Source of the DNA: Nakamurella leprariae
Lineage (GTDB): Bacteria; Actinomycetota; Actinomycetes; Mycobacteriales; Nakamurellaceae
DNA length: 64,000 nt
Assembly: GCF_016918035.1 (NCBI RefSeq)
Contig: NZ_JAERWK010000019.1
Span: forward strand, 1-64,000
Direction of reading: 5' to 3'
In this document: positions 1 through 64,000 of the stretch, piece by piece
How the letters are laid out: every line of letters begins with the position of its first letter
How positions within the stretch are numbered: the stretch's first letter is position 1
Notes under the pieces: model-generated
Told to the model about the DNA's origin: nothing
What the model saw: the letters and a program-made list of their open reading frames with translations, nothing else
Database searches by the model: none
Position numbers and translations under genes: made by a program

Positions 1-95
1 GGGGGGGGGGGGGGGGGGGGGGCGGGCGGGGGGGGGGGGGGGCCGCGGGGGGGGGGGGGGGGGGGGGCGGGGGGGGGGGGGCCGGGGGGGGGGGG
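1..95. repeat. poly-G low-complexity tract
   Basis: The first 95 bases are almost uninterrupted G with a few isolated C. Read on the minus strand this is poly-C, which continues the reading frame of the truncated gene next to it as polyproline. A run this long is more likely a contig end or a sequencing and assembly artefact than native sequence. Nothing else is recognisable in it. Confidence 0.85.
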
Positions 96-509
96 GCCCG
101 ACGGCGTCGGCCCCGGACCGAAGAGGTCGAGCGCGTCGCCACCGGACGCGGCCGGCGCCGGTGCGGATGTCGCCGGTCGCGCGGGGCGGTCGGGTGCGGT
201 CGGACGCGTCTGGGCCGGCGGCGCGGACGCGGCCGGCGCCGGCCGGGCCGGTCGCGCGGCGGCGGGCAGGGTGCTGCCGCCCAGCGGGCGGCCGCCGGTC
301 GGCTGACGTGGCGCGGACGTCGGGACGCCGGCCGGGGCGGTCGGCGTGGGGGCGCCCGGGGTGACGGCCCGATCGGGTCGGTGCGGGTGCTTCGCCCGGC
401 CGGCGACGAACGCGGCCACGGCCGGGTTGGCCCGGGCGGTGCGGCGGTGCCGCAGGAAGGTGAGGTCGGGACGCGGCGGGGCCAGATCCGGACGGGACGG
501 GTCGATCAC
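1..509 (-). CDS. Pro/Ala-rich protein of unknown function, 5' part only
   Basis: An open frame starts at GTG 509 and runs without a stop to the window edge, about 169 codons. The N-terminus reads VIDPSRPDLAPPRPDLTFLR and is followed by a basic stretch (HRRTARANPAVAAFVAGRAK), then a long low-complexity Pro/Ala/Thr segment and the motif GGDALDLFGPGPTPSG, before entering the poly-G tract as polyproline. The start lies 28 bases after the terD stop, so it probably belongs to the same minus-strand transcript. No domain is recognised. The C-terminal part is beyond the window and the polyproline part is doubtful. There is no clear ribosome-binding site, so the exact start is uncertain. Confidence 0.5.
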   Translation of the reverse strand, partial: MIDPSRPDLAPPRPDLTFLRHRRTARANPAVAAFVAGRAKHPHRPDRAVTPGAPTPTAPAGVPTSAPRQPTGGRPLGGSTLPAAARPARPAPAASAPPAQTRPTAPDRPARPATSAPAPAASGGDALDLFGPGPTPSGPPPPGPPPPAPPPPPPRGPPPPPPAPPPPPP

Positions 510-537
510 GGCGCGCCGACCGGACCGCGGGTGACGA

Positions 538-1134
538 TCACAGCGGCACCCCGTAGTCGGCGGCGATGCCGGCGACGCCGTTCTCGTAGCCCTGGCCGAT
601 CACCTTGAACTTCCAGCCGCTGCTGTGCCGGTACAGCTCGCCCAGGCAGATGGCCGTCTCGGTGCGCAGTTGCTCGGCCAGGTTCTCCGACCGGACCAGC
701 TCGGCGTCGCCGGCCAGGTCGAGCACCCGGATCCGGCAGTCCCGCAGCTGCCCGAGCGTGCGCCGCGCGCCGGGGCCGTCGTTGACGTAGAGCACGACCA
801 CGATCCGTTCGATCTCCCGCGGCACCGCGGCCAGGTCGACCTCGATCTGCTCACTGTCGGCACCGCCGGCGCCGTCGCTTCCCGCGGCCGACCCGGTCGC
901 CGCGGCCCGCTGCTGCACGGACTGCTCCGGCGAGGCGAGCTGGTTGAAGAAGACGAACCAGTCCTCGGACGGCACCCGGGCGTTCCGGTCGCACAGCAGG
1001 GTGGCGGCGACCAGGTTGTCGCTCAGCACGTGTTCCGCGCCGGCGTTCCACCGCACGCCGAGGACCACGCCCGTCAGGGACGGGATCTCCTGGGTGAGCG
1101 CCACGTTGGCGCCGCGTCGCATGGGTGGGGCCAC
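538..1134 (-). CDS. TerD family protein (tellurium/stress resistance)
   Basis: This is a 198-residue protein of the TerD family of Ca2+-binding cytoplasmic stress proteins. It opens with the family-typical RRGANVALTQ strand and continues through LTGVVLGVRWNAG, SEDWFVFFNQLASPE, an acidic stretch around residues 90-110, IERIVVVLYVNDG and the C-terminal GELYRHSSGWKFKVIGQGY. An Ala/Gly/Ser-rich insertion near residues 78-95 is longer than in most TerD proteins. The start is taken at GTG 1134 with AGGAG ten bases upstream; ATG at 1122 is an alternative that fits the usual family N-terminus better. It sits between an unknown Pro-rich gene and a conserved partner gene, with telA further upstream, which is a standard actinobacterial Ter/Tel arrangement. 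Confidence 0.9.
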   Translation of the reverse strand: MAPPMRRGANVALTQEIPSLTGVVLGVRWNAGAEHVLSDNLVAATLLCDRNARVPSEDWFVFFNQLASPEQSVQQRAAATGSAAGSDGAGGADSEQIEVDLAAVPREIERIVVVLYVNDGPGARRTLGQLRDCRIRVLDLAGDAELVRSENLAEQLRTETAICLGELYRHSSGWKFKVIGQGYENGVAGIAADYGVPL

Positions 1135-1222
1135 GGGGTCAGGGCTCCTCGCCGGTCGCAGTCACAGGTCAGGTCGCGGTCAATTCGCAGTGCAGATGGT
1201 GCGGGTGGATCGTGGTGCGGGG

Positions 1223-1768
1223 TCACAGGTCCAGTTCGGAGCCGGCGAACTTGCTGCGCAGGAAGTGCCCCTGCGCCTCGAGGGCGTTGGCGTCGTTGCG
1301 CTGGACGGCCTCCAGCACTTCCCCGGCCGCGCCGAGCAGGAACTCGAGCTGTTGCTGCAGGGCCTGCGCCGCCGTGCCGCCGGTCGGGCGCGGGGCGGCA
1401 CGGGTGGCCGGGTCGAGCGCCAGGAAGCTGCGCAGGGTGGTGGGCAGGTAGTCACGCAGGATGCCGTTCAGCGAGACGCGGGCGTGGATGTCCAGCTCGC
1501 GATGCCCGCACTGCGCTCCGGGAACCCCGGCTGCCACGGGGATCTCGGCCTCGGACAGGACGGAGTCGATGACGTCGGTGACCCGGCGGGCGGTCACTGA
1601 CGCACCCGCCGGCAGTTGCCCGGCGGCGGCGTTCACCGACCGGTTGACCACGGTCAGCTGGGCCGCCAGCGCGGCCGGGCTGTCCGGTTCGGCGGCCCGG
1701 GCGGCCGGCGTCTCCTCCTCGGCCGCCCGGTCCTCCGCGCGGCGCCCGAACAGCCAGTCCATCACCAT
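1223..1768 (-). CDS. conserved hypothetical protein of the TerD/TelA cluster
   Basis: This is a 181-residue soluble protein with no domain I can name. It begins MVMDWLFGRRAEDRAAEEE, then has an Ala/Glu-rich segment followed by a mainly helical body with LRDYLPTTLRSFLALDP and QQLEFLLGAAGEVLEAV, and ends with FLRSKFAGSELDL. The composition suggests a helical accessory protein. It lies between telA (52 bases upstream) and terD (88 bases downstream) on the same strand, so co-transcription and a role with TelA/TerD are likely but inferred from position only. ATG 1768 is used as the start; ATG 1762 is almost equivalent. Confidence 0.75.
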   Translation of the reverse strand: MVMDWLFGRRAEDRAAEEETPAARAAEPDSPAALAAQLTVVNRSVNAAAGQLPAGASVTARRVTDVIDSVLSEAEIPVAAGVPGAQCGHRELDIHARVSLNGILRDYLPTTLRSFLALDPATRAAPRPTGGTAAQALQQQLEFLLGAAGEVLEAVQRNDANALEAQGHFLRSKFAGSELDL

Positions 1769-1820
1769 GGCCGGACCGCCCGTCCGTCGCTGCGCCGATC
1801 AGCCATCGGACGACACCCCG

Positions 1821-3038
1821 TCAGGAGCTCTGGATCTCGCCGCGCCGGGTGCGCTCCAGGTACGGCTGGGCGCGCTGGATCTGCCCCTCGAGGGCCGAGA
1901 CCGTCTGTGCCATCGAGGTGACTGCCTGGGCGCGGAACGTGTCGACGGCATCCATGGTCTGGAAGACGTTGTCGAACGCCTGCTGCAGCTTCTCCACCGC
2001 GACGGTGCTGCTGGCCGCCTGCTCGTGGATCTGCTGGCCCTGGATCTTGAGCTGTTCGCTGGTCCGGGCGATCAGGTCGCCGGTGGCCGCGTTCAGGCCG
2101 GTGATCTGGTCGAGCACCAGCTTCTGCCGGGACAGCGCCTGGGACACGATGACCGCCGTGCGGAGCGCGGCGATCGTGGTCGTCTGGGCCCGGTCGACGC
2201 CGCGCATCAGCTCGACGTTGTTCTTGCGGATGAGGTCGAGCGCCATGTAGCCCTGCACGGCCACGGCCATCTGGGTCATGATGTCCTGCCGCCGCTGCCG
2301 GATCGGGAACAGCGCGTCCGAACGCAGCGAGTTCGCGTCCTCGGTCTTCCCGGTGGTCTCCAGCCGCTGGATCTCCACCTCGACGGCGGTGTCCAGCGCC
2401 TCGGCCAGCTCGTTGTACTCGCCGAGCTTGCCCATCAGGGCCCACATGTTCTGCTTCTCGACCTCGATGGCCGCGTTGTCCTTGCCCAGCTCGTCCTTGC
2501 CGGAGGCCAGCGCGCGGACGATGGCGTCCAGGTGCGACTGCGCCGACTGGTACTTGGCGAAGTAGCGGTCGACCTTGTCGCCACCCGGGATCCACTTCAG
2601 CAGCTTCTTGACGCCGGTCAGGTCGGCCCGGTTCGGGTCCAGCTCGGTGATGGTGACGCGCAGGTCGGACAGCGTCCCGGCCACCTTGGTCTGCACGTCC
2701 TTGCCGCCCTTGCCCAGGGCGGCGGCCGGACGCTCCAGCATCCGGTTCGAGACGTTGGCCGACTCGCGCATCTCCCGGTCGCCCAGGGTGGTGAGCGACT
2801 CGACCTTGCGGGTGAACTCGGGCGACCGGACGTCCATCGACGCGAGTTCGCGGGCGAACGCCTGGGCGCGCTGCTGCAGCTCCAGCGCCCGGCCCTCTGC
2901 GACGGGGACGGCCCCGGCGGCCTGCGCCGGTTCGACCACCTGCACCGGGGCCGGCGGGGCCAGCACCAGGCCTCCGCCGGAGGCGGCGTTGCCACCGGAC
3001 GGCGGCGTCGGGCTGGAACCGAGATCCAGATCGGTCAT
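1821..3038 (-). CDS. TelA/KlaA-family toxic anion resistance protein
   Basis: This 405-residue protein belongs to the TelA family (toxic anion resistance). The long helical family core is clear: REMRESANVSNRMLERP, LRVTITELDPNRADL, LLKWIPGGDKVDRYFAKYQS, KQNMWALMGKLGEYNELAE, and the highly conserved ALFPIRQRRQDIMTQMAVAV and LIRKNNVELMRGVDRAQTTT. The N-terminal 50 residues are Pro/Gly/Ala-rich. The open frame extends upstream, but ATG 3038 is chosen because it is preceded by GAAGGAG and starts a normal-looking N-terminus (MTDLDLGSS). The role is thought to be envelope or stress protection together with TerD proteins; the biochemical activity is unknown for the family. Two downstream genes lie on the same strand. 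Confidence 0.9.
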   Translation of the reverse strand: MTDLDLGSSPTPPSGGNAASGGGLVLAPPAPVQVVEPAQAAGAVPVAEGRALELQQRAQAFARELASMDVRSPEFTRKVESLTTLGDREMRESANVSNRMLERPAAALGKGGKDVQTKVAGTLSDLRVTITELDPNRADLTGVKKLLKWIPGGDKVDRYFAKYQSAQSHLDAIVRALASGKDELGKDNAAIEVEKQNMWALMGKLGEYNELAEALDTAVEVEIQRLETTGKTEDANSLRSDALFPIRQRRQDIMTQMAVAVQGYMALDLIRKNNVELMRGVDRAQTTTIAALRTAVIVSQALSRQKLVLDQITGLNAATGDLIARTSEQLKIQGQQIHEQAASSTVAVEKLQQAFDNVFQTMDAVDTFRAQAVTSMAQTVSALEGQIQRAQPYLERTRRGEIQSS

Positions 3039-3112
3039 GCGGGTCGACTCCTTCGGGGCTGCGGCGCCGGACGAGCACACTCCTCGTGCGGGACGGTCGG
3101 ACCGGTCCATCG

Positions 3113-3165
3113 CCGGAACGGACGGACCCGGCCGATCAACGGCCGGACGTGTCCGTCCGTTCCGG
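3113..3165 (-). promoter_or_regulatory. long inverted repeat upstream of telA
   Basis: Positions 3113-3127 (CCGGAACGGACGGAC) are perfectly complementary to 3151-3165. Inside them CCGGCCG (3128-3134) pairs with CGGCCGG (3140-3146) around an ATCAA loop, leaving a 4-base bulge. A separate 10-bp palindrome GGACCGGTCC lies at 3099-3108. The element starts 75 bases upstream of the telA start, so it is probably in the promoter or leader. There is no T-run to support an intrinsic terminator. Confidence 0.55.
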
Positions 3166-3430
3166 TGCGTCCGCGTCCATCGTAGAGAGGCCATCGAGAC
3201 GAAGGTCGACGGCGGCCGACGGTTCCGCCGGAGCCCCCCGTCGGGTGATGGGCGGAGGTCGGTGATCGTCGTGCGTCAGTTCGACCACGACGGTCCAGAC
3301 CTGGCGCCAGTCGTCCGAGTGGGGGTGGTGCCCGGCCTCCGGGCCCCGTGAGCAGCATTCCGCCGCCCTCGGCCCCGGACACGCCGATCACGCCGCGTCC
3401 ACCGGCCCGGACGGTGGAACGATCGACGAC
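3166..3430. other. intergenic stretch between telA and the GNAT gene
   Basis: This is the divergent intergenic region. Apart from short GC-rich repeats I see no gene, RNA or convincing promoter in it. It should carry the promoters of the two flanking genes. Confidence 0.4.
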
Positions 3431-4027
3431 GTGCCCGACGCCCAGCCGCCCGCCGTCCCCTCGTCCGAACTCCCGGCGCCGGTGGTCCGACCGGCCACCG
3501 TGGCCGACGCGGAGCGGCTCAGCGAGATCCATCGCCCGTACGTGCTCGAGACGACGATCACCTTCGACGAGCAGCCGTGGCCGCCGTCGCACTGGGCCGG
3601 CCGGATCGAGGCCATCACGGCCGACGGCTGGCCGTTCCTGGTCGTCGAGGACGGCCCGGTCGGTGGCGTCGGCGGGGACCGGCGGGTGGTCGGCTTCGCG
3701 TACGTCTCGGCGTTCCGGCCCAAGGCCGCGTACCGGCACACCGTCGAGGACACCATCTACCTGGACGGGGCGAGCACGGGTCGTGGGCTGGGCCGGTTGC
3801 TGCTGGACGCGTTGCTGGAGCAGGCCGCCGCGGCGGGCGCCCGGCAGGTCATCGCGGTGATCTCCGACCCCGGCGCCGAGTCGTCCATCCGGCTGCACCG
3901 GCGGGCCGGTTTCGTCGACGCAGGACGACTGCGGGCCGTCGGCCGCAAGTTGGGCCGCTGGGTGGACACGGTGAACCTGCAGCGCTCGCTGGACGGCCCG
4001 GCGGGCTCAGGATCGGTCGCCGGGTGA
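3431..4027 (+). CDS. GNAT N-acetyltransferase, phosphinothricin acetyltransferase-like
   Basis: This is a 198-residue GCN5-related acetyltransferase. Family features are RPATVADAERLSEIH at the start of the fold (about residues 20-34), TTITFDEQPWP, VVGFAYVSAFRPKAAYRHTVEDTIYL, the acetyl-CoA pyrophosphate loop STGRGLGRLLLDALL (about residues 118-132), and ISDPGAESSIRLHRRAGF near the C-terminus. The layout matches the Pat/Bar/MddA group, which acetylates small amines such as phosphinothricin or methionine sulfoximine; the true substrate here is unknown. The start is GTG 3431; there is no strong ribosome-binding site. It converges with the flavin reductase gene 12 bases downstream. Confidence 0.85.
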   Translation: MPDAQPPAVPSSELPAPVVRPATVADAERLSEIHRPYVLETTITFDEQPWPPSHWAGRIEAITADGWPFLVVEDGPVGGVGGDRRVVGFAYVSAFRPKAAYRHTVEDTIYLDGASTGRGLGRLLLDALLEQAAAAGARQVIAVISDPGAESSIRLHRRAGFVDAGRLRAVGRKLGRWVDTVNLQRSLDGPAGSGSVAG

Positions 4028-4039
4028 GCGGCCGCCGGG

Positions 4040-4540
4040 TCAGGCCTCGAGGGCCATCAGCGCCTGGGCCACCGGCTTCCACCGGCTGGCGTAGGCCGCC
4101 AGCTCCGGCCCGTCGGCGTAGGTGGCGTCCAGCAGGTACAGCCCGGGCAGCGCGCAGGTGCCGCCGAGCTCGGACAGCACGGGCTTGAGGGTCAGCTCCG
4201 GGGCCATGGCGTGCGCCGGGCCGGCGCCCAGCATGAGCGGCACGGTGACCACCCCGGCCAGACCGGTGCCGCCGGCGAACTGGTCCAGGAACAGCTTGAG
4301 CAGGCCGGTGTAGCTGGCCTTGTAGGTGGGGCTGGAGAAGACGACGAGCGACGACTCCTGCACGGTCTTCACCGCCGCGGCGACGTTGTCGTCGCCCCAG
4401 CCCAGCAGGCCGGCGCCGAACTCGACCAGATCGATCTGGTGGTCCGGGGCGCTGCCGGTCAGCTGCTCGGCCAGCATCACGCCGGCGGTGAGGGTGCGGG
4501 AGGCCGGCTTCGGGTTGCCGGTGACGACGGTGACGGTCAC
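4040..4540 (-). CDS. NAD(P)H-dependent FMN reductase (SsuE-like flavodoxin fold)
   Basis: This is a 166-residue flavodoxin-fold NAD(P)H:FMN reductase. The N-terminal FMN-phosphate loop is VTGNPKPASRTL (residues 6-17), and SSPTYKASYTGLLKLFLDQF (about 69-88) is the second FMN loop typical of the SsuE/MsuE group. The start is GTG 4540 with GGAG seven bases upstream; the open frame goes further upstream, but with non-coding-like composition. Such enzymes supply reduced flavin to monooxygenases. No monooxygenase partner is nearby, so the physiological partner is unknown. Confidence 0.85.
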   Translation of the reverse strand: MTVTVVTGNPKPASRTLTAGVMLAEQLTGSAPDHQIDLVEFGAGLLGWGDDNVAAAVKTVQESSLVVFSSPTYKASYTGLLKLFLDQFAGGTGLAGVVTVPLMLGAGPAHAMAPELTLKPVLSELGGTCALPGLYLLDATYADGPELAAYASRWKPVAQALMALEA

Positions 4541-4823
4541 GAGGGGCTCCAACGACTGGGTCGACCCCGGCGCAGGGGCCGGGATACGGACGGACAGCGG
4601 ACGGACACGGCGCCGCCCGGACGGGACCTGCTCACCCCGCTCGGGTCGGCCGGGGCCTGTCCTACCACCCGCACATTGCCCCGCTCGTAACACGGGGGGT
4701 CGCACCGTCGTGACCCCGCGGACGTCCGGCCGGCGGGCTCGGGCGGCGGCCCTGAGGTGCCATGACGGCAGCTGGGACGATACGGTCGGGACCCGGTCAC
4801 CGGTGAGAAGGAGCTTCCCTGAC
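4541..4823. other. divergent intergenic region
   Basis: This region separates the flavin reductase and the small membrane protein gene. It contains repeated GGACGGAC-type GC-rich words and GATACGG at about 4776, a weak -10 candidate for the rightward gene. I see no other gene or structured RNA. Confidence 0.3.
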
Positions 4824-5057
4824 ATGTGGACCACCACGTTCGTGATGGCCGCCAGCGTGGCGGTCGTCGCCCTGTTCGTCCTGCCCGGCCGCATCCCGGC
4901 CCGCAAGACGGCTCACCACGGTGGCCATGACGATCACGAGGCGCTGTACCAATCCGACGCGGGCGCGTGGGTCGCGGCGGTCATCGTGGCGGTCGTGCTC
5001 GGCATCCTCGGCTCCGCGCTGTTCGCCGTGCTGGCCTCGGCCGGCGGCGGCGGCTGA
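4824..5057 (+). CDS. small two-helix membrane protein of unknown function
   Basis: This is a 77-residue protein starting at ATG 4824 with GAGAAGGAG upstream. It has two predicted membrane helices, residues 4-21 (TTFVMAASVAVVALFVLP) and about 50-72 (VAAVIVAVVLGILGSALFAV), linked by a His-rich loop AHHGGHDDHEA at residues 30-40. The loop could bind a metal, but that is speculation. The C-terminus is a short Gly tail. No family is recognised. Confidence 0.7.
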   Translation: MWTTTFVMAASVAVVALFVLPGRIPARKTAHHGGHDDHEALYQSDAGAWVAAVIVAVVLGILGSALFAVLASAGGGG

Positions 5058-5204
5058 TCCTGGCGCCGACACCCGGTGCCGGCGGGTGTCGGGCCGTGCC
5101 GCCTCGGTCCGGTCGCGCAGGGTGACGGTCGGGCGGAGCTGGCTCGGCCGTCACACACGACGGTGGACTATCACGGACGGTGATCGACTGACTACCGTTC
5201 GACC

Positions 5205-6068
5205 GTGACGATGACTCAGGAGGCACCCGCGGGTCCCGCGGGACGTCCGGTCGGCACCGGTCGAGACGATGCCCCGGGATCCACCCCGAAGCCGAAGCTG
5301 CCGCTGCTGCCCATCGCGCTCGGCGCGGGTGCCGCCGGAGCGCTGACCGTGGCGTTGCTCGCCGGTCTGGTGCTGTCGATCGTGCCGGCCTGGCACTCGT
5401 CCACGTCGGCCGTCGCCGCGGTGCTCTCGGGCAACGAGCTGCGCATCTCCGCGGACCGGGCGGACGTCGTGCTGGTCCCCGCCTCTGCCGAGAACGAGTC
5501 GGCCGACACGGCCGTCGCTCAGCTGCGCGGGCGGTACTCGGTGCACCAGCCGACGGTGACCGCCTCCTACGACGGCGAGGTCACCGACTTCACGGTGAAC
5601 TGCCCCAGCCAGCAGCAGTGCGAGGGCACCGTCACCGTCGCCGTGCCGTCCGGTGTGCAGGTGTCGGTGGCCACCACGGCCGGAGCCATCACTGCCCAGG
5701 GCATGCCCAACGAACTGCAGCTGGGCAGCCAGCTCGGCGCCATCACGGTGACCGCTCCCGCGGAGGCGCTCATCGCCTCCACCACCTCGGGCAACGTGGT
5801 CATCACCGACGCCGCGTCCGACGCCGTGGCCGTGCAGACCGCGAGCGGGACGGTGACCGCATCCTTCGTCGAGGAGCCCAGCCTGCTCGGGGTCACGACC
5901 TACAGCGGCACCGTCGACCTGGCCCTGGCCGGCGGCCCCTACGCCGTCGACACCACCGGTGTCCGCGCGCCACTGGACATCACCGTGGCCACCACCGAGA
6001 GCGCGGCTGCGTCGCGGGTCGTCGTGGTCAGCACCACCGGCGCGGTCACGCTGCGCGCAGCCGGCTGA
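5205..6068 (+). CDS. membrane-anchored DUF4097-like beta-repeat protein
   Basis: This is a 287-residue protein with a cytoplasmic Pro-rich N-terminus, one membrane helix at about residues 37-62 (IALGAGAAGALTVALLAGLV), and an exported body of repeating short strands (TTAGAITAQG, QLGAITVTAP, TTSGNVVITDA, TASGTVTASF, TYSGTVDLALAGG). This ladder of xxSGxV repeats is typical of DUF4097/putative adhesin beta-helix domains. The start is GTG 5205. The last 23 bases overlap the end of the convergent Nudix gene. The function is unknown; an envelope or stress-sensing role is common for the fold. Confidence 0.75.
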   Translation: MTMTQEAPAGPAGRPVGTGRDDAPGSTPKPKLPLLPIALGAGAAGALTVALLAGLVLSIVPAWHSSTSAVAAVLSGNELRISADRADVVLVPASAENESADTAVAQLRGRYSVHQPTVTASYDGEVTDFTVNCPSQQQCEGTVTVAVPSGVQVSVATTAGAITAQGMPNELQLGSQLGAITVTAPAEALIASTTSGNVVITDAASDAVAVQTASGTVTASFVEEPSLLGVTTYSGTVDLALAGGPYAVDTTGVRAPLDITVATTESAAASRVVVVSTTGAVTLRAAG

Positions 6069-6522
6069 CCAGACGCTCCAGCAGCTCCTGCTGCGCCGTC
6101 ACCACCTTGGCCGCCGCCGTCGGCACCCCGAACCAGGCGACCCGGTCCAGTTCCGGGAACTGCAGCACCCGTCCCGACCGTGGCGGCCAGACCATCTCGA
6201 AGGTGTTGCTGCGCAGCGTGTCCGGGTCGAAGTCACCGGCCAGCGCGAAGGCGGTCACCACCTTCCCGCCCGACTGCCGCACCTGACCCAGCTCGATCGG
6301 CTCACCGTCCGGTGGCGGGCTGCCCAGTTCCTCGGCGAACTCGCGCCGCGCCGTGTCCAGCAGCGACTCGCCGGGCAGGGGTTCGCCCTTGGGGATCGTC
6401 CAGGCCCGCTCGTCACGCTTGGCCCACAGCGGCCCGCCCATGTGGCCCAGCAGCACTTCCGGGCCGTCCGGGCCGGACCGGAACAGCAGGATGCCGGCGC
6501 TCGCAGGCCTGGCCGGGGACAC
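6046..6522 (-). CDS. Nudix hydrolase (MutT-like)
   Basis: This is a 158-residue protein with a complete Nudix box at residues 46-68: GEPLPGE, then the catalytic REFAEELG helix. The N-terminal strand SAGILLFRSGPDGPEVLLGH and WTIPKGEP match small actinobacterial NUDIX proteins of the type that hydrolyse nucleoside diphosphates linked to X. The start is GTG 6522. It lies 15 bases downstream of the Fur-family gene on the same strand, so the two probably share a transcript. Its end overlaps the convergent DUF4097-like gene. The substrate is not predictable. Confidence 0.88.
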   Translation of the reverse strand: MSPARPASAGILLFRSGPDGPEVLLGHMGGPLWAKRDERAWTIPKGEPLPGESLLDTARREFAEELGSPPPDGEPIELGQVRQSGGKVVTAFALAGDFDPDTLRSNTFEMVWPPRSGRVLQFPELDRVAWFGVPTAAAKVVTAQQELLERLVSRLRAA

Positions 6523-6537
6523 GTCCGGATGCCGCGG

Positions 6538-6945
6538 TCAGGACGCCCGGGACCGGGCGCAGTCCTGGCACAGCCCGAACAATTCGACCTGGTGGTCGAG
6601 CTCGACGAACCCGTACTGCTCGGCCACCGACTTGGCCCACCGCTCCACGCCCGGTGCCTTGACCTCCTCGGTCCGGCCGCAGGACCGGCAGACCAGGTGG
6701 TGGTGGTGCGACGGCTGGGCGCACTGCCGGTACAGCACCTCTCCCGACTCCTTGCGGACGGTGTCGAGTTCGCCGGTGCCGGCCAGGTCCTGCAGGGTCC
6801 GGTAGACGGTGGCCAGCCCGATGCCGGAGCCGGTGTTGCGCAGCGCGCTGTGCAGGTCCTGCGCCGTGACGAACTCGCCGGTCTCCTCGAGCATCGCCAC
6901 GATCGCCGCGCGTTGGGCGGTGTTCCGGCGCTGCGTGGTGACCAT
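6538..6945 (-). CDS. Fur-family regulator, probably zinc-responsive Zur
   Basis: This is a 135-residue Fur-family DNA-binding repressor. It has the N-terminal winged helix (RNTAQRAAIVAMLEE and GIGLATVYRTLQDL, residues 7-54), then a metal-binding dimerisation domain with HHHHLVCRSCG (about residues 80-90) and a second CxxC pair, CQDC (126-129). The two CxxC pairs form the structural zinc site. The short actinobacterial form with this layout is usually Zur/FurB. ATG 6945 is used because translation upstream looks non-coding. I see no Zur box next to the gene, and the CobW-like gene at 36.8 kb carries an IdeR-like box instead, so the zinc assignment rests on the protein alone. Confidence 0.85.
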   Translation of the reverse strand: MVTTQRRNTAQRAAIVAMLEETGEFVTAQDLHSALRNTGSGIGLATVYRTLQDLAGTGELDTVRKESGEVLYRQCAQPSHHHHLVCRSCGRTEEVKAPGVERWAKSVAEQYGFVELDHQVELFGLCQDCARSRAS

Positions 6946-7146
6946 GGGCAGGCATGCTCCCGTACGGCGGTGCGGACGCTCGGCCCGCGGCTGAGGACGG
7001 CTCGGCCGAGCCGGCACTCGAGCGTACCGCCCGGCCGATCGAGCACACCGAGGCTCCACCTGCGCCCCGTTACCGTGGCGGTCGCTCGGCGGGAGCGTCT
7101 CCTGCCGGCAGCACGTCCGTCAGCACGTCAGGAAGGAACCGCCTCC

Positions 7147-7824
7147 ATGACCGGTGCCTCGGCACCCCGGCGCTCCCGCGTCGCCCGGCGCCGATCGGTC
7201 TGGCTGGGTCTGCTCACCGCCGGTGCCCTGGCCGGGCTCGCGGCGTGCAGCGGCGAACCCACGATGTCGGCCCTGCCGACGGAGACCGCCACGACCACCG
7301 ATGCGAGCAGTACCGCCCCGGCGTCCACCACCACGACCACATCGACGACGACGCCGCCGCCGCTCACCGTCACCAGCACGGCGCCGGGCACGATCGTCAC
7401 CGCCGGCCCACCGGCCGCCACCGTGACACCACCCGCCGTGCCGGGGACGTGCCCGTACCTGTCGGACGAGCAGGCCGCGGACATCAACGGGCAGAAGACC
7501 GGGCAGACCAGCATCATCGCGGTGTCCCCGCACCCGACGTGCGTCTTCACCCGGTCCGACGGCGGCTGGTTGGCCACCGTGCAGATCATCGCGGCGGACA
7601 CCGAGCAGTCGGCGGTGGCCGCGGTCGACCAGCACGTGCCCATCGAGCAGTCCGACCCGGCCGACCAGCCGGCCGGCTGGTCCGGCGGCTCCATGGTCAC
7701 CGACACCAAGTCGGTCTACGCGGTGTCCAAGGGCACGGTCGCCATCGTGGCCGAGTCCAACCAGCTGCAGTCCATCAAGGGCCGGCAGATGGTGATCGCC
7801 ACGGTGGCCGCGCTCGGGCTGTGA
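7147..7824 (+). CDS. DUF2020 domain lipoprotein
   Basis: This is a 225-residue exported lipoprotein. A basic N-terminus (RRSRVARRRS) and hydrophobic stretch lead to a lipobox, LAGLAACS, with Cys34. A Thr/Ser-rich linker (residues 40-98) is followed by a DUF2020-like domain: TCPYLSDEQAADINGQKTGQ, HPTCVFTRSDGGWLATVQI, AGWSGGSM, VAIVAESNQLQSIKG and the terminal LGL. The start is ATG 7147 with AGGAAGGA upstream. DUF2020 proteins are common in Corynebacteriales and relatives and have no known activity. The gene converges on the rhomboid gene 12 bases downstream. Confidence 0.85.
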   Translation: MTGASAPRRSRVARRRSVWLGLLTAGALAGLAACSGEPTMSALPTETATTTDASSTAPASTTTTTSTTTPPPLTVTSTAPGTIVTAGPPAATVTPPAVPGTCPYLSDEQAADINGQKTGQTSIIAVSPHPTCVFTRSDGGWLATVQIIAADTEQSAVAAVDQHVPIEQSDPADQPAGWSGGSMVTDTKSVYAVSKGTVAIVAESNQLQSIKGRQMVIATVAALGL

Positions 7825-7836
7825 CCGGCCAGCCGG

Positions 7837-8748
7837 TCAGGTCGCGCAGCGCACCAGGTAGGTGGCGGTCGGGGTGGGCTCGATCGAGCAGTACTGGTGC
7901 GGCAGCGACACCGCCCGCACGGCCATGACGGCGATGAGGACCACGCCGATCCCGATGCTGCCGAGCAGCTGCCAGCGCTTCCGCTGCTCCCGAGGCGGGT
8001 AGACCATCACCGCGCCGATCGCCGCACCGACCACCAGGCCGCCGAGATGCGCCTGCCAGGAGATGTTCGAGACCTGGAAGGTGATGATCAGGTTGATCAC
8101 CACGATGGCGATGAGCTGCCGGGCGTCGTAGCGCAGCCGCCGGACCGTCACCAGCAGGGCGCCCATCAGCCCGAAGATGGCCCCGGAGGCGCCGGCCGTC
8201 GGGACGAGCGGATCCGAGAACAGCATCACCGCGGCGGAGCCGCCGAGCAGGCTGAGCCCGTAGACGACGCCGAAGCGGACCCGGCCGAGGATGCGCTCGA
8301 GCGGCAGGCCCAGGAAGTACAGCGAGAACATGTTGACCGCGATGTGCCAGAGGCCGACGTGCAGGAACCCGGAGGTCAGCACCCGCCACCACTCGCCGGT
8401 CGAAGCCAGCTCCGGCAGCAGCGCCCCCTGCAGGTACAGCGACGACTGGGTCACCGTCATCACCGCCCGGGCCTGCAGGGCCGTCACCACGAAGAACGCC
8501 AGGTTCACCGCGATGAGCGCGTAGGTGACGACCGGCTGCTCGCCCAGTCGTGCCCCGGACACGGTCCGTGGGCTCCGGGTCGCGGCGGCCTGCTGCCGGA
8601 CGCACTCGCGGCACTGGAAGCCGACGCTGGCCGGGGTCAGGCACTCCGGACAGGCGGGCCGTCCGCACCGGGTGCAGGACAGGGCCGTGGCCCGGTCGGG
8701 GTGCCAGGTGCAGACGGCCGGGCCCGACCGGGGATCAGGGGTGCTCAG
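7837..8748 (-). CDS. rhomboid intramembrane serine protease with N-terminal zinc ribbon
   Basis: This is a rhomboid-family membrane protease of 303 residues if read from CTG 8748. A six-helix core carries the HIAVN motif (His135, Asn139), the nucleophile in GASGAIFG (Ser188) and the catalytic His in QAHLGG (His234). The first 50 codons encode a Cys/His module (C13, H16, C25, C28, C33, C36, C46, C49) like the one at the N-terminus of many actinobacterial rhomboids. No ATG, GTG or TTG lies upstream of that module before an in-frame TGA, but CTG 8748 has GGAGG six bases before it. The first conventional start is GTG 8562, which would give a 241-residue protease without the zinc module. Substrates are unknown. 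Confidence 0.85.
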   Translation of the reverse strand: MSTPDPRSGPAVCTWHPDRATALSCTRCGRPACPECLTPASVGFQCRECVRQQAAATRSPRTVSGARLGEQPVVTYALIAVNLAFFVVTALQARAVMTVTQSSLYLQGALLPELASTGEWWRVLTSGFLHVGLWHIAVNMFSLYFLGLPLERILGRVRFGVVYGLSLLGGSAAVMLFSDPLVPTAGASGAIFGLMGALLVTVRRLRYDARQLIAIVVINLIITFQVSNISWQAHLGGLVVGAAIGAVMVYPPREQRKRWQLLGSIGIGVVLIAVMAVRAVSLPHQYCSIEPTPTATYLVRCAT

Positions 8749-8808
8749 GACGGTCCTCCGTGATCAGCCGGTCGGTACCCGGTGGTGCTGCCGTGTGGGA
8801 ACGACGGA

Positions 8809-9333
8809 TCAGTCGACGGTCTCGATGCTGATCGAGTTGATCACCACGTCCTCGGCCGGCTTGTCGAACCGGTCGGTCGCGGTGGAGCCGATGGCGTCGA
8901 CGACGTCGCGGGACGACTGGTCGGCCACCTCACCGAAGATGGTGTGCTTGCGGTTGAGGTGCGGGGTCTTGCCGGTGGTGATGAAGAACTGCGAGCCGTT
9001 GGTGCCCGGGCCGGCGTTGGCCATGGCCAGCAGGTACGGCTTGTTGAAGACGAGCTCCGGGTGGAACTCGTCGGCGAAGGTGTAGCCCGGGCCGCCGCGG
9101 CCGGTGCCGGTCGGGTCGCCGCCCTGGATCATGAAGCCGTCGATGACGCGGTGGAAGATCGCGCCGTCGTAGAAGGGGCCCTCGGCGTTGCCGGCGGCGT
9201 TCTTGGTCGTGTAGTTGGCGGTGCCGTTCGCCAGTCCCACGAAGTTGGCCACCGTCTTCGGGGCGTGGTTCGGGAACAGCTCGATCCGGATGTCGCCACG
9301 GTTGGTGTGCAGGGTCGCAAACTGGGTGCTCAC
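8809..9333 (-). CDS. cyclophilin-type peptidyl-prolyl cis-trans isomerase
   Basis: This is a 174-residue PpiA-like cyclophilin that speeds proline isomerisation during folding. Family motifs are all present: GDIRIELFPNHAPKTVANFV, FYDGAIFHRVIDGFMIQGGD with the catalytic Arg, LAMANAGPGTNGSQFFIT, and HTIFGEV. No signal peptide is visible. GTG 9333 with an AGGA eight bases upstream is a normal cyclophilin start. The same frame is open without a stop through the upstream PH-domain sequence (see the overlapping entry), so a longer fused product is also possible. The gene order cyclophilin - PH protein - crgA matches mycobacteria, although there the cyclophilin gene points the other way. Confidence 0.92.
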   Translation of the reverse strand: MSTQFATLHTNRGDIRIELFPNHAPKTVANFVGLANGTANYTTKNAAGNAEGPFYDGAIFHRVIDGFMIQGGDPTGTGRGGPGYTFADEFHPELVFNKPYLLAMANAGPGTNGSQFFITTGKTPHLNRKHTIFGEVADQSSRDVVDAIGSTATDRFDKPAEDVVINSISIETVD

Positions 9334-9894
9334 GGGGCCATCCTGCCATCGGCCACCGACTGCTCCGGGTCGGCCCGGTGCCCGGGGGACCGCCCGGCGG
9401 CTCCGCAGCTCGCGCAGCGCGTCCGCGACCTGCTCCGGCGGTCGGCCCAGATCGATCCGCCCGAACACGTACAGCTCGTCCGGCGTGGCGTGGCGGCCGC
9501 TCCGGTCGTCCGGCTCCTCGGGCAGGTCGACCTCCAGTTCCAGCACGGTGGTGGCGATGCCCAGCCGCCGCCGCGTCGGGGTGGCCAGGGAACGGACGGC
9601 GGCCCACGGCACCGGGACCGGTCCGGCCATGGTGCCGATCACCACGCCGTCGGTGTCGGCGGTCAGTCGGCGGCGCACCCGGAGCGCCGCCGACGCGACC
9701 GCCAGGGCCACCAGCGCTACCAGACCCGCGAACACCCGGTCCTGGGGATCGGCGAGCAGCGCGGCGAGCGCTCCACCGGCGACGGCGACCGCACCGCCGG
9801 CGGCGGCCAGCGCGGGGGACGGACCACAGCGCAGCGGGCCGCTCGCCCTGGTCGGCGGGTCGTCGTCCGCCGGCGACAACGAGGTCTCGGCCAT
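8809..9894 (-). CDS. continuous frame joining a PH-domain membrane protein to the cyclophilin
   Basis: ATG 9894, preceded by GGAAGGA, opens a frame of 361 codons. The first 185 residues form a separate protein type: two hydrophobic helices (AAAGGAVAVAGGALAALLA and FAGLVALVALAVASAAL), then a bacterial PH-like domain (ADTDGVVIGTMAGPVPVPWA, VLELEVDLPEEPDD). This is the small PH-domain membrane protein that sits between ppiA and crgA in mycobacteria. Here it has no stop codon and runs straight into VSTQFATLHTNRGDI, the cyclophilin start. Either the two are one fusion protein, or the PH gene has lost its stop by mutation or a sequence error. The cyclophilin can still start internally at 9333. Confidence 0.6.
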   Translation of the reverse strand: MAETSLSPADDDPPTRASGPLRCGPSPALAAAGGAVAVAGGALAALLADPQDRVFAGLVALVALAVASAALRVRRRLTADTDGVVIGTMAGPVPVPWAAVRSLATPTRRRLGIATTVLELEVDLPEEPDDRSGRHATPDELYVFGRIDLGRPPEQVADALRELRSRRAVPRAPGRPGAVGGRWQDGPVSTQFATLHTNRGDIRIELFPNHAPKTVANFVGLANGTANYTTKNAAGNAEGPFYDGAIFHRVIDGFMIQGGDPTGTGRGGPGYTFADEFHPELVFNKPYLLAMANAGPGTNGSQFFITTGKTPHLNRKHTIFGEVADQSSRDVVDAIGSTATDRFDKPAEDVVINSISIETVD

Positions 9895-9939
9895 GCGCGT
9901 CGACGTCCTTCCTGGACGGCCCGTCCACCGGCGGGCCGG

Positions 9940-10265
9940 TTGTCCACAGGGTCTGTCCACAGTGGGGATGAACTACAGCAGTGTCGTTCCCGCTCGACCG
10001 GGCGGTCGTCGCAGGTCAGTGTCCCGTGTCCGGGTGCATCCCCACTGGGGACGGATGTCGGGACCGGGCCGGGACGTGACGGGGACGGATCCGCGGGAAC
10101 GCCGCCGCCCGCCGGCCCCATCCACACCGATCATCCCCAGGGCCCCGGATCTGTGGATGTCCGGCGTGGCCACGGTCGAGGGATGCACCGTCATGGGGAC
10201 GGATTGTGGACAACCCGGGGACAGCGCCAGGTCCGGTGTGACGTCACTCCGACAGATGTGGACAG
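9940..10265. other. cluster of DnaA-box-like sites in the PH-crgA intergenic region
   Basis: The roughly 500-base gap between the PH gene and crgA has no ORF. It contains TTGTCCACA at 9940-9948 and CTGTCCACA at 9953-9961 on the plus strand, and TGTGGACAA at 10205-10213 and TGTGGACAG at 10257-10265, which are the same words on the minus strand. TTGTCCACA is the actinobacterial DnaA-box consensus. An 11-bp inverted repeat CAGTGGGGATG (9960-9970) / CATCCCCACTG (10037-10047) and three copies of GGGGACGGAT (10047, 10081, 10195) lie between them. The promoter of the PH gene should overlap the left boxes. Confidence 0.55.
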
Positions 10266-10398
10266 CCGACGATCCGGCCCACGACCGTGACCGGCCGGGT
10301 GCCGAGCCATCCCAGAGCCACCCCAAGACGACGAACGCCACCGACCCGGAGCGGGTCGGCGGCGTCGGTCGGAGCAGGGGGCGGAGAGCCCGCAGGAG

Positions 10399-10686
10399 TC
10401 AGCGCCAGCCCATCGTCATGAGCAGGCCGGCGATCATCAGGACGAACCCGATCGCGAAGTTCCAGTTGCCCAGCGAGTCCATGAAGGCGATGTTCGAGCC
10501 CCATAGGTAGAACACGACGAGCCAGAGCAGGCCGAGCACCATGAGCCCGAGCATCACGGACAGGTAGACCGGTCCCGACGGCGCGGCGACCTTGGTGCGG
10601 GCCGAGGTGGCCGCGGTCTCGTTCGCCTGCGAAGCGGCCTGCGCGGACGCCGTCGCGACCTTCTTCCGCACCTTGCTCTTGGGCAC
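10399..10686 (-). CDS. cell division protein CrgA
   Basis: This is a 95-residue membrane protein of the CrgA family, which coordinates septum and cell-wall assembly by contacting FtsZ, FtsQ and penicillin-binding proteins. The N-terminus VPKSKVRKK is the family signature, followed by a soluble Ala/Thr-rich segment and two membrane helices, about residues 46-65 ([19 protein letters not shown]) and 75-93 ([17 protein letters not shown]). GTG 10686 with GGAAGGA upstream is the start; a further upstream GTG adds five unsupported residues. The gene lies next to the DUF881 gene in the usual divergent arrangement. Confidence 0.93.
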
Positions 10687-11099
10687 GTCCGTTCCTTCCA
10701 CTGCGCATCAGCTGGACCGGCTGCGCCGGTGCCGTCGTCCGGAGTGAGCGGATCGGTCCCGGGGCGCCGGGCACCCCGACGCTCATCGCCGGGCCGGTCC
10801 GCTCGTTGACCGGGACCGTACATCGACCTGGCTAGCGTACGTGCCGACGCGGTTGACCAGGCGGCTGACCAGCGGCTCTGCCATCTCGCGGGGGGCGCGC
10901 GGTGCGCGACGGTCGAGTTGGGCGCGGGGGCGCCTGGCTCAGTGCGGCAGCATCGCGGTGGGATCAGGGGGACGAGGACCGTTGCGCGGGGACACACTGG
11001 GGACGGGGGCGCGCCCCACCGGGCGCGACCGCGCGTCGGGTCCGGTGTCCGGTCGCCCAACCCGTCCGCCGTCCGATCAGTCCGGAGAGGATCACCGCC
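10687..11099. other. divergent intergenic region crgA-DUF881
   Basis: The stretch holds possible promoter pieces (TTGACC at 10806-10811 and TAGCGT at 10833-10838) but their 21-base spacing is not convincing. The second half is GC-rich, open in frame with the DUF881 gene and looks non-coding. No RNA gene is seen. Confidence 0.3.
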
Positions 11100-11852
11100 C
11101 TGAGCCAGCGCCAGCAGTCCGGCCCGCGGCGGGTCGGCGGTCGTGCCTGGCAGGCCGCCGCCGTCCTGGTCTGCCTGGTCGCCGGTCTGCTGCTGGGCAC
11201 GGCCCGGTCCTGGTCGTCGGGGCACGAGACGCGCACCCGATCGGTGGACCTGTCGGTGCTGGTCACCGAGGGCGAGCAGCGGGTGCAGCAGGCCGAGCGG
11301 ACGGCGGCGGGACTGCGGTCCCAGGTCGAGGAGGCCGCCTCGGCGGACCTGTCCCCGCAGGTCGACTCGGTGCTCACCGAGGTGCAGGACGCGGGGCCGC
11401 AGGCGGGGCTGACGCCGGTGACCGGGCCGGGACTGCGGGTCTCGCTCACCGACGCCCCGCGGGACTCCGACGGCAACTATCCGGCCGGGGTGAACCCGGA
11501 CGACCTGGTCGTGCACCAGCAGGACGTGCAGGCGGTGGTCAACGGCCTGTGGGCGGGCGGCGCCGAGGCCATGATGATCATGGATCAGCGGGTCGTCACC
11601 ACCTCGGCGGTGCGCTGCATCGGCAACGTCCTGCTGCTGCAGGGCCGGACCTACTCGCCGCCGTTCGTGGTGACCGCCATCGGCGACCCCGACCGGATGC
11701 GCACGGCGGTCCGCGACCAGCCCGGGGTGCAGTTGTTCCAGCGCTACGTCGACCGCTACGACCTCGGCTTCGAGATCACCGACCTCCAGGCCGCGGAGCT
11801 GCCCGGGTACGACGGCTCGATCCGGCTGACCAGTGCCGACGTGCCGCGATGA
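11100..11852 (+). CDS. DUF881 family membrane-anchored protein
   Basis: This is an actinobacterial DUF881 protein, about 250 residues from the start chosen here. A basic N-terminus precedes one membrane helix (AAAVLVCLVAGLLLGTA, about residues 17-33), then a coiled-coil segment (LVTEGEQRVQQAERTAAGL) and the DUF881 body with PVTGPGLRVSLTDAPR, VVHQQDVQAVVNGLWAGGAEAM and ITSAVRC-like TTSAVRCIGNVLLL. The start is uncertain: CTG 11100 has GGAGAGG nine bases upstream, while the first usual start codon is GTG 10902, which would add 66 residues of non-coding-like sequence before the helix. The gene precedes the sortase and trpG, as in related genomes. The function is unknown; location suggests envelope or division. 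Confidence 0.85.
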   Translation: MSQRQQSGPRRVGGRAWQAAAVLVCLVAGLLLGTARSWSSGHETRTRSVDLSVLVTEGEQRVQQAERTAAGLRSQVEEAASADLSPQVDSVLTEVQDAGPQAGLTPVTGPGLRVSLTDAPRDSDGNYPAGVNPDDLVVHQQDVQAVVNGLWAGGAEAMMIMDQRVVTTSAVRCIGNVLLLQGRTYSPPFVVTAIGDPDRMRTAVRDQPGVQLFQRYVDRYDLGFEITDLQAAELPGYDGSIRLTSADVPR

Positions 11853-11928
11853 CCCGGACGTCGTCCCGCGCCCCGATGACCCCGCCCGACCCGGACGCCC
11901 GGCGTCCGTCCCGCAGGAGGACCACGGC

Positions 11929-12825
11929 ATGACCGTCGACCAGCTGCCGCCCGCCCCGGCCGGGTCACCCCCGCCCGCGCGGCCGGGCGCCGGCCGCACT
12001 CTGATCCGTGGCCTCGGCCAGCTGCTCATCACGGCCGGCGTGGTGGTGCTGCTGTTCGTCGTCTACGAGATCTGGGTGACCGATCTGTTCGGCGCGCAGA
12101 AGCAGGCGGCGGCCACCGAGGAGGTCGACGAGGCGTGGGCCGCGGCCGCCCAGACGCAGGCGCCGCAGACCGACACCGTGGTGGTCACCGACCCGGCCCA
12201 GCTGGTCACCGACCCGCGGGAGCGGACCCCCACCTACCAGACGTTGACCGGGCAGGGCTTCGCCAAGATCTCCATCCCGGCGTTCGGTGCCGACTACCAG
12301 TTCACGATCGTCGAGGGCACCAGTGACGACGACCTGTACGTCGGCCCCGGGCACTACCCGGAGTCGCAGATGCCGGGCGAGCAGGGCAACTTCGCCGTCG
12401 CCGGCCACCGAGTGTCCAAGGGGTCGCCGTTCAACGACCTGGGTCTGCTCAACTCGTGCGACTCGGTGATCATCGAGACGCAGGACGACTGGTTCGTCTA
12501 CCGGGTGCTGCCGATGCCCGAGGAGATCCCGACCTGGTCGTCGACCGCGCCGACCCGACCGCTGTGCGCCGACGTGTCGGTGCTGCCCAGCCCGTACGAG
12601 CAGACGGTCGGCCGGGAGATCACCCTGCCGTCGGACTACGCCCAGATCCTTCCGGTGCCGGGCATCTCGGACGCCACCGTCCCGGCCGACGCGCAGCGGC
12701 TGATCACCCTGACCACCTGCCACCCGCAGTTCTCCGCGGCCGAGCGGATGATCGTGCACGGGGTGCTGACCAAGAGTTACGCCAAGGCTCCGGGCTTCCT
12801 GCCGCCGGAGATGGGGGAGGCCTGA
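11929..12825 (+). CDS. class E sortase
   Basis: This is a 298-residue sortase, a membrane-anchored cysteine transpeptidase that joins surface proteins to the cell wall or cuts them at LAxTG-like motifs. There is a Pro-rich cytoplasmic N-terminus, one membrane helix at residues 27-47 (GLGQLLITAGVVVLLFVVY), an Ala/Gln linker, then the catalytic domain: FAKISIPAFGADYQFTIVEG, AGHRVSKGSPFNDL with catalytic His160, and LITLTTCHPQFSAAERMIV with catalytic Cys264. The TLTTC motif and gene context match class E. ATG 11929 follows CAGGAGG. It is followed after three bases by a small membrane protein gene, probably in one operon with DUF881 and trpG. Confidence 0.92.
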   Translation: MTVDQLPPAPAGSPPPARPGAGRTLIRGLGQLLITAGVVVLLFVVYEIWVTDLFGAQKQAAATEEVDEAWAAAAQTQAPQTDTVVVTDPAQLVTDPRERTPTYQTLTGQGFAKISIPAFGADYQFTIVEGTSDDDLYVGPGHYPESQMPGEQGNFAVAGHRVSKGSPFNDLGLLNSCDSVIIETQDDWFVYRVLPMPEEIPTWSSTAPTRPLCADVSVLPSPYEQTVGREITLPSDYAQILPVPGISDATVPADAQRLITLTTCHPQFSAAERMIVHGVLTKSYAKAPGFLPPEMGEA

Positions 12826-12828
12826 GCC

Positions 12829-12990
12829 GTGTACGTGTGGATCTGGCGGCACCTGCCGGGACCGTCCGCGGTCAAGGCCGTGCAGTGCCTCGTGCTGTTC
12901 CTGGCCGTGGTGGCCCTGCTGTTCTTCGTGGTGTTCCCGTGGGCCGAGCCCTGGATGCCGTTCAACTCGGTCAGCGTCGACGCTGGTTGA
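12829..12990 (+). CDS. small conserved membrane protein downstream of sortase
   Basis: This 53-codon gene starts with GTG TAC GTG TGG three bases after the sortase stop. The product reads MYVWIWRHLPGPSAVKAVQ, then a single membrane helix (CLVLFLAVVALLFFVVFPW), then EPWMPFNSVSVDAG. I recognise the MYxWIWRHLPG opening and the FPWxEP motif from short proteins found beside sortase and trpG in other actinobacteria. The function is unknown; tight spacing suggests it is translated with the sortase. Confidence 0.85.
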   Translation: MYVWIWRHLPGPSAVKAVQCLVLFLAVVALLFFVVFPWAEPWMPFNSVSVDAG

Positions 12991-13040
12991 TGCCGGCCGA
13001 GCCTGGACCGGGGTGCGCGCCGGTCTGGGATGCTGGTGCG

Positions 13041-13697
13041 GTGAGCGTGCGGCAGACCCGGGTCCTCGTCGTGGACAACTACGACTCGTTCGTGTTCAAC
13101 CTGGTCCAGTACTTGGAGCAGTTGGGTGCGCACTGCGTGGTGCGGCGCAACGACCAGGTGACCACCGATGAGGTGTCCGACCTGGACGTGGACGGCATCC
13201 TGCTGTCCCCGGGGCCGGGTACGCCGGCCGAGGCCGGCGTGACCAAGGACATGATCGGCTGGGCGGCCGGGCGGACGCCGGTCCTCGGGGTGTGCCTGGG
13301 CCACCAGGCCATCGCCGAGGTCTACGGCGGCGTCGTCGACCGCGCCGAGGAGCTGCTGCACGGCCGAACCTCCCAGGTCCACCACGGTGGGGACGGCGTG
13401 CTGGCCGGACTGCCCGACCCGTTCACCGCCACCCGGTACCACTCGCTGGCCGTGGTGGACGGCACCGTGCCGACCGAGCTCGAGGTCACCGCGCGCACCG
13501 ACGGCGGCGTGATCATGGGGTTGCGGCACCGCGAGTTCGACGTCGAGGGCGTGCAGTTCCACCCGGAGTCGGTGCTCACCCAGGGCGGTCACCGCCTGCT
13601 GGCCACCTGGCTGGCCCGGTGCGGCGACGCCGAGGCGGCGGCCCGGGTCGACGGCCTGGAGGCCGACGTCGAACGGCTCCGGCTCTCCGCCGTCTGA
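13041..13697 (+). CDS. trpG: anthranilate/aminodeoxychorismate synthase glutamine amidotransferase subunit
   Basis: This is a 218-residue class I glutamine amidotransferase that supplies ammonia to anthranilate synthase (tryptophan) or aminodeoxychorismate synthase (folate). Motifs are complete: VLVVDNYDSFVFNLVQYL at the N-terminus, the LLSPGPGTP oxyanion strand, GVCLGHQAIAE with nucleophile Cys85, RYHSLAV, and VEGVQFHPES with the catalytic His and Glu. GTG 13041 starts the protein. In mycobacteria this gene sits at the same place next to pknB; here a decayed patch and other genes separate the two. TrpG and PabA cannot be told apart by sequence alone, and no trpE or pabB is in the window. Confidence 0.93.
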   Translation: MSVRQTRVLVVDNYDSFVFNLVQYLEQLGAHCVVRRNDQVTTDEVSDLDVDGILLSPGPGTPAEAGVTKDMIGWAAGRTPVLGVCLGHQAIAEVYGGVVDRAEELLHGRTSQVHHGGDGVLAGLPDPFTATRYHSLAVVDGTVPTELEVTARTDGGVIMGLRHREFDVEGVQFHPESVLTQGGHRLLATWLARCGDAEAAARVDGLEADVERLRLSAV

Positions 13698-13729
13698 TCG
13701 GACCGCGCTGACCGTCCCGCTCGAGCCGA

Positions 13730-13855
13730 TCAGCCCACCGGCTCCAGGCCCAACCCGCGGCGCACCCACGGCGCCACCGGGCTGAACCGCCAGGCGTCGG
13801 GCAGCTGCTGCACGGCCTCGCGCCGCCCGCTGACCGTGAGTCGGCCGGCCTGCCG
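13730..13855 (-). pseudogene. C-terminal remnant of an unidentified gene
   Basis: In the minus strand a frame ending at the TGA at 13730 reads RLTVSGRREAVQQLP, then DAWRFSPVAPWVRRGLGLEP and VG. The residue mix and codon use look like a genuine protein end, but no start codon or N-terminal part lies upstream before the unrelated acyl-CoA dehydrogenase remnant on the other strand. I cannot name the family. It is best explained as the tail of a gene cut by a deletion or rearrangement near 13.86 kb. Confidence 0.4.
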
Positions 13856-13872
13856 GGCCCGCGGCCAGTTCG

Positions 13873-14417
13873 TTGAACCGCGTGGACCCGCGCCACGACC
13901 TGGTCGTCGAGGACGTGTTCGTGCCGGCGGCCGCGGTGGTCGGCACCCGCCCGTACGGGAAGCTGGCCGGTCCGGTGCAGGTGGCGGTGATCAACTTCTC
14001 GCTCATCGTCGGGCGACGGACCTGGGCGTGGCGCGGGGAGCCGCTGATCGGGGCACCGACGCGCCGACCGGCCGGGCCGGCGACCGGATCGCCGCGGTCC
14101 GGACGGTCGGCGACATGCAGGCGCGGTACCGGTCGGCCCGCCGGGGCCCTGCTCGGTGCGGCCGAGGAGATCGGAAGGACCCGGGCGCCGACGACGCCAC
14201 CATGGCCACGGTCGCCATCGCCAAGCGCACGGCAGTGCTGCAGGCCCGCACGATCGTCGACCTGGCCCTGGAACTGGCCGATGGACGGTCGTCTGTCCGC
14301 TCGCCGCTGGAGCGGGCCCACCGGGACGTGCGGGGCGGCCCGTTCCATCCGCTCACCCCGGAGGCCACCCTCGACCTGCCCGGGTCGATGCGGCTCGAGG
14401 AGGTCCGCACGTCCTGA
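13873..14417 (+). pseudogene. acyl-CoA dehydrogenase-like remnant with frameshift
   Basis: The plus strand carries broken pieces of an acyl-CoA dehydrogenase-like flavoprotein. One frame gives RVDPRHDLVVEDVFVPAAAVVG (the middle beta-domain motif DVFVP) up to about 14010, and GALLGAAEEIGRTRAP near 14150-14190. Another frame gives MATVAIAKRTAVLQARTIVD, LALELADGRSS, HRDVRGGPFHPLTPEA and RLEEVRTS to a stop at 14417. The N-terminal substrate-binding half is missing and the rest needs at least one frameshift to join. No start codon with a ribosome site is seen. It is therefore called a decayed C-terminal fragment. Confidence 0.6.
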
Positions 14418-14423
14418 GTCCGG

Positions 14424-14918
14424 TCAGTCGGCCGGGCCCTTGACGCGGTCGGCCCGGTACCGGGCCAGCGCCGCACCCACCACCGCGCCAGCGACGGCCA
14501 CGATCCCGACCGCGATGAGCGACATGAGCAGCGGGCGCGCCTCGAACCAGCTGGGGACCCGCCGGGTGTGCACCGCGACCACCCCGATGAAGGCACCGAC
14601 CAGTCCGAACCAGGTGCCGACCATGAAGCCGCGGTGGGCGGCGATGTTGCCCCGGCGGGCCTGCACGATCGACACCGTCACGCTGATCAGCGTCCAGGTG
14701 GCCAGGGCGCGCAGGAACAGGTCGATCCCGCCGCCGTACCCGCCGAAGAAGAAGGACCCGGCGGCCACGTACAGCATCAGCCCGGCCCAGATCCGGCCGA
14801 CCAGCACGTGCACCGGATCACCCTTGACCCGACGCAGGATCTGGAACGGCCCCAGCAGCAGCGCGACGCTCGCCGCCACGGCGTGGCTGGCGATGAGCAC
14901 GGTCCACGGCTCCAGCAC
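14424..14918 (-). CDS. DUF2306 integral membrane protein
   Basis: This is a 164-residue membrane protein with five hydrophobic helices. The sequence includes SHAVAASVALLLGPFQILRR, a conserved VHVLVGRIWAGLMLYVAAGS, and RRGNIAAHRGFMVGTWFGLV, which match the DUF2306 (YozB-like) pattern of conserved His residues in helices. The C-terminus is short and basic (YRADRVKGPAD). The start is ATG 14918. The function is unknown. It is the only intact gene between trpG and the lipase-like gene, flanked on both sides by gene remnants. Confidence 0.8.
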   Translation of the reverse strand: MLEPWTVLIASHAVAASVALLLGPFQILRRVKGDPVHVLVGRIWAGLMLYVAAGSFFFGGYGGGIDLFLRALATWTLISVTVSIVQARRGNIAAHRGFMVGTWFGLVGAFIGVVAVHTRRVPSWFEARPLLMSLIAVGIVAVAGAVVGAALARYRADRVKGPAD

Positions 14919-14960
14919 TCACCGAGCGTAAGCGTTCAAGATCCTTCCGTCACGGCTCGG

Positions 14961-15176
14961 TCAGCCGCGGACCACCACCTCCGCCACCGCCGAAGGCCGG
15001 GGCGGTCCCGGCGTCATCAGCTCGGCCGCCAGGTGGCCGAACGCCAGCACGAGCAGCACCGCCAGCAGCACGGCGAGCAGAAGGGCCGCGACGACCTCGT
15101 CCGGGGTGAGCAGACCGCGTCCGAAGGCGTCCCGCAGCACCAGGACGGTGGCGTGCCGTTCGGCGTCCGCCGGCAG
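14961..15176 (-). pseudogene. 5'-truncated DUF1707-like membrane protein remnant
   Basis: A minus-strand frame ending at 14961 reads LPADAERHATVLVLRDAF, GRGLLTPDEVVAALLLAV, LLAVLLVLAFGHLAAELM and a Pro-rich tail. The ADAERxxxxxxLRDAFxxGLLTPDEV part resembles the DUF1707/SHOCT-type N-terminal module, followed by one membrane helix. No usual start codon precedes it; upstream the other strand already encodes a MarR-like fragment. The N-terminus and promoter appear to be deleted. Confidence 0.45.
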
Positions 15177-15458
15177 GCCGTGCAGCGGGTGGCCAACGAC
15201 CTGACCCGCGACGGCCTGACCGAGTGGGTGACCAACCCGGGCCACCGGTCGACGCCGCTGCTGGCCCTGACTCCGGACGGGACGCCGGTGCTGGCCGCCA
15301 TCACCGCTCGCGCCCGGGTGGCCAACCAGGCACCGGCCGAGTACGTGACCGCGGACGAGATCACCACCCTGCGCCGGGGGCTCGCTGGCATCGTGACCTC
15401 CGCGCGGGCCGTCGATCCCGATCCGGTCGGCCACCCATTCGGGGCGGATGGCGACTGA
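15153..15458 (+). pseudogene. 5'-truncated MarR-family regulator remnant
   Basis: The plus-strand frame (GTG 15153 to TGA at 15458, 101 codons) encodes the C-terminal two thirds of a MarR-type winged-helix regulator: GVRRQAVQRVANDLTRDGLT is the recognition helix region, STPLLALTPDGTPVLAAI is the wing and following helix, and ADEITTLRRGLAGIVTSARA is the dimerisation helix. The first 45-50 residues expected for the family are missing and are replaced by the DUF1707-like fragment on the opposite strand, so the gene is probably non-functional. Confidence 0.6.
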
Positions 15459-15500
15459 GAGGAGTGATTGATCGCGACGATCGGGTGTCGCTGCGTCCGC

Positions 15501-16319
15501 ATGGGGGACAGTGGACGCGTGCTGTCCTCTCTCGCGCCTGCACGCCGTCGCCTCGTCCTGGTGCTCATCGCGGTGGTCGCCGTGGTCGCGGTGGCCCTGG
15601 CCGTCCTGCTCCCGCGGTGGCTGAGCGACCCGCGCCGCCCCGTCGACCAGGCCGTGCTCGGGCCGGTCCTGGTCGTGCACGGCTACGGCGGGACGCCCGA
15701 GACGATGCAGACCCTGGTCGACGCGATCGAGGCGTCCGGTCGGGACGCCGAGGCGGTGTGGCTGCCGGACAACAACGAGGGCGACCTGACCGTCGCGGCG
15801 CAAGTCCTGGGCGAGGCCGCGCACGAAGCCATGCAGCGCACGAGCGCCAGCAGCGTCGACCTCGTCGGCTACTCGGCCGGCGGCATCGTCTCGAGGGTCT
15901 GGGCGGCGTCCGACGACGGCGCCAACAAGGTCCGCCGGGTGCTCACCCTGGGGTCGCCGCACCACGGCACCACGCTCGCCGACACCGGTGCATCCATCAC
16001 CGAGTGCACCGTCGCCTGCGAGCAGATGACCACCGGCAGCGACCTGCTGCGCCGACTGAACGCCGACGACGAGACCCCGGTGGGCCCGACCTGGGTGTCG
16101 ATCTGGTCCGAGCAGGACGAGACGGTCACCCCGCCGGAGACCTCCCGGCTGGACGGCGCGCTGAACATCCCGGTGCAGTCCGTCTGCCCCGAGGCCGAGG
16201 TCAGCCACAACCAGCTGCCCAACCTGCCACTGATGCTGAACATGGTCGTCGCCGAGCTCGGCGCCGGTGATCCGGTGCCGCTCACCGAGTCCGACTGCAT
16301 GGGGCTGGTCGGAAGCTGA
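15501..16319 (+). CDS. secreted or membrane-anchored triacylglycerol lipase-like alpha/beta hydrolase
   Basis: This is a 272-residue alpha/beta hydrolase. After a short basic N-terminus there is a signal-anchor helix (LVLVLIAVVAVVAVALAVLL, about residues 18-37), then GPVLVVHGYGGTPETMQTLV (oxyanion region), VDLVGYSAGGIVSRVW with the GxSxG nucleophile elbow, and LTLGSPHHGTTLADTG, which is typical of bacterial lipases related to Bacillus LipA and esterases. The catalytic Asp is probably in SIWSEQDETVTP and the His in SHNQLPN. ATG 15501 is used; GTG 15519, with GGGGGA upstream, would shorten it by six residues. The substrate is unknown. Confidence 0.85.
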   Translation: MGDSGRVLSSLAPARRRLVLVLIAVVAVVAVALAVLLPRWLSDPRRPVDQAVLGPVLVVHGYGGTPETMQTLVDAIEASGRDAEAVWLPDNNEGDLTVAAQVLGEAAHEAMQRTSASSVDLVGYSAGGIVSRVWAASDDGANKVRRVLTLGSPHHGTTLADTGASITECTVACEQMTTGSDLLRRLNADDETPVGPTWVSIWSEQDETVTPPETSRLDGALNIPVQSVCPEAEVSHNQLPNLPLMLNMVVAELGAGDPVPLTESDCMGLVGS

Positions 16320-16373
16320 TCCGGATGGTCGGTGCCGGCTCTCCGCTCGTGCCTCGCTCCGACGACTCCTCCG

Positions 16374-17183
16374 TCAGCTGGTCACGTCCTTGGTGGTGAA
16401 GTTGGCCCACGCCACGCCGAGCAGGACGACCACGTACACGCCCTGCAGGGCCAGCCCGCGGACGATGTCCCGCCACAGGATCGGGTCGCGGAAGAAGTCG
16501 ACGAACGCGAGCCAGTAGCGGGTGGGCAGGTACGGCGCGATGGGCGAGGCTGCGTCCAGGGTGAACAGCAGCGACGAGGCGACCAGCACGGCCAACGCGC
16601 CGAGCGCGGCGGCCAGCGGCGAGTCGGTGAAGGTGGAGAAGCACAGCGCGAACGCGGCCACGCCGCACATCGACACCGTCACGTAGCCGACCGCGTACCC
16701 GGTGCGCACCAGCAGCTCCTGCACCGTCAGCGTGGTGCCGGAGACCGAGGTGCCGGCTGCCGGTTCCGCCTCGAACAGCGTCACGCCCACCAGGTAGCCG
16801 ACCACTGCCACGACCACCACGGTGACCAGCACGAAGACCAGGACAGCGAGCAGCTTGGCCACCAGCAGCCGGGTGCGGCCGACCGGACGGGCGATGAGGT
16901 AGCGCAACGTGCCCGCCTGCGCCTCGCCGGCCACCGAGTCGCCGGCGATCACCGCCACCGCGATCGGCAGGAACAGGGGCAGCACGATGGCCAGGGCGGC
17001 CAGCGGGAACAGCGCCCCGTTGGTCAGCACCGCGGACAGGAACGCCGGCCCCTGCCCGGGCCGTGGGGCCAGATCGGTGAGGACCAGCAGCACCGCGACG
17101 ATGATCGGCAGCAGGTTCAGCACTGCGATGGTCACCCAGGTACGGGGACGGCGGAACAGCTTGCGCAGCTCGACGACGATCAC
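16374..17183 (-). CDS. ABC-2 type transporter permease
   Basis: This is a 269-residue permease with about six membrane helices: an N-terminal basic helix (VELRKLFRRPRTWVTIAV), then segments such as FPLAALAIVLPLFLPIAVAV and LVAKLLAVLVFVLVTVVVVA. The motif GDSVAGEAQAGTLRYLIARP is the ABC-2 membrane family hallmark. GTG 17183 overlaps the stop of the upstream ATPase gene (GTGA), so the two are translationally coupled. With the ATPase and the RseB-like gene it forms a three-gene operon. Substrate is unknown; such systems often export drugs or peptides. Confidence 0.9.
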   Translation of the reverse strand: MIVVELRKLFRRPRTWVTIAVLNLLPIIVAVLLVLTDLAPRPGQGPAFLSAVLTNGALFPLAALAIVLPLFLPIAVAVIAGDSVAGEAQAGTLRYLIARPVGRTRLLVAKLLAVLVFVLVTVVVVAVVGYLVGVTLFEAEPAAGTSVSGTTLTVQELLVRTGYAVGYVTVSMCGVAAFALCFSTFTDSPLAAALGALAVLVASSLLFTLDAASPIAPYLPTRYWLAFVDFFRDPILWRDIVRGLALQGVYVVVLLGVAWANFTTKDVTS

Positions 17184-18124
17184 CGCGGTGCCCCCTGACC
17201 GGGACGCTCCACCCGGTCCGCGCTGGTGCTCGCCGCGGCCAGCACCACCTCCTCCAACGTGGGCCGGTGCACCGCCAGTCCGGTGACCGGCACGCCCGCG
17301 GCGACCAGCCGGGCGTTCACCTCGGCCGGATCGGCGGCGGTCACCAGCAGCCGGTGACCGTCCTCGGTGAGCACCCGGCCGTCCAGTACCGCCCGGGCCG
17401 CGGCCGGGTCCGGGGTGGTGACGACGGTCGCGCCGGTCGGCGCGGTGAGCACGGCCAGCTCCTCCTGGAGCACCAGCCGACCGCGGTCCAGCACGCCGAC
17501 CCGGGTGGCCATCTGCTCGATCTCGGCCAGCAGGTGACTGGACAGGAACACCGTGGTGCCGACGCGGTGCAGCTCCAGCAGCAGGTCCCGGATCTCCGCG
17601 ATGCCCTGCGGATCCAGGCCGTTCGTCGGCTCGTCCAGGACCAGCAGCTCGGGCCGGCGCAGCAGGGCGCCGGCCAGACCGAGCCGTTGCCGCATGCCGA
17701 GCGAGTAGGCCCGTACCGGCCGCCGGTCGACGCCGCCCAGGCCGACCTGCTCCAGCACGTCGCCGATCCGCCGGCGCCGGGTGCGTCGGGTCCCGCCCGG
17801 ACCGGAGGCGTCCAGCAGCGACAGATTCTCCCGGCCGGACAGATGCCCGGCGAACGCCGGTCCCTCGATGAGCGCACCGACCCGGGGCAGCACCTCGCGG
17901 CCGCCGCGCGGCATCCGCCGACCCAGCACCTCCACCTCACCCTGCGTGGGCAGCACCAGGCCGAGCAGCATCCGCACGGTCGTCGTCTTGCCCGACCCGT
18001 TGGCCCCGAGGAACCCGTAGACGTCGCCGGAGCGCACGTCCAGGTCGATGCCGTCGACGGCGCGGGTGCGGCCGTACCGCTTGACCAGTCCGCGGGTGGT
18101 GATCACCGCGTCGCGTTCCGTCAT
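17180..18124 (-). CDS. ABC transporter ATP-binding protein
   Basis: This 314-residue ATPase has one full nucleotide-binding domain: Walker A GANGSGKTT (about residues 42-50), signature YSLGMRQRLGLAGALL (about 140-155), Walker B ELLVLDEPTNGLDPQG, and switch His in FLSSHLL. The C-terminal 90 residues form the extra domain common in DrrA/CcmA-like exporters paired with ABC-2 permeases. ATG 18124 overlaps the stop of the upstream RseB-like gene (ATGA) and its own stop overlaps the permease start, so all three are coupled. It energises the permease at 16.4 kb. Confidence 0.93.
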   Translation of the reverse strand: MTERDAVITTRGLVKRYGRTRAVDGIDLDVRSGDVYGFLGANGSGKTTTVRMLLGLVLPTQGEVEVLGRRMPRGGREVLPRVGALIEGPAFAGHLSGRENLSLLDASGPGGTRRTRRRRIGDVLEQVGLGGVDRRPVRAYSLGMRQRLGLAGALLRRPELLVLDEPTNGLDPQGIAEIRDLLLELHRVGTTVFLSSHLLAEIEQMATRVGVLDRGRLVLQEELAVLTAPTGATVVTTPDPAAARAVLDGRVLTEDGHRLLVTAADPAEVNARLVAAGVPVTGLAVHRPTLEEVVLAAASTSADRVERPGQGAPR

Positions 18125-19281
18125 CGCTGACTTCCCAGCCCGGGCAGGGCCAGCGCCGCCTGCGCCAGCGTCTCCGGCGTGACGGTGCCGGTGAGCAGGT
18201 AGGCGTTCCGCGGGGCGCCGGTGAGCAGGATGCCGATCGGGCCGGCGGTCAGCCGGCTGCCCAGCTGGTCGTGCACCGCAGCAGGATCGGCGTCCGCGGC
18301 TCGGCGCAGTTCGGCGGCGGCCCGGCCCGGCAGCGGGATGACGGCCAGCAGGGTCACGCCCCGGCCGTACAGCCCGATCGACGGCGGGGCCCCGGTGACA
18401 TCGCGCCGCGGCAACCCGGCGAGGGTGTCGGGGAAGGCCACGTCGGGCAGCCGGTCGGCGACGTCCCGCAGCAGGCCCAGCGGGTCGTCGCTGCGGATGT
18501 CGGCGCTGGGCGGTGGTCGGAACGCGATCACGGCGGGATCGGGCGCGGTCGGATCGACCTCCAACAAGCGGGTGTCCAGGGCGGGCACGGTGCCCGTGCT
18601 CTGGTCGAACACCTGCACCTGCAGCGGCAACCACCCCGTCTCGGCGTCCACCCAGACGTCGACGCGGGCGACCGACGCGCCAGGGTCGGCGGGCACCAGA
18701 CGCAGTCCGAGCGCGGCGCGACCGGCCACCCGGGCGGAGCCGATGCGGGACAGCTCGCCGTCGTCCGCCTCGGACAGCAGCCGGCGGGTGAGGGTGGACG
18801 GCAGCAGATCGGTTGCCGCCGGCAGCGCGAAGCCCGTGATCCCGGCGGCCGGGGTCCACCCGGCCCGGTCGCTCTGGTAGTCCCAGGTCCAGCGGCCGGC
18901 CGCGGTCCGGCGCAGGTCGGTCTCGCCGGTGGCGGTGACCACGTCGATCCGGTGGTCCTCGGGGCCGCGCCACCACACCCGCATCCGGGTCCGGTCGCTG
19001 AACAGGTCGGCGATCGTGCCGAGTTGATCGGTCTCGGGCAGGGCCAGGCCACCGGAGGACTCGGCGATCCCGGACCAGCCCTGGTCGGCGCCGGCCAGCA
19101 CGGCGGTGCGCAGATCGGCGGCCGATCGGCCGTCGTCGCCGGCGGGCCAGAGGCGCAGCACCAGCGGCAGGGCGAGCAGCATCACCACCCCCGCGGCGAC
19201 GAGGGTCCAGCGCCGTCCGGCACCGTGTCCCCGGGCCACCCGATCAACGGTACGGACGATCCGGCCCGGCCCGGTCGCCAT
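18121..19281 (-). CDS. exported LolA/RseB-like protein linked to an ABC transporter
   Basis: This is a 386-residue protein with a membrane anchor near the N-terminus (WTLVAAGVVMLLALPLVLRL, about residues 26-45) and an exported body. SWDYQ-like GRWTWDYQSDRAGW, ADPGASVARVDVWVDAETGW and LPLQVQVFDQ are typical of the LolA-like fold seen in actinobacterial MucB/RseB-type proteins. A second domain (GVTLLAVIPLPGRAAAELRR) follows. ATG 19281 is used; ATG 19314 is an alternative and neither has a strong ribosome site. It is coupled to the ABC ATPase by ATGA overlap. Similar genes often lie next to an ABC-2 exporter in actinobacteria; their role is unknown. Confidence 0.75.
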   Translation of the reverse strand: MATGPGRIVRTVDRVARGHGAGRRWTLVAAGVVMLLALPLVLRLWPAGDDGRSAADLRTAVLAGADQGWSGIAESSGGLALPETDQLGTIADLFSDRTRMRVWWRGPEDHRIDVVTATGETDLRRTAAGRWTWDYQSDRAGWTPAAGITGFALPAATDLLPSTLTRRLLSEADDGELSRIGSARVAGRAALGLRLVPADPGASVARVDVWVDAETGWLPLQVQVFDQSTGTVPALDTRLLEVDPTAPDPAVIAFRPPPSADIRSDDPLGLLRDVADRLPDVAFPDTLAGLPRRDVTGAPPSIGLYGRGVTLLAVIPLPGRAAAELRRAADADPAAVHDQLGSRLTAGPIGILLTGAPRNAYLLTGTVTPETLAQAALALPGLGSQR

Positions 19282-19497
19282 GGCCCGTTCACGGGCACAG
19301 CGGGCTGCGTTCATGCCGGGTTTCTGGCGTCGGCGGTCTCGTGTCCGAAGGCCGGAGCCGCCCCCTGATCGTCCCCGCGCTCCGGCGAGCCGACCAGGAG
19401 GACCCGTCGTTGTCCGTCCCGCCCCCTGCCTCGCCCTCTGCCTCGATCCGACCCCCGCCCTGCGCATCGACACCCGGCCGCGGCCGGCGCTGGCCGG

Positions 19498-19749
19498 GTG
19501 GCGCCGGGCGGGGCGCCACCACCGCCCGCCGTGGCGATGGCCGGGTCCGGCGACGACACCGTGTGGGGCGAGGCCGGCAACGACCTGCTGCTCGGTGGTC
19601 TCGGGGCCGACACCCTGTACGGCGGCGCCTGGAACGACCTGCTGTCCGGAGAGGCCGGTGCCGACCGGCTGATCGGAGGGACCGGGTTCGACCTGCTCGT
19701 GCCGGGTGCCGGTCGCGGCACCCAGCAGCAGGAGGGCCCGGACGCCTGA
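19498..19749 (+). CDS. very short RTX calcium-binding repeat protein or fragment
   Basis: The frame encodes 83 residues. After a short low-complexity start, [37 protein letters not shown] and [18 protein letters not shown] form about five RTX nonapeptides (GGxGxDxLx), which bind Ca2+ in a parallel beta-roll. RTX proteins are usually hundreds of residues long and secreted by type I systems; no such system or signal peptide is here. ATG 19537 would give only the repeats. It may be a micro-protein, or the surviving end of a longer gene with a frameshift upstream, since other frames between 19,380 and 19,500 also look partly coding. Confidence 0.5.
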
Positions 19750-19761
19750 TCCGGCCCAGCC

Positions 19762-19809
19762 CTCGGGCCTCCGGCCCCGGACTGGTTGGCCGGGGGCCGG
19801 AGGCCCGAG
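19762..19809. terminator. strong hairpin between convergent genes
   Basis: CTCGGGCCTCCGGCCCCGG (19762-19780) pairs with 19790-19809 around the loop ACTGGTTGG, leaving a single extra C on the right arm. The stem is about 19 bp and very GC-rich. It lies between the ends of the RTX ORF (plus) and htrA (minus), so it fits a bidirectional terminator, although the T-run of a classic intrinsic terminator is absent. Confidence 0.75.
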
Positions 19810-19833
19810 TCGTTCGTGCCGATCCGGCGACGA

Positions 19834-21402
<1,569 letters not shown>

Positions 21403-21545
21403 GACCACCAGGTTCGTCACGCTGCGTGTGGAAACGCCGAGAGTTCCGTGGTCCTGGGTTCAGAGTCAGCCCGCCGGAAGCTGTGAAGACCTCCGGCAAC
21501 GGCTGGGCGGCCCGCCGCGTCCCCCGATCGGAGGACGTTGATCGA

Positions 21546-23783
21546 TCAGGGGTTGGCCGGTCCCGGTGCCGGCTGGCCCCCGTCCGGTGGCGTGGCCGGC
21601 GGCGTCGTCTCGGCAGCCGGCGGCGTGGTCGACGTCTCGGGAGGCGGCGTCGGCGTCGCCACCGACGCGTAGACGCTCACCTGGATGCGGGTGGTGACGC
21701 TCACCGTCGACCCGCCCGGGACGGACTGCTCGGCCACTGTGCCGACCTGGCCCGGGGTCGGCGCGGGACCGGCCGAGACGAAGGTGACGTTGGAGAACCC
21801 GGACAGCGCCGCGCGGGCCTGGGCCTCGGGCAGGGTGACCACCGACGGCATCTGGACCTGCGCCCCGACACCGATCACCACGGTCACCGCGGTGGTCGTC
21901 CGGCTGACCGACGCGCCCGCGGCGGGGTCCTGGTTGAAGATGACGCCGACCTGGGCCGGGTTGGTCACCGTCTGGGTCTGCACCTTGAGGTCGTTGCCGT
22001 CGCCCTGCCAGCCGGCGTTGCGGAGCCGGGCGACCGCTTCGTCCGGGGTCAGGTTGCGCAGGTTCGGCATCGACATGAGCGTCCCGTTGGACACCGTCAG
22101 GGTGACCGACGAGTTCTCCTGCACCCGGGTGCCCGGACCCGGCTCGACACTGACGACGGTGCCGGCCGGCGCAGCGCCGTCCACCTGCTGGGCCACCGCG
22201 GTGAGTTTCTGCTGGGCCAGGATGGCCGTGGCCTCGTCCTGGGTCTTGTTGACCAGGCCGTCCGGGACGGTGGTGAAGGCGGGGCCGCTGCCGATGGTGA
22301 CGGTCACCGTGGTGCCCGGCGGCACCGATGCCTGCGGCGCCGGGTCCTGGGCGATCGCCTTGTCCTTGTCGGCGTCCGACGACGGTTCCAGCTTCTGCTC
22401 GTAGAGCAGGTTGACCGCCTCCAGCGCCTTCTTGGCCGCGTCGGGGGAGTACGTGGCCACGTTGGGCACGGAGACGTTGCGGACGCCCTCGCCGATGTCC
22501 AGGGCCACCTCGGTGTCCACGTCGACCTGGGTCCGGACCGACGGCCGCTGGTTGATCACCTGGTTCCGCTGCTCGTCGGTCGACTCGACGTACGAGATGG
22601 ACCCGACGCGCAGTCCGCTCTCCCGCAGCTTGGCGGTGGCCTCGTCCGCGGACATGCCGGTCAGCTCCGGGACCGCGACCTGCTGGGTCGGCGGGGCCGC
22701 GGAGGTCACCCGCAGGGTCAACCACACCGCGCCGACCAGCAAAGCCGCGCAGAGCACGCCGATGCCGACGAAGCCCCACACCCGACGCGCCCGGCGGCCG
22801 GGATCCTCGTCGTCGTCCCAGGCGTCCCCGCCGCTGTGCACGGACGGCGCCAGCAGCGGAGGTCCGCCCAGGCCGACCCGCTCCGGGCCGCGTCGTTCGA
22901 TGGCCTCGCGTTCCTCGGTGGACATCAGCGGGGTCGCCTCGGGCTGCTGCCCGGACAGCGCCCGCACCAGGTCGGCCTTCATGTCGGCGGCCGTCTGGTA
23001 GCGGTTCAGCGGGTTCTTGTTGAGCGCCTTGAGCACGATGGCGTCCAGATCCGGGGTCAGCCCGGGCCGGACCTCACTCGGCGGCTTCGGGGTCTCCCGC
23101 ACGTGCTGGTAGGCGATGGCCACCGGGGTGTCGCCGACGAACGGCGGGGTACCGGTGAGCAGCTCGTACAGCACGCAGCCGGTGGCGTACACGTCGGAGC
23201 GGGCGTCCACCGACTCCCCGCGGGCCTGCTCGGGCGACAGGTACTGGGCGGTGCCGATGACGGCGGCGGTGGCCGTCATGGTCGACGACCCGTCGGTCAC
23301 CGCGCGGGCGATGCCGAAGTCCATGACCTTGACCGCACCGGCCCGGTTCAGCATCACGTTGGCCGGCTTGATGTCCCGGTGCACGATGCCGTGCCGGTGC
23401 GAGAAGTCCAATGCTGAGCAGATGTCCGCGACGATCTTCATCGCCTGGCGGGGATCCAGCGGACCCTCCCGCTTGAGCACCTCGCGCAGCGTCTCGCCGT
23501 CGATGTACTCCATCACGATGTAGGGGATCGGGCCGTTCTCCCCGGTGGTCTCGCCGGTGTCGTAGACGGCCACGATGGCCGGGTGGTTCAGGGACGCGGC
23601 GTTCTGCGCCTCGCGCCGGAACCGGGCCTGGAACGACGGGTCGCGGGCCAGGTCAGCCCGTAGCACCTTGATCGCCACGTCGCGGCCCAGGCGCAGGTCA
23701 CGGCCCCGGTGCACCTCGGACATGCCGCCGAAGCCGAGGGTTTCCCCGACCTGGTAGCGATCCCCGAACAGGTAACCCGTCAT
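21546..23783 (-). CDS. pknB: transmembrane Ser/Thr protein kinase with five PASTA domains
   Basis: This is a 745-residue PknB kinase, the muropeptide-sensing regulator of cell growth. The kinase domain spans residues 1-275: glycine loop [12 protein letters not shown], Lys39 in [15 protein letters not shown] (135-143), DFG (155-157) and the activation loop [17 protein letters not shown] with phosphorylatable Thr residues. A juxtamembrane acidic segment is followed by one helix at about 336-357. Outside are five PASTA repeats beginning near [40 protein letters not shown] and [10 protein letters not shown]; mycobacterial PknB has four. The tail is Pro/Thr-rich. ATG 23783 overlaps the pknA stop (ATGA), and GAGGGA lies upstream. 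Confidence 0.97.
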
Positions 23784-25063
23784 TGCCGTCCCTCTGCTGG
23801 GTGCACTCCCCGGTGCACGCTGGTACTGATCACGCCGCTGACGGCCAGCCACGAGGGTGGCACACCCTCGGAGCCCTGCGTACCTGACGCGGAGGCCACG
23901 GTGCCGGTTGCCGCCGGATCGTTGTGGACCGGGCCGATCGCGGCCCGTTGCTCGGCCAGCCGGGACAGCCACACCGCCACCACGGCGGCCAGCACCAGCA
24001 CCAGCAGGGTGAGCAGCACCGAGGCGGTGGCCCGGCGGGAGGCCACCCGCGGGGTCACCGGCGCCGGCACCATCCGCGGGGCGGAGCGCGCCGGGTCCGG
24101 TGCGTCGGTGCGCTGGGCCACCGGCGCCGCACCGGTCGGCCAGGCCCCCGGGGGTTGCACCCGGGTGCTCGGACCGGACGGCCCCGCCGGCCGGTCGCGT
24201 CCGGGCAGCGGGTCCATCCGTGCCGGTCGCCCGGCCAGCACCGCCGACGCGGCGGCGGCCACGGCGGCCCCGTCGGCCAGGCGCTGCCGCGGGTCCTTGG
24301 CCAGCATCCGCAGCACCAGGTCGGACACCGGCTGCGGCACGTCCGGCGGCAGCGATGGGGGCGGTTCGTGCAGGTGGGCCATGGCGGTGGCGACCGCGCT
24401 CTCGGCCTGGAAGGGCCGCCGGCCGGCCAGGCACTCGTAGCCGACCACGCCGAGGGCGTACACGTCGGAGGCCGGCACGGTCTCCACCCCGGACGCCTGC
24501 TCGGGCGACAGGTACTGGGCGGTGCCCATCACCATGCCGACCCGGGTCACCGGCGCCTGGTCGGCCGCCTTGGCGATGCCGAAGTCGGTGATCTTCACCT
24601 GGCCGGCCGGGGTGATCAGGATGTTGCCGGGCTTGATGTCCCGGTGCACCATGCCGCCTGCGTGCGCCGCCTGCAGCGCCCGGCCGCTCTGCACGAGCAG
24701 GTCCAGTGTGCGGGCCGGGGACAGCCGGCCGACGCGGTCCAGCACCGCGGACAACGGCTCGCCCTGCACCAGCTCCATGACCAGGAACGCGGTCGGCCGG
24801 TCGTCGCCGGGCTGCTGGATCTCGCCGTAGTCGTAGACCGCCGCGATGCCCGGGTGGTTCAGCGACGCGGTCAGGCGCGCCTCGGCCCGGAACCGGTCGA
24901 GGAACTCCGGGTCGCCGCTGTACTCCGAGCGCAGCACCTTGACCGCCACGGTCCGGCTGAGCCGGGTGTCGTCCGCGGCCCACACCTCACCCATGCCACC
25001 GCCTGCGATGCGGGTGGTGAGCCGGTAACGGTCGGCCAGGAACAGGCCGGGGGTGAGGGTCAT
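23780..25063 (-). CDS. pknA: transmembrane Ser/Thr protein kinase PknA
   Basis: This is a 427-residue kinase without PASTA domains. It has [17 protein letters not shown] (glycine loop), AVKVLRSE with the catalytic Lys, [22 protein letters not shown] and [14 protein letters not shown] Pro-rich linker leads to one membrane helix near residue 355 ([18 protein letters not shown]) and a short external tail. PknA works with PknB to control peptidoglycan synthesis and division by phosphorylating proteins such as Wag31 and FtsZ (known from mycobacteria). ATG 25063 shares one base with the pbpA stop (TGATG) and its stop overlaps pknB, so the three are coupled. Confidence 0.96.
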
Positions 25064-26571
25064 CAGAGCCCCGCCGCCAGTGCCGCGGCCAGCACCGCGC
25101 GCCCGATCGGGGCCGCGGTGCGGGAGCCGGTCGCGGCCAGGTCGCCGTTGCCGCCGTTCTCCACCAGGACCGCCACGGCCACCGGCGGCGGCTGCGAGGG
25201 ATCGCCGGCGGGGGCGTAGGCGACGTACCAGCCGTGCGGCGGGGTGTTCTTCGGATCGACGCCGTGCTCGGCGGTGCCGGTCTTGGACGCGATGGTCAGC
25301 CCGGCGATCGAGCCCGAACCCGGCGTCTCGCGTTCCGAGGCGATCATCATGTCGCCGATCGAGTCGGCCACCGACATCGGCACGACCTGCCCCAGCGACT
25401 CGGGTTCGGTCTGCTCGATCACCGACAGGTCCGGAGCGGTGGTCCGGGCGATGACGTGCGGCGTCATCGCCTCGCCGCGGTTGGCGATGGCCGCCACCAC
25501 CTGCGCCATCTGCAACGGGGTGGCCACCACGTCCCGCTGCCCGATGCCGGTCTGGGCCAGCGCGGCGATGTCCCCGATGTCGCCCACCCGGGAGTCCTCG
25601 ACCGACAGGCCGAGCGACTCGCTGAGGTCTTCGCCGAACCCGAAGGCCGCGGCCTGCTCCTGGACCGCGTCCGCGCCGAGGCTCATGGCCAGCTCGGCGA
25701 AGGCGGTGTTGCAGGAGAAGGCCAGCGCCTGCGTCATCGTCACGTCCGCCCCGCCGGCGTCGGCGCAGTCCTCGCCCAGGAAGTTGGACAGGGTGGCGCC
25801 GCCGGTGCCGGGCAGGACGATCTGCGACTGACCGGTCACCAGCGTCTCCGGGGTGTCGCCCGCCTGCAGGGCGGCGGCCGCGATGATCAGCTTGAAGGTC
25901 GAGCCGGGCGGATAGACGTCGTTGGTGGCGCGGTTGATCAGCGGGGACGGGGCGTCCGGGTCGGCCGGGGCGACCAGCGCGTTGTACGCCTCGCGCTGGG
26001 TGGCGTCCGAGTGGCTGGCCAGCGGGTTCGGGTCGTACGACGGGGTGGACGCCATGGCCAGCACCTCACCGGTGGACGGCCGGATCGCGACCACCGCGCC
26101 GGCCCAGCCCTGCGCGGTGAGGGCGTCGTAGGCCGCCTGCTGCACCGCGGGCACGATGGTCAGCTCGACGTTGCCGCCGCGCGGGTCACGCCCGGTGATC
26201 AGGTCGGACAGCTGCCCGGCGAACAGGTCCGGGCTCTCCCCGGACAGCAGGTCGTTCTGGGTGCGTTCGAGTCCGGTCGGGCCGTAGCGCATGGAGTAGT
26301 AGCCGGTCAGGTCGGCGTAGACAGGCCCACCGGGGTAGACCCGCTGGTAGCGGTACTGGTCGTCGACCGGGTCGGAGCGGGCCAGCACGACGCCGCCGGC
26401 GGCGGTGATCTGGCCGCGTTGCCGGCTGTACTCGGCGACCAGGGTCCGCCGGTTGTTCGGGTCCTCGCGGTAGTCGTCGGACTTGACCACTTGGATCCAG
26501 GTGATGTTGGCCAGGAGCAGCACGACCAGCACCGTCACCGCCGTGCCGACCCGCTGCAGCGGGCGCCTCAC
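25063..26571 (-). CDS. pbpA: class B penicillin-binding protein (peptidoglycan transpeptidase)
   Basis: This is a 502-residue PBP2-type transpeptidase. A membrane anchor ([18 protein letters not shown], residues 8-25) precedes the dimerisation domain and the penicillin-binding domain, with all three active-site motifs: STFK (nucleophile Ser224, Lys227), SCN (286-288) and KTGT (from Lys430). [21 protein letters not shown] is the usual entry to the catalytic domain. It partners with RodA, whose gene is immediately upstream and overlaps by four bases. In mycobacteria PbpA is needed for normal septation and is phosphorylated by PknB. Confidence 0.96.
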
Positions 26572-28127
26572 GACCCGGCCCGCTCGGTGTCGGTGGTGCC
26601 GGAGTCGGCGGGCGTGTCGGTGCGGCCGGCCGGACGGGTCCGGTCGGTTCGCTCACCGGTGACCGGCACCAGCTCGGTGTGCGCCTCGGTGAGCGACGCC
26701 CGCGGCCGGTCGGCCGGGACGGGTGCGACCGGCGGGCGGCGGGCCGAGTCCGAGATCCGCACCAGCAGGGCCAGGATGATCCAGTTCGCCAGCAGCGAGG
26801 AGCCGCCGTACGACAGGAACGGCGTGGTCAGGCCGGTGAGCGGGATGAGCCGGGTGACCCCGCCGACGATGACGAAGACCTGCAGGGCGATGGCGAACGC
26901 CAGGCCGCCGGCCAGCAGGCTGCCGAACGGGTCCTTGACGGCCAGCGCGGTGCGCAGTCCCCGGGTGGCCAGCACCAGGTAGAGCAGCAGGATCGCGGTC
27001 AGGCCGACCAGACCGAGCTCCTCGCCGAGCGCGGCGGTGATGAAGTCGGTGGAGGCGAACGGCACGATGTCCGGCCGGCCGGCGCCCAGCCCGGTGCCGA
27101 ACATGCCGCCGGTTCCCAGCCCGAACAGCGACTGGACCAGCTGGTAGCCCGAGCCCAGCGGGTCGTCGAACGGATGCAGCCAGATGTTGACCCGCACCCG
27201 GACGTGCGCGAACAACCGGTAGGCGAGGGCCGCCCCGGCGGCGAAGCCGAGCAGCCCGATGATCAGCCAGGACACCCGGCCGCTGGCCAGGTAGACCATC
27301 GTGAGCAGGGTCCCGAACAGCAGCAGCGAGGTGCCCAGGTCGTTGCCCCGGACCAGCACGGCCAGCGCCAGCAGCAGGGCCACCACCAGTGGTCCCAGGT
27401 CCCGGACCCGAGGCAGCGTCAGGCCCAGGAACCGCTTGCCGGCGGTGGACAGCACGCCACGCTTGGTGACCAGGAACGCCGCCGCGAAGATGATCAGTGC
27501 GATCTTGGCGAACTCGGCCGGTTGGATGGAGAACAGCCCCGGGATGCGGATCCAGATCTGCGCCCCGTTGACCTGCGAGAACCGGGCCGGCAGCAGGGCG
27601 GGCACGGCCAGGAACACGATGCCGGCCGCGGCGAGCGTGTACGCGTACGAGGCGAGCGACCGGTGGTCCCGGATGATCACCAGCACCAGCAGGAACAGCA
27701 CCAGCGCGACGGCGGTCCAGACCAGCTGCAGGGTGGCCTGCGCGGCCGGCGGGTCTTCCCCGCGGTTCACCGCGCTGGCCGCGGCGGCCAGGTCGAGCCG
27801 GTAGATCATCACCAGCCCGAGCCCGTTGAGCAGTGCGGCGACCGGCAGCAGCACCGGGTCCGCGTACGGGGCGAACCGGCGGACCAGCAGGTGCGCGGCG
27901 GCCAGCGCGAGCAGGTACGCCCCGCCGTAGGCGGCCAGATGCCAGGACAGCGCGCGGTTCTGGTTCAGCTCGACGATGACCAGCGCGGCGGTGACCAGGG
28001 CGGCCGCGAACACCAGCAGGCCGAGTTCCGCGGCGCGGCCGGTGGGCCGGCGGTCGGTCGGGGGGCTGGTGGCGGCCGGATCGTCGCTGTGCTGCCGATC
28101 GGCCTGCTGCCCGGACGGGGCGGCCAT
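26568..28127 (-). CDS. rodA: SEDS peptidoglycan glycosyltransferase RodA/FtsW family
   Basis: This is a 519-residue integral membrane protein with about 12 helices that polymerises lipid II. Conserved SEDS features are RIPGLFSIQPAEFAKIALII, VRGNDLGTSLLLFG (the catalytic Asp region), HPFDDPLGSGYQLVQSLFGL with GTGGMFGTGLGAGRPD, FITAALGEELGLVG and LTTPFLSYGGSSLLANW. The cytoplasmic N-terminus is Pro/Thr-rich and the C-terminal tail is Thr/Arg-rich, a possible target of the neighbouring kinases. ATG 28127 shares a base with the pstP stop (TGATG). It pairs with PbpA. Confidence 0.96.
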   Translation of the reverse strand: MAAPSGQQADRQHSDDPAATSPPTDRRPTGRAAELGLLVFAAALVTAALVIVELNQNRALSWHLAAYGGAYLLALAAAHLLVRRFAPYADPVLLPVAALLNGLGLVMIYRLDLAAAASAVNRGEDPPAAQATLQLVWTAVALVLFLLVLVIIRDHRSLASYAYTLAAAGIVFLAVPALLPARFSQVNGAQIWIRIPGLFSIQPAEFAKIALIIFAAAFLVTKRGVLSTAGKRFLGLTLPRVRDLGPLVVALLLALAVLVRGNDLGTSLLLFGTLLTMVYLASGRVSWLIIGLLGFAAGAALAYRLFAHVRVRVNIWLHPFDDPLGSGYQLVQSLFGLGTGGMFGTGLGAGRPDIVPFASTDFITAALGEELGLVGLTAILLLYLVLATRGLRTALAVKDPFGSLLAGGLAFAIALQVFVIVGGVTRLIPLTGLTTPFLSYGGSSLLANWIILALLVRISDSARRPPVAPVPADRPRASLTEAHTELVPVTGERTDRTRPAGRTDTPADSGTTDTERAGS

Positions 28128-29704
28128 CAGCCGACCACCCGGCAGGTGACCCCGGGCTCGGGCGCCGCGGTGGGCAGCGGGGAGCCGGAGGTACTGGTGG
28201 TGGTGTCTGTGGGAGCCGCAGCGATCGGCGTGCTCTCGCCGGGGGCGGGGGCCGTGGTGGTGGCGTCGCCCGGGACGGGGACCGTGGAGGGCACGGTGTC
28301 GGTCGGCAGGGTGCCGGTCGGGCCGGACGGGACGGTGACCGTCGTCGACCCCGGCACGGTGGTGCCGGTGGTGCCCTCGGTCACCGCCGGGCACGGCGGC
28401 AGCAGCTGGGCGCCGAGCCGGCTGACCACGTCGCGGGCGTCGGTCAGCGTGCCGGCGCGGATGCCGGCGTCCACCTGGGCCCGGGCGGAGGGCACCAGGT
28501 CCTGGACCTGGAACGGCCGGCAGCCGTCCAGCCCGGGCGTGCAGGAACGTTCCTGGACCGACGCCAGGGAGAAGCCGAGGACGGATCCGTCCACACCGCG
28601 GTAGACGACCACCTCGCCGTCGTCGACGCCGACGTAGTACTGGCTGCGCACCCAGAGCATCGTCCCGGCGACCGCGACGCCCGCCAGGGTGACCAGCGCC
28701 AGGGACAGCGCCAGCCGGCGGCGCCAGGTCCGGCCGCGGTTCGGCGCGGCCGGTCGGGGCGTCGCCACGGCCGGAGGGTCGTCGTCCTGGGCCGGGTCCG
28801 CATCGACTGGCGGATCGGTGTCCGCCTCGTCGTCCGGGGGCAGCCATTCGGGGCGGGACGGCACGTCCTCGGGGATGCCGGGCAGCGGGACCCGCGGCAT
28901 CTCCTGGGTCATCCGGACCGACTCGTAGGTCCCGATCGGGCCGGTCGCGTCCGGGTCGGCCGCGTACCAGGACTCTCCGTCCACGCCGGTGTTGATGACG
29001 TCGGCGACGATCACCGACACGTTGTCCGGACCGCCACCGGCCAGGGCCAGCTGGACGAGGGCGTCAGCCGTGTCGTCCGGGTCGCGGCCGCTGCCGAGGG
29101 CCTCGGCGATCGCCTCGGGGGACACCACGGCCGGCAGCCCGTCGCTGCACAGCAGGTACCGGTCACCCTCGCTGACGTCCCGGATGGTCAGTGACGGGTC
29201 CAGGTCGGTGCCGTTCAGCGCCCGCAGCAACAGCGAACGCTGCGGGTGGTGCACGGCCTCCTCGGCACTGATCCGGCCGTCGTCGATGAGTGACTGCACG
29301 AAGGTGTCGTCGTGGGTGAGCTGGTGCAGCACGCCGTTGCGGTAGAGGTAGGCGCGGGAGTCGCCGACGTGAGCCATGCCCAACCGGTCCCCGGCGAACA
29401 GCACCGCCGTGACCGTGGTGCCCATGCCGTCCAGTTCCGGGTTGCTCTCGACGACATCGGCGATGGCCGCGTTGCCGTGCCGGACGGCGCCGGCCAGCCC
29501 GCGGAGCAGGTTGGTGCCCGGCTCCTCGCGGTCCAGTGGGGTGAACGCGGTGACCACCAGCCGGGAGGCCATGTCGCCCGCGGCGTGCCCTCCCATGCCG
29601 TCGGCGACGACCAGCAGCCGGTCCCCGGCGAACAGCGAGTCCTGGTTGGTCGACCTGAGCAGGCCGCGGTCGGTGCGCGCGGCGTAGCGCAGCTCATGGT
29701 TCAT
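28127..29704 (-). CDS. pstP: PP2C-type Ser/Thr phosphatase PstP
   Basis: This is a 525-residue membrane phosphatase that reverses PknA/PknB phosphorylation. The PP2C domain occupies residues 1-240: RTDRGLLRSTNQDSLFAG, VVADGMGGHAAGDMAS with metal-binding Asp, GTTVTAVLFAGDRLGMAHVGDSRAYL split over motif 4, LLCSDGLPAVV and GGPDNVSVIVADV. An acidic/Pro-rich linker leads to one helix (LALSLALVTLAGVAVAGTML) and an extracellular domain ending in a long Thr/Pro/Ser-rich tail. ATG 29704 overlaps the fhaB stop. The gene belongs to the same coupled operon. Confidence 0.96.
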   Translation of the reverse strand: MNHELRYAARTDRGLLRSTNQDSLFAGDRLLVVADGMGGHAAGDMASRLVVTAFTPLDREEPGTNLLRGLAGAVRHGNAAIADVVESNPELDGMGTTVTAVLFAGDRLGMAHVGDSRAYLYRNGVLHQLTHDDTFVQSLIDDGRISAEEAVHHPQRSLLLRALNGTDLDPSLTIRDVSEGDRYLLCSDGLPAVVSPEAIAEALGSGRDPDDTADALVQLALAGGGPDNVSVIVADVINTGVDGESWYAADPDATGPIGTYESVRMTQEMPRVPLPGIPEDVPSRPEWLPPDDEADTDPPVDADPAQDDDPPAVATPRPAAPNRGRTWRRRLALSLALVTLAGVAVAGTMLWVRSQYYVGVDDGEVVVYRGVDGSVLGFSLASVQERSCTPGLDGCRPFQVQDLVPSARAQVDAGIRAGTLTDARDVVSRLGAQLLPPCPAVTEGTTGTTVPGSTTVTVPSGPTGTLPTDTVPSTVPVPGDATTTAPAPGESTPIAAAPTDTTTSTSGSPLPTAAPEPGVTCRVVG

Positions 29705-30192
29705 GGTCTGAGCTCGATGACGGTCCGCCCGATGCGGATGGGCACCCCGACCGTGACCGGGGTCGGCGCGGTGATCCGGGCGCGGTCGAGGTAGGTGCCG
29801 TTGGTGGAGCCGAGGTCCTCGAGGAAGTACTGCTGGCCGTGCTGCACCAGCCGGGCGTGCCGGGTCGAGGCGTAGTCGTCGTCGAGCACCAGGGTCGAGT
29901 CCTCGGCCCGGCCGATCAGGATCGGCCCGGGCCCGAGTCGCAGCCGGGTCCCGGCCATCGACCCCGCCGTCACCACCAGGATCCCCGGCACCGGCCGCGC
30001 GCCGGCGGTGGCCGTGCCCCCGCCGTTCGACGACTGGCGACGGCCGCGGTCGGCGCGCCGCTCCGAGCCGCTGCCCGCGGCGGCCGCCCCGGCCCGCAGA
30101 TCGGCCCGGATGACCCGGATCGCGGCCAGCACGAACAGCCAGAGCAGGATCAGGAAGCCCACTCGGGTGAGTTGCAGGACGATGGCCGGCAC
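29701..30192 (-). CDS. fhaB: FHA-domain protein FhaB (FipA)
   Basis: This is a 163-residue protein with an N-terminal membrane helix (LTRVGFLILLWLFVLAAIRV, residues 8-27), a Ser/Gly/Arg linker and a C-terminal FHA domain (about 75-163): RLGPGPILIGRAEDSTLVL, DDYASTRHARLV and [15 protein letters not shown], the phosphothreonine-binding signature. In mycobacteria FipA/FhaB links PknA/PknB signals to FtsZ and FtsQ. GTG 30192 is the best start; a ribosome site is not obvious. It follows fhaA by 16 bases and overlaps pstP. Confidence 0.95.
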   Translation of the reverse strand: MPAIVLQLTRVGFLILLWLFVLAAIRVIRADLRAGAAAAGSGSERRADRGRRQSSNGGGTATAGARPVPGILVVTAGSMAGTRLRLGPGPILIGRAEDSTLVLDDDYASTRHARLVQHGQQYFLEDLGSTNGTYLDRARITAPTPVTVGVPIRIGRTVIELRP

Positions 30193-30208
30193 GACAGTGA
30201 TCCGCGGG

Positions 30209-31453
30209 TCAGCGGCCGGCCGACTGGCCGGGGTACTGGTGCGCGAGGTGGATGCCGAACCGGATCGTCGAGTGGCCGACGGTGATGACGTCGCCGTCGG
30301 CGAGCTGCCAGGTCTGCACCGGGGCGCCGTTGACTGAGGTGCCGTTGGTCGAGCCCAGATCGTGCAGCACGGCCGTCTGGCCGTCGAACCACAGGTCGGC
30401 GTGCCGGCGTGACACCGACGTGTCGGCCACCCGGAACACCGCGTCCTGGCCGCGCCCGATGATGTTGGAACCGTGCTGCAGCCGGTGGGTGCGGTTCGAG
30501 CCGTCCTCCAGGTACAGCACGGCCTCTGCGTCGGGCGCCGGCTGGTAGTACTGGCCCGGGTCCGGCTGGCCGTACTGCTGCCCGTACTGGGGCTGCCCGT
30601 ACTGCTGGTGTCCGTACTGGGGCTGTCCGTACTGGGGCTGGTAGGAGGGCTGTCCGTACGCGGGCTGGCCGTAGCCCGGGCCGTACTGCGGTTGCCCGGG
30701 GCCGGATTGTCCGTAGCCCTGGCCGTACTGGGGCTGGCCGGACTGGTCGTACTGCGGCGCCCCGTACAGCGGCTGCCCGTACTGGTCGTACTGCGGCTGT
30801 CCGTGGCCCGGCTGGTCGTACCGGGGCTGCTCGTACGGCGGCCGGCCGTACTGCTGGTCCGGCTGTTGGCCGTACTGCGGCCGGCCGTACTCGTCGAGCG
30901 GCGGCTGGGGCTCCTGCTCGTACCGCGGCTGCTCCTGCGGCTGGCCGTACTGGTCGTCCTGCGGGCGGGAGTCGCCACCGGCGTGGCCGCGCGGCTCGCC
31001 GGGGCGGGCGTCTGGGTGCTCACTCATCGGGGTCGCTCCTGGGCGTGCCTGGGGGACGTTCCGGCCGACATCGGGGTCCACGAACGAGCTGATGCGGAAC
31101 TGGCCGGTGTGCAGGGCGGTCGACTCCTCCAGCGTGACGGCGACATCACCGAAGGTATCCCAGCCGCGTTCCGTGAAGTAGTCGCGCAGCATGTCGGCCA
31201 GGGCGGTGGCCACCGAGGCGTCCTGATCGGCGCCGGTCCCGCCGTCCAGGCCGGCCCGGTCCGTCGGACCGAGCTGGACGCGGTAGTGGTTGGGCGCGAT
31301 GGCGCGGGCCGACCGCCGGTCGAGGTGCCGGTCGGCCTCCTGCTGCAGGGCGTCCGCCACCTCGGCGGGCTGGACGGATCCACCGAACAGGCGGGCGAAG
31401 GTGTTCCCGACGGCTCCCTGCAGACGCCGTTCCAGGTTCTGCAGTACGCGCAC
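30209..31453 (-). CDS. fhaA: FHA-domain protein FhaA with Tyr/Gln-rich linker
   Basis: This is a 414-residue regulator. Residues 1-125 form the FhaA N-terminal domain ([52 protein letters not shown]). Residues 145-315 are a degenerate repeat of YGQPQYG-like units, rich in Gln, Tyr, Pro and Gly. The C-terminal FHA domain (about 325-410) has [29 protein letters not shown] and [12 protein letters not shown]. FhaA binds phosphorylated PknB and the lipid-II flippase-like MviN in mycobacteria. GTG 31453 is preceded by AGGAGGAAGG, and it is the first gene of the operon. Confidence 0.95.
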
Positions 31454-31663
31454 CGGTGCACCTTCCTCCTGTTCCCCGACCCGGCTGTGCCCTGTTCCCG
31501 ACGCAGCCGGCGACCCGCACCGGCCGTGCTCGGGGCCGATCGTAACGGTGACGTCCGACGGTGGACGGGGTTGCGGGGCGTGCCGTGTCCTGCCCGTTCG
31601 GGTGGTCATGGTTGCGCGGCCGGACCGGTCGCCGAGTGGTCAGAGGCACCTCCGGGCCCGTGC

Positions 31664-31669
31664 TAGCCT
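31664..31669 (+). promoter_or_regulatory. possible -10 element of tRNA-Leu
   Basis: TAGCCT at 31664-31669 lies 45 bases before the mature tRNA 5' end in an AT-richer island (TAGCCTTTTCGAG). No clear -35 element is seen at the right distance. Confidence 0.35.
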
Positions 31670-31713
31670 TTTCGAGTCGTTCGACGGGTCGGATCCTTCC
31701 GGCCGGCCGACGC

Positions 31714-31796
31714 GGGCAAGTGGCGAAATGGCAGACGCGCACGGTTCAGGTCCGTGTGTCCGAAAGGACGTGGGGGTTCAACTCCCCCCTTGCCCA
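31714..31796 (+). tRNA. tRNA-Leu (anticodon CAG)
   Basis: The acceptor stem is GGGCAAG (31714-31720) with CTTGCCC (31789-31795), and A31796 is the discriminator. The D-arm holds GGCGAAATGGCAGAC. The anticodon arm CACGG-TTCAGGT-CCGTG has CAG at 31747-31749. A long class II variable arm TGTCCGAAAGGACG follows, then the T-arm with GGGGGTTCAACTCCCCC. The terminal CCA is not encoded in full. A leucine tRNA at this spot beside fhaA is conserved in mycobacteria. Confidence 0.96.
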
Positions 31797-31809
31797 CCCG
31801 AGTGATCAC

Positions 31810-31837
31810 GGCCCCTGGAGCCTCCGGCCCAGGGGTC
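31810..31837. terminator. hairpin between tRNA-Leu and the TetR gene
   Basis: GGCCCCTGG (31810-31818) pairs with CCAGGGGTC (31829-31837), one pair being a G-T wobble, around a 10-base loop. It lies just after the tRNA and before the stop of the convergent tetR gene. It can serve both, though no T-run follows. Confidence 0.6.
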
Positions 31838-31884
31838 GTGTCGTTCCCCGGGGACGTGGGCCCCGGTGGTGACCGACCCGGTGC

Positions 31885-32622
31885 TCAGCCGATGGCTGTG
31901 CTGATCGGGGTGACGATCGGGGCGACGACCCGCTCGAGCATCCGGCGGGTGCCGCGGTAGATCTCGGCTGGGGTGACCGCCTCGCCGGCCTCGACCCGGG
32001 TGGCCCACTCGTCCAGCGCCAGTCGGACCCCGAGCCCGGCGATCTGGACGATGCCGCGGGCCTCGTGGATGCCACCCGGCAGGTCCACCGCCGCGGCGAT
32101 GGCCTGGGCCAGCCGTTCGTCGCCCTCGTTGTCCATCCGCATGGCAACGGTGCGCAGCGCGCACTCGGTGCGGATGAGCCGGCGGACGCGCAGCAGGGTG
32201 GCGCCGGCCGCGGCCCGTCGGTCGCCGAACTCGTCGATGACTCGTACGTACGCGGCGACCACCGCGGACAGCACCCGGGCGCCGACCTCCTCCACGGCGA
32301 CCGGAGGTGCCGCAGGATCGGGGCGGGCCCCGATCAGGGCCAGCACGTCGGCGATCGCGCAGTCGAACTCCCGCTGCACGGTGAGGACCGCCTCCTCCTT
32401 GCACGGGAAGTAGCGGAAGAAGGTCCGCGGCGAGATGCCGGCCGTCCGGGCGATGTCCTCCACGGTCGTGCCGTCGACGCCTTGGCGTTCGAACAGGTCG
32501 AAGGCGGCCGCGCTGATCTCCGCGCTGGTGGCCTGGCGTCGCCGTTCCCGCAGGTCGGGGCGCTCGCTCGGGTGCTCGGCATCGGTCACTGGATCCGCGA
32601 CCGCGGCGTCGGTGACGGACAT
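31885..32622 (-). CDS. TetR-family transcriptional regulator of the adjacent MFS pump
   Basis: This is a 245-residue TetR repressor. The helix-turn-helix is clear: ERRRQATSAEISAAAFDLFE, VEDIARTAGISPRTFFRYFP (about residues 52-72) and CKEEAVLTVQREFD. The C-terminal ligand domain is typical of the MftR/TetR_C group. ATG 32622 is the start. It is transcribed divergently from the MFS transporter gene at 32802 across a region rich in inverted repeats, so it very probably represses the pump and itself. The inducer is unknown. Confidence 0.9.
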   Translation of the reverse strand: MSVTDAAVADPVTDAEHPSERPDLRERRRQATSAEISAAAFDLFERQGVDGTTVEDIARTAGISPRTFFRYFPCKEEAVLTVQREFDCAIADVLALIGARPDPAAPPVAVEEVGARVLSAVVAAYVRVIDEFGDRRAAAGATLLRVRRLIRTECALRTVAMRMDNEGDERLAQAIAAAVDLPGGIHEARGIVQIAGLGVRLALDEWATRVEAGEAVTPAEIYRGTRRMLERVVAPIVTPISTAIG

Positions 32623-32725
32623 GGTGCGTCTCCTCCCCGTTTCGTCCGGTGGTGCGCACGCGGATCCGGCGACCGGCGGGATGCCGGCGGTCGTCCGCAC
32701 TTGCCGAGTGATGCTAGTCGCTCCA

Positions 32726-32768
32726 CGCCAAGATGACACTCACTGCCAACTTGGCGCGGAGTGTGTCA
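32726..32768. promoter_or_regulatory. candidate TetR operator between tetR and the MFS gene
   Basis: The divergent region has CGCCAAG (32726-32732) / CTTGGCG (32750-32756), the 11-bp palindrome GCCAACTTGGC (32745-32755), and TGACAC (32734-32739) / GTGTCA (32763-32768). The overlapping dyads suit a TetR dimer or pair of dimers that would block both promoters. The exact operator cannot be fixed without footprinting or comparison. Confidence 0.6.
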
Positions 32769-32801
32769 AGATGGGCGTTCAACGTGGGAAAGGAATGTGC
32801 A

Positions 32802-34307
32802 ATGAGCGTCGACGCGCCGGCGACGACATCCGGGAGCAGCGTTCCCGGACCGCCGACCGCCAAGCGGGGCCCGGACCAGATGGCACCCGGTGCCAATCTG
32901 GTCATCGCGGTGCTGCTGATCTCGGCGTTCGTGGTCATCCTGAACGAGACCATCATGAGCGTGGCCCTGCCGCGGCTCATGGAGGACCTGGACATCACCG
33001 CGAGCACGGCGCAGTGGATGACCACCGGATTCATGCTCACCATGGCCGTGGTCATCCCGGCCACCGGATTCATCCTGTCCCGCTACAAGCTTCGCTCGGT
33101 GTTCATCGCCGCGGTGGGCATCTTCAGTGTTGGCACGCTGGTCTGCGCGATCGCCCCCGGCTTCCAGGTGCTGCTGGCCGGCCGGGTGCTGCAGGCCTCC
33201 GGCACCGCGGTGATGCTGCCGCTGCTGATGACCACCGTGATGAACCTGGTCCCGGTGGCCTCGCGGGGCCGGATGATGGGCCGCAACTCCATCGTCATCG
33301 CTGTCGCGCCGGCCATCGGCCCGACCATCTCCGGCATCATCCTGAGCGCGCTGAGCTGGCGCTGGATGTTCTGGATCGTGCTGCCCATCGCGGTGGCCTC
33401 CCTGGTCCTGGGCGCGACGAAGATCACCGAGGTCGAGATCGACCGCAAGAGCTCGCCGTTCGACGCGGTGTCGATCGTCCTGTCCGCCTTCGCGTTCGGC
33501 GGGCTGATCTTCGGGCTCAGCAGCATCGGCGAGTCGGCCGAGGGCAAGGCGCCCGTCGCCCCGTGGATCCCGATCGCCATCGGTGCCGCCGCGCTGGTGC
33601 TGTTCGTGGTCCGGCAGCTGCTGCTCGCCCGGGACGGCCGCGCGCTGATGGACCTGGGCACCTTCAAGTTCGCCTCGTTCGGCCTGTCGCTGCTGCAGCT
33701 GGCCATCAGCATGATGGCGCTCTTCGGCTCGCTGATCCTGCTCCCCATCTACCTGCAGCAGGTGCTGCACAGCAGCGCGCTGTCGACCGGTCTGATGGTG
33801 CTGCCCGGTGGCGTGGTCATGGCCGTGATGTCGCCCGTGGTCGGTCGCTGGTTCGACCGGGTCGGTCCGCGTCCGCTGGCCATCCCCGGTGCGATGATCG
33901 TGGCCGGTGCGCTGTGGTTGTTCGCCTCCACGCTGGACGAGTCGACGTCCCGGGTCACCGTGGTGCTGATCCACACCTTCATGAGCGCGGGTCTGGCGCT
34001 GATCTTCACGCCGTTGTTCACCAGCGCGCTCGGCTCGTTGCCGTCGCGGCTGTACCCGCACGGCAGCGCGATCATCGGCACCGTCCAGCAGCTGGCCGGC
34101 GCGGCCGGCACCGCGGTCTTCATCACGCTGATGACCACCGGCACCGCGTCCCGGCTGGACCAGGGACTGGACCAGGTGGCCGCCGAGGCGGGTGGCGTGC
34201 ACAGCGCGTTCCTGGTCGGCGGCATCATCGCGCTCGCCGCCGTGGTGGCGTCCTTCTTCGTGCGGCGCCCGGAGCACGCGCCGTCCCGGGACGTCGCCGT
34301 CCACTGA
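32802..34307 (+). CDS. MFS drug efflux transporter, DHA2 (EmrB/QacA) family
   Basis: This is a 501-residue transporter with about 14 membrane helices. It shows NETIMSVALPRLMEDLDITA (motif of helix 1 end), STAQWMTTGFMLTMAVVIPA, GRVLQASGTAVMLPLLMTT, and the antiporter motif region GRNSIVIAVAPAIGPTISGI. These match proton-driven export of drugs or other amphiphiles across the cytoplasmic membrane. ATG 32802 has GGGAAAGGA upstream. It is divergent from its probable TetR repressor. Fragments of a second DHA2 pump lie at 36.5 kb. Confidence 0.92.
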   Translation: MSVDAPATTSGSSVPGPPTAKRGPDQMAPGANLVIAVLLISAFVVILNETIMSVALPRLMEDLDITASTAQWMTTGFMLTMAVVIPATGFILSRYKLRSVFIAAVGIFSVGTLVCAIAPGFQVLLAGRVLQASGTAVMLPLLMTTVMNLVPVASRGRMMGRNSIVIAVAPAIGPTISGIILSALSWRWMFWIVLPIAVASLVLGATKITEVEIDRKSSPFDAVSIVLSAFAFGGLIFGLSSIGESAEGKAPVAPWIPIAIGAAALVLFVVRQLLLARDGRALMDLGTFKFASFGLSLLQLAISMMALFGSLILLPIYLQQVLHSSALSTGLMVLPGGVVMAVMSPVVGRWFDRVGPRPLAIPGAMIVAGALWLFASTLDESTSRVTVVLIHTFMSAGLALIFTPLFTSALGSLPSRLYPHGSAIIGTVQQLAGAAGTAVFITLMTTGTASRLDQGLDQVAAEAGGVHSAFLVGGIIALAAVVASFFVRRPEHAPSRDVAVH

Positions 34308-34415
34308 GCCGTCCCGTCGGCGGTCGCGCCGACGAGTTGTCCACATGGGCCGAGCCATCCACAGCCCGGCCCCTCGCGGACCCGGGTTGTCGGCTTCCCG
34401 TGACACCCTGCCGAC

Positions 34416-35339
34416 ATGACCGACCGGCACCTGGCCAGGATCGCCGCGCTGTTGCGCAAGGCGGAGGGCACCGACAACGCGCACGAGGCCGACGCGTACC
34501 TGCAGGCCGCGCAGCGGCTGGCCACGCTGGCCTCCGTCGACCTGGCCGTGGCCCGCGCCCACACCGACGCCCGCGAGCGACGGGAGGCCCCCACCCAGCG
34601 GGTGGTCACCATCGGCACCTCCGGCAAGCGCGGCCTGCGCACCTACGCGCACCTGTTCCTGGCCATCGCCGGAGCCAACAACCTGACCTGCGACATCGCC
34701 CGCGATTCCAGTGTCATCTACGCCTACGGCTTCGAGGGCGACATCGACACGGTCGAGGCCATGTACGCCTCGCTGGTGGTGCAGATGGTGCGGGCGTGCG
34801 ACGCCTACCTGGCGTCCCCGGAGCACGCGGCCGACTCGACCCTCCGGCAGATCCTGGTCCCCGGCAGCACCCGCCGGGACCGCTGGGGCCGGGTGGTGCA
34901 GGACGTGCAGGTCCAGCGCCGGCCGGTGCACGCGACGACGGCCCGGATCAACTTCCAGCAGGCCTTCGCGGCGCGGATCGGCGCTCGTCTCGCCGAGGCA
35001 CGGCAGCAGGCCGAGCAGCAGGCCCGGGAGGACGAACACCGGACCGCGGCCCGGTCCACCGGGCCGGATCCGATCGGCGTGACGACCGGCCCGACCGGCG
35101 CCGGCGATCCGGCCGAGCCGGCCTCCGGTGTCGCACTGGCGCTGCGGGCCCGTGAGCTGGAGCTGGCCGAGCACTACCGCGCGCACTCGACGGCGCGAGG
35201 CAGCTGGACCGGTGCCCGAGCCACCGCGGGCGCCTCCGAGCGGTCCCGCCGGGCGGGCGACCGGGCCGGTCGGCGCGCCCGCCTGGGCGGTGAGCGAGCC
35301 ATCGGTGGCAGCCGGCCGGGGCTGGACGCCGGGGAATGA
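34416..35339 (+). CDS. DUF2786 domain protein
   Basis: This is a 307-residue cytoplasmic protein. The N-terminal 45 residues match DUF2786 (RIAALLRKAEGTDNAHEADA, YLQAAQRLATLASVDLAVAR). The middle part (GLRTYAHLFLAIAGANNLTC, YGFEGDIDTVEAMYASLVVQ) is a domain usually found with it, and the C-terminal 80 residues are Arg/Ala-rich and disordered. ATG 34416. A single TTGTCCACA DnaA-type word lies at 34337 upstream. The stop overlaps the next gene by ATGA, so they are coupled. Function unknown; the pairing with a TIGR04338-type protein is common in actinobacteria. Confidence 0.87.
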   Translation: MTDRHLARIAALLRKAEGTDNAHEADAYLQAAQRLATLASVDLAVARAHTDARERREAPTQRVVTIGTSGKRGLRTYAHLFLAIAGANNLTCDIARDSSVIYAYGFEGDIDTVEAMYASLVVQMVRACDAYLASPEHAADSTLRQILVPGSTRRDRWGRVVQDVQVQRRPVHATTARINFQQAFAARIGARLAEARQQAEQQAREDEHRTAARSTGPDPIGVTTGPTGAGDPAEPASGVALALRARELELAEHYRAHSTARGSWTGARATAGASERSRRAGDRAGRRARLGGERAIGGSRPGLDAGE

Positions 35340-35914
35340 CGCCCTCCGGCCGGGCGACCGGACGCCGCCGGGACGGCCCCGAGCGGGACGGCCCCGAGCG
35401 GGACGGCCAGCGTTCCCTGGTCTACGACGCCGAGCAGCTGGTCCGCGGGGCGTTCGACCGTGCGGTCGACGGCCGGTCCGCGGCCACGGTGCAGGTGGCC
35501 GGGTCCACCGTCACGCTGCCGGTGGAGCGCCGTTTCGCGTCGGTCGAGTCCGTGCAGGCCTACCTGGCCGCCGTGACGGCGCTGCCCTGGATCCGGGCGC
35601 GGTGGCCCCGCGCCGTCGAACCGGTCACCGTCCGGGCCCGGGCCGGCGCCGGCCGGGCCCACTACGAGCGGGCCGGTGCGGTCCTCGCGGTACCGGTGGG
35701 TCGCGACGCCGACGGTCGGCCGTGGGCGCTGCGGGAACTGGTCGTGTTGCACGAGCTGGCCCACCACCTGGCGGCGGACGACCAGCTCCGGCTGGCCCCG
35801 CACGGGCCGGCGTTCGTCGGACGGTTCCTCGACCTGGTCGACGGCGTGATCGGTCCGGAGGCCGCGTTCCTGCTCCGGGTCACCCTGCTGCAGCTGGGTG
35901 CCCAGGTCGGGTGA
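35336..35914 (+). CDS. TIGR04338 family putative metallohydrolase
   Basis: This is a 192-residue protein with a zincin-like motif HELAHHLAADDQ (about residues 139-150), preceded by WALRELVVL, and HGPAFVGRFLDLVDGVIG downstream as the third ligand region. The conserved start SLVYDAEQLVRGAFDRA matches TIGR04338. The first 27 residues are coded by a short tandem repeat (see findings) that gives RDGPERDGPERDGQ. ATG 35336 overlaps the DUF2786 stop. It is probably a zinc peptidase-like enzyme of unknown substrate. Confidence 0.85.
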   Translation: MTPSGRATGRRRDGPERDGPERDGQRSLVYDAEQLVRGAFDRAVDGRSAATVQVAGSTVTLPVERRFASVESVQAYLAAVTALPWIRARWPRAVEPVTVRARAGAGRAHYERAGAVLAVPVGRDADGRPWALRELVVLHELAHHLAADDQLRLAPHGPAFVGRFLDLVDGVIGPEAAFLLRVTLLQLGAQVG

Positions 35915-35956
35915 TCGGGCCGCGTATCCGGCGCCGTCGGTGGGCACCTGTTCCGC

Positions 35957-36430
35957 ATGATCGACGCCTCCACCGCGACCACCCCGTCCCTGCTCGCCCG
36001 GTTCGGATTCGCCAAGCATCCCGAGCGGCCCGTCGCGCACCCGCGCCCGGACGGGGCGTCCGATGCACTCGTCGACGCCGCCGGCAAGGTGTCGGCCGCG
36101 TTCGAGGTCATCGAGCAGGCCCGCGGTCTGCTCTACGGGTTCCACCGGATGAGCGGCGAGGCCGATCTGGCGCTCCAGGACGCGGTGTCGGCGCTGCGCG
36201 AGGCCGGTGCCACCGAGCTCGCCGACGACATCGACCAGGCGTTGGTGGGCCGGGACGTCCTCCCGGGCTTCTGGACCTTCCAGCTCGTCGAGCAGTACGA
36301 CGAGCACTACTTCCAGGTCTTCCGGGCCGCGGCGGACCGGGTCCGGGACGACCTGATGGGCGGTGCCCCGCACGTGTTCGAGGCCGAGATGAAGGCGCGC
36401 GAGCAGGACGGCGGACCCGGAGCCGACTGA
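35957..36430 (+). CDS. conserved hypothetical helical protein
   Basis: This is a 157-residue soluble protein with no recognised domain. It reads LLARFGFAKHPERPVAHPRP, then a helical body DALVDAAGKVSAAFEVIEQA, GLLYGFHRMSGEADLALQDA, FWTFQLVEQYDEHYFQVFRA and DLMGGAPHVFEAEMKARE. The Trp/Tyr/His-rich helix pattern (LVEQYDEHYF) and the closing VFEAEMK look conserved and enzyme-like, but I cannot assign a family. ATG 35957. It is 42 bases after the TIGR04338 gene on the same strand. Confidence 0.75.
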   Translation: MIDASTATTPSLLARFGFAKHPERPVAHPRPDGASDALVDAAGKVSAAFEVIEQARGLLYGFHRMSGEADLALQDAVSALREAGATELADDIDQALVGRDVLPGFWTFQLVEQYDEHYFQVFRAAADRVRDDLMGGAPHVFEAEMKAREQDGGPGAD

Positions 36431-36468
36431 CTGGAACGGACCCGCGTCCCGCCCGCGGTGGAGCCGCC

Positions 36469-36779
36469 GGCTACACGGCGGCGATCACCCGGCAGATCAC
36501 CGCGGCCGGCGAGGCATCGCCGAGTGTGCAGGCCGAGCTGACCACGCAGGTGGAGGGCCAGCTGCAGCGGTCGTTCGGCGGGGCGGTGCAAATCTCCGAG
36601 CAGTCTCCGCAGTACGCCGACCAGATCGCCGCGGCCGCAGTCGTTCCTGCACGGCGCCGACCGGGCAACACGGCGTCGGCGTCCTGGCCACGGTGGTCGG
36701 CGCCCTGCTGGTGTGGTGGCGGTGCCCAGCGCACGCGCGGGAACAGGCCCTGCTGGCCGAGTACAGCGGGTGTCGCGGC
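36469..36779 (+). pseudogene. C-terminal remnant of a DHA2-type MFS transporter
   Basis: One frame reads GYTAAITRQITAAGEASPSV, QAELTTQVEGQLQRSFGG and AVQISEQSPQYADQI, the extracellular loop before the last helix of an EmrB/QacA-type pump. After about 36,640 the match continues in another frame as VLATVVGALLVWWRCPAHAR and EQALLAEYS, the last helix and tail. A frameshift and loss of the first 400 or so residues make it a pseudogene. It converges with the CobW-like gene. Confidence 0.65.
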
Positions 36780-36806
36780 GACCGAGCCGAGTGCAGGCCG
36801 CCGAAC

Positions 36807-37889
36807 TCAGACCACCTGTTCCCGCAGACCCAGCCACGGGTCCAGTCCGTCGTCGACGTCGGACCACGCCCGCGGATGGGCGGCCAGCTCGTCGTCGGTG
36901 AGCAGAGCTCGCTCGAACGCCGCGGTGATCCTCGGCCGCTCGCCCTGCACGCCGGTGAAGGACAGCTGGGTGCGGGCGGGGGCACCGTCCCAGCCGCCGA
37001 GCCCGCGGACCAGCAGCTGGCCGCCGGCGGCGTCCCACGCGCAGGACTGCTCGGGCCGGGTGGGCAGCGCGAAGCAGCCGCGGCTGCGGACCGGGGCGTC
37101 GTGCAGGCTCTCGGCGATGAGCCGCCACCGCTGCGGGTGCAGGGGTCGCCGCGAGCGCAGCGTGATGGTCCAGATGCCGCCGTCCTGGGTGGGCGCTCCG
37201 GCCGGCAGCTCGCGCAGGTCGGCGCGCCGGGCGGCGGTACCCGGCCGGCGGTGCCGGCGCAGCAGGGACTCGGGACCGGCGTGCAGCAGGTCGGCGCGCT
37301 CGCTGTCGGCTGCCCGGAGTTGGTCGACCAGGGCACGGCCGGTGGGGCTGCCCCCGCTGGTCAGCACCAGGTCGGCCGGGGTCAGCTGGGCGGACAGCGC
37401 ATGCGACACGGACCGGGCGTCGGTGGGGCACAGCTGCCGGTCGTGGTCGGCCATCAGCGCGGTGCCCAGCAGGTCGGCCACCGCCCGGTCGAGGTCGACC
37501 AGGCTGACCACCGCGGCCAGGTGCACACCGAGCTCGGCGGCCAGCGACGCGGTGTCCAGCTGCCCGGCGAGTCCCAGCGGCGCCGCCCCGACCGGGAGCT
37601 GCACGACCACGGCGGTCGGCGGGCCCGAGCGACGGTGCCGGACCAGCGTGGCGAGGTCGTGCACGGTGTGGGAGGTGGTGGCGCACCCGGCGCAGCCGTC
37701 GGACAGATCGATCCGCTGGTCCTCCTGGACGCCGCCGAGGTCGCCGAGCACGCGGCGGAGCCGGCCGGAGCGGGCGTCGACCTCGTGCCGCAGCAGGACG
37801 GCACCGGGCAGATCGACGAGCAGGGCACCGCCGGCGACCTCCAACAGCACGGGGTCGATGCCGGACAACACCACGACGGGGACGGTCAC
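36807..37889 (-). CDS. CobW/COG0523-like protein without a P-loop
   Basis: This is a 360-residue protein related to the COG0523 family of metallochaperone GTPases. It keeps the N-terminal strand VPVVVLSGIDPVLLEVAGGA, the metal-binding-like SDGCAGCATTSHTVHDL (CxxC), VSLVDLDRA and the C-terminal CobW_C-like GIWTITLRSRRPLHPQRWR. The Walker A GxxGxGKT that should follow the first strand is absent, so it probably does not hydrolyse GTP in the normal way. Such P-loop-less forms are known in actinobacterial zinc/iron-response gene sets. GTG 37889. An IdeR/DtxR-like box lies just upstream, which suggests metal control. Confidence 0.75.
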   Translation of the reverse strand: MTVPVVVLSGIDPVLLEVAGGALLVDLPGAVLLRHEVDARSGRLRRVLGDLGGVQEDQRIDLSDGCAGCATTSHTVHDLATLVRHRRSGPPTAVVVQLPVGAAPLGLAGQLDTASLAAELGVHLAAVVSLVDLDRAVADLLGTALMADHDRQLCPTDARSVSHALSAQLTPADLVLTSGGSPTGRALVDQLRAADSERADLLHAGPESLLRRHRRPGTAARRADLRELPAGAPTQDGGIWTITLRSRRPLHPQRWRLIAESLHDAPVRSRGCFALPTRPEQSCAWDAAGGQLLVRGLGGWDGAPARTQLSFTGVQGERPRITAAFERALLTDDELAAHPRAWSDVDDGLDPWLGLREQVV

Positions 37890-37912
37890 AACGGCACTCC
37901 AGGTCGTTCGGG

Positions 37913-37931
37913 TGAGGCAAGGCTAACCATG
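37913..37931 (-). promoter_or_regulatory. partial IdeR/DtxR-type iron box
   Basis: TGAGGCAAGGCTAACCATG matches 13 of 19 positions of the iron-box consensus TTAGGTTAGSCTAACCTAA, with the right half AGGCTAACC intact. It lies 24-42 bases upstream of the CobW-like start, where an operator would be expected. The rest of the 300-base gap to the amidotransferase gene shows only a possible TAGCGT -10 near 38147 for the rightward gene. Confidence 0.5.
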
Positions 37932-38189
37932 CTGACCCCGATCTGTCTCCCCCCGGTCAGCGTGAGATGGCGCTCGTTCACCCGCCGGACACCGGAGACA
38001 TCCGGCGGTTGCCGGCGGCGACCACCCGGTTCCCGGACGGGTGATCGGTGCCCGCCCGGCGTCCACCCCGGCGGCGTCCAGCCGGCCCTTCACCACACCG
38101 GGTGACCCTCGTAACCTCGAAATGTCACCGACACACGACGTGGTTAGCGTGAGCGCCACTCGGCCCGACGAAGATCAACGGGAGGCCCG

Positions 38190-39983
38190 ATGTGCGGCCT
38201 GTGCGGCGAAGTCCGCTTCGACGGTGCGGCACCGGATCTCGCCGCCGTCGACCGGATGTCCTGCCGGATGGAGCCGCGCGGGCCCAACGGTCAGGGCGTC
38301 TGGCAGAGCGGTCCGGTGGCCCTGGCCCACCGGCGGCTGGCCATCATCGACCTGTCCGCGGCCGGCGCGCAGCCGATGGTGGAGAGCGCGCTGGGGTTGT
38401 CGGTCGTCTTCAACGGCTGCATCTACAACTACCGGGAACTGCGCGACGAGCTCCGCGCGGCCGGCTACGAGTTCTTCTCCATGTCCGACACCGAGGTGGT
38501 GGCCAAGGCGTACCACCGCTGGGGCACCGACTGCGTCCGGCACTTCAAGGGCATGTTCGCCTTCGCGGTGTCGGAACGGGCCACCGGCCGGCTGGTGCTG
38601 GCCCGTGATCGCCTCGGCATCAAGCCGCTCTACCTGAGCCATCGCGGGGACCGGCTGCGGTTCGCCTCCAGCCTGCCCGCGCTGCTCGCCGCCGGTGACG
38701 TCGACACCTCGATCGACCCGGTGGCCCTGCACCACTACATGACCTTCCATGCGGTGGTCCCCCCACCGCGGACCATCCTGACCGGGGTGCGCAAGCTCCC
38801 GCCGGCCACGGTCCGCGTCTACGAGCCGGACGGCCGGTCCACCGACACGGTCTACTGGTCGCCGTCGCACGACCGCCGGGCCGAGGACGCCGGGCTGACC
38901 CAGCAGGACTGGCAGGACCGGGTGCTCGACGGGCTGCGCACCGCGGTGCGCCGGCGCATGGTCGCCGACGTGCCGGTCGGCGTGCTGCTGTCCGGCGGCA
39001 TCGACTCCAGCGTCATCGTCGCGCTGCTGGCCGAGCAGGGCCAGCACGGGCTGCAGACGTTCAGCATCGGCTTCGAGCGGGTGGGTGACCGGGAGGGCGA
39101 CGAGTTCGTCTTCTCCGACCTGGTCGCCCGGGAGTTCGACACCGACCACCACCGGATCATGGTCCCGACCGCCGACCTGTTCACCGAGGTGGACGGGATG
39201 CTCGACGCGATGAGCGAGCCGATGGTCAGTCACGACTGCATCGCCTTCTACCTGTTGTCCAAGTACGTCTCGCGGTCGGTGAAGGTGGTGCAGTCCGGGC
39301 AGGGCGCGGACGAGATCCTGGCCGGCTACGACTGGTACCCGCCGCTGGCCGCCGTCGTGGACGACGACCTGGACGGGGCGCTGAGCACCTACTCGGGCCG
39401 GTTCTTCGATCGCACCCACGCCGAGCTCGCGCAGATCCTGATGCCGCCCTGGCTGGCCCCGGACGATCCGAGCCGCGCGCTGGCCGCCGCACACTTCGCC
39501 CGCCCGGGCGCGGGTGGCGCCCTGGACCGGGCGCTGCGGTTGGACTCGCAGGTGATGCTGGTCGACGACCCCGTCAAGCGTGTCGACACCATGACCATGG
39601 CCTGGGGTCTGGAGGCCCGGGTCCCGTTCCTGGACCACGAGTTCGTCGAACTGGCGGCGGCGGTGCCGCCGGCTCTGAAGCTGGCGCAGCAGGGCAAGGG
39701 CGTGCTCAAGGAGGCGTCGCGCTCGGTGTTGCCCGCCGAGGTCATCGACCGGCCCAAGGGGCACTTCCCGGTGCCGGCGATCATCAACCTGCAGGGTCCG
39801 TACCTGGACCGGGTGGTGGACGCGTTGCACGCGCCGGAGGCCAAGCAGCGCGGGCTGTTCCGCCCGCAGTACGTCCAGCACCTGCTCACCGACCCCAACC
39901 GGTTCCGGACCAACCTCGGGTCCAACCAGCTCTGGCAGATCGGTCTGCTCGAGATGTGGCTGCAGCACCACGGGGTGGGCTGA
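38190..39983 (+). CDS. asparagine-synthetase-type amidotransferase (N-acetylglutaminylglutamine amidotransferase-like)
   Basis: This is a 597-residue class II glutamine amidotransferase fused to an AsnB synthetase domain. Cys2 (after Met, in MCGLCGE) is the glutaminase nucleophile; RLAIIDLS, FNGCIYNYRELR and DTEVVAKAYHRWG complete that domain. The ATP-pyrophosphatase domain has VLLSGGIDSS at about residues 265-274 and SGQGADEILAGYDWYPPLA. Length and the MCGLCGE...RMEPRGPNGQG start match the group that amidates N-acetylglutaminylglutamine, an osmolyte. The usual partner, a GNAT/ATP-grasp synthetase, is not next to it; instead the next three genes are an S9 peptidase, a GCS2 ligase and a circularly permuted ATP-grasp. 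ATG 38190 has GGGAGG upstream. Confidence 0.88.
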   Translation: MCGLCGEVRFDGAAPDLAAVDRMSCRMEPRGPNGQGVWQSGPVALAHRRLAIIDLSAAGAQPMVESALGLSVVFNGCIYNYRELRDELRAAGYEFFSMSDTEVVAKAYHRWGTDCVRHFKGMFAFAVSERATGRLVLARDRLGIKPLYLSHRGDRLRFASSLPALLAAGDVDTSIDPVALHHYMTFHAVVPPPRTILTGVRKLPPATVRVYEPDGRSTDTVYWSPSHDRRAEDAGLTQQDWQDRVLDGLRTAVRRRMVADVPVGVLLSGGIDSSVIVALLAEQGQHGLQTFSIGFERVGDREGDEFVFSDLVAREFDTDHHRIMVPTADLFTEVDGMLDAMSEPMVSHDCIAFYLLSKYVSRSVKVVQSGQGADEILAGYDWYPPLAAVVDDDLDGALSTYSGRFFDRTHAELAQILMPPWLAPDDPSRALAAAHFARPGAGGALDRALRLDSQVMLVDDPVKRVDTMTMAWGLEARVPFLDHEFVELAAAVPPALKLAQQGKGVLKEASRSVLPAEVIDRPKGHFPVPAIINLQGPYLDRVVDALHAPEAKQRGLFRPQYVQHLLTDPNRFRTNLGSNQLWQIGLLEMWLQHHGVG

Positions 39984-40136
39984 GCCGTGGTCGCACCCGA
40001 ACAGCACCCCGGCCACCGCGACCCGGACCGCGCGGTGCCCGGCCGGCCCTGGCTCCCACCGCAACCGAGTCGTTCCCGGGCACGGTGGTTGGGCGTCGCC
40101 GGGATCGGGGAGGATCTGGGGCGTGAGGATCGGTTC

Positions 40137-42296
40137 GTGAGGGGTCACGTCGGCACCACTGTCATCGGGCCGTCGACGGCGGACCTGATCCGGACGATCG
40201 CCGCGGTGCCCGGGGCGTGGTGCCCGTCGCTGTCGCCGGACGGGCGGTCGGTCGCGTACATCACCGACCGCAGCGGCACCCCCCGGGTCGAGATCGCGGC
40301 GCTGGAGGATGATCTCGACCCGGAGCCGACGGACGACCCGACCTCGGTCGCTCCTGGTGTCGGGGTCTCGCTGCCCCGGCCGCTGACCACCGTGCTGGAC
40401 CAGGAGGCGATCTCGGTCGCCTGGTCGCCGGGCGGGCAGTGGTTGACCTACCTGGTGTCGCCGGCCGGGTCGATCCGGGCCGAGCTGCACGTGATGCGGC
40501 CGGACGGCTCGGAGCGTCGGTTGCTGGCCGGCGGTGGCCCGACCGAGACCGTGTTCGCCGGTGGGTGGGTCGGTGCCGACCGGTACGCGTTCTCGCTGGC
40601 CGACGGGGTGTCGCCGCACGCCGCCGTGTGTCTGGTCGACGTCGTCACCGGGGTGGTGCACACGGTGCCGGCCACCCACGACCGCGGCTTCTTCGTGGTG
40701 ACCTCGGTCAGCCCCGACGGCCGCCGGGTCCTGGCCCGGCGCGGTCCGCGGGGGCGCCGGCACCTGGTGCTGGCGCCCACCGGACTGGCCGGCGCGGCGG
40801 CGCCGCTCACCGAGCCGGATCCCTCCGCCGGCACCAGCCTGGTCCGGGTGCTGGGGGCCGACTTCGCGGAGGGGGCCGACCTCGGGGAGGACGGCCGCTT
40901 CGCCCTGGACGGGCGGACGATCTTCCTGCGCACCAACGCCGGCCGGGAACGCCTGGTGCTGGCCTCCGTCGAGCTGGACGACGACGGGACACCCGGTCCG
41001 ATGCGCGTCCGCGCGGCCCGCGACGACGCCGACCTGGAGGCGTACGCGGTCTTCGCCGACGGTGCGGTGGCCATGCTGGTCTGGAACGCCGGTGGTGTCA
41101 GCGAGGTGGAGACCCGGGAACTGGACGATGATCTCGGGAGAGATGGTCTCGGGGCGGGCCGACGGTCCGCGATGGTGGCGTTGCCGCAGCCGGTGCTGCC
41201 GGGCTGGTCGCTGCAGGGCGACGGGCGTTCGCTGGTGGTGGAACTCACCGGTCCGCGGTCACCGCGGTCGCTGTACCGGGTCGAATTGCAGGATGCGGTC
41301 GGTCCGTTGGAGGCCGCGTCCGGGGTGGACGGCGGGGCGGTGTTCACCGCCGGTGGGGTGAGCGCCGGGTCCGGTCGGGACGGGTCCAGCGCGGTGCTCG
41401 CCGGGTCGGACGCCCGCCCGGGACCGCTGCGCAGCCATCCCGCGCTGACCGATCGGGCGCCCGCGCCGTCCACCGCCCGGATCCGCCGCCTGCCGTCCAT
41501 GCCGCCCGTCGACGCACTGCCCGACCTGGTGGTGCCCACGCTGGAGCGCTACCGTGCCCCGGACGGCACTCCGCTGGAGGGCTGGCTGTACCGGCCGCGG
41601 TCGGCGCACGGCCCCGAGGCCACGGTCATCTCGCTGCACGGCGGCCCGGAGAGTCAGGAGCGGCCGGCGTACGGGCTGCTGTGCCAGTCGATGGTGGCCG
41701 CCGGGCTGACCGTCTTCGCCCCGAACGTGCGGGGTTCCACCGGCTACGGCCGGTCGTTCATGGAGTCCGACGACGGGGCGGCCCGGGAGACCTCGTTCCA
41801 GGACGTGCTGGCCACCGTCGAGCACCTGGTCGACGCCGGGCTGACCCGGCCCGAGGCGGTCGGCGTGTACGGCTGGTCGTACGGCGGCTACCTCGCGCTG
41901 ACCGCGCTGACCCGCTGGCCGGAGAAGTTCGCCGCCGGCGCCGCGCACGCCGGGATGTCCGACCTGGCCGGCTTCTACGCCGAGACCGAACCGTGGATGG
42001 CGGCCGCGTCGGTCCCCGAGTACGGCGACCCGGAGTCCGACGCCGAACTGCTGCGCCGACTGTCGCCGCTGACGCACATCTCGCGCGTGCAGGTGCCGGT
42101 GCTGCTGGTGCACGGGGACGCCGACACCAACGTCCCGGTCGGGGAGTCGGTGCGGGCGCACCAGGCGCTCAGGGCCAACGGCGTGCCGGCCGAGCTGCTG
42201 TTGCTGCGCGGCGAGGGGCACACCATCGTGGAGGCGTCCCGGCGCGCCGACCTCGCGGTCGCCGTGTCGACCTGGTTCACCCGGTGGCTGCCGTGA
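40137..42296 (+). CDS. S9 family prolyl oligopeptidase/acylaminoacyl peptidase
   Basis: This is about 719 residues: an N-terminal beta-propeller (SPDGRSVAYITDRSGTPRVE, VAWSPGGQWLTYLVS, SVSPDGRRVLARRGPRG) and a C-terminal alpha/beta hydrolase (EGWLYRPRSAHGPEATVISL, HGGPESQERP, GVYGWSYGGYLALTAL with nucleophile Ser581, HGDADTNVP with catalytic Asp and GEGHTI with His). No signal peptide, so it acts in the cytoplasm. GTG 40137 with GAGGA eight bases upstream is chosen; GTG 39987, four bases after the previous stop, would add 50 residues. It overlaps the next gene by GTGA. Its likely role is trimming or releasing a small peptide made by the flanking ligases. Confidence 0.87.
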   Translation: MRGHVGTTVIGPSTADLIRTIAAVPGAWCPSLSPDGRSVAYITDRSGTPRVEIAALEDDLDPEPTDDPTSVAPGVGVSLPRPLTTVLDQEAISVAWSPGGQWLTYLVSPAGSIRAELHVMRPDGSERRLLAGGGPTETVFAGGWVGADRYAFSLADGVSPHAAVCLVDVVTGVVHTVPATHDRGFFVVTSVSPDGRRVLARRGPRGRRHLVLAPTGLAGAAAPLTEPDPSAGTSLVRVLGADFAEGADLGEDGRFALDGRTIFLRTNAGRERLVLASVELDDDGTPGPMRVRAARDDADLEAYAVFADGAVAMLVWNAGGVSEVETRELDDDLGRDGLGAGRRSAMVALPQPVLPGWSLQGDGRSLVVELTGPRSPRSLYRVELQDAVGPLEAASGVDGGAVFTAGGVSAGSGRDGSSAVLAGSDARPGPLRSHPALTDRAPAPSTARIRRLPSMPPVDALPDLVVPTLERYRAPDGTPLEGWLYRPRSAHGPEATVISLHGGPESQERPAYGLLCQSMVAAGLTVFAPNVRGSTGYGRSFMESDDGAARETSFQDVLATVEHLVDAGLTRPEAVGVYGWSYGGYLALTALTRWPEKFAAGAAHAGMSDLAGFYAETEPWMAAASVPEYGDPESDAELLRRLSPLTHISRVQVPVLLVHGDADTNVPVGESVRAHQALRANGVPAELLLLRGEGHTIVEASRRADLAVAVSTWFTRWLP

Positions 42297-43441
42297 GCGG
42301 TTCGGTGCGGATCGGGGTCGAGGAGGAGTTCCACCTCGTCGACCCGGCGACCGGCGTGCTCAGCCCCGGGTCGACCGGGGTGCTGGCCGGGTTGCCCACC
42401 GGCGCCAGGTTCAAGCCCGAACTGATGGCGTCGGCGGTCGAGACCAATTCCGGGGTCTGCGGGACCCTGGACGGGCTGCGGGCCGACGTGATCGCGTCCC
42501 GCCGGGCGGTGGTCGAGGCGGCCGACGCGATCGGACTCGGGGTGATCGGCACCGGCGCGGCGCCGCTGTGGTCGCCGGAGGGCATCCCGGTGGTGCACAC
42601 CGAGCGGTACGAGGAGATGCGCGAGGACTACCGCAAACTGGCCGAGGAGCAGTTCATCTGCGGGTTGCAGGTGCACATTGACTGCCCCGACCGGGATCTC
42701 GGTGTCCGGGTGATGGTGCGGCTGCAGCCCTGGCTGCCCATCCTGCTGGCCCTGTCGGCCAGCTCGCCGTACTGGCAGGGCCGGGACACCGGCTACGCCA
42801 GTTACCGCACGATCGCCTGGCGGCGCTGGCCGACGGCCGGTCCGGTGCCCTGCGTCCGTTCGGCCGCCGAGTACGACGCCCTGGTCGACGCGCTGGTCGC
42901 GTCCGGCGTCGCCCACGACGACAAGATGATCTACTTCGACGCCCGCCCGGCGCTCGCCGCGCCGACGCTGGAGATCCGCATCTGCGACTCGGTCCCGCTG
43001 GTCGACGACGTCGTGCTGCTCGCCGGGCTGGCCCGGGCGCTGGTCTGCCGGGCCGTGGCGCGGGAGACGGCCGAGCCGGGCGGCGTCCTCCCGGTGCCGG
43101 TCGAGCTGCTGGAGGCGGCGCGGTGGCGGGCGGCCCGCTCCGGGCTGACCGGTGTGCTCCTGGACCCCCGCACCTTCCGACCCGTCCTCGCGGCCGAGGC
43201 GGTCGGCCTGCTGCTGGCCGAGGTCCGCGACGACGCGGAGCGGACCGGTGACGCCGCCGAGTTGGCCGAGCTGTGCGCGGCGTCGCTGGCCGACGGGGGC
43301 AGCGCCGCCCGGCAGCGGCGGGCGGTGGCCCGATCGGAGCACAGCACCAGGAGTGTCCGGGCGGCCGTCGATCTGCTGCGGGCGGAGACGCGGGCCACCG
43401 GCCGGGCCGGTCTCGGGGCGGGAACAGGAGCGATGGCGTGA
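42293..43441 (+). CDS. GCS2-family carboxylate-amine ligase (YbdK-like)
   Basis: This is a 382-residue protein of the glutamate-cysteine ligase type 2 family. It opens with VRIGVEEEFHLVDPATG (the GxEEEFxLVD signature) and has RFKPELMASAVETNSGVC, GTGAAPLWSP, EEQFICGLQVHIDCPD, and APTLEIRICDSVPLVDDVV, which together form the ATP/Mg and substrate site. Such enzymes join a carboxylate, often glutamate, to an amine. GTG 42293 overlaps the S9 stop and its own stop overlaps the next gene, so all are coupled. A true glutathione or mycothiol role is not implied; the substrate is unknown. Confidence 0.9.
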   Translation: MSGSVRIGVEEEFHLVDPATGVLSPGSTGVLAGLPTGARFKPELMASAVETNSGVCGTLDGLRADVIASRRAVVEAADAIGLGVIGTGAAPLWSPEGIPVVHTERYEEMREDYRKLAEEQFICGLQVHIDCPDRDLGVRVMVRLQPWLPILLALSASSPYWQGRDTGYASYRTIAWRRWPTAGPVPCVRSAAEYDALVDALVASGVAHDDKMIYFDARPALAAPTLEIRICDSVPLVDDVVLLAGLARALVCRAVARETAEPGGVLPVPVELLEAARWRAARSGLTGVLLDPRTFRPVLAAEAVGLLLAEVRDDAERTGDAAELAELCAASLADGGSAARQRRAVARSEHSTRSVRAAVDLLRAETRATGRAGLGAGTGAMA

Positions 43442-44976
43442 GCCGTCCGGGAACCAGTGAGGCGAGCGGCAACACCGATCAACAGGGCGGTCTCGCGGCC
43501 GGGTACGGACCGCAGCCGCTGGACGAGGCGGTCGATCCGCTCGGCGCGATCCGGCCGGCCTACCGCCAGGTGCTCGAGGTGCTCGACCGGCTCGGTGCCG
43601 ACGAGCTGGCCGCCCGGCACGACCGGCTGGACGCCGAGCGGCTCGGGCACGGCGTCACCTTCCCGGCGCTCAACGCCACCGGCACCGAGCTGCGGTCCTT
43701 CCCGATGGACCTGGTGCCGCGGATCATCGACGCCGACTCGTGGGCGTTCCTGGCCCGTGGGGCGACCCAGCGGGTCCGGGCGCTGAACGCGTTCCTGACC
43801 GATGTGTACCGGCCGACCGACGAGCCGCCGGCCATCGTGGCGGAGGGCATCGTCCCGGACGCCTGGGTGCGCCGCAGCCCGGGCTACCTGCACGGCGCGC
43901 GCGACATCACCCCGGGGGGCCAGGTGCGGGCCACCGTCACCGGTCTGGATCTGCTCACCGACGAGCGGGGCGACTGGGTGGTGCTGGAGGACAACCTCCG
44001 GGTGCCGTCCGGGCTGGCCTACTCGCGGGCCAATCGGGTCACCGCCGCGGCGGTCCTGCCCGAATTGACCGAGGTCGCCGACCGGATCGGCGTGCAGGGC
44101 CCGGACGAGGTGGGCCGGATGCTGCACCGGGCGCTGCTGGACCAGATGCCGATCGGCTGTCCGCGCACCATGGCGCAGGTGGTGGTGCTCTCCGACGGGC
44201 CGGAGAACTCGGCCTGGTACGAGCACCAGCGGCTGGCCGAGCTGATGGGCGTCCCGGTGATCACCCCGGCCGATCTGGTCCCGGACGAGGGGGGCGGGGT
44301 GGCGGCCATGGTCGACGGCGCGCACCTGCCGATCGACGTCGTCTACCGCCGGCTCGGCGACGACGAGTTGGTGCATGCGGGCCGCAAGCCCACGGCCGGT
44401 GGAGACACCTCGATCGATCCGGTCCGGCGGCGGGCGGCCGACCTGCTCGTCGACGCGGCCCGGGCCGGGCGGGTCTCGATCGCCAACGCCCCGGGCAACG
44501 GGGTGGCCGACGACAAGGCCATCTACGCGTTCGTCGGTCCGATGATCCGGTTCTACCTGGGTGAGGATCCGATCCTGCGGGACGTCGGCACCTGGGTGCT
44601 GGCCGATCCGAACCAGTACGAGGCGGTGCGTGGCCGGATGCACGAGCTGGTGGTCAAGCCGATCGACGGCTCCGGCGGGCAGGGCGTGATGATCGGCCCG
44701 GACCTGTCCGAGGAGCGGGTGGCCCGGCTGGAGGCGGAGGTGGCGGCGGCGCCGCACCGGTACATCGCCCAGGACGTCATCCGGTTCTCCACCCATCCCA
44801 CGCTGATCGGTGGGCACCTGGTGCCCCGGCACGTGGACCTGCGCATGTTCGTGCTCAGCGGCGAGGACACCGTGGTGGCGCCCGTCGCGCTGACCCGGGT
44901 GGCCCTGGAGTCCGAGGGCCTGCTGGTCAACTCCTCGCAGGGCGGCGGTTCGAAGGACACCTGGCTGCTGCGCTGA
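43438..44976 (+). CDS. circularly permuted type 2 ATP-grasp protein
   Basis: This is a 512-residue protein of the circularly permuted ATP-grasp family (DUF404/DUF407/DUF403 type). Motifs include ALNATGTELRSFPMDLVPRI, FLTDVYRPTDEPPAIVAEGI, WVVLEDNLRVPSGLAYSRAN, DGAHLPIDVVYRRLGDDEL, VSIANAPGNGVADDKAIYAF, and ELVVKPIDGSGGQGVMIGP, the ATP-binding loop. It is expected to form an amide bond using ATP. GTG 43438 overlaps the GCS2 stop (GTGA). GCS2 plus this type of ATP-grasp is a recurring pair in bacterial genomes with no settled product. Confidence 0.9.
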   Translation: MSRPGTSEASGNTDQQGGLAAGYGPQPLDEAVDPLGAIRPAYRQVLEVLDRLGADELAARHDRLDAERLGHGVTFPALNATGTELRSFPMDLVPRIIDADSWAFLARGATQRVRALNAFLTDVYRPTDEPPAIVAEGIVPDAWVRRSPGYLHGARDITPGGQVRATVTGLDLLTDERGDWVVLEDNLRVPSGLAYSRANRVTAAAVLPELTEVADRIGVQGPDEVGRMLHRALLDQMPIGCPRTMAQVVVLSDGPENSAWYEHQRLAELMGVPVITPADLVPDEGGGVAAMVDGAHLPIDVVYRRLGDDELVHAGRKPTAGGDTSIDPVRRRAADLLVDAARAGRVSIANAPGNGVADDKAIYAFVGPMIRFYLGEDPILRDVGTWVLADPNQYEAVRGRMHELVVKPIDGSGGQGVMIGPDLSEERVARLEAEVAAAPHRYIAQDVIRFSTHPTLIGGHLVPRHVDLRMFVLSGEDTVVAPVALTRVALESEGLLVNSSQGGGSKDTWLLR

Positions 44977-45044
44977 GGCCGCCACCCGGCGGAGCGGACC
45001 GGTGACGCGCATGCTGACACCGGTTCTCGGCGGAGGTTCGGCGC

Positions 45045-45989
45045 ATGCACCCTCACGGGCGTCCCGGCGGTCGGGCGGCCGGTGCCACCCTGCTGCTGTC
45101 GGTCGTCGCTGCGCTGCTGCTGTCGGGGGTCGAGCACACCGTGCCGGGCCGGGCCATCCCCGCGCCGGGGATGCCCGTGGTCGGTCAGTGCGTCGCCCAG
45201 CTGACCCGGCTGTACGAGGCGCTGGTCCGCGAACAGCCCACCTCGGGCCCGGTGGTCGGGGCGTTCCCGTCGGCCACGCCGGCGCCCTGTGACGACCGCT
45301 CGGTGGGTCTGGTCATCGGGCGGTCGTTCGGCACGACACTGCCGGAGACGGTGGACAGCGCCAGGTACGTGCGGATGTCCGGCATGTCGTGCGCCTCGCG
45401 GGAGGCGGTGTGGCGCAGCGGTCGTCGCCTGACGCCGATGCTGGACCTGCGGGACCGGGCCGGGCTGATCTGGCAGCCCGCCACGGTGATCGGCGTGCTG
45501 CTGGTCGGGCCGATGGCGCCGGCCCGGGCCGCCGGGCAGCAGTGGACCGCGTGCGTGGTGGTGCCGGACCGCGGGGCGGGAGCGCCGGTGCCGACGTTGA
45601 CCGCCGACCGGCCGTCCGACCTGGCCGTGTGCCGGGCGCGCTCCGACACCGGCGCGTGGCAGCCGGTGCGGTGCACCGCCCCGCACGAGGCCGAGGTGAT
45701 CGCCCGGTTGATCGGCAACGGCGACAGCGATGACCGCACCGGCGACTCCGGCGGCGATCCCGACGGCGGAGCCGCCCCGCGCGACCAGGTGCTGGCGTCG
45801 TGCGCCGACCAGGTGCGCCATCGCACCGGCCTGGCCGACCCGACCGCCGGTGGCGCCCTGCAGCTGTCCTTGGAGCCGCCGCCGACGGCCGGCGGGTTGG
45901 CCGACTGCATGGTCACCGCCGGGGGCGGCCGCCGCCTGACCGACACCCTGGTCGGCGTGGGCGACGGGCCGCTACCGCTCACCGGTTGA
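45045..45989 (+). CDS. secreted cysteine-containing protein, septum-formation-domain-like
   Basis: This is a 314-residue exported protein with an N-terminal signal helix (GATLLLSVVAALLLSGVEHT, residues 13-32). The mature part has paired Cys motifs: VGQCVAQLTRLYEALV, SGMSCASREAVWRSGRR, WTACVVVPDR, and VRCTAPHEAEVIARLIG, the last resembling the septum_form domain (CxxPHxxEV). A Asp/Gly-rich linker precedes ADQVRHRTGLADPT. ATG 45045. The function is unknown; such proteins may bind peptidoglycan. It converges with the SDR gene six bases downstream. Confidence 0.7.
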   Translation: MHPHGRPGGRAAGATLLLSVVAALLLSGVEHTVPGRAIPAPGMPVVGQCVAQLTRLYEALVREQPTSGPVVGAFPSATPAPCDDRSVGLVIGRSFGTTLPETVDSARYVRMSGMSCASREAVWRSGRRLTPMLDLRDRAGLIWQPATVIGVLLVGPMAPARAAGQQWTACVVVPDRGAGAPVPTLTADRPSDLAVCRARSDTGAWQPVRCTAPHEAEVIARLIGNGDSDDRTGDSGGDPDGGAAPRDQVLASCADQVRHRTGLADPTAGGALQLSLEPPPTAGGLADCMVTAGGGRRLTDTLVGVGDGPLPLTG

Positions 45990-45995
45990 GCCGCG

Positions 45996-46760
45996 TCACT
46001 TCCCGTGCGGGTCGTGCTGGTTGAGCGCAGCCACGACCTGCGGGTAGTCGCCGCGGGCCTCGCCGTAGCGGAGGAACTTGACCGTCTCGACCTGGATCTC
46101 GGTGGCCTCCGGGTGCGACTCGATCAGCTGCACCACCTCGTCGATGAAGTCCGCCAGCGGCATGGCCGTCTCGTTCTCCGCGTGGCCCGGCATGAGATCG
46201 GTTCGCACCGCCGGTGGTTCGAGTTCCACGACCCGGACGGAGGTGTCGGCCAGCTGCAGCCGGATCGACTCGCTGAGCATGTGGATGGCCGCCTTGGTCG
46301 CGTTGTAGGTCGGCGTGATGCGCAGCGGCGCGAAGGCCAGCCCGGAGGAGACGGTGACGATGGTGGCGTCGGGCCGGCTGCGCAGGTGCTCGATGAAGGC
46401 GCCGATGAGACGGATCGGCCCGAGCAGATTGGTGGTGACGGTCTCCTCGGCCGTGGCCAGGAACCCGTCCGGGGTGGTCCAGTCCTCGGCCCGCATGATG
46501 CCGGCCATCGGGATGAGCACGTTCAGCTCGGGGTGCTCGGTGAGCACCTGCTCGGCGGCGATCCTGATGCTGTCCGGGTCGGTGGTGTCGATGCGGACGG
46601 CGTGCAGGCCGGGATGCTCGGCGGTGATCCGGTCCAGCAGCTCGGTGCGGCGACCGCCGACGATGACGGTGTTGCCGCGGTCGTGCAGCCGCAGGGCGAG
46701 GGCGAGGCCGATCCCGCTGGTGGCGCCCGGGATGAAGACGGTGTTGCCGGTGATGTGCAT
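45996..46760 (-). CDS. SDR family oxidoreductase (DltE-like)
   Basis: This is a 254-residue short-chain dehydrogenase. It has the NAD(P) motif PGATSGIGLALALRL (about residues 11-25), the NAG-type strand LIPMAGIM, and the catalytic YNATKAAIHMLSES (Tyr/Lys). The sequence AEDWTTPDGFLATAEETV, TNLLGPIRLIGAFI and the substrate loop LEPPAVRTDLM match DltE-like SDRs. ATG 46760. It is divergent from an XRE-type regulator gene at 46862, which probably controls it. Confidence 0.9.
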   Translation of the reverse strand: MHITGNTVFIPGATSGIGLALALRLHDRGNTVIVGGRRTELLDRITAEHPGLHAVRIDTTDPDSIRIAAEQVLTEHPELNVLIPMAGIMRAEDWTTPDGFLATAEETVTTNLLGPIRLIGAFIEHLRSRPDATIVTVSSGLAFAPLRITPTYNATKAAIHMLSESIRLQLADTSVRVVELEPPAVRTDLMPGHAENETAMPLADFIDEVVQLIESHPEATEIQVETVKFLRYGEARGDYPQVVAALNQHDPHGK

Positions 46761-46861
46761 GGGACCGAGTCTTCGGGTGCCGCGGCGGCCGAGGCAGAGC
46801 GCGGTGATCGGGGGATCGCCGATCCCTGGTCGTCGGGCACCCGGGTGCGCAGTATGGAGGG

Positions 46862-47746
46862 GTGGATCGCCCCGCGCTCGCCGAGTTCCTGATCAGCCGC
46901 CGCCACGGCCTGCAGCCGGGCGACGTGGGACTGAGCGCGGGAGCGCGCCGGCGCACGACCGGACTGCGACGCGAGGAGGTCGCCCAGCTGGCGGTCATGT
47001 CGACCGACTACTACACCCGGCTGGAACAGCGACGCGGGCCGCAGCCGAGCACCCAGATGCTGGCCGCACTGGCCCGGGCGCTGCGGCTGACCGCGGACGA
47101 AAGGGACTACCTGTACCGGGTCGCCGGGCACAGTGCGCCGGACCGGGTCGTCGGGCGGGACCACGTCGCGCCGGGTCTGCTGCGGGTGCTGGACCGGCTG
47201 ACCGACACCCCGGCCCTCATCCTGTCCGCCCTGGACGAGGTGCTGGTGCAGAACGGTCCGGCCCGTGCCCTGTTCGGCGACGCCAGCGCGTCGACCGGGC
47301 TGGAGCGCAGCGGCATCTTCCGCTGGTTCGTGCATCCGGAGCGGGCGCGGGCGGTCTACCCGACGGCCGACCACGACCGGCAGAGCCGCGCCCAGGTCGC
47401 CTCGTTGCGCGCGGCGTACGGCGGGATGGGCGCCGACTCGCGGGCCGGGGAGCTGGTGCGCGACCTGACCCGGCGCAGCCCGGAGTTCCGGCGGTTGTGG
47501 GAGGCCCAGGAGGTGGGCCGGCGGTTCGAGGACCACAAGGTGCTGCTGCACCCCGAGCTGGGCGAGATCGAGGTGGACTGCCAGGCGCTGTTCACCGAGG
47601 ACGCGTCCCAGGTGCTGCTGGTGCTCACCGCGCCGCCGCGGAGCGAGGCGGCCGGCAAGCTGGCGCTGCTGGCCGTGCTGGGGACCCAGCAGTTCGGCTC
47701 GGGCGAGCGCACCGATGCCGTGGCGCAGGATCCCGCGGTCCGGTGA
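46862..47746 (+). CDS. XRE-family regulator with MmyB-like ligand domain
   Basis: This is a 294-residue regulator. The N-terminal HTH (LAEFLISRRHGLQPGDVGLS, RRTTGLRREEVAQLAVMSTD, YYTRLEQRRGPQPSTQMLAA, residues 4-70) is followed by an MmyB-like PAS/ligand domain (LILSALDEVLVQNGPARALF, FRWFVHPERARAVYP, FEDHKVLLHPELGEIEVDCQ). This class commonly lies divergent to one SDR gene, as here, and represses or activates it. GTG 46862. It converges with an ABC ATPase gene eight bases downstream. Confidence 0.9.
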   Translation: MDRPALAEFLISRRHGLQPGDVGLSAGARRRTTGLRREEVAQLAVMSTDYYTRLEQRRGPQPSTQMLAALARALRLTADERDYLYRVAGHSAPDRVVGRDHVAPGLLRVLDRLTDTPALILSALDEVLVQNGPARALFGDASASTGLERSGIFRWFVHPERARAVYPTADHDRQSRAQVASLRAAYGGMGADSRAGELVRDLTRRSPEFRRLWEAQEVGRRFEDHKVLLHPELGEIEVDCQALFTEDASQVLLVLTAPPRSEAAGKLALLAVLGTQQFGSGERTDAVAQDPAVR

Positions 47747-47753
47747 GGCGGGA

Positions 47754-48572
47754 TCAGACCCGGCCGGCGATGGCCGTCCGACCGGTCCGGGCGGCCCAGC
47801 GGCCGTCGCCCTCGACGACCTCGATCGGATAGCCGAACGTCTCGGTGACGGCCCGGCTGGTCAGCGCCTCGCCCACCGGACCGGCCGCGACCAGCTGCCC
47901 GCGGGTCAGCAGCATGGCGTGCGTGGTCGTGGTGGGCAGCTCCTCGAGGTGGTGGGTGACCAGCAGCCAGGTCAGCTCGGGCCGGGTCACGGCCAGCAGG
48001 TCGAGCGTCTCCAGCAGCTGTTCGCGGGCGCCGATGTCCAGTCCGGTGGACGGTTCGTCGAGCAGCAGCAGCTCCGGGTCGGTGATGAGGGCGCGGGCGA
48101 TGAGGGCCCGGCCCCGCTCGCCCTGGGACATGGTGGGCCAGCGCTTCTCGGCCTTGCCGCCCAGGCCGAACAGCTCGATGAGCCGGGTGGCGTGGTCGAG
48201 CTCGTCCGCGTCGGCCCGCCACCGGGGCGGCAGATCGACGCTGCCGGTGAGGCCGGAGAGCACCACGTCCTGCACGGTCAGCGGCGAGCGCAGCGGGTGC
48301 CGCGGGTTCACGTGCCCGATGCGGCGGCGCAGCGCCTGCAGTTCGACCCGCCCGATCTGGCTGTCCAGGATCCGGACGGTGCCGCTGGACGGGTGGGCGA
48401 CCGCGCCGACCAGGCTCATCAGCGTGCTCTTGCCGGCGCCGTTCGGGCCCAGCAGCGCCCAGTGCTCACCGCGCCGGACGGTCACCGACAGGCCAGGGAT
48501 GATCGTCTGGTCGCCACGGCGGAACGTGACGTCGTCGAGGGCGAGCGCGATCGGCGTGGCGGTCTGCGTCAT
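47754..48572 (-). CDS. stand-alone ABC transporter ATP-binding protein
   Basis: This is a 272-residue ATPase with Walker A GPNGAGKSTLMSLVG (about residues 42-56), signature TMSQGERGRALIARAL, Walker B LLLLDEPSTGLDIG and H-loop VTHHLEELPTTTTHAML. The layout (single domain, HHLEELP) resembles the ModF/YbbA-type molybdenum-style or putative export ATPases with no permease beside them. No membrane partner is next to it. The upstream 180 bases to the AAA gene show no ORF. Confidence 0.88.
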   Translation of the reverse strand: MTQTATPIALALDDVTFRRGDQTIIPGLSVTVRRGEHWALLGPNGAGKSTLMSLVGAVAHPSSGTVRILDSQIGRVELQALRRRIGHVNPRHPLRSPLTVQDVVLSGLTGSVDLPPRWRADADELDHATRLIELFGLGGKAEKRWPTMSQGERGRALIARALITDPELLLLDEPSTGLDIGAREQLLETLDLLAVTRPELTWLLVTHHLEELPTTTTHAMLLTRGQLVAAGPVGEALTSRAVTETFGYPIEVVEGDGRWAARTGRTAIAGRV

Positions 48573-48752
48573 GAGCGTCGGTACCTTGCTGTTCCGGTGT
48601 CGTGCGCCTCTGTGACGCGGCCGATCACGGTATCCGACGACGGCCGGTTCCGACCGGACGGCCGATGCACGTCACAGTGCCGGCTGTCGATCTCCGCGCC
48701 GCTGCTTGGGCGCCTTGGTTCCGTTGGCTGATCCCACAACAGTCGCGACGAG

Positions 48753-49970
48753 TCAGGGGCGGCGTCCGCGGGGACGTCCCTCCGGCTGTACCAGTTCTGG
48801 CATCGCACGCTTCATGTACCGATCGAAATGCGGGACGGTGAACGCCGCATACCCGTACTCAGGCGTGTACAGCAGGCCCATGTTGATGAGCTCGCTCCGG
48901 GTCGGCGCGACTTGCGGCGACGTCCGGTTGAGCTTCTCGGCAACGTCGCCGGCCTTCTGTGGCTGAGGTCCGAGTTCAGCCATGGCGCGCAGGTACATCC
49001 GCTGCATCCCGGTGGCGCGATCGAGGCGCACTGTGAAGAACGACTCATCCAGCTTCGACTCGTAGATGGGCATCGCGCGCTCGATGTCCGCTCGAGCGAT
49101 CACCGGCCCTGGCGCGACACCCCACGCCGCGTAGCCCAGTTCCTGCAGGAAGTACGGGTACCCGCCGGTCACGTCGACGGCGAGGGCGAGGGCAGCGTCG
49201 TCGTAGTCAGCGGCCTCCGCGATCGCGGGGTCCCGGAGCGCGGATGCTGCATCTGTGGGCCCGAGAGTGCCGATCCTCGGGAACTTGAAGAGCCGTTCGG
49301 CATACGACTTGGCGTCACCCGCGAGTTCGGCGATCTGCGGGAGACCGGCCCCGACCATCGTCACCGGCAGGTTCCGTTGCACCGTCTTGTGCAGTGCGGC
49401 GATGATCGCTTCGAGTTGGACTTTGTTCAAGAACTGCACTTCATCGAGCAACAACACGATCCCGCGGCCGGCGTCCTGTGCGGCCTCTCCCACCGCGACC
49501 AACAGGTCTGACAGGTCCTGCTGGAGGTCTCCGTGATCGGCGTGGCCGAAGGAGGCTTCGCCGCTGACGCCCGCCGTCAGCGCACCCGACGGGTCGATCG
49601 ACAGCGAGAACGACTTCAGGACGCCGGCTGCGCGCTTGAGTCGCCCGCCCCACCGATCGCGGGGTGACAGCTCGAACAATGCAGTTCGGACCCAGCCCGT
49701 CATCCGCCGCCGGAACTCGGAGTCGTCGTGCTTGGCGATCTCTGCCTCGATCACGACCCAGTCCTCGGACAGCGCTCTGGTGCGGAATCGACCGAGCAGA
49801 ACTGTCTTGCCGACGCCGCGGAGCCCCGTGATGATCATCGACTGCTCGCTCCGACCCGCGCTCAACCGTCGCAACAGCACATCGAAGGTCACCAGTTGGT
49901 CGTTGCGGCCGGCGATGAGGGGAGGCTCGGCGCCAGCGTTCGGTGTGTACGGGTTGGCCACTGGGTCCAC
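48753..49970 (-). CDS. AAA ATPase (Orc1/Cdc6-like or STAND-type) on AT-richer DNA
   Basis: This is a 405-residue P-loop ATPase. Walker A is GLRGVGKT (residues 49-56), Walker B IVLLLDEVQFL (Asp176, Glu177), and sensor motifs follow in VTMVGAGLPQIAELAG. The C-terminal part (AMAELGPQPQKAGDVAEKL, TRSELINMGLLYTPEYGYAA) is a winged-helix domain that binds DNA. GTG 49970 is the start. Codons here are less GC-rich than in flanking genes (TTG, TCG, AAG, GAT, ATC are more frequent), which suggests horizontal transfer. A nested perfect palindrome ends 12 bases upstream and is a likely self-binding site. The family of archaeal-type ATPases is often found in mobile or defence contexts; no such partner is here. 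Confidence 0.85.
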   Translation of the reverse strand: MDPVANPYTPNAGAEPPLIAGRNDQLVTFDVLLRRLSAGRSEQSMIITGLRGVGKTVLLGRFRTRALSEDWVVIEAEIAKHDDSEFRRRMTGWVRTALFELSPRDRWGGRLKRAAGVLKSFSLSIDPSGALTAGVSGEASFGHADHGDLQQDLSDLLVAVGEAAQDAGRGIVLLLDEVQFLNKVQLEAIIAALHKTVQRNLPVTMVGAGLPQIAELAGDAKSYAERLFKFPRIGTLGPTDAASALRDPAIAEAADYDDAALALAVDVTGGYPYFLQELGYAAWGVAPGPVIARADIERAMPIYESKLDESFFTVRLDRATGMQRMYLRAMAELGPQPQKAGDVAEKLNRTSPQVAPTRSELINMGLLYTPEYGYAAFTVPHFDRYMKRAMPELVQPEGRPRGRRP

Positions 49971-49982
49971 GGACCGAGCTTA

Positions 49983-50031
49983 CCGACTTTTGTCGAGTTT
50001 AGCCGCTGCGGCTAAAGTGCTGAAAAGTCGG
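49983..50031. promoter_or_regulatory. nested perfect palindrome upstream of the AAA ATPase gene
   Basis: TTTAGCCGCTGCGGCTAAA (49998-50016) is a perfect 9-1-9 inverted repeat. It is framed by CCGACTTTT (49983-49991) and AAAAGTCGG (50023-50031), also a perfect 9-base match, with non-complementary 6-base spacers (GTCGAG and GTGCTG). The 49-bp element lies 12 bases upstream of the GTG start and is AT-rich compared with its surroundings. It looks like a regulator operator overlapping the promoter, although a mobile-element site or resolution site cannot be excluded. Confidence 0.85.
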
Positions 50032-50112
50032 TCAGCAGCCAACCGCGCGATCGTCGACCGGTCGGGTGCGCTCCGTCGATCGGTGAGTGCGGGAACGCCG
50101 TGAACACCCGCC

Positions 50113-51798
50113 TCAGCCGGCCATCCGCACCCAGACCGCGGCGTTGCCCGCCAGCACGCCACCGGTCAGTGCGTCGTCGGTGCTGGCCACCAGCACCCGC
50201 CCACCGGCCAGCTCGGTCGGTAGCGGCGTGGGCTCGTCCGCGTAGTTGACGACGCAGGCGAAGCCGTCGCCCCGCCAGAAGGCGAGCAGGGTCGGCTCGG
50301 CGGTGTCGATCCAGCGCATCGGGCCGTCGCCGAGCGCCGGTTCGGCCCGCCGGGCGGCCAGGGCGGTGCGGTAGAAGGTCAGCGTGGAGGTCGGGTCGCC
50401 GTCCTGCGCCGCGGCGGTGACGGCGCCCCAGTCGGCCGGCTGCGGCAACCACGGGGTGCCGGCCGGGCCGAAGCCGAACGGCGCCGCGGTGCCGGACCAG
50501 GGCAGCGGCACCCGGCAGCCGTCCCGGCCGAGCCGATCCCCGTCGGTCTGGAAGAACACCGGGTCCTGCCGGTCCGCGGCCGGGATGTCGAAGACCTCCT
50601 CCAGGCCGAGTTCCTCGCCCTGGTACACGTACGCGCCGCCCGGCAGGGCCAACGACAGCAGGGTGGCCGCCCGCGCCCGGCGCAGGCCCAGCTGGCCACC
50701 GCCGAACCTGGTCACGTGCCGGATCACGTCGTGGTTGGACAGCACCCAGGTGGCCGGTGCGCCGACCCGGTGCAGCCGGCGCAGTGTCCCGTCCACCACG
50801 TCCCGCGCGGCGGCGGCGTCCCAGGGCGCCTCGAGGAAGTCGAAGTTGAAGGCGGTGTGCAGCTCGTCCGGCCGCAGGTACAGCGCGAACCGGTCCGGGT
50901 TCGGCACCCACGCCTCGGCCACGAAGATCCGCTCGCCGGGGTAGGCGTCGATGACCCGCCGCCAGCGCCGGTAGATCTCGTGCACGCCGTCCTGGTCCCA
51001 GTACGGGTGGTCGCCATCGTCGGTGGCCAGCAGCAGGTGGTGGCCGACCGGGTCGTCCAGGTCGGGGAGCGACTGGTCCTTGACCATCCCGTGGGCGACG
51101 TCGATGCGGAACCCGTCGACGCCCAGGTCCAGCCAGAAGCGCAGCACGTCGTCGAACTCGTCGGCGACCTCGGGATTGGTCCAGTCCAGGTCGGGCTGCT
51201 CCGGGGCGAACAGGTGCAGGTACCACCAGCCGTCGGGCAGCCGGGTCCAGGCCGGGCCGCCGAAGTTCGACGTCCAGTTGTTCGGCGGCAGGTCGCCGTC
51301 GGGGCCGCGTCCCTCGCGGAACACGTACCGGGCCCGTTCCGGGCTGCCGGGGCCGGCGGCGAGGGCGGCCTGGAACCAGGCGTGCGCCTCCGAGGTGTGG
51401 TTGGGCACCAGGTCGATGATCACCCGGAGTCCCCGCTCGTGCGCCTCGGCGACCAACGCCCGGGCGTCGTCCAGGGTTCCGAACGCCGGCTCCACGTCGC
51501 GGTAGTCGGCCACGTCGTACCCGGCGTCGGCCTGCGGCGACGGATAGAAGGGACTGAGCCAGATCGCGTCCACGCCCAGCTCGGCCAGGTACCCGAGCCG
51601 CTGCCGCGCCCCGACCAGGTCGCCCATCCCGTCACCGTCACCGTCGGCGAAGCTGCGCGGATAGATCTGGTAGATGACCGCCGACCGCCACCAGGGCGAG
51701 CGTGCATCGCCGGTGGGCGGCGTGGGCGCGGGGGCGACCTCGGTCGGGGCGTCGACCAGCACGTCGGTGGGTCGTTCGGTGGGAGGCGAGACGGTCAC
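50113..51798 (-). CDS. GH13 alpha-glucosidase/oligo-1,6-glucosidase
   Basis: This is a 561-residue alpha-amylase-family glycosidase, cytoplasmic. A Pro/Thr-rich N-terminus (40 residues) precedes WWRSAVIYQIYPRSFADGDG. The (beta/alpha)8 barrel has DLVPNHTS, GVDGFRIDVAHG with nucleophile Asp, FVAEAWVPNPD with acid/base Glu, and LSNHDVIRHVTR with the third Asp. YVYQGEELGLEEVFDIP follows. GTG 51798 has GAAAGG seven bases upstream; an upstream start would add 35 non-coding-like residues. It is divergent from a LacI-type regulator across an operator-like region, so it probably cleaves imported malto- or isomalto-oligosaccharides and is sugar-induced. Confidence 0.93.
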   Translation of the reverse strand: MTVSPPTERPTDVLVDAPTEVAPAPTPPTGDARSPWWRSAVIYQIYPRSFADGDGDGMGDLVGARQRLGYLAELGVDAIWLSPFYPSPQADAGYDVADYRDVEPAFGTLDDARALVAEAHERGLRVIIDLVPNHTSEAHAWFQAALAAGPGSPERARYVFREGRGPDGDLPPNNWTSNFGGPAWTRLPDGWWYLHLFAPEQPDLDWTNPEVADEFDDVLRFWLDLGVDGFRIDVAHGMVKDQSLPDLDDPVGHHLLLATDDGDHPYWDQDGVHEIYRRWRRVIDAYPGERIFVAEAWVPNPDRFALYLRPDELHTAFNFDFLEAPWDAAAARDVVDGTLRRLHRVGAPATWVLSNHDVIRHVTRFGGGQLGLRRARAATLLSLALPGGAYVYQGEELGLEEVFDIPAADRQDPVFFQTDGDRLGRDGCRVPLPWSGTAAPFGFGPAGTPWLPQPADWGAVTAAAQDGDPTSTLTFYRTALAARRAEPALGDGPMRWIDTAEPTLLAFWRGDGFACVVNYADEPTPLPTELAGGRVLVASTDDALTGGVLAGNAAVWVRMAG

Positions 51799-51868
51799 CG
51801 GAGGCCTTTCGGAGCGGGACGAGTGCGACGGCGGGACGGTCGGCGGTGGTGGCCCGGCCTGTCCTCGA

Positions 51869-51934
51869 TTGAACCGCTTCAACCGCCCGAGTTCAAACGG
51901 CATTCCGTCCTAGCCAGAATCGTTGTTCAACAAC
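51869..51934. promoter_or_regulatory. candidate LacI-type operators in the GH13-lacI divergent region
   Basis: Two dyads stand out: TTGAACCGCTTCAA (51869-51882; arms TTGAA/TTCAA) and GTTGTTCAACAAC (51922-51934; perfect 6-1-6). Both have the central symmetry and A/T-rich half-sites of LacI-family operators. They lie between the two divergent starts and could serve both promoters. Confidence 0.6.
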
Positions 51935-52012
51935 CGGTTCCACTGACCTCCGGTGCCGGCCGGATTGGTGCTGCCGAATTGAAGGGGTTGACGTGATCGA
52001 TACCCTGCCCGC

Positions 52013-53095
52013 GTGTCGCCCCGTCGCCCCGGCCCGTCGCGGCCGTCCCTGGCCACCGTGGCCCGGGCGGTCGGCGTCTCGGCGGCCACGGTGTCCAACG
52101 CCTACAACCGACCCGAGCGGTTGTCGGCGGGGCTGCTGCAGCAGATCCGCACGGAGGCGCAACGACAGGGGTACGCCGGTCCCGATCCGGTCGCCGCGCA
52201 GCTCAGCCGGGGTCGCACCGACACGCTCGGCCTGCTGCTGACCGCCCGGTTGCCGGCCGCGTTCAGCGATCCCGGCGCGGTGGCCTTCCTGGAGGGGTTG
52301 TCCACCGGGTGCCACGGCGCGGGGCTGAACCTGCTGCTCATCTCCAGCGAGCCGGTGGCGGGACGCGCACAGGTGCCGGGCCGGGCGGTCAGCAACGCTG
52401 TGGTGGACGGGTTCGTCGTCTATTCGGTGCGGGAGGACGACCCGTCCCTGCGGCAGATCCGGGACCGCCAGCTGCCCACCGTCGTGGTCGACTCACCAGC
52501 GCCGTTCCCGGGCGCGGACTGGGTCGGGCCGGACGACCGGGCCGGGGCGCGGCAGCTGGCCGAGGACCTGGTGGCGATGGGGCACCGTCGCATCGGGGTG
52601 ATCACCGCGGGCGGCGGTGGGTACAGCGGCCCGGTCGGCCTGGCCCGGGTGGCCGCCGATCCGGTGGGTGTGCACCACCGCCGGGTGCTGGGGATCGCCG
52701 ACGCGCTGGCCGAGGTCGGGGTGACCGACCTGCCGATCGAGGAACGGCCGGTCAACTCGGCCGCCGCCGGGGCCGACGCCCTGCACGCGCTGCTGACCCG
52801 GTGTCCCGAGCTGACCGCGGTGTGCGCGCTGATGGACGTGATGGCGCTCGGGGCGCTGGACGCGGCCCGGGCCCGCGGTCTGCACGTCCCGAGCGACCTG
52901 ACCGTCACCGGCTACGACGACATCCCGCAGGCCGCGACGGCCGGCCTGAGCACCGTGCACCAGCCGCTGCAGGACAAGGGCCGGGTCGCCGCCGAGCTGT
53001 GGTTGAGCCACCGACCCGGCGGCGAGGACCGGCGCCGGGTGTTGCCCACGCACGTGGTGGTGCGGGGCAGCAGCGGGCCGCCGCAGGCGGGCTGA
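52013..53095 (+). CDS. LacI-family transcriptional regulator
   Basis: This is a 360-residue repressor. The N-terminal HTH and hinge are PSLATVARAVGVSAATVSNA, YNRPERLSAGLLQQIRTEAQ (residues 11-50), followed by the periplasmic-binding-protein-like sugar domain: TLGLLLTARLPAAFSDPGAV, AVVDGFVVYSVREDDP, VVDSPAPFPGADWVGPDDRA, GHRRIGVITAGG, and DLTVTGYDDIPQAATAGLST, a diagnostic LacI motif. GTG 52013. It very likely controls the divergent GH13 gene and itself, with an unknown sugar as inducer. Confidence 0.92.
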   Translation: MSPRRPGPSRPSLATVARAVGVSAATVSNAYNRPERLSAGLLQQIRTEAQRQGYAGPDPVAAQLSRGRTDTLGLLLTARLPAAFSDPGAVAFLEGLSTGCHGAGLNLLLISSEPVAGRAQVPGRAVSNAVVDGFVVYSVREDDPSLRQIRDRQLPTVVVDSPAPFPGADWVGPDDRAGARQLAEDLVAMGHRRIGVITAGGGGYSGPVGLARVAADPVGVHHRRVLGIADALAEVGVTDLPIEERPVNSAAAGADALHALLTRCPELTAVCALMDVMALGALDAARARGLHVPSDLTVTGYDDIPQAATAGLSTVHQPLQDKGRVAAELWLSHRPGGEDRRRVLPTHVVVRGSSGPPQAG

Positions 53096-53313
53096 CCCGG
53101 CGTCAGCCCACCGGTCACCTGGACGGCGCCGAAACGATCCAGTCATGACGGAGCCCCTGCCCGATCGTCCCGGGCGGCCGGGCCGACCCCACCCCGTCGC
53201 GGGGTCGGCGAGCCGGCACCGTCGACGAGCATCCCGGGGATGCCGCGGCCCGCAACTCGGCGCGATGCGCCCGCTCCGTTAGCCTGGATCAACGAAACCC
53301 GGGAGGACACACC

Positions 53314-54492
53314 ATGGGCAACGCCGTCATCGTCGACGCAGTGCGGACGGCCTCGGGCCGCGGCCGGCCCGGAGGTGCGCTCTCGGAGGTGCACCCGGTG
53401 GACCTGCTGGCCGCCACCCTCACCGCGCTGGTCGAGCGCAACGGGCTCGATCCGGAGACGGTCGACGACGTCATCGGCGGGTGTGTCGACCAGGCCGGCG
53501 ACCAGGCGCTGAACATCACCCGCAGCGCGGTGCTGCGGGCGGGATTCCCCGAGTCGGTGCCGGCGACCACGGTCGACCGGCAGTGCGGGTCGAGCCAGCA
53601 GGCCGCCCACTTCGCCGCGCAGGGGGTCGCGGCCGGCGCCTACGACATCGTCATCGCCTGCGGCGTCGAGTCGATGAGCCGGGTGCCGATCGGCATGCCG
53701 TCCCGGGGCGGCGACCCGCTCGGGCCGCTGGCCGAGCGCTACCCCGACGGGCTGCCGCACCAGGGCATCGGCGCGGAGCTGCTGGCGGTCCGGTGGGGCC
53801 TGGATCGCGCTGCGCTGGACGAGTTCTCGGCCGAGTCGCACCGCCGGGCCACGACGGCCGCGGCCGACGGCGCCTTCGACCGGGAGGTCGTGCCGGTGCG
53901 ACTGCCGGACGGCAGCCTGCACACGGTCGACGAGACGGTGCGGCCCAGCACCACGGCCGAGTCGCTGGCCGGGCTCAGGCCGGCCTTCTTCGACGACGAC
54001 TTCGCCCGCCGGTACCCGCAGATCGACTGGCGCATCACCGCGGGCAACTCCTCGCCGCTGACCGACGGCGCGTCCGCGGTGCTCATCATGGACGAGGCGA
54101 GGGCGGTGGAACTGGGCCTCACCCCGCGCGCCCGGTTCCACGCCTTCTCGGTGAGCGGCTCCGACCCGGTGGTCATGCTCGACGGCATCCTGCCCGCCAC
54201 CCACAGGGTGCTGCAGCGGTCCGGCCTGGACCTGGCCGATCTCGACGCCTACGAGGTCAACGAGGCGTTCGCACCGGTGCCGATGCTCTGGACCGACGAG
54301 TTCAAGGCGGATCCGGCCCGGCTCAACCAGCGCGGCGGCGCCATCGCCCTGGGCCACCCGATGGGAGCCTCCGGGACCCGGCTGCTCACCACGCTGCTCG
54401 GCGTGCTGGAGAGCACCGGTGGCCGCTACGGCCTGCAGACCATGTGCGAGGGCGGCGGCATGGCCAACGCCACCATCATCGAGAGGCTCTGA
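53314..54492 (+). CDS. acetyl-CoA C-acyltransferase (thiolase)
   Basis: This is a 392-residue thiolase that cleaves 3-ketoacyl-CoA or joins acetyl-CoA units. Active residues are Cys91 in TVDRQCGSSQQAAHFA, the conserved NEAF in AYEVNEAFAPV, His in GGAIALGHPMGASGTRLLTT, and Cys in MCEGGGMANATII. ATG 53314 has GGGAGGA upstream. The gene converges within three bases on a ligase-SDR-SDR operon, which together would serve degradation of a fatty or cyclic carboxylic acid. No strong promoter element is obvious in the 218-base upstream gap, only TAGCCT at about 53280. Confidence 0.94.
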   Translation: MGNAVIVDAVRTASGRGRPGGALSEVHPVDLLAATLTALVERNGLDPETVDDVIGGCVDQAGDQALNITRSAVLRAGFPESVPATTVDRQCGSSQQAAHFAAQGVAAGAYDIVIACGVESMSRVPIGMPSRGGDPLGPLAERYPDGLPHQGIGAELLAVRWGLDRAALDEFSAESHRRATTAAADGAFDREVVPVRLPDGSLHTVDETVRPSTTAESLAGLRPAFFDDDFARRYPQIDWRITAGNSSPLTDGASAVLIMDEARAVELGLTPRARFHAFSVSGSDPVVMLDGILPATHRVLQRSGLDLADLDAYEVNEAFAPVPMLWTDEFKADPARLNQRGGAIALGHPMGASGTRLLTTLLGVLESTGGRYGLQTMCEGGGMANATIIERL

Positions 54493-54495
54493 CCG

Positions 54496-56037
54496 TCAGG
54501 TGATCTGGCGGTCGGCGGACGTCCAGTAGGGCGCCCGCAGCGCCTTCTTGTCCGGCTTGCCGACCGCGGTGAGCGGGAGCGCGTCGACCAGCTCGATCGA
54601 CTTCGGCCGCTTGTAGGTGGCCAGCTCCCGCCGTGCGTACGCGTCCAGCGCCGGCAGATCCACCGTGTCACCGGGTTTCACCACCACGAACGCGGTGACG
54701 GCCTCCCCCCAGGTTTCGTGCGGGACGCCGATGACGGCCACCTGCGAGATGCCGTCGAAGCGCTGCAGCACGCTCTCCACCTCGCTCGAGTACACGTTCA
54801 TCCCACCCGAGATGATCATGTCCTTGGCCCGGTCCTTGAGATGCAGGTAGCCGTTCGGATCGAGCAGGCCGAGATCGCCGGTGCGCAGCCAGCCGTCGAC
54901 CAACGCCTCGCTCGTGGCCTCCGGGTTGTCCAGGTAGCCGCGCATCAGGTACGGCGACCGCAGCTGCACCTCGCCGACGTCGCCGGGTGCGGCGACGCCG
55001 CCGTCCTCGGCGGCGATGCTCACCTCGCAGAGGGTGCCGGACGCGCCGCACGAGGTGAGCAGCTCCGGCTCGTCCAGCGCGCGCCGGTGGTCGGTCTTGG
55101 ACAGGGTGGTGCCCCAGTTCGGGCACTCGGTCTGCCCGTACAGCTGGATGAACCCGGCCCGGACCGTGCTCAGCGCCTGCCGCAGCCGGGCCGGGGTGAT
55201 CGGCGAGGCCCCGTAGACGATGGTCTGCAGCCCGGCCAGATCCTCACCGGTCCCGTCGATCGCGTCCAGCAGCTGGTAGATCATCGTCGGCACCAGGAAC
55301 GTCCAGGTGACGCCGCGGTGCAGCACGCCCGAGATCAGGTCGTCCACTGAGTACTTCACTCCCAGCTCGACCGTCGCGCCGCGGATGAACGCCGCGGCGG
55401 CGAACCGGCCGGCCGAGTGCGAGAGCGGGCTGCTGAGCTGCAGCACGTCCTCCCGGCGGATCTCGCCCTCGATGATGTGGGCGAGCCAGTTGGTGCCCAC
55501 CGAGGCGTTGGTGTGCACCACGCCCTTCGGGCGTCCGGTGGTGCCGCCGGTGTAGAAGATCACCGCGTCGTCCCCGGGACCGGACGGATCGAGCGCCCCG
55601 GCCGGCACCTCGACGGGCCCGTCGGCCCGCAGGCCGTCCCCGAACGAGACGTGCCGCCAGTTGCCGCGCGGCTCGGCCGATCGGATGCCGGGCAGTCGGC
55701 TCTGGGCCAGGTCCTCCAGCGTGACCAGGCACGTCGCGCCGGAATGCGCCATCAGGTACGCGATGTCGCCGTCGGCCAGCATCGGGTTGATCGGCACCTC
55801 GACCGCACCCATCCGCAGCAGCGCGAGGTCGGTGACCATGAACTCCGGGCTGTTGGTGAACAGCAGACCGACGCGGTCACCGCGGCGCACCCCCGCCTCC
55901 CAGAGGCGGGTCATCGCGACCTCGGCCAGCCGGCCGTACTCGGTGTAGGAGATCTCCCGGTCCCCGAATCGCATGGCGGTCTTCGGGCCACGCTGGGCGA
56001 TGCTGCGCTCGAGCAGCGGCAGCGGGTGGTCGATCAT
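54496..56037 (-). CDS. acyl-CoA synthetase/AMP-dependent fatty-acid-CoA ligase
   Basis: This is a 513-residue adenylate-forming ligase. Core motifs: VIFYTGGTTGRPKGVVHTNA (P-loop-like A3), YGQTECPNWGTT, DGGVAAPGDVGEVQLRSPYL, WLRTGDLGLLDPNGYLHLKD with the catalytic Asp, RAKDMIISGGMNVYSSEVES and the C-terminal LPLTAVGKPDKKAL with the catalytic Lys. It activates a carboxylic acid through acyl-AMP to acyl-CoA. Its start overlaps the stop of the upstream SDR (ATGA), so three genes form one coupled operon. Confidence 0.93.
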   Translation of the reverse strand: MIDHPLPLLERSIAQRGPKTAMRFGDREISYTEYGRLAEVAMTRLWEAGVRRGDRVGLLFTNSPEFMVTDLALLRMGAVEVPINPMLADGDIAYLMAHSGATCLVTLEDLAQSRLPGIRSAEPRGNWRHVSFGDGLRADGPVEVPAGALDPSGPGDDAVIFYTGGTTGRPKGVVHTNASVGTNWLAHIIEGEIRREDVLQLSSPLSHSAGRFAAAAFIRGATVELGVKYSVDDLISGVLHRGVTWTFLVPTMIYQLLDAIDGTGEDLAGLQTIVYGASPITPARLRQALSTVRAGFIQLYGQTECPNWGTTLSKTDHRRALDEPELLTSCGASGTLCEVSIAAEDGGVAAPGDVGEVQLRSPYLMRGYLDNPEATSEALVDGWLRTGDLGLLDPNGYLHLKDRAKDMIISGGMNVYSSEVESVLQRFDGISQVAVIGVPHETWGEAVTAFVVVKPGDTVDLPALDAYARRELATYKRPKSIELVDALPLTAVGKPDKKALRAPYWTSADRQIT

Positions 56038-56777
56038 GGTCGGGACATCCCTCCGTCGACGGTGAACGTGCTGCCGCTGATGTACGCGGCCTCGTCCGAG
56101 AGCAGGAAGGCGACGGTCGCCGCGATGTCCTCGACCGTGCCCAGCCGCCCGAGCGGCACCATGCCGCGGACCCGTTCGCCGTGCTGGTCGGCCAGGTGCT
56201 CGTTCATCGGTGTGATCACCGCGCCGGGAGCCACCGAGTTGCAGCGGATCCCGGCCGGGCCGAACTCCCGGGCGATGCCCCGGGTGAAGGACAGCACCGC
56301 GCCCTTGCTGGCCGCGTAGGTGGTGTCGCCGAAGATGCCGCCACCCAGGTGGGCGGCGATCGACGAGATGTTCACGACGGAACCACCGCCGCGGGCGATC
56401 ATCCCGGGCAGCAGGCCGCGGGTGAGCTCCATGCCGGCCAGCACGTTCACCGCCATCGCCGTCCGGGCCGTCTCGTAGTCGGACTCCAGGTACGGCGACG
56501 TGGTGCCGATCCCGGCGTTGTTCACCAGCCCGCTGATCGGGCGGCCCGTCGCCTCGATCGCGGCCAGGGCGGCGGCGCAGCCGGCGCCGCTGCCGAGGTC
56601 GGCCTCGACGGTGCTCAGCGGCCGGCCGTCGTGCTCGCGGGCGAGCTGCGCGAGGCGGTCGGCGTTCCGGTCGACGGCCACCACGCCGGTGCCGCGGCTC
56701 AGCAGCAGCGACGCGATGCCCCAGCCGATCCCGCTCGCCGCGCCGGTCACCACCACGGCGGTGTCGGGCGCGGTCAC
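56034..56777 (-). CDS. SDR family NAD(P)-dependent oxidoreductase
   Basis: This is a 247-residue short-chain dehydrogenase. It has VVVTGAASGIGWGIASLLLS (nucleotide site), LVNNAGIGTTSP, INISSIA-like VVNISSIAAHLGGG with the active Ser, TTYAASKGAVLSFTRG with Tyr/Lys and the closing SGSTFTVDGGMSRP. GTG 56777 overlaps the stop of the upstream SDR (GTGA). It is probably a 3-hydroxyacyl-CoA or alcohol dehydrogenase in the pathway with the ligase and thiolase; the substrate is not predictable. Confidence 0.92.
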   Translation of the reverse strand: MTAPDTAVVVTGAASGIGWGIASLLLSRGTGVVAVDRNADRLAQLAREHDGRPLSTVEADLGSGAGCAAALAAIEATGRPISGLVNNAGIGTTSPYLESDYETARTAMAVNVLAGMELTRGLLPGMIARGGGSVVNISSIAAHLGGGIFGDTTYAASKGAVLSFTRGIAREFGPAGIRCNSVAPGAVITPMNEHLADQHGERVRGMVPLGRLGTVEDIAATVAFLLSDEAAYISGSTFTVDGGMSRP

Positions 56778-57607
56778 CGGTCCATCACCGCGATGCTGTC
56801 CGCGCCGCCGTCCACGGACAGGGCCTGACCGGAGATGTGCCCGGCGAGCGGGCTGAGCAGGAACAGCACGGTGTTCACCACGTCGTCCACCACCACCGGG
56901 GTCGGCAGTGCGTTGCGGCTCAGGAAGCGACCCCACAGTTCGTCGGAGGTGGTGCCGAGCGCGGCCGAGCGATCGGCCAGCACCTGCCGGGCCAGCGGGG
57001 TGTCGACGATGCCGGGCAGCACGGCGTTCACCCGGATCCCGGCCGCGCCCAGCTCCCAGGCCAGGGTCTTGGTCAGCCCCACGACGCCCCACTTGCTGGT
57101 GGCGTACGGCGAGCGCATCGGGTACCCCAGCTTCCCCGCCGCCGATGACACGAAGACGACACTGGCCGGGCCGCCGTCGGCACCGGATGCACCGGGCCGG
57201 GACGAGCGGCCGCGCAGCGACGGAACGGCCTTCTTGGTCAGGATGACCTGACCCATGACGTTGACGTCCAGCACGGTCCGGAACGCGTCCAGGTCGACGT
57301 CCTCGACGGGGGCGTAGGGCCCGCCGATCCCGGCGTTGTTGACCAGCAGGTCGATGGGAGCGCCGTCGTGCGTGACGGCGGCCAGGAAGTCGTCGACGTC
57401 GGACTCCCGGGTGATGTCACCGGGGATCTGGTGGATGGTGCCGGCGCCGTGGTGCTGGGTCTCACGGGCCGCCGACAGGTCGATGGTCCACACGTCGGCG
57501 CCGCCGGCCGCGAGCTGGGCGGCCACCGCCCGGCCCAGGCCCGACGCTCCGCCGGTGACCACTGCCCGTCTGCCGGCCAGCCAGGTGGCGACGTCGACCG
57601 TGAACAT
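56774..57607 (-). CDS. SDR family oxidoreductase, first gene of the ligase operon
   Basis: This is a 277-residue short-chain dehydrogenase. It has RAVVTGGASGLGRAVAAQLA, LLVNNAGIGGPYAPVEDVDL, VFVSSAAGKLGYPMRS, PYATSKWGVVGLTKTL with Tyr/Lys, LPGIVDTPLARQVL and GHISGQALSVDGGAD. An insertion GRSSRPGASGADGGPA sits before the Ser strand. ATG 57607. It heads a three-gene operon (SDR, SDR, ligase) convergent with the thiolase gene. Likely acts on CoA-bound or free hydroxy compounds. Confidence 0.92.
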   Translation of the reverse strand: MFTVDVATWLAGRRAVVTGGASGLGRAVAAQLAAGGADVWTIDLSAARETQHHGAGTIHQIPGDITRESDVDDFLAAVTHDGAPIDLLVNNAGIGGPYAPVEDVDLDAFRTVLDVNVMGQVILTKKAVPSLRGRSSRPGASGADGGPASVVFVSSAAGKLGYPMRSPYATSKWGVVGLTKTLAWELGAAGIRVNAVLPGIVDTPLARQVLADRSAALGTTSDELWGRFLSRNALPTPVVVDDVVNTVLFLLSPLAGHISGQALSVDGGADSIAVMDR

Positions 57608-57745
57608 GTGCGCCCCTCATCGTCGAATCGGCTCTGACTCGCGTGGGATCCGATCGGCCGGGAACGACGTCCATACCTGACGGTCGCCGACCAGAACGGG
57701 CCGGATCCGACCGTAACACCCGCCGTGATCTTCGAACCAGGCGGC

Positions 57746-58558
57746 TCAGTCGGCCGCCAGCCGGGTGGCCGCGGCTTGCAGCAGGTGCTCGCGGTCGTGC
57801 CGGCTGCGCTTGGGACACGCATCGCACTTGCCCAGGCTGGGCGTCTCGTACACCAGGCAGCACGAGCAGCGACGCAGGAAGCGCGCGGGAGTCGTTGTCG
57901 CCGCGCCGCTGTCGAGCGGGGTGTGGGCGGGCGGGACGTCGACGTAGTGCGGGGCGGGGAACGGCGCCCCGATGGCCCGGGCCACCGGCAGGGCCAGCGC
58001 GGTGGCGGCCGGCACGTCCCCCAGGGCCCGGCCGATCCACACCAACCGGTCGCCGACCGAGTCCGCGGCCAGCGCCCACAGCGGCCGTTGCCGCATGCCG
58101 CCGACCTCGGCCAGCAGCGGGATGACCTCGGTCAGGGTCTCCCGGAGCGCCGCGCCGAGCGCCGTCACCGGGTCGTTCCCGGTGAGCACCGCGCGGGAGG
58201 TGAAGCCGGTGATCCGGCCGTCCGGCGCCCAGTGCACCGTCATGTCGGCCAGCCGGGGCGAGAGCGCCTGCCCGGTGACGACCAGCGAGGCGAGCGCCGG
58301 GTGCGGCAGCCAGGCCGAGGTGGAGTACCACCAGAGCGTCGTGCGCACGCGGTCGTCGTCGGCCTGCCACAGCCGGCCACGCAGCCGGACCTGTTCGGTC
58401 AGCCAGTCCCGGTCGAGCAGCAGCTCGGCCGGCAGCGCCTCGGTCCCCGGAGCCGGCACCAGCGGGCCGTGCTCGGTCGCCGGCAGGGCGGCCAGCACCC
58501 GGCCGAGCAGGTGCGCGGCAGCGCCCGCTGGCGCGGCGGTGGCGGCGGGTTCAGGCAC
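57746..58558 (-). CDS. FhuF-like (2Fe-2S) ferric siderophore reductase
   Basis: This is a 270-residue protein ending in the FhuF cysteine motif RRCSCCLVYETPSLGKCDAC (Cys231, 233, 234, 245, 248), which holds a 2Fe-2S cluster. The body (TLWWYSTSAWLPHPALASLV, ITGFTSRAVLTGND, LRETLTEVIPLLAEVGG) resembles the actinobacterial FhuF family that reduces ferric siderophores in the cytoplasm. GTG 58558. It lies 63 bases after the iron-binding-protein gene on the same strand, so it probably shares the iron-regulated operon. Confidence 0.87.
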   Translation of the reverse strand: MPEPAATAAPAGAAAHLLGRVLAALPATEHGPLVPAPGTEALPAELLLDRDWLTEQVRLRGRLWQADDDRVRTTLWWYSTSAWLPHPALASLVVTGQALSPRLADMTVHWAPDGRITGFTSRAVLTGNDPVTALGAALRETLTEVIPLLAEVGGMRQRPLWALAADSVGDRLVWIGRALGDVPAATALALPVARAIGAPFPAPHYVDVPPAHTPLDSGAATTTPARFLRRCSCCLVYETPSLGKCDACPKRSRHDREHLLQAAATRLAAD

Positions 58559-58621
58559 GGGGTACTCCCGGGGGTGGCGCCCCAGCCCCGGGACGGTCGC
58601 CCGGGGCCGGGGCGACCGGCA

Positions 58622-59731
58622 TCACGCGGTGACGATCGCAGCCAGCTGCGGGGCGATGCCGTCGACGGCGATCGGGATGGACAGCGGGCTGGCCGCACTG
58701 AAGGCCTGGGCCACCTGGTCGTCCGCGGCCAGGAAGACGGTGCGGCCGTCCTTGACCACCGCGAGCGAGGCGATCAGCGGGTCGGCCTCCATCTCGGCCA
58801 GGGTGTACCCGATCGGGAACATCACGGCCACGTCGGCGTCGAACGCGGTGATCTGCTCGGCGGACACGGGCACGTAGAAGCCCTGGGCGGGCAGCGCGAG
58901 CACCGGCGGGTTCTGCTCGAAGCCCAGGTCCGCCAACAGGTCCCAGCGGGCGTCGCCGGCGATGTACGCGCCGTACGCGTCGCCGAACTTGGTGCCCGAC
59001 ACCGCGGTCTTCCCGGCGAACTGCGGGTTCGCGTCGGCGGCCTCGGTGATCGTCTCCTCGACCTGGCCGACCAGCGTCTCGCCGTCGGCCGAGAGGCCGA
59101 GCGCGTCGGCGACCAGCTGGGTCTGCACGTCCCACGCGGTGCCGAACGCCGCGGTGTCGGCCGGCGGGGACACGGTCGGCGCGATCTGCGAGAGCCGGTC
59201 GTACTGGGCCTGGTCGCCGGCGGAGCGGGTGTTCAGGATCAGGTCGGGGTCGAGGACCTGGATGGCCTCGTAGTCCAGCGAGTCACCGGTGTTGGCCAGC
59301 ACGGTCGGCTCGACGTCGCCGAACCGCTCGGTGGCCCACGGGCCGACGCCCTTGTGCTCCTCGCCGAAGCCCTGCCAGTCGTAGACGGCGACGGGCTGCA
59401 CGCCGAGGGCCAACGCGATCTCCGCGTCCGACCAGCCGAGCGCGACCACGGTGAGCTCACCGTCGGCCGGCACCGGGATCTCGACCTGACCGAACATGGT
59501 GTCGACGGTGGCGGGCAGACCGCCGGCCGCGGCCGCGCCACCGCCGGTGCTGCTGGAACCGGCACTGCTCGAGGCGGCACTGCTCGAGGCGGCGCTGGAG
59601 GACGCGGCACTGCTGCTGGTGCTCGAGCTGCTGGCGGCATCGTCACTGCCACCACAGGCGCTGAGCAGCATCGCGGCGGCGGCCACGCCGGCGATGCCGG
59701 CCATCGCGAGCCTCGGGCGGGGGAGCTTCAT
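58622..59731 (-). CDS. iron-siderophore ABC transporter substrate-binding lipoprotein
   Basis: This is a 369-residue lipoprotein. A signal with lipobox LLSACGGS (Cys26) leads to a Ser/Ala low-complexity linker (SSSAASSSAASSSAASSSAG, residues about 35-60, coded by 15-base repeats), then a FecB/FepB-type domain: TVVALGWSDAEIALALGVQP, GDSLDYEAIQVLDPDLILNT, and FDADVAVMFPIGYTLAEME. It binds a ferric siderophore outside the membrane and hands it to the FecCD permeases. ATG 59731 overlaps the ATPase stop (ATGA) and has GGAAGGA upstream. Confidence 0.92.
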   Translation of the reverse strand: MKLPRPRLAMAGIAGVAAAAMLLSACGGSDDAASSSSTSSSAASSSAASSSAASSSAGSSSTGGGAAAAGGLPATVDTMFGQVEIPVPADGELTVVALGWSDAEIALALGVQPVAVYDWQGFGEEHKGVGPWATERFGDVEPTVLANTGDSLDYEAIQVLDPDLILNTRSAGDQAQYDRLSQIAPTVSPPADTAAFGTAWDVQTQLVADALGLSADGETLVGQVEETITEAADANPQFAGKTAVSGTKFGDAYGAYIAGDARWDLLADLGFEQNPPVLALPAQGFYVPVSAEQITAFDADVAVMFPIGYTLAEMEADPLIASLAVVKDGRTVFLAADDQVAQAFSAASPLSIPIAVDGIAPQLAAIVTA

Positions 59732-60606
59732 CGGGTTCCTTCCATCAGGGCGGTGCTGGGTCCAGCGGGCGCCGGGTGAGCGCCGGGATCGGGGAAGACG
59801 GGGGCGTGCGGGACGATCAGCGGGGTGTTCGTCTCCGGATCGGGGATGACGCGGGCGCCGACACCGAACACGTCGCGGACCAGGTCGGCGGTCACCACGT
59901 CCGTGGGGGCACCCTCGGCGATGATCCGACCCTGGTCGAGCACGATCAGGTGGGTGGCGTACCGGGCGGCCTGGTTCAGGTCGTGCAGCACGGCGACCAA
60001 CGTGCGGCCCTCCCGCTGCAGGCTGGTGCACAGGTCGAGCACGTCGATCTGGTGCGAGATGTCCAGGTAGGTGGTCGGCTCGTCGAGCAGCAGGATCGGC
60101 GTGTCCTGGGCCAGGGCCATGGCGATCCACACGCGTTGCCGCTGGCCGCCGGACAGCTCGTCGACGACCCGGGTGGTCAGGTCGGCCAGGCCGGTGCGGG
60201 TCAACGCCTTCTGCACCGCGCGCTCGTCGTGCTCGCTCCACCGCTTGAGCGCACTCTGGTGCGGGTGCCGGCCCCGGCTGACCAGGTCGATGACGGTGAT
60301 CCCCTCGGGGGCGATCGAGGTCTGCGGCAGCAGCCCGATCTGCCGGGCCAGCTCCTTGGACCGGGTGTGGGCGATGTCCGTGCCGTCCAGCAGCACGGAC
60401 CCGCCGGTGGGCTTGAGCAGGCGCACCAGCGATCGCAGCAGCGTGGACTTGCCGCAGCCGTTCGGGCCGATGATCACCGTGAAACTGCCGTCGGGGATGC
60501 GGACGTCGAGGTCGTCGATGATGCGCCGGTCGCCGTACCCGGTGGACAGCGAGGTGGCGTGCAGGCGAGACGGGGCGGGATCGACGCTGCTCGTCGGCCG
60601 GGTCAT
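59728..60606 (-). CDS. iron-siderophore ABC transporter ATP-binding protein (FepC-like)
   Basis: This is a 292-residue ATPase with Walker A GPNGCGKSTLLRSLV, signature VDELSGGQRQRVWIAMALAQ, Walker B ILLLDEPTTYLDISHQIDV and VLHDLNQAARYATHLIV. It is most like FepC/FhuC. The C-terminal tail (TNTPLIVPHAPVF) is family-like. ATG 60606 overlaps the permease stop. It drives uptake by the two FecCD permeases encoded upstream. Confidence 0.94.
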   Translation of the reverse strand: MTRPTSSVDPAPSRLHATSLSTGYGDRRIIDDLDVRIPDGSFTVIIGPNGCGKSTLLRSLVRLLKPTGGSVLLDGTDIAHTRSKELARQIGLLPQTSIAPEGITVIDLVSRGRHPHQSALKRWSEHDERAVQKALTRTGLADLTTRVVDELSGGQRQRVWIAMALAQDTPILLLDEPTTYLDISHQIDVLDLCTSLQREGRTLVAVLHDLNQAARYATHLIVLDQGRIIAEGAPTDVVTADLVRDVFGVGARVIPDPETNTPLIVPHAPVFPDPGAHPAPAGPSTALMEGTR

Positions 60607-61700
60607 CGGCGACTGCCTCTCCGGGAGGTGGCCAGCAGCCAGACCAGGTAGGCACCGCCCAGGCAGAGCGTCACCACCCCGACCGGCAGCTGGGTGGGGG
60701 CGATGACGGTGCGGGCGACGAGGTCGCTGGCCGCCAGCAGCAGCGCTCCGAACACCGCCGCCGGCAGGATCCGGATCCCGGGGGTGCCGGTCAGGCGCAT
60801 GGCCAGCTGCGGCGCGGCCAGGGCGACGAAGGCGATCGGTCCGGCCGACGCCGTGACCAGCGCGATGAGCAGCACGCCCATGAGCAGCAGCACCACGCGG
60901 ACGGTCTCGGCCCGGACGCCGACGCCGCGGCCGGCGTCGTCGCCCATCTCCAGCATCCGCATGTCCGCGGCCAGCCACAGCACCACTGGGCCACAGACGA
61001 CCAGCCCGATGACGACGGGCAGCACGTTGCCCCAGGCGATCTCGGCCAGCGACCCGGCGCCCCAGCTGGCCGCGGTGATGGCCGCCTCGAGCTGCATGGT
61101 GGTCAGCAGCCAGGAGTTGAACGCGCTGAGGAACATGCTGAGCCCGACGCCGATCACCACGATCCGGGTGGCCGAGACACCGCGCTTGAAGGCGAGCAGG
61201 TGGACCGCGACGCCGGTCAGCAGGGCCCCGGTCAGGGCGCCGATCGAGGTGCCGACCGCGCTCCCGGTGGCGATGAGACCGGCGATCAGGGCGCCGGTGT
61301 AGGCGCCGGAACTGAAGCCGATGATGTCCGGGCTGCCCAGTGGGTTGCGGGTGATCGACTGGAACACGGCGCCGCCGATGGCCAGGGCCGCCCCACCGAG
61401 CAGGGCGAAGACCACGCGCGGCAGCCGCCACTCGAGCACGATCCGGCTGGTGCCGGTGGAGGCCGTCCCGGTGAACGCGGACCACACCTGCGCCACCCCG
61501 ATGCCGGCACTGCCCACGGTCAGCGACCACACGGCGACCGCCAGCGCGACGAGCAGGAACAGCACGGTCAGCGCGGCCGCCCGGAGCTCGATGCGGGTGC
61601 TGAATCCGCCGAACCGGACGGGCGCGATGCCGCGCGGCCAACGCAGCGCGTCGGTGCCGGTCACGGTGTCGGGCCCGGTCCGCGGTCGGGTACTGGTCAC
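60603..61700 (-). CDS. FecCD-family iron-siderophore permease 2
   Basis: This is a 365-residue permease with about ten membrane helices. It has TSRIVLEWRLPRVVFALLGG, GGAVFQSITRNPLGSPDIIG (the conserved FecCD loop), GMLLIALVTASAGPIAFVAL-type segments and PTQLPVGVVTLCLGGAYLVW. A short Arg/Thr-rich N-terminus precedes the first helix. GTG 61700 overlaps the stop of permease 1 (GTGA). The two permeases form the heterodimeric FepD/FepG-like channel. Confidence 0.93.
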   Translation of the reverse strand: MTSTRPRTGPDTVTGTDALRWPRGIAPVRFGGFSTRIELRAAALTVLFLLVALAVAVWSLTVGSAGIGVAQVWSAFTGTASTGTSRIVLEWRLPRVVFALLGGAALAIGGAVFQSITRNPLGSPDIIGFSSGAYTGALIAGLIATGSAVGTSIGALTGALLTGVAVHLLAFKRGVSATRIVVIGVGLSMFLSAFNSWLLTTMQLEAAITAASWGAGSLAEIAWGNVLPVVIGLVVCGPVVLWLAADMRMLEMGDDAGRGVGVRAETVRVVLLLMGVLLIALVTASAGPIAFVALAAPQLAMRLTGTPGIRILPAAVFGALLLAASDLVARTVIAPTQLPVGVVTLCLGGAYLVWLLATSRRGSRR

Positions 61701-62728
61701 AGGCCGCGCACCGCCTTGCGGCGGGTGAGCGCGATGAGCACCGGCGCGCCGAGGAAGGCGGTGACCACGCCGACCGGGAGCTCGGAGGACACCACGACCC
61801 GGCCCAGCATGTCCGCGGTGAGCATGAGGATCGGCGCGCCGAGCAGGCTCAGCGGCATCACCCAGCGCTGGTCGGGGCCGACGATGCTGCGGATGGCGTG
61901 CGGGACCATCAGGCCGACGAAGGCGATCGGCCCGGCGGCGGCGGTGGCGGCACCGCAGAGCAGTGTCACGGCGACGACCCCGGCGGCCTTGGTCGCCGCC
62001 GGCCGGGACCCCAGGGCGACGGCCAGGTCGTCGCCCAGCGAGAGCGCGTTCAGGGCCTTGGGCATGCACAGCGCGATGACCACGCCCACCGCGACGAACG
62101 GCAGCACCGCCCAGAGCGTGTCGAACTGCCGCCCCTGCAGCGACCCGGCGCTCCAGAACCGGACCCGGTCGAACACCGCCGGCTCCACCAACGTCACCGC
62201 GAAGCTGATCCCGGTGAGCACGGCGTTCACCGCGACACCGGTGAGGACCAGCTTGGTCGGGGTTCCGCCGGCCGGTCCACGGTTGCCGACCCCGTAGACG
62301 ACCAGGGCGGCGATGAGCGCGCCGGCCAGCGCGCAGATCACCAGGGTGATGTTGACCGCGGTGCCCAGGATGGCGGCGGCGAAGACCACGGCCGTGTAGG
62401 CACCGGCGTTCACCCCGAGGATGCCCGGGTCGGCCAGCGGGTTGCGGGTCAGCGGCTGCATGATCGCGCCGGCCAGCCCCAACGCGATACCGACCACGAC
62501 ACACAGCAGCGTCCGCGGCACCCGGTAGTCCCGCACGATCAGGTCGGTCGAGCTGCCGGTGTCGTGCCACAGCGCCGACCACACGTCGGCGACCGGGATG
62601 TCGCCCGATCCGACGAACAGGCTCGCGATGACCAGGGCCGCCAGCAGGATCACGCCGACGACCACCGCGGTCGCCCTGCGGCCACCGCCGACCCGGGACC
62701 CGGCGTCGGGTCGCTCCAGCACCGTCAC
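61697..62728 (-). CDS. FecCD-family iron-siderophore permease 1
   Basis: This is a 343-residue permease with about ten helices: RATAVVVGVILLAALVIASL, YRVPRTLLCVVVGIALGLAG, AIMQPLTRNPLADPGILGVN, GPIAFVGLMVPHAIRSIVGP and SSELPVGVVTAFLGAPVLIA. GTG 62728 (VTVLERPDAGS) is chosen; an upstream GTG at 62794 falls inside the iron box. It is the first gene of a four- or five-gene iron operon. Confidence 0.92.
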   Translation of the reverse strand: MTVLERPDAGSRVGGGRRATAVVVGVILLAALVIASLFVGSGDIPVADVWSALWHDTGSSTDLIVRDYRVPRTLLCVVVGIALGLAGAIMQPLTRNPLADPGILGVNAGAYTAVVFAAAILGTAVNITLVICALAGALIAALVVYGVGNRGPAGGTPTKLVLTGVAVNAVLTGISFAVTLVEPAVFDRVRFWSAGSLQGRQFDTLWAVLPFVAVGVVIALCMPKALNALSLGDDLAVALGSRPAATKAAGVVAVTLLCGAATAAAGPIAFVGLMVPHAIRSIVGPDQRWVMPLSLLGAPILMLTADMLGRVVVSSELPVGVVTAFLGAPVLIALTRRKAVRGL

Positions 62729-62774
62729 GCAGCACCCACGTGCGCGCGACTGGGCGACGGCCCGGTGCAGGTCA

Positions 62775-62793
62775 TTAGGTGAGCCTAACAACA
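62775..62793 (-). promoter_or_regulatory. IdeR/DtxR-type iron box of the FecCD operon
   Basis: TTAGGTGAGCCTAACAACA on the plus strand matches the iron-box consensus TTAGGTTAGSCTAACCTAA closely, with perfect TTAGG/CCTAA arms. It lies 47 bases upstream of the permease 1 start, in the expected promoter region, so iron-loaded IdeR should repress the uptake operon. Confidence 0.85.
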
Positions 62794-62909
62794 CCGGGTG
62801 TGAGGTGGGTGTCGCGTGCTCCGACGATCAAGAGCCGGTGGCGGGCCGACGACGACGGAGAATGGTCGGGCTGAGCCGGCCGATCGGCCGTGGAGCGAGA
62901 GGACGTCCA

Positions 62910-63689
62910 GTGACCACCCACTTCACGGAGCAGTCGGCGCAGCCGGTGCGACCGGACCGGATCCGCTCCGCCGGCCTGGGACCGGCCGCGGTCGGGGAGA
63001 CGCCGGGCAGCCGGGTCGAGCGGTGGCTCCGGCGGCAGATCGTCGAGGGTCACTGGCCGATCAACTCGCAGATCCCGACCGAGTCCGAGCTCATCGAGCA
63101 GCTGGGGGTCAGTCGGTCCACGCTGCGTGAGTCGCTCCGGGTGCTGGTGCACCTGGGCATGCTGGAGAGCGGCCGGGGCCGCGGGACCTGGGTGCGGGCG
63201 CTCAGCCCGGTCGACCGGGTGCTGAGCGTCTACCTGCAGGAGAACGACGGCACCGACATCGTCGAGGTGCGGCGGGCGTTGGAGATCGAGGCGTCGGGCT
63301 TGGCCGCGTCCCGGCGCACCGAGGCCGACCTGGCCGCGCTGCACGCCAGCCTGGACGCCAGCGAACGGGTCTCGCCGAACGTGGAGCGGGGCCGGGTGCC
63401 GGGCGACTTCCACTTCCTGATGGTCCGCTCGGCCCGCAACCAGCTGCTCTCGGACATGTACGCGGGACTCATCGGGGCGCTCCGCACCCACGTGGACAGC
63501 GGCCGGATCCGGCGCCGGACGGTGTCCGGGGACGAGGTCAACGCCGAGCACCGGGCGATCCTGGCCGCGATCGAGGCCGGGGATCCGGACCGGGCCCGGG
63601 CCGAGTGTGCGGCCCACACGGCGCGGGAGTACGTCCTCGGGGCGACCTCGGGAGCCGTCGCGGCGGATCGGGCGGTGGCCGGCGGCTGA
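62910..63689 (+). CDS. FadR-subfamily GntR regulator
   Basis: This is a 259-residue regulator. The N-terminal winged helix reads SRVERWLRRQIVEGHWPINS, IPTESELIEQLGVSRSTLRE, SLRVLVHLGMLESGRGRGTW (about residues 34-95). The C-terminal FCD domain has VRRALEIEASGLAASRR, GDFHFLMVRSARNQLL and HRAILAAIEAGDPDRAR with the metal-binding His/Asp pattern. GTG 62910 has AGAGGA upstream. It is followed by an SDR gene, so it may control an acid or alcohol pathway there rather than the iron operon. Confidence 0.92.
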   Translation: MTTHFTEQSAQPVRPDRIRSAGLGPAAVGETPGSRVERWLRRQIVEGHWPINSQIPTESELIEQLGVSRSTLRESLRVLVHLGMLESGRGRGTWVRALSPVDRVLSVYLQENDGTDIVEVRRALEIEASGLAASRRTEADLAALHASLDASERVSPNVERGRVPGDFHFLMVRSARNQLLSDMYAGLIGALRTHVDSGRIRRRTVSGDEVNAEHRAILAAIEAGDPDRARAECAAHTAREYVLGATSGAVAADRAVAGG

Positions 63690-63778
63690 ACGCGTCGGCA
63701 GGTCCTGCGCTCGTCCCTCGGTGGCCGGTCTCCCGGACCGACCTTGCATCGGAAGTGATCGGCAGCGACGCTCTCGGC

Positions 63779-64000
63779 ATGGCCACCTATGACGTCCATG
63801 ACCGTGTCGCGCTCGTCACCGGCGCCGCCTCGGGGATCGGCCGCGCCGTGGCCACCCTGCTGGCCGCGAACGGTGCCGCCGTGCTCGTGGCCGACCGCGC
63901 CGGGGACGCGGCGGAGTCGGTCGTCCGCGAGATCACCGAGGCCGGTGGGGTGGCCCGCTCGTTCGCCGGGGACGTCACCGATCCCGACTCGGTCGCTGCG
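63779..64000 (+). CDS. SDR family oxidoreductase, N-terminal part only
   Basis: ATG 63779 opens a frame running off the window after 74 codons. The product reads MATYDVHDRVALVTGAASGI, GRAVATLLAANGAAVLVADR and FAGDVTDPDSVAA, the nucleotide-binding half of a short-chain dehydrogenase (TGAASGIG). No strong ribosome site is seen. It is the fifth SDR-type gene in the window and follows the GntR gene, which may control it. Confidence 0.88.
   Translation, partial: MATYDVHDRVALVTGAASGIGRAVATLLAANGAAVLVADRAGDAAESVVREITEAGGVARSFAGDVTDPDSVAA

What the first reader, a model, noticed from the sequence alone, without database searches (positions are those of the whole stretch)
38190..44976. Coupled amidoligase cluster: AsnB-type amidotransferase, S9 peptidase, GCS2 ligase, circularly permuted ATP-grasp
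Seen: four adjacent plus-strand genes; the last three overlap by GTGA and all have intact active sites. Known: the AsnB type (MCGLCGE, TIGR03104-like) amidates N-acetylglutaminylglutamine when paired with a GNAT/ATP-grasp synthetase; GCS2 and this ATP-grasp type join carboxylates to amines; S9 enzymes cut small peptides. Here the known partner synthetase is missing and a different ligase pair takes its place. Inference: the cluster makes, amidates and recycles a small peptide or pseudopeptide, perhaps an osmolyte or redox buffer, by a route that is not the described one.
Basis: partly seen in the sequence, partly recalled or inferred. Interest (0 to 1): 0.78.

Follow-up and report, generated by a model that had tools for sequence, protein, structure and literature searches.

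The report
Osmolyte amidase with swapped synthetase partners
Many actinobacteria pair an enzyme known from making a small salt-protecting dipeptide with a different set of joining and cutting enzymes from the textbook ones, which points to a second, untested route to that dipeptide or to a close chemical cousin.

Summary
The four genes are real and intact (38190-44976, +). The AsnB scores 949 bits against TIGR03104 (cut-off 570); the genome has no Ngg synthetase (TIGR03103) over cut-off. In 394 class genomes, 106 carry TIGR03104: 49 with Ngg, 57 without. I read 94 AsnB neighbourhoods (93 genomes): 36 have Ngg (22 with the NAGGN M42 peptidase); 55 instead have GCS2, circularly permuted ATP-grasp and/or S9 peptidase and no Ngg or M42; 3 have neither kit. 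Where GCS2 and ATP-grasp both occur they are one fused frame in 34 of 35 loci; the window, split with a GTGA overlap, is the exception. Rooted on Gammaproteobacteria, GCS2-type AsnBs form one clade (98/93) inside Ngg-type AsnBs: synthetase and peptidase were apparently replaced around a conserved NAGGN amidotransferase. R573/G577 marks 55 of 55 GCS2-type AsnBs; L573 with R577 or N577 marks 36 of 36 Ngg-type. Most likely product: N-acetylglutaminylglutamine amide or a close glutamyl/glutaminyl dipeptide amide, joined by GCS2 and/or ATP-grasp, amidated by AsnB, cleaved by S9. The chemistry is inferred. Frankia's version is in print as a divergent 'asnO-ngg' cluster; the passages I read do not mention the GCS2-ATP-grasp protein.

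The parts
38190..39983 (+). AsnB/AsnO-type glutamine-dependent amidotransferase (TIGR03104), 597 aa; class marker R573/G577
   Evidence: (949 bits, cut-off 570); AlphaFold model mean pLDDT 91.2, best PDB match hydroxyamidotransferase 7ylz, then E. coli AsnB 1ct9
39987..42296 (+). S9 serine peptidase with a beta-propeller-repeat match (PD40); nearest solved relatives are acylaminoacyl peptidases; annotated start may be too early
   Evidence: (model mean pLDDT 74.1)
42293..43441 (+). GCS2 / YbdK-type carboxylate-amine ligase
   Evidence: (TIGR02050 263 vs cut-off 176; NF010041 342 vs 332)
43438..44976 (+). circularly permuted type 2 ATP-grasp ligase (PF14403); in one frame with GCS2 in 34 of 35 loci that have both
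   Evidence: (3n6x, 504 bits)
38180..38185 (+). GGGAGG, likely ribosome-binding site of the AsnB gene
   Evidence: read directly
42293..42296 (+). GTGA stop/start overlap S9-GCS2 (translational coupling inferred)
43438..43441 (+). GTGA stop/start overlap GCS2-ATP-grasp (where relatives have one fused frame)

Best explanation
The cluster is a rebuilt NAGGN-type pathway. An actinobacterial lineage of the NAGGN amidotransferase (AsnO) exchanged its usual partners, the GNAT/ATP-grasp synthetase Ngg and the M42 peptidase, for a GCS2 ligase plus circularly permuted ATP-grasp (usually one fused protein) and an S9 acylaminoacyl-type peptidase. Inferred mechanism: GCS2 and/or ATP-grasp activate a glutamate/glutamine carboxylate with ATP and join it to glutamine; the dipeptide is N-acylated (by a neighbouring GNAT in the Frankia-like family, by an unidentified acetyltransferase elsewhere, or not at all); AsnB moves the amide nitrogen of glutamine onto the C-terminal carboxylate; S9 later cuts the dipeptide to release its parts. 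The product is most likely NAGGN or a close analogue (for example a gamma-linked isomer), used as a compatible solute. Shown by comparison: co-conservation, partner replacement, conserved active sites. Inferred: every chemical step, the product and the role.
For: (1) Own genome lacks Ngg over cut-off (best 28.9 bits vs 569). (2) 49 of 106 TIGR03104 genomes have Ngg, 57 do not; ATP-grasp at 588 bits or more (threshold set by me after seeing the scores) is in 38 of those 57 and 0 of the 49. (3) Of 94 AsnB loci, 36 carry Ngg (22 with M42), 55 carry GCS2/ATP-grasp/S9 (44 with S9), none of the 55 has Ngg or M42, 3 have neither kit. (4) GCS2 and ATP-grasp are one open frame in 34 of 35 loci with both. 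(5) GCS2-type AsnBs are one clade, 98/93, inside Ngg-type AsnBs; Ngg-type monophyly in 0% of 200 bootstrap trees (39 rows). (6) 227 columns are at least 90% the same residue in both classes and 9 separate them (24 vs 16 rows); R573/G577 in 55 of 55, L573 with R577 (34) or N577 (2) in 36 of 36; the two gammaproteobacterial Ngg-type AsnBs have I573/R577, so R577 looks ancestral and R573/G577 derived. (7) GCS2 and ATP-grasp distances track AsnB distances (Mantel r 0.93 and 0.94, 0 of 2000 permutations). (8) S9 is closest to acylaminoacyl peptidases by sequence and fold. (9) A GNAT acetyltransferase lies just behind AsnB or S9 in 22 of 55 loci, all in one family. (10) NAGGN was isolated from a Micromonospora with asnO and ngg (PMC8146288 passages), so the parent pathway works in this phylum.
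Against: No chemistry is shown. GCS2 enzymes usually use a gamma-carboxyl (established knowledge), so the linkage may differ from NAGGN's. No ligase is universal: 14 loci are GCS2-AsnB-S9 without ATP-grasp, 4 are AsnB-S9 only, and two Modestobacter MAG loci are AsnB-S9-ATP-grasp without GCS2 beside them. High-scoring ATP-grasp occurs without TIGR03104 in 6 of 44 genomes, in all six next to GCS2 and in four with S9; a further GCS2-ATP-grasp pair without AsnB or S9 (G311, L204) scores 571 bits, just under my threshold. No acetyltransferase is among the flanking window proteins scanned and no Frankia-type GNAT hit was seen outside family f21. 2 of the 13 cluster-bearing named genomes searched also hold Ngg. 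The class markers could be mere shared ancestry. The window AsnB sits on a long branch, and a tree with a very distant outgroup nested the classes the other way.
Confidence: 0.55

Rival explanations
1. Same architecture but a different end product: a gamma-glutamyl pseudopeptide amide (specialised metabolite, storage or redox compound) that is not an osmolyte; the AsnB was retuned (R573/G577) when the partners changed.
For: GCS2 passes the NCBI glutamate--cysteine ligase subfamily cut-off; 9 class-separating AsnB columns, among them an arginine at 573 in one class and at 577 in the other; variable ligase content between lineages; an Orn/Lys/Arg decarboxylase follows S9 in L075.
Against: AsnB is about 65% identical between the classes and 68-71% within them, with 227 columns the same in both; nested origin from Ngg-type AsnBs.
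Confidence: 0.27
2. The AsnB is an ordinary asparagine synthetase and the neighbours are unrelated housekeeping genes.
For: TIGR03104 is not specific: 63 of 143 gammaproteobacterial genomes exceed its cut-off and 18 of 20 loci read gave no Ngg hit.
Against: All 7 such sequences used fall outside the clade of Ngg- and GCS2-type AsnBs (100/100), 17 of 18 do (L240, on a long branch, falls inside). Gene content and order recur across many families; the genome has another AsnB-like ORF (C27:274183, 251 bits).
Confidence: 0.08
3. A variant of the Anbu / Alpha-E / transglutaminase / ATP-grasp system, proposed to make and cut peptides.
For: The same circularly permuted ATP-grasp superfamily (recalled for the Anbu operon's enzyme); lower-scoring copies (listed rows at or below 572 bits) are widespread in the class.
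Against: No Alpha-E, transglutaminase or Anbu family among the 10 window proteins scanned; the peptidase here is S9 and an amidotransferase is present.
Confidence: 0.06

Closest known systems
NAGGN osmoprotectant system (asnO-ngg-M42; TIGR03104/TIGR03103/TIGR03106), described for S. meliloti and P. aeruginosa PA3459-PA3461
   Same: Amidotransferase of the same lineage; each kit has ATP-dependent amide ligase(s), the amidotransferase and a peptidase in one neighbourhood
   Different: Ngg replaced by GCS2 and circularly permuted ATP-grasp; M42 replaced by S9; GNAT separate (one family only) or not found; different AsnB marker residues
Casuarina Frankia 'asnO-ngg' cluster (Oshone et al. 2017, PMC5563000; passages read)
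   Same: asnO over 60% identical to others, and a dipeptidase between asnO and a putative 'ngg' under 15% identical; this fits the AsnB-S9-GNAT order of locus L103
   Different: The passages treat it as the ordinary pathway; the terms ATP-grasp and glutamate-cysteine have 0 occurrences in the main text
Anbu / Alpha-E / transglutaminase / ATP-grasp operon (PMC5666114 passages; Iyer et al. 2009 not held)
   Different: No Anbu, Alpha-E or transglutaminase found; an AsnB amidotransferase is present
YbdK / glutamate-cysteine ligase family 2
   Same: GCS2 domain and conserved catalytic residues
   Different: Fused or coupled to ATP-grasp and linked to AsnB; a higher-scoring subgroup (534-636 bits versus at most 374 for the other copies in the 24 genomes)

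Membership tests
NAGGN system (asnO-ngg-M42) | AsnO amidotransferase (TIGR03104) over cut-off | tested here: met
   949 vs 570.1 bits; but the cut-off is not specific
NAGGN system (asnO-ngg-M42) | Ngg GNAT/ATP-grasp synthetase (TIGR03103) | tested here: not met
   best match in own genome 28.9 bits vs cut-off 569
NAGGN system (asnO-ngg-M42) | M42 peptidase (TIGR03106) in the neighbourhood | tested here: not met
   none near the window AsnB; S9 instead; the whole genome was not searched for TIGR03106
NAGGN system (asnO-ngg-M42) | Produces NAGGN under osmotic stress | not testable with these tools
   needs analysis of cell extracts
Ngg-type AsnO lineage | AsnB falls within the clade of Ngg-type AsnBs | tested here: met
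   GCS2-type clade nested in Ngg-type, 98/93 (one search agrees; with a very distant outgroup does not)
Ngg-type AsnO lineage | Marker R577 (or N577) with L/I573 | tested here: not met
   window has R573/G577
GCS2 / YbdK carboxylate-amine ligase | GCS2 domain with catalytic residues | tested here: met
Circularly permuted type 2 ATP-grasp | PF14403 with conserved ATP-binding residues | tested here: met
   373.8 bits; 3n6x
Acylaminoacyl peptidase (S9) | S9 triad and nearest solved homologue an acylaminoacyl peptidase | tested here: met
   other S9 enzymes score close behind; substrate specificity not tested
Anbu/Alpha-E peptide system | Anbu, Alpha-E or transglutaminase in the operon | tested here: not met
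   absent among the 10 window proteins scanned

The most novel reading that the evidence does not exclude
A second, separately assembled biosynthetic route to an amidated glutamine-type dipeptide exists in Actinomycetota. A GCS2-ATP-grasp fusion displaced the GNAT/ATP-grasp synthetase Ngg (and S9 displaced M42) around a conserved amidotransferase, giving either convergent synthesis of NAGGN or a new gamma-linked dipeptide amide solute.
Probability: 0.6. Interest if true: 0.75.

Novelty: new variant of a known kind. Interest (0 to 1): 0.62.

Why it matters
If true, genome annotation names the wrong pathway: NCBIfam calls these AsnBs NAGGN amidotransferases although no NAGGN synthetase accompanies them, and the Frankia paper assigns them an 'ngg' of under 15% identity. 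It gives a concrete test case for replacement of a peptide synthetase around a fixed tailoring enzyme, offers a possible function for a GCS2-ATP-grasp fusion, and supplies a two-residue marker that tells the two AsnB classes apart in the actinobacterial loci read.

Tried and rejected
I considered Frankia alni PEG-induced proteins FRAAL1888 and FRAAL2171 (PMC5768760 passages) as evidence of osmotic induction, but could not tie those tags to this locus and did not use them. No Frankia-type GNAT was found in the window. Fisher tests are not used as probabilities because the genomes are related.

Rows and labels. (94 rows, L091 left out for its N stretch) used a very distant outgroup (branch 8.8) and nested Ngg-type inside GCS2-type; I set it aside; 64 rows (44 of 94 actinobacterial AsnBs, all 20 gammaproteobacterial); 39 rows chosen by me for spread (30 actinobacterial, the 2 Ngg-type and 7 of 18 other gammaproteobacterial), leaving out L095, L096, L097, L113 and L240 among others; L096 and L097 sit beside the GCS2 clade and L113 with two Ngg-type rows. 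In my labels L070 counted as GCS2+S9, but its GCS2 lies 7.6 kb away at 36% and is probably another copy; one search's order table counts it as AsnB-S9. The 3 'neither' loci are L096, L097 and L113; L113 is a 5.9 kb contig with M42 and may be cut. The 13 TIGR03104 genomes whose neighbourhoods were not read all have Ngg. In one search near-identical rows and L022, L070, L085 were dropped (30 of 49 and 19 of 35 loci used). The first marker count in gammaproteobacteria used a pattern that misread the site; one search replaces it.

Papers: eight were seen as passages only. Iyer 2009 and Sagot 2010 were not held; what I say of them is second-hand or recalled, and whether this cluster is already in Iyer 2009 I could not check. 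Paper searches.
Full report
Observation. The window holds four adjacent plus-strand genes as described. Pfam and NCBIfam name them Asn synthase with GATase (TIGR03104, 949 bits, cut-off 570), Peptidase_S9, GCS2/YbdK and CP_ATPgrasp_2. AsnB is 3 bases from S9; the last three overlap by GTGA. Catalytic residues are conserved among homologues. The S9 start is doubtful: in 12 of 13 homologues whose alignment reaches the first 90 residues, homology begins at residue 55-85.

Is the known partner missing? Yes in this genome: TIGR03103 finds only fragments of 29 bits or less against a cut-off of 569 (assembly 99% complete, 39 contigs). In 394 genomes of the class, 106 have TIGR03104 over cut-off and 52 have TIGR03103 over cut-off. 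49 have both, 57 only the AsnB, 3 only Ngg.

What sits beside AsnB? I read 94 AsnB neighbourhoods from 93 of the 106 genomes; all 13 unread genomes have Ngg; 36 loci have Ngg (22 with an M42 peptidase; one of them also has a 32% S9 hit 6 kb away); 55 have GCS2, ATP-grasp and/or S9 (44 with S9, none with M42 or Ngg; some short contigs end before S9 would be seen); 3 have neither kit. One search confirms three M42 examples as TIGR03106. Gene orders in the 55: GCS2-ATPgrasp-AsnB-S9 in 24, GCS2-AsnB-S9 in 14, GCS2-ATPgrasp-AsnB in 10, AsnB-S9 in 4, ATPgrasp-AsnB on a 4.5 kb contig in 1, a short ATP-grasp match before AsnB-S9 in 1 (L085), and the window's own order AsnB-S9-GCS2-ATPgrasp in 1. GCS2 and ATP-grasp are a single open frame in 34 of the 35 loci that have both; L084 shows both Pfam domains in one protein. 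The window, split with a GTGA overlap, is the one exception.

Named carriers. A scan of named genomes gave 80 ATP-grasp loci (capped list); 14 carry AsnB alongside: Winogradskya humida, Actinoplanes rectilineatus, Actinoplanes sp. NBRC 103695, Micromonospora noduli, Mycobacterium sp. 1164966.3, Pseudonocardia oroxyli, and eight MAGs (two Modestobacter, Actinoallomurus, two Pseudonocardiales, Mycobacterium, Pseudonocardia, and one labelled Nevskia that may be mis-binned). The two Modestobacter MAG loci share the window's gene order but have no GCS2 there; L116 holds the AsnB closest to the window's that I saw (71%). One genome of the same phylum but outside the class has the full set (G629, L245); in that draw of 198 phylum genomes only it and the window's own genome passed E 1e-175.

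Direction of change. With gammaproteobacterial sequences as outgroup, a careful tree of 39 AsnBs puts the two gammaproteobacterial Ngg-partnered AsnBs and then the actinobacterial Ngg-partnered AsnBs as successive branches, and all 19 GCS2-type AsnBs in one clade (98/93). Ngg-type monophyly occurs in 0% of 200 bootstrap trees. A 64-row quick tree agrees. An earlier tree rooted on a very distant sequence nested Ngg-type inside GCS2-type and left the window AsnB outside the main GCS2 groups; I set it aside because that outgroup branch was 8.8 changes per column. I read the better-rooted trees as replacement of synthetase and peptidase around a conserved amidotransferase.

How conserved is AsnB across the switch? 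Mean identity is 68% within GCS2-type, 71% within Ngg-type and 65% between (24 and 16 rows). 227 columns are at least 90% the same residue in both; 9 separate the classes. Two of these lie four residues apart near the C-terminus: R573/G577 in 55 of 55 GCS2-type loci, L573 with R577 (34) or N577 (2) in 36 of 36 Ngg-type loci. Of 14 named carriers, 13 could be read at this site and show R/G, as does L245. The two gammaproteobacterial Ngg-type AsnBs read I573/R577 within the same TPLRG motif as the 6 actinobacterial Ngg-type rows in that alignment, whereas the 18 other gammaproteobacterial AsnBs vary; one of those 18 has L/R and none has R/G. So R577 looks ancestral in the Ngg-type and R573/G577 derived. 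This may mark a change in acceptor or partner contact, or only ancestry.

Do the partners co-evolve? Distance matrices of GCS2 and ATP-grasp track AsnB (Mantel r 0.93 with 30 loci and 0.94 with 19, near-identical rows dropped; 0 of 2000 permutations as high). ATP-grasp at 588 bits or more is in 44 of 394 genomes, 38 with TIGR03104 and none of those 38 with Ngg. The next listed score is 572, so the threshold, which I set after seeing the scores, is not a clean gap. The 6 genomes without TIGR03104 all have GCS2 beside ATP-grasp; in four it is followed by S9 (L196-L199), in two there is no AsnB or S9 hit (L200, L201). G311 (L204), just under the threshold at 571 bits, is a further GCS2-ATP-grasp pair without AsnB or S9. 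G307 and G369 keep the pair on another contig from AsnB-S9 (L202, L203).

The peptidase. S9 is nearest by sequence to acylaminoacyl peptidases (5l8s 3.7e-31, then the 1ve6 group), and the AlphaFold model (mean pLDDT 74) has the acylaminoacyl peptidase 5l8s as best Foldseek match. Such enzymes release N-acylated residues (established knowledge), which suits an N-acylated dipeptide. S9 carboxypeptidase and prolyl oligopeptidases score close behind, so this is suggestive only.

The acetyl group. Ngg carries its own GNAT domain. In 22 of the 55 GCS2-type loci, all in family f21, a separate GNAT acetyltransferase (PF00583 in the three scanned) lies behind S9, or behind AsnB directly in six loci without an S9 hit (on the opposite strand in L103). 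No such hit was found in the window. So acetylation may be done by an unlinked enzyme, or the product may not be acetylated.

Literature. The passages read in Oshone et al. 2017 (PMC5563000) say Casuarina Frankia have an asnO over 60% identical to others and a putative ngg under 15% identical, with a dipeptidase gene between them. This fits AsnB-S9-GNAT. The GCS2-ATP-grasp protein is not mentioned in those passages. PMC8070244 (passages) gives the NAGGN pathway; PMC8146288 (passages) reports NAGGN isolated from a Micromonospora with asnO and ngg. Searches aimed at papers linking these ligases with NAGGN found none in the held library (judged from listings and, for PMC2922099 and PMC5666114, passages); Iyer et al. 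2009, the likeliest place for an earlier mention, was not held.

Results against the simple reading. TIGR03104 is not proof of NAGGN: 63 of 143 gammaproteobacterial genomes pass its cut-off, and of 20 loci that I picked and read, 18 gave no Ngg hit with a mycobacterial-type query. No ligase is universal in the GCS2 class. 2 of 13 cluster-bearing named genomes searched also have Ngg (L119's genome was not held): the Modestobacter MAG of L117, and Mycobacterium sp. 1164966.3, where Ngg stands without AsnB in the 17 kb read and the only TIGR03104 AsnB is the cluster's own. That single case would fit a shared substrate but proves nothing.

Verdict. The product is not known. I file it as a new variant of a known kind: it works like a NAGGN-type ligate-amidate-cleave kit but fails the Ngg and M42 membership tests.

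Noticed in passing
G400 (Mycobacterium sp. 1164966.3), L246 and L134: Ngg without an AsnB hit in the 17 kb read around it, in a genome whose only TIGR03104 AsnB is in the GCS2-ATP-grasp cluster.
   Followed up: partly
G329 (L206), G345 (L207), G064 (L208): Ngg (TIGR03103) present but no TIGR03104 match at E 1e-100 in the genome: orphan synthetases.
   Followed up: partly
L196-L199 (family f32): GCS2-ATP-grasp followed by S9 with no AsnB hit in the stretch read: a non-amidating version?
   Followed up: no
Gammaproteobacterial loci such as L228, L234, L238, L243, L244: TIGR03104-scoring AsnB lies next to a small protein that looks by eye like a monothiol glutaredoxin (not scanned), with no Ngg hit; the TIGR03104 cut-off appears too loose there.
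   Followed up: partly
L075 (family f22), downstream of S9: Orn/Lys/Arg decarboxylase (PF01276) follows the GCS2-AsnB-S9 genes; a similar-looking ORF follows in L078, by eye only.
   Followed up: no
window 35336-35914 (+): HEXXH metallohydrolase of family TIGR04338, 208.6 bits, cut-off 90.
   Followed up: no
window 36807-37889 (-): GTPase-like protein with CobW C-terminal domain, divergent from AsnB; match to ribosome-hibernation recruiter MRF below its cut-off.
   Followed up: no
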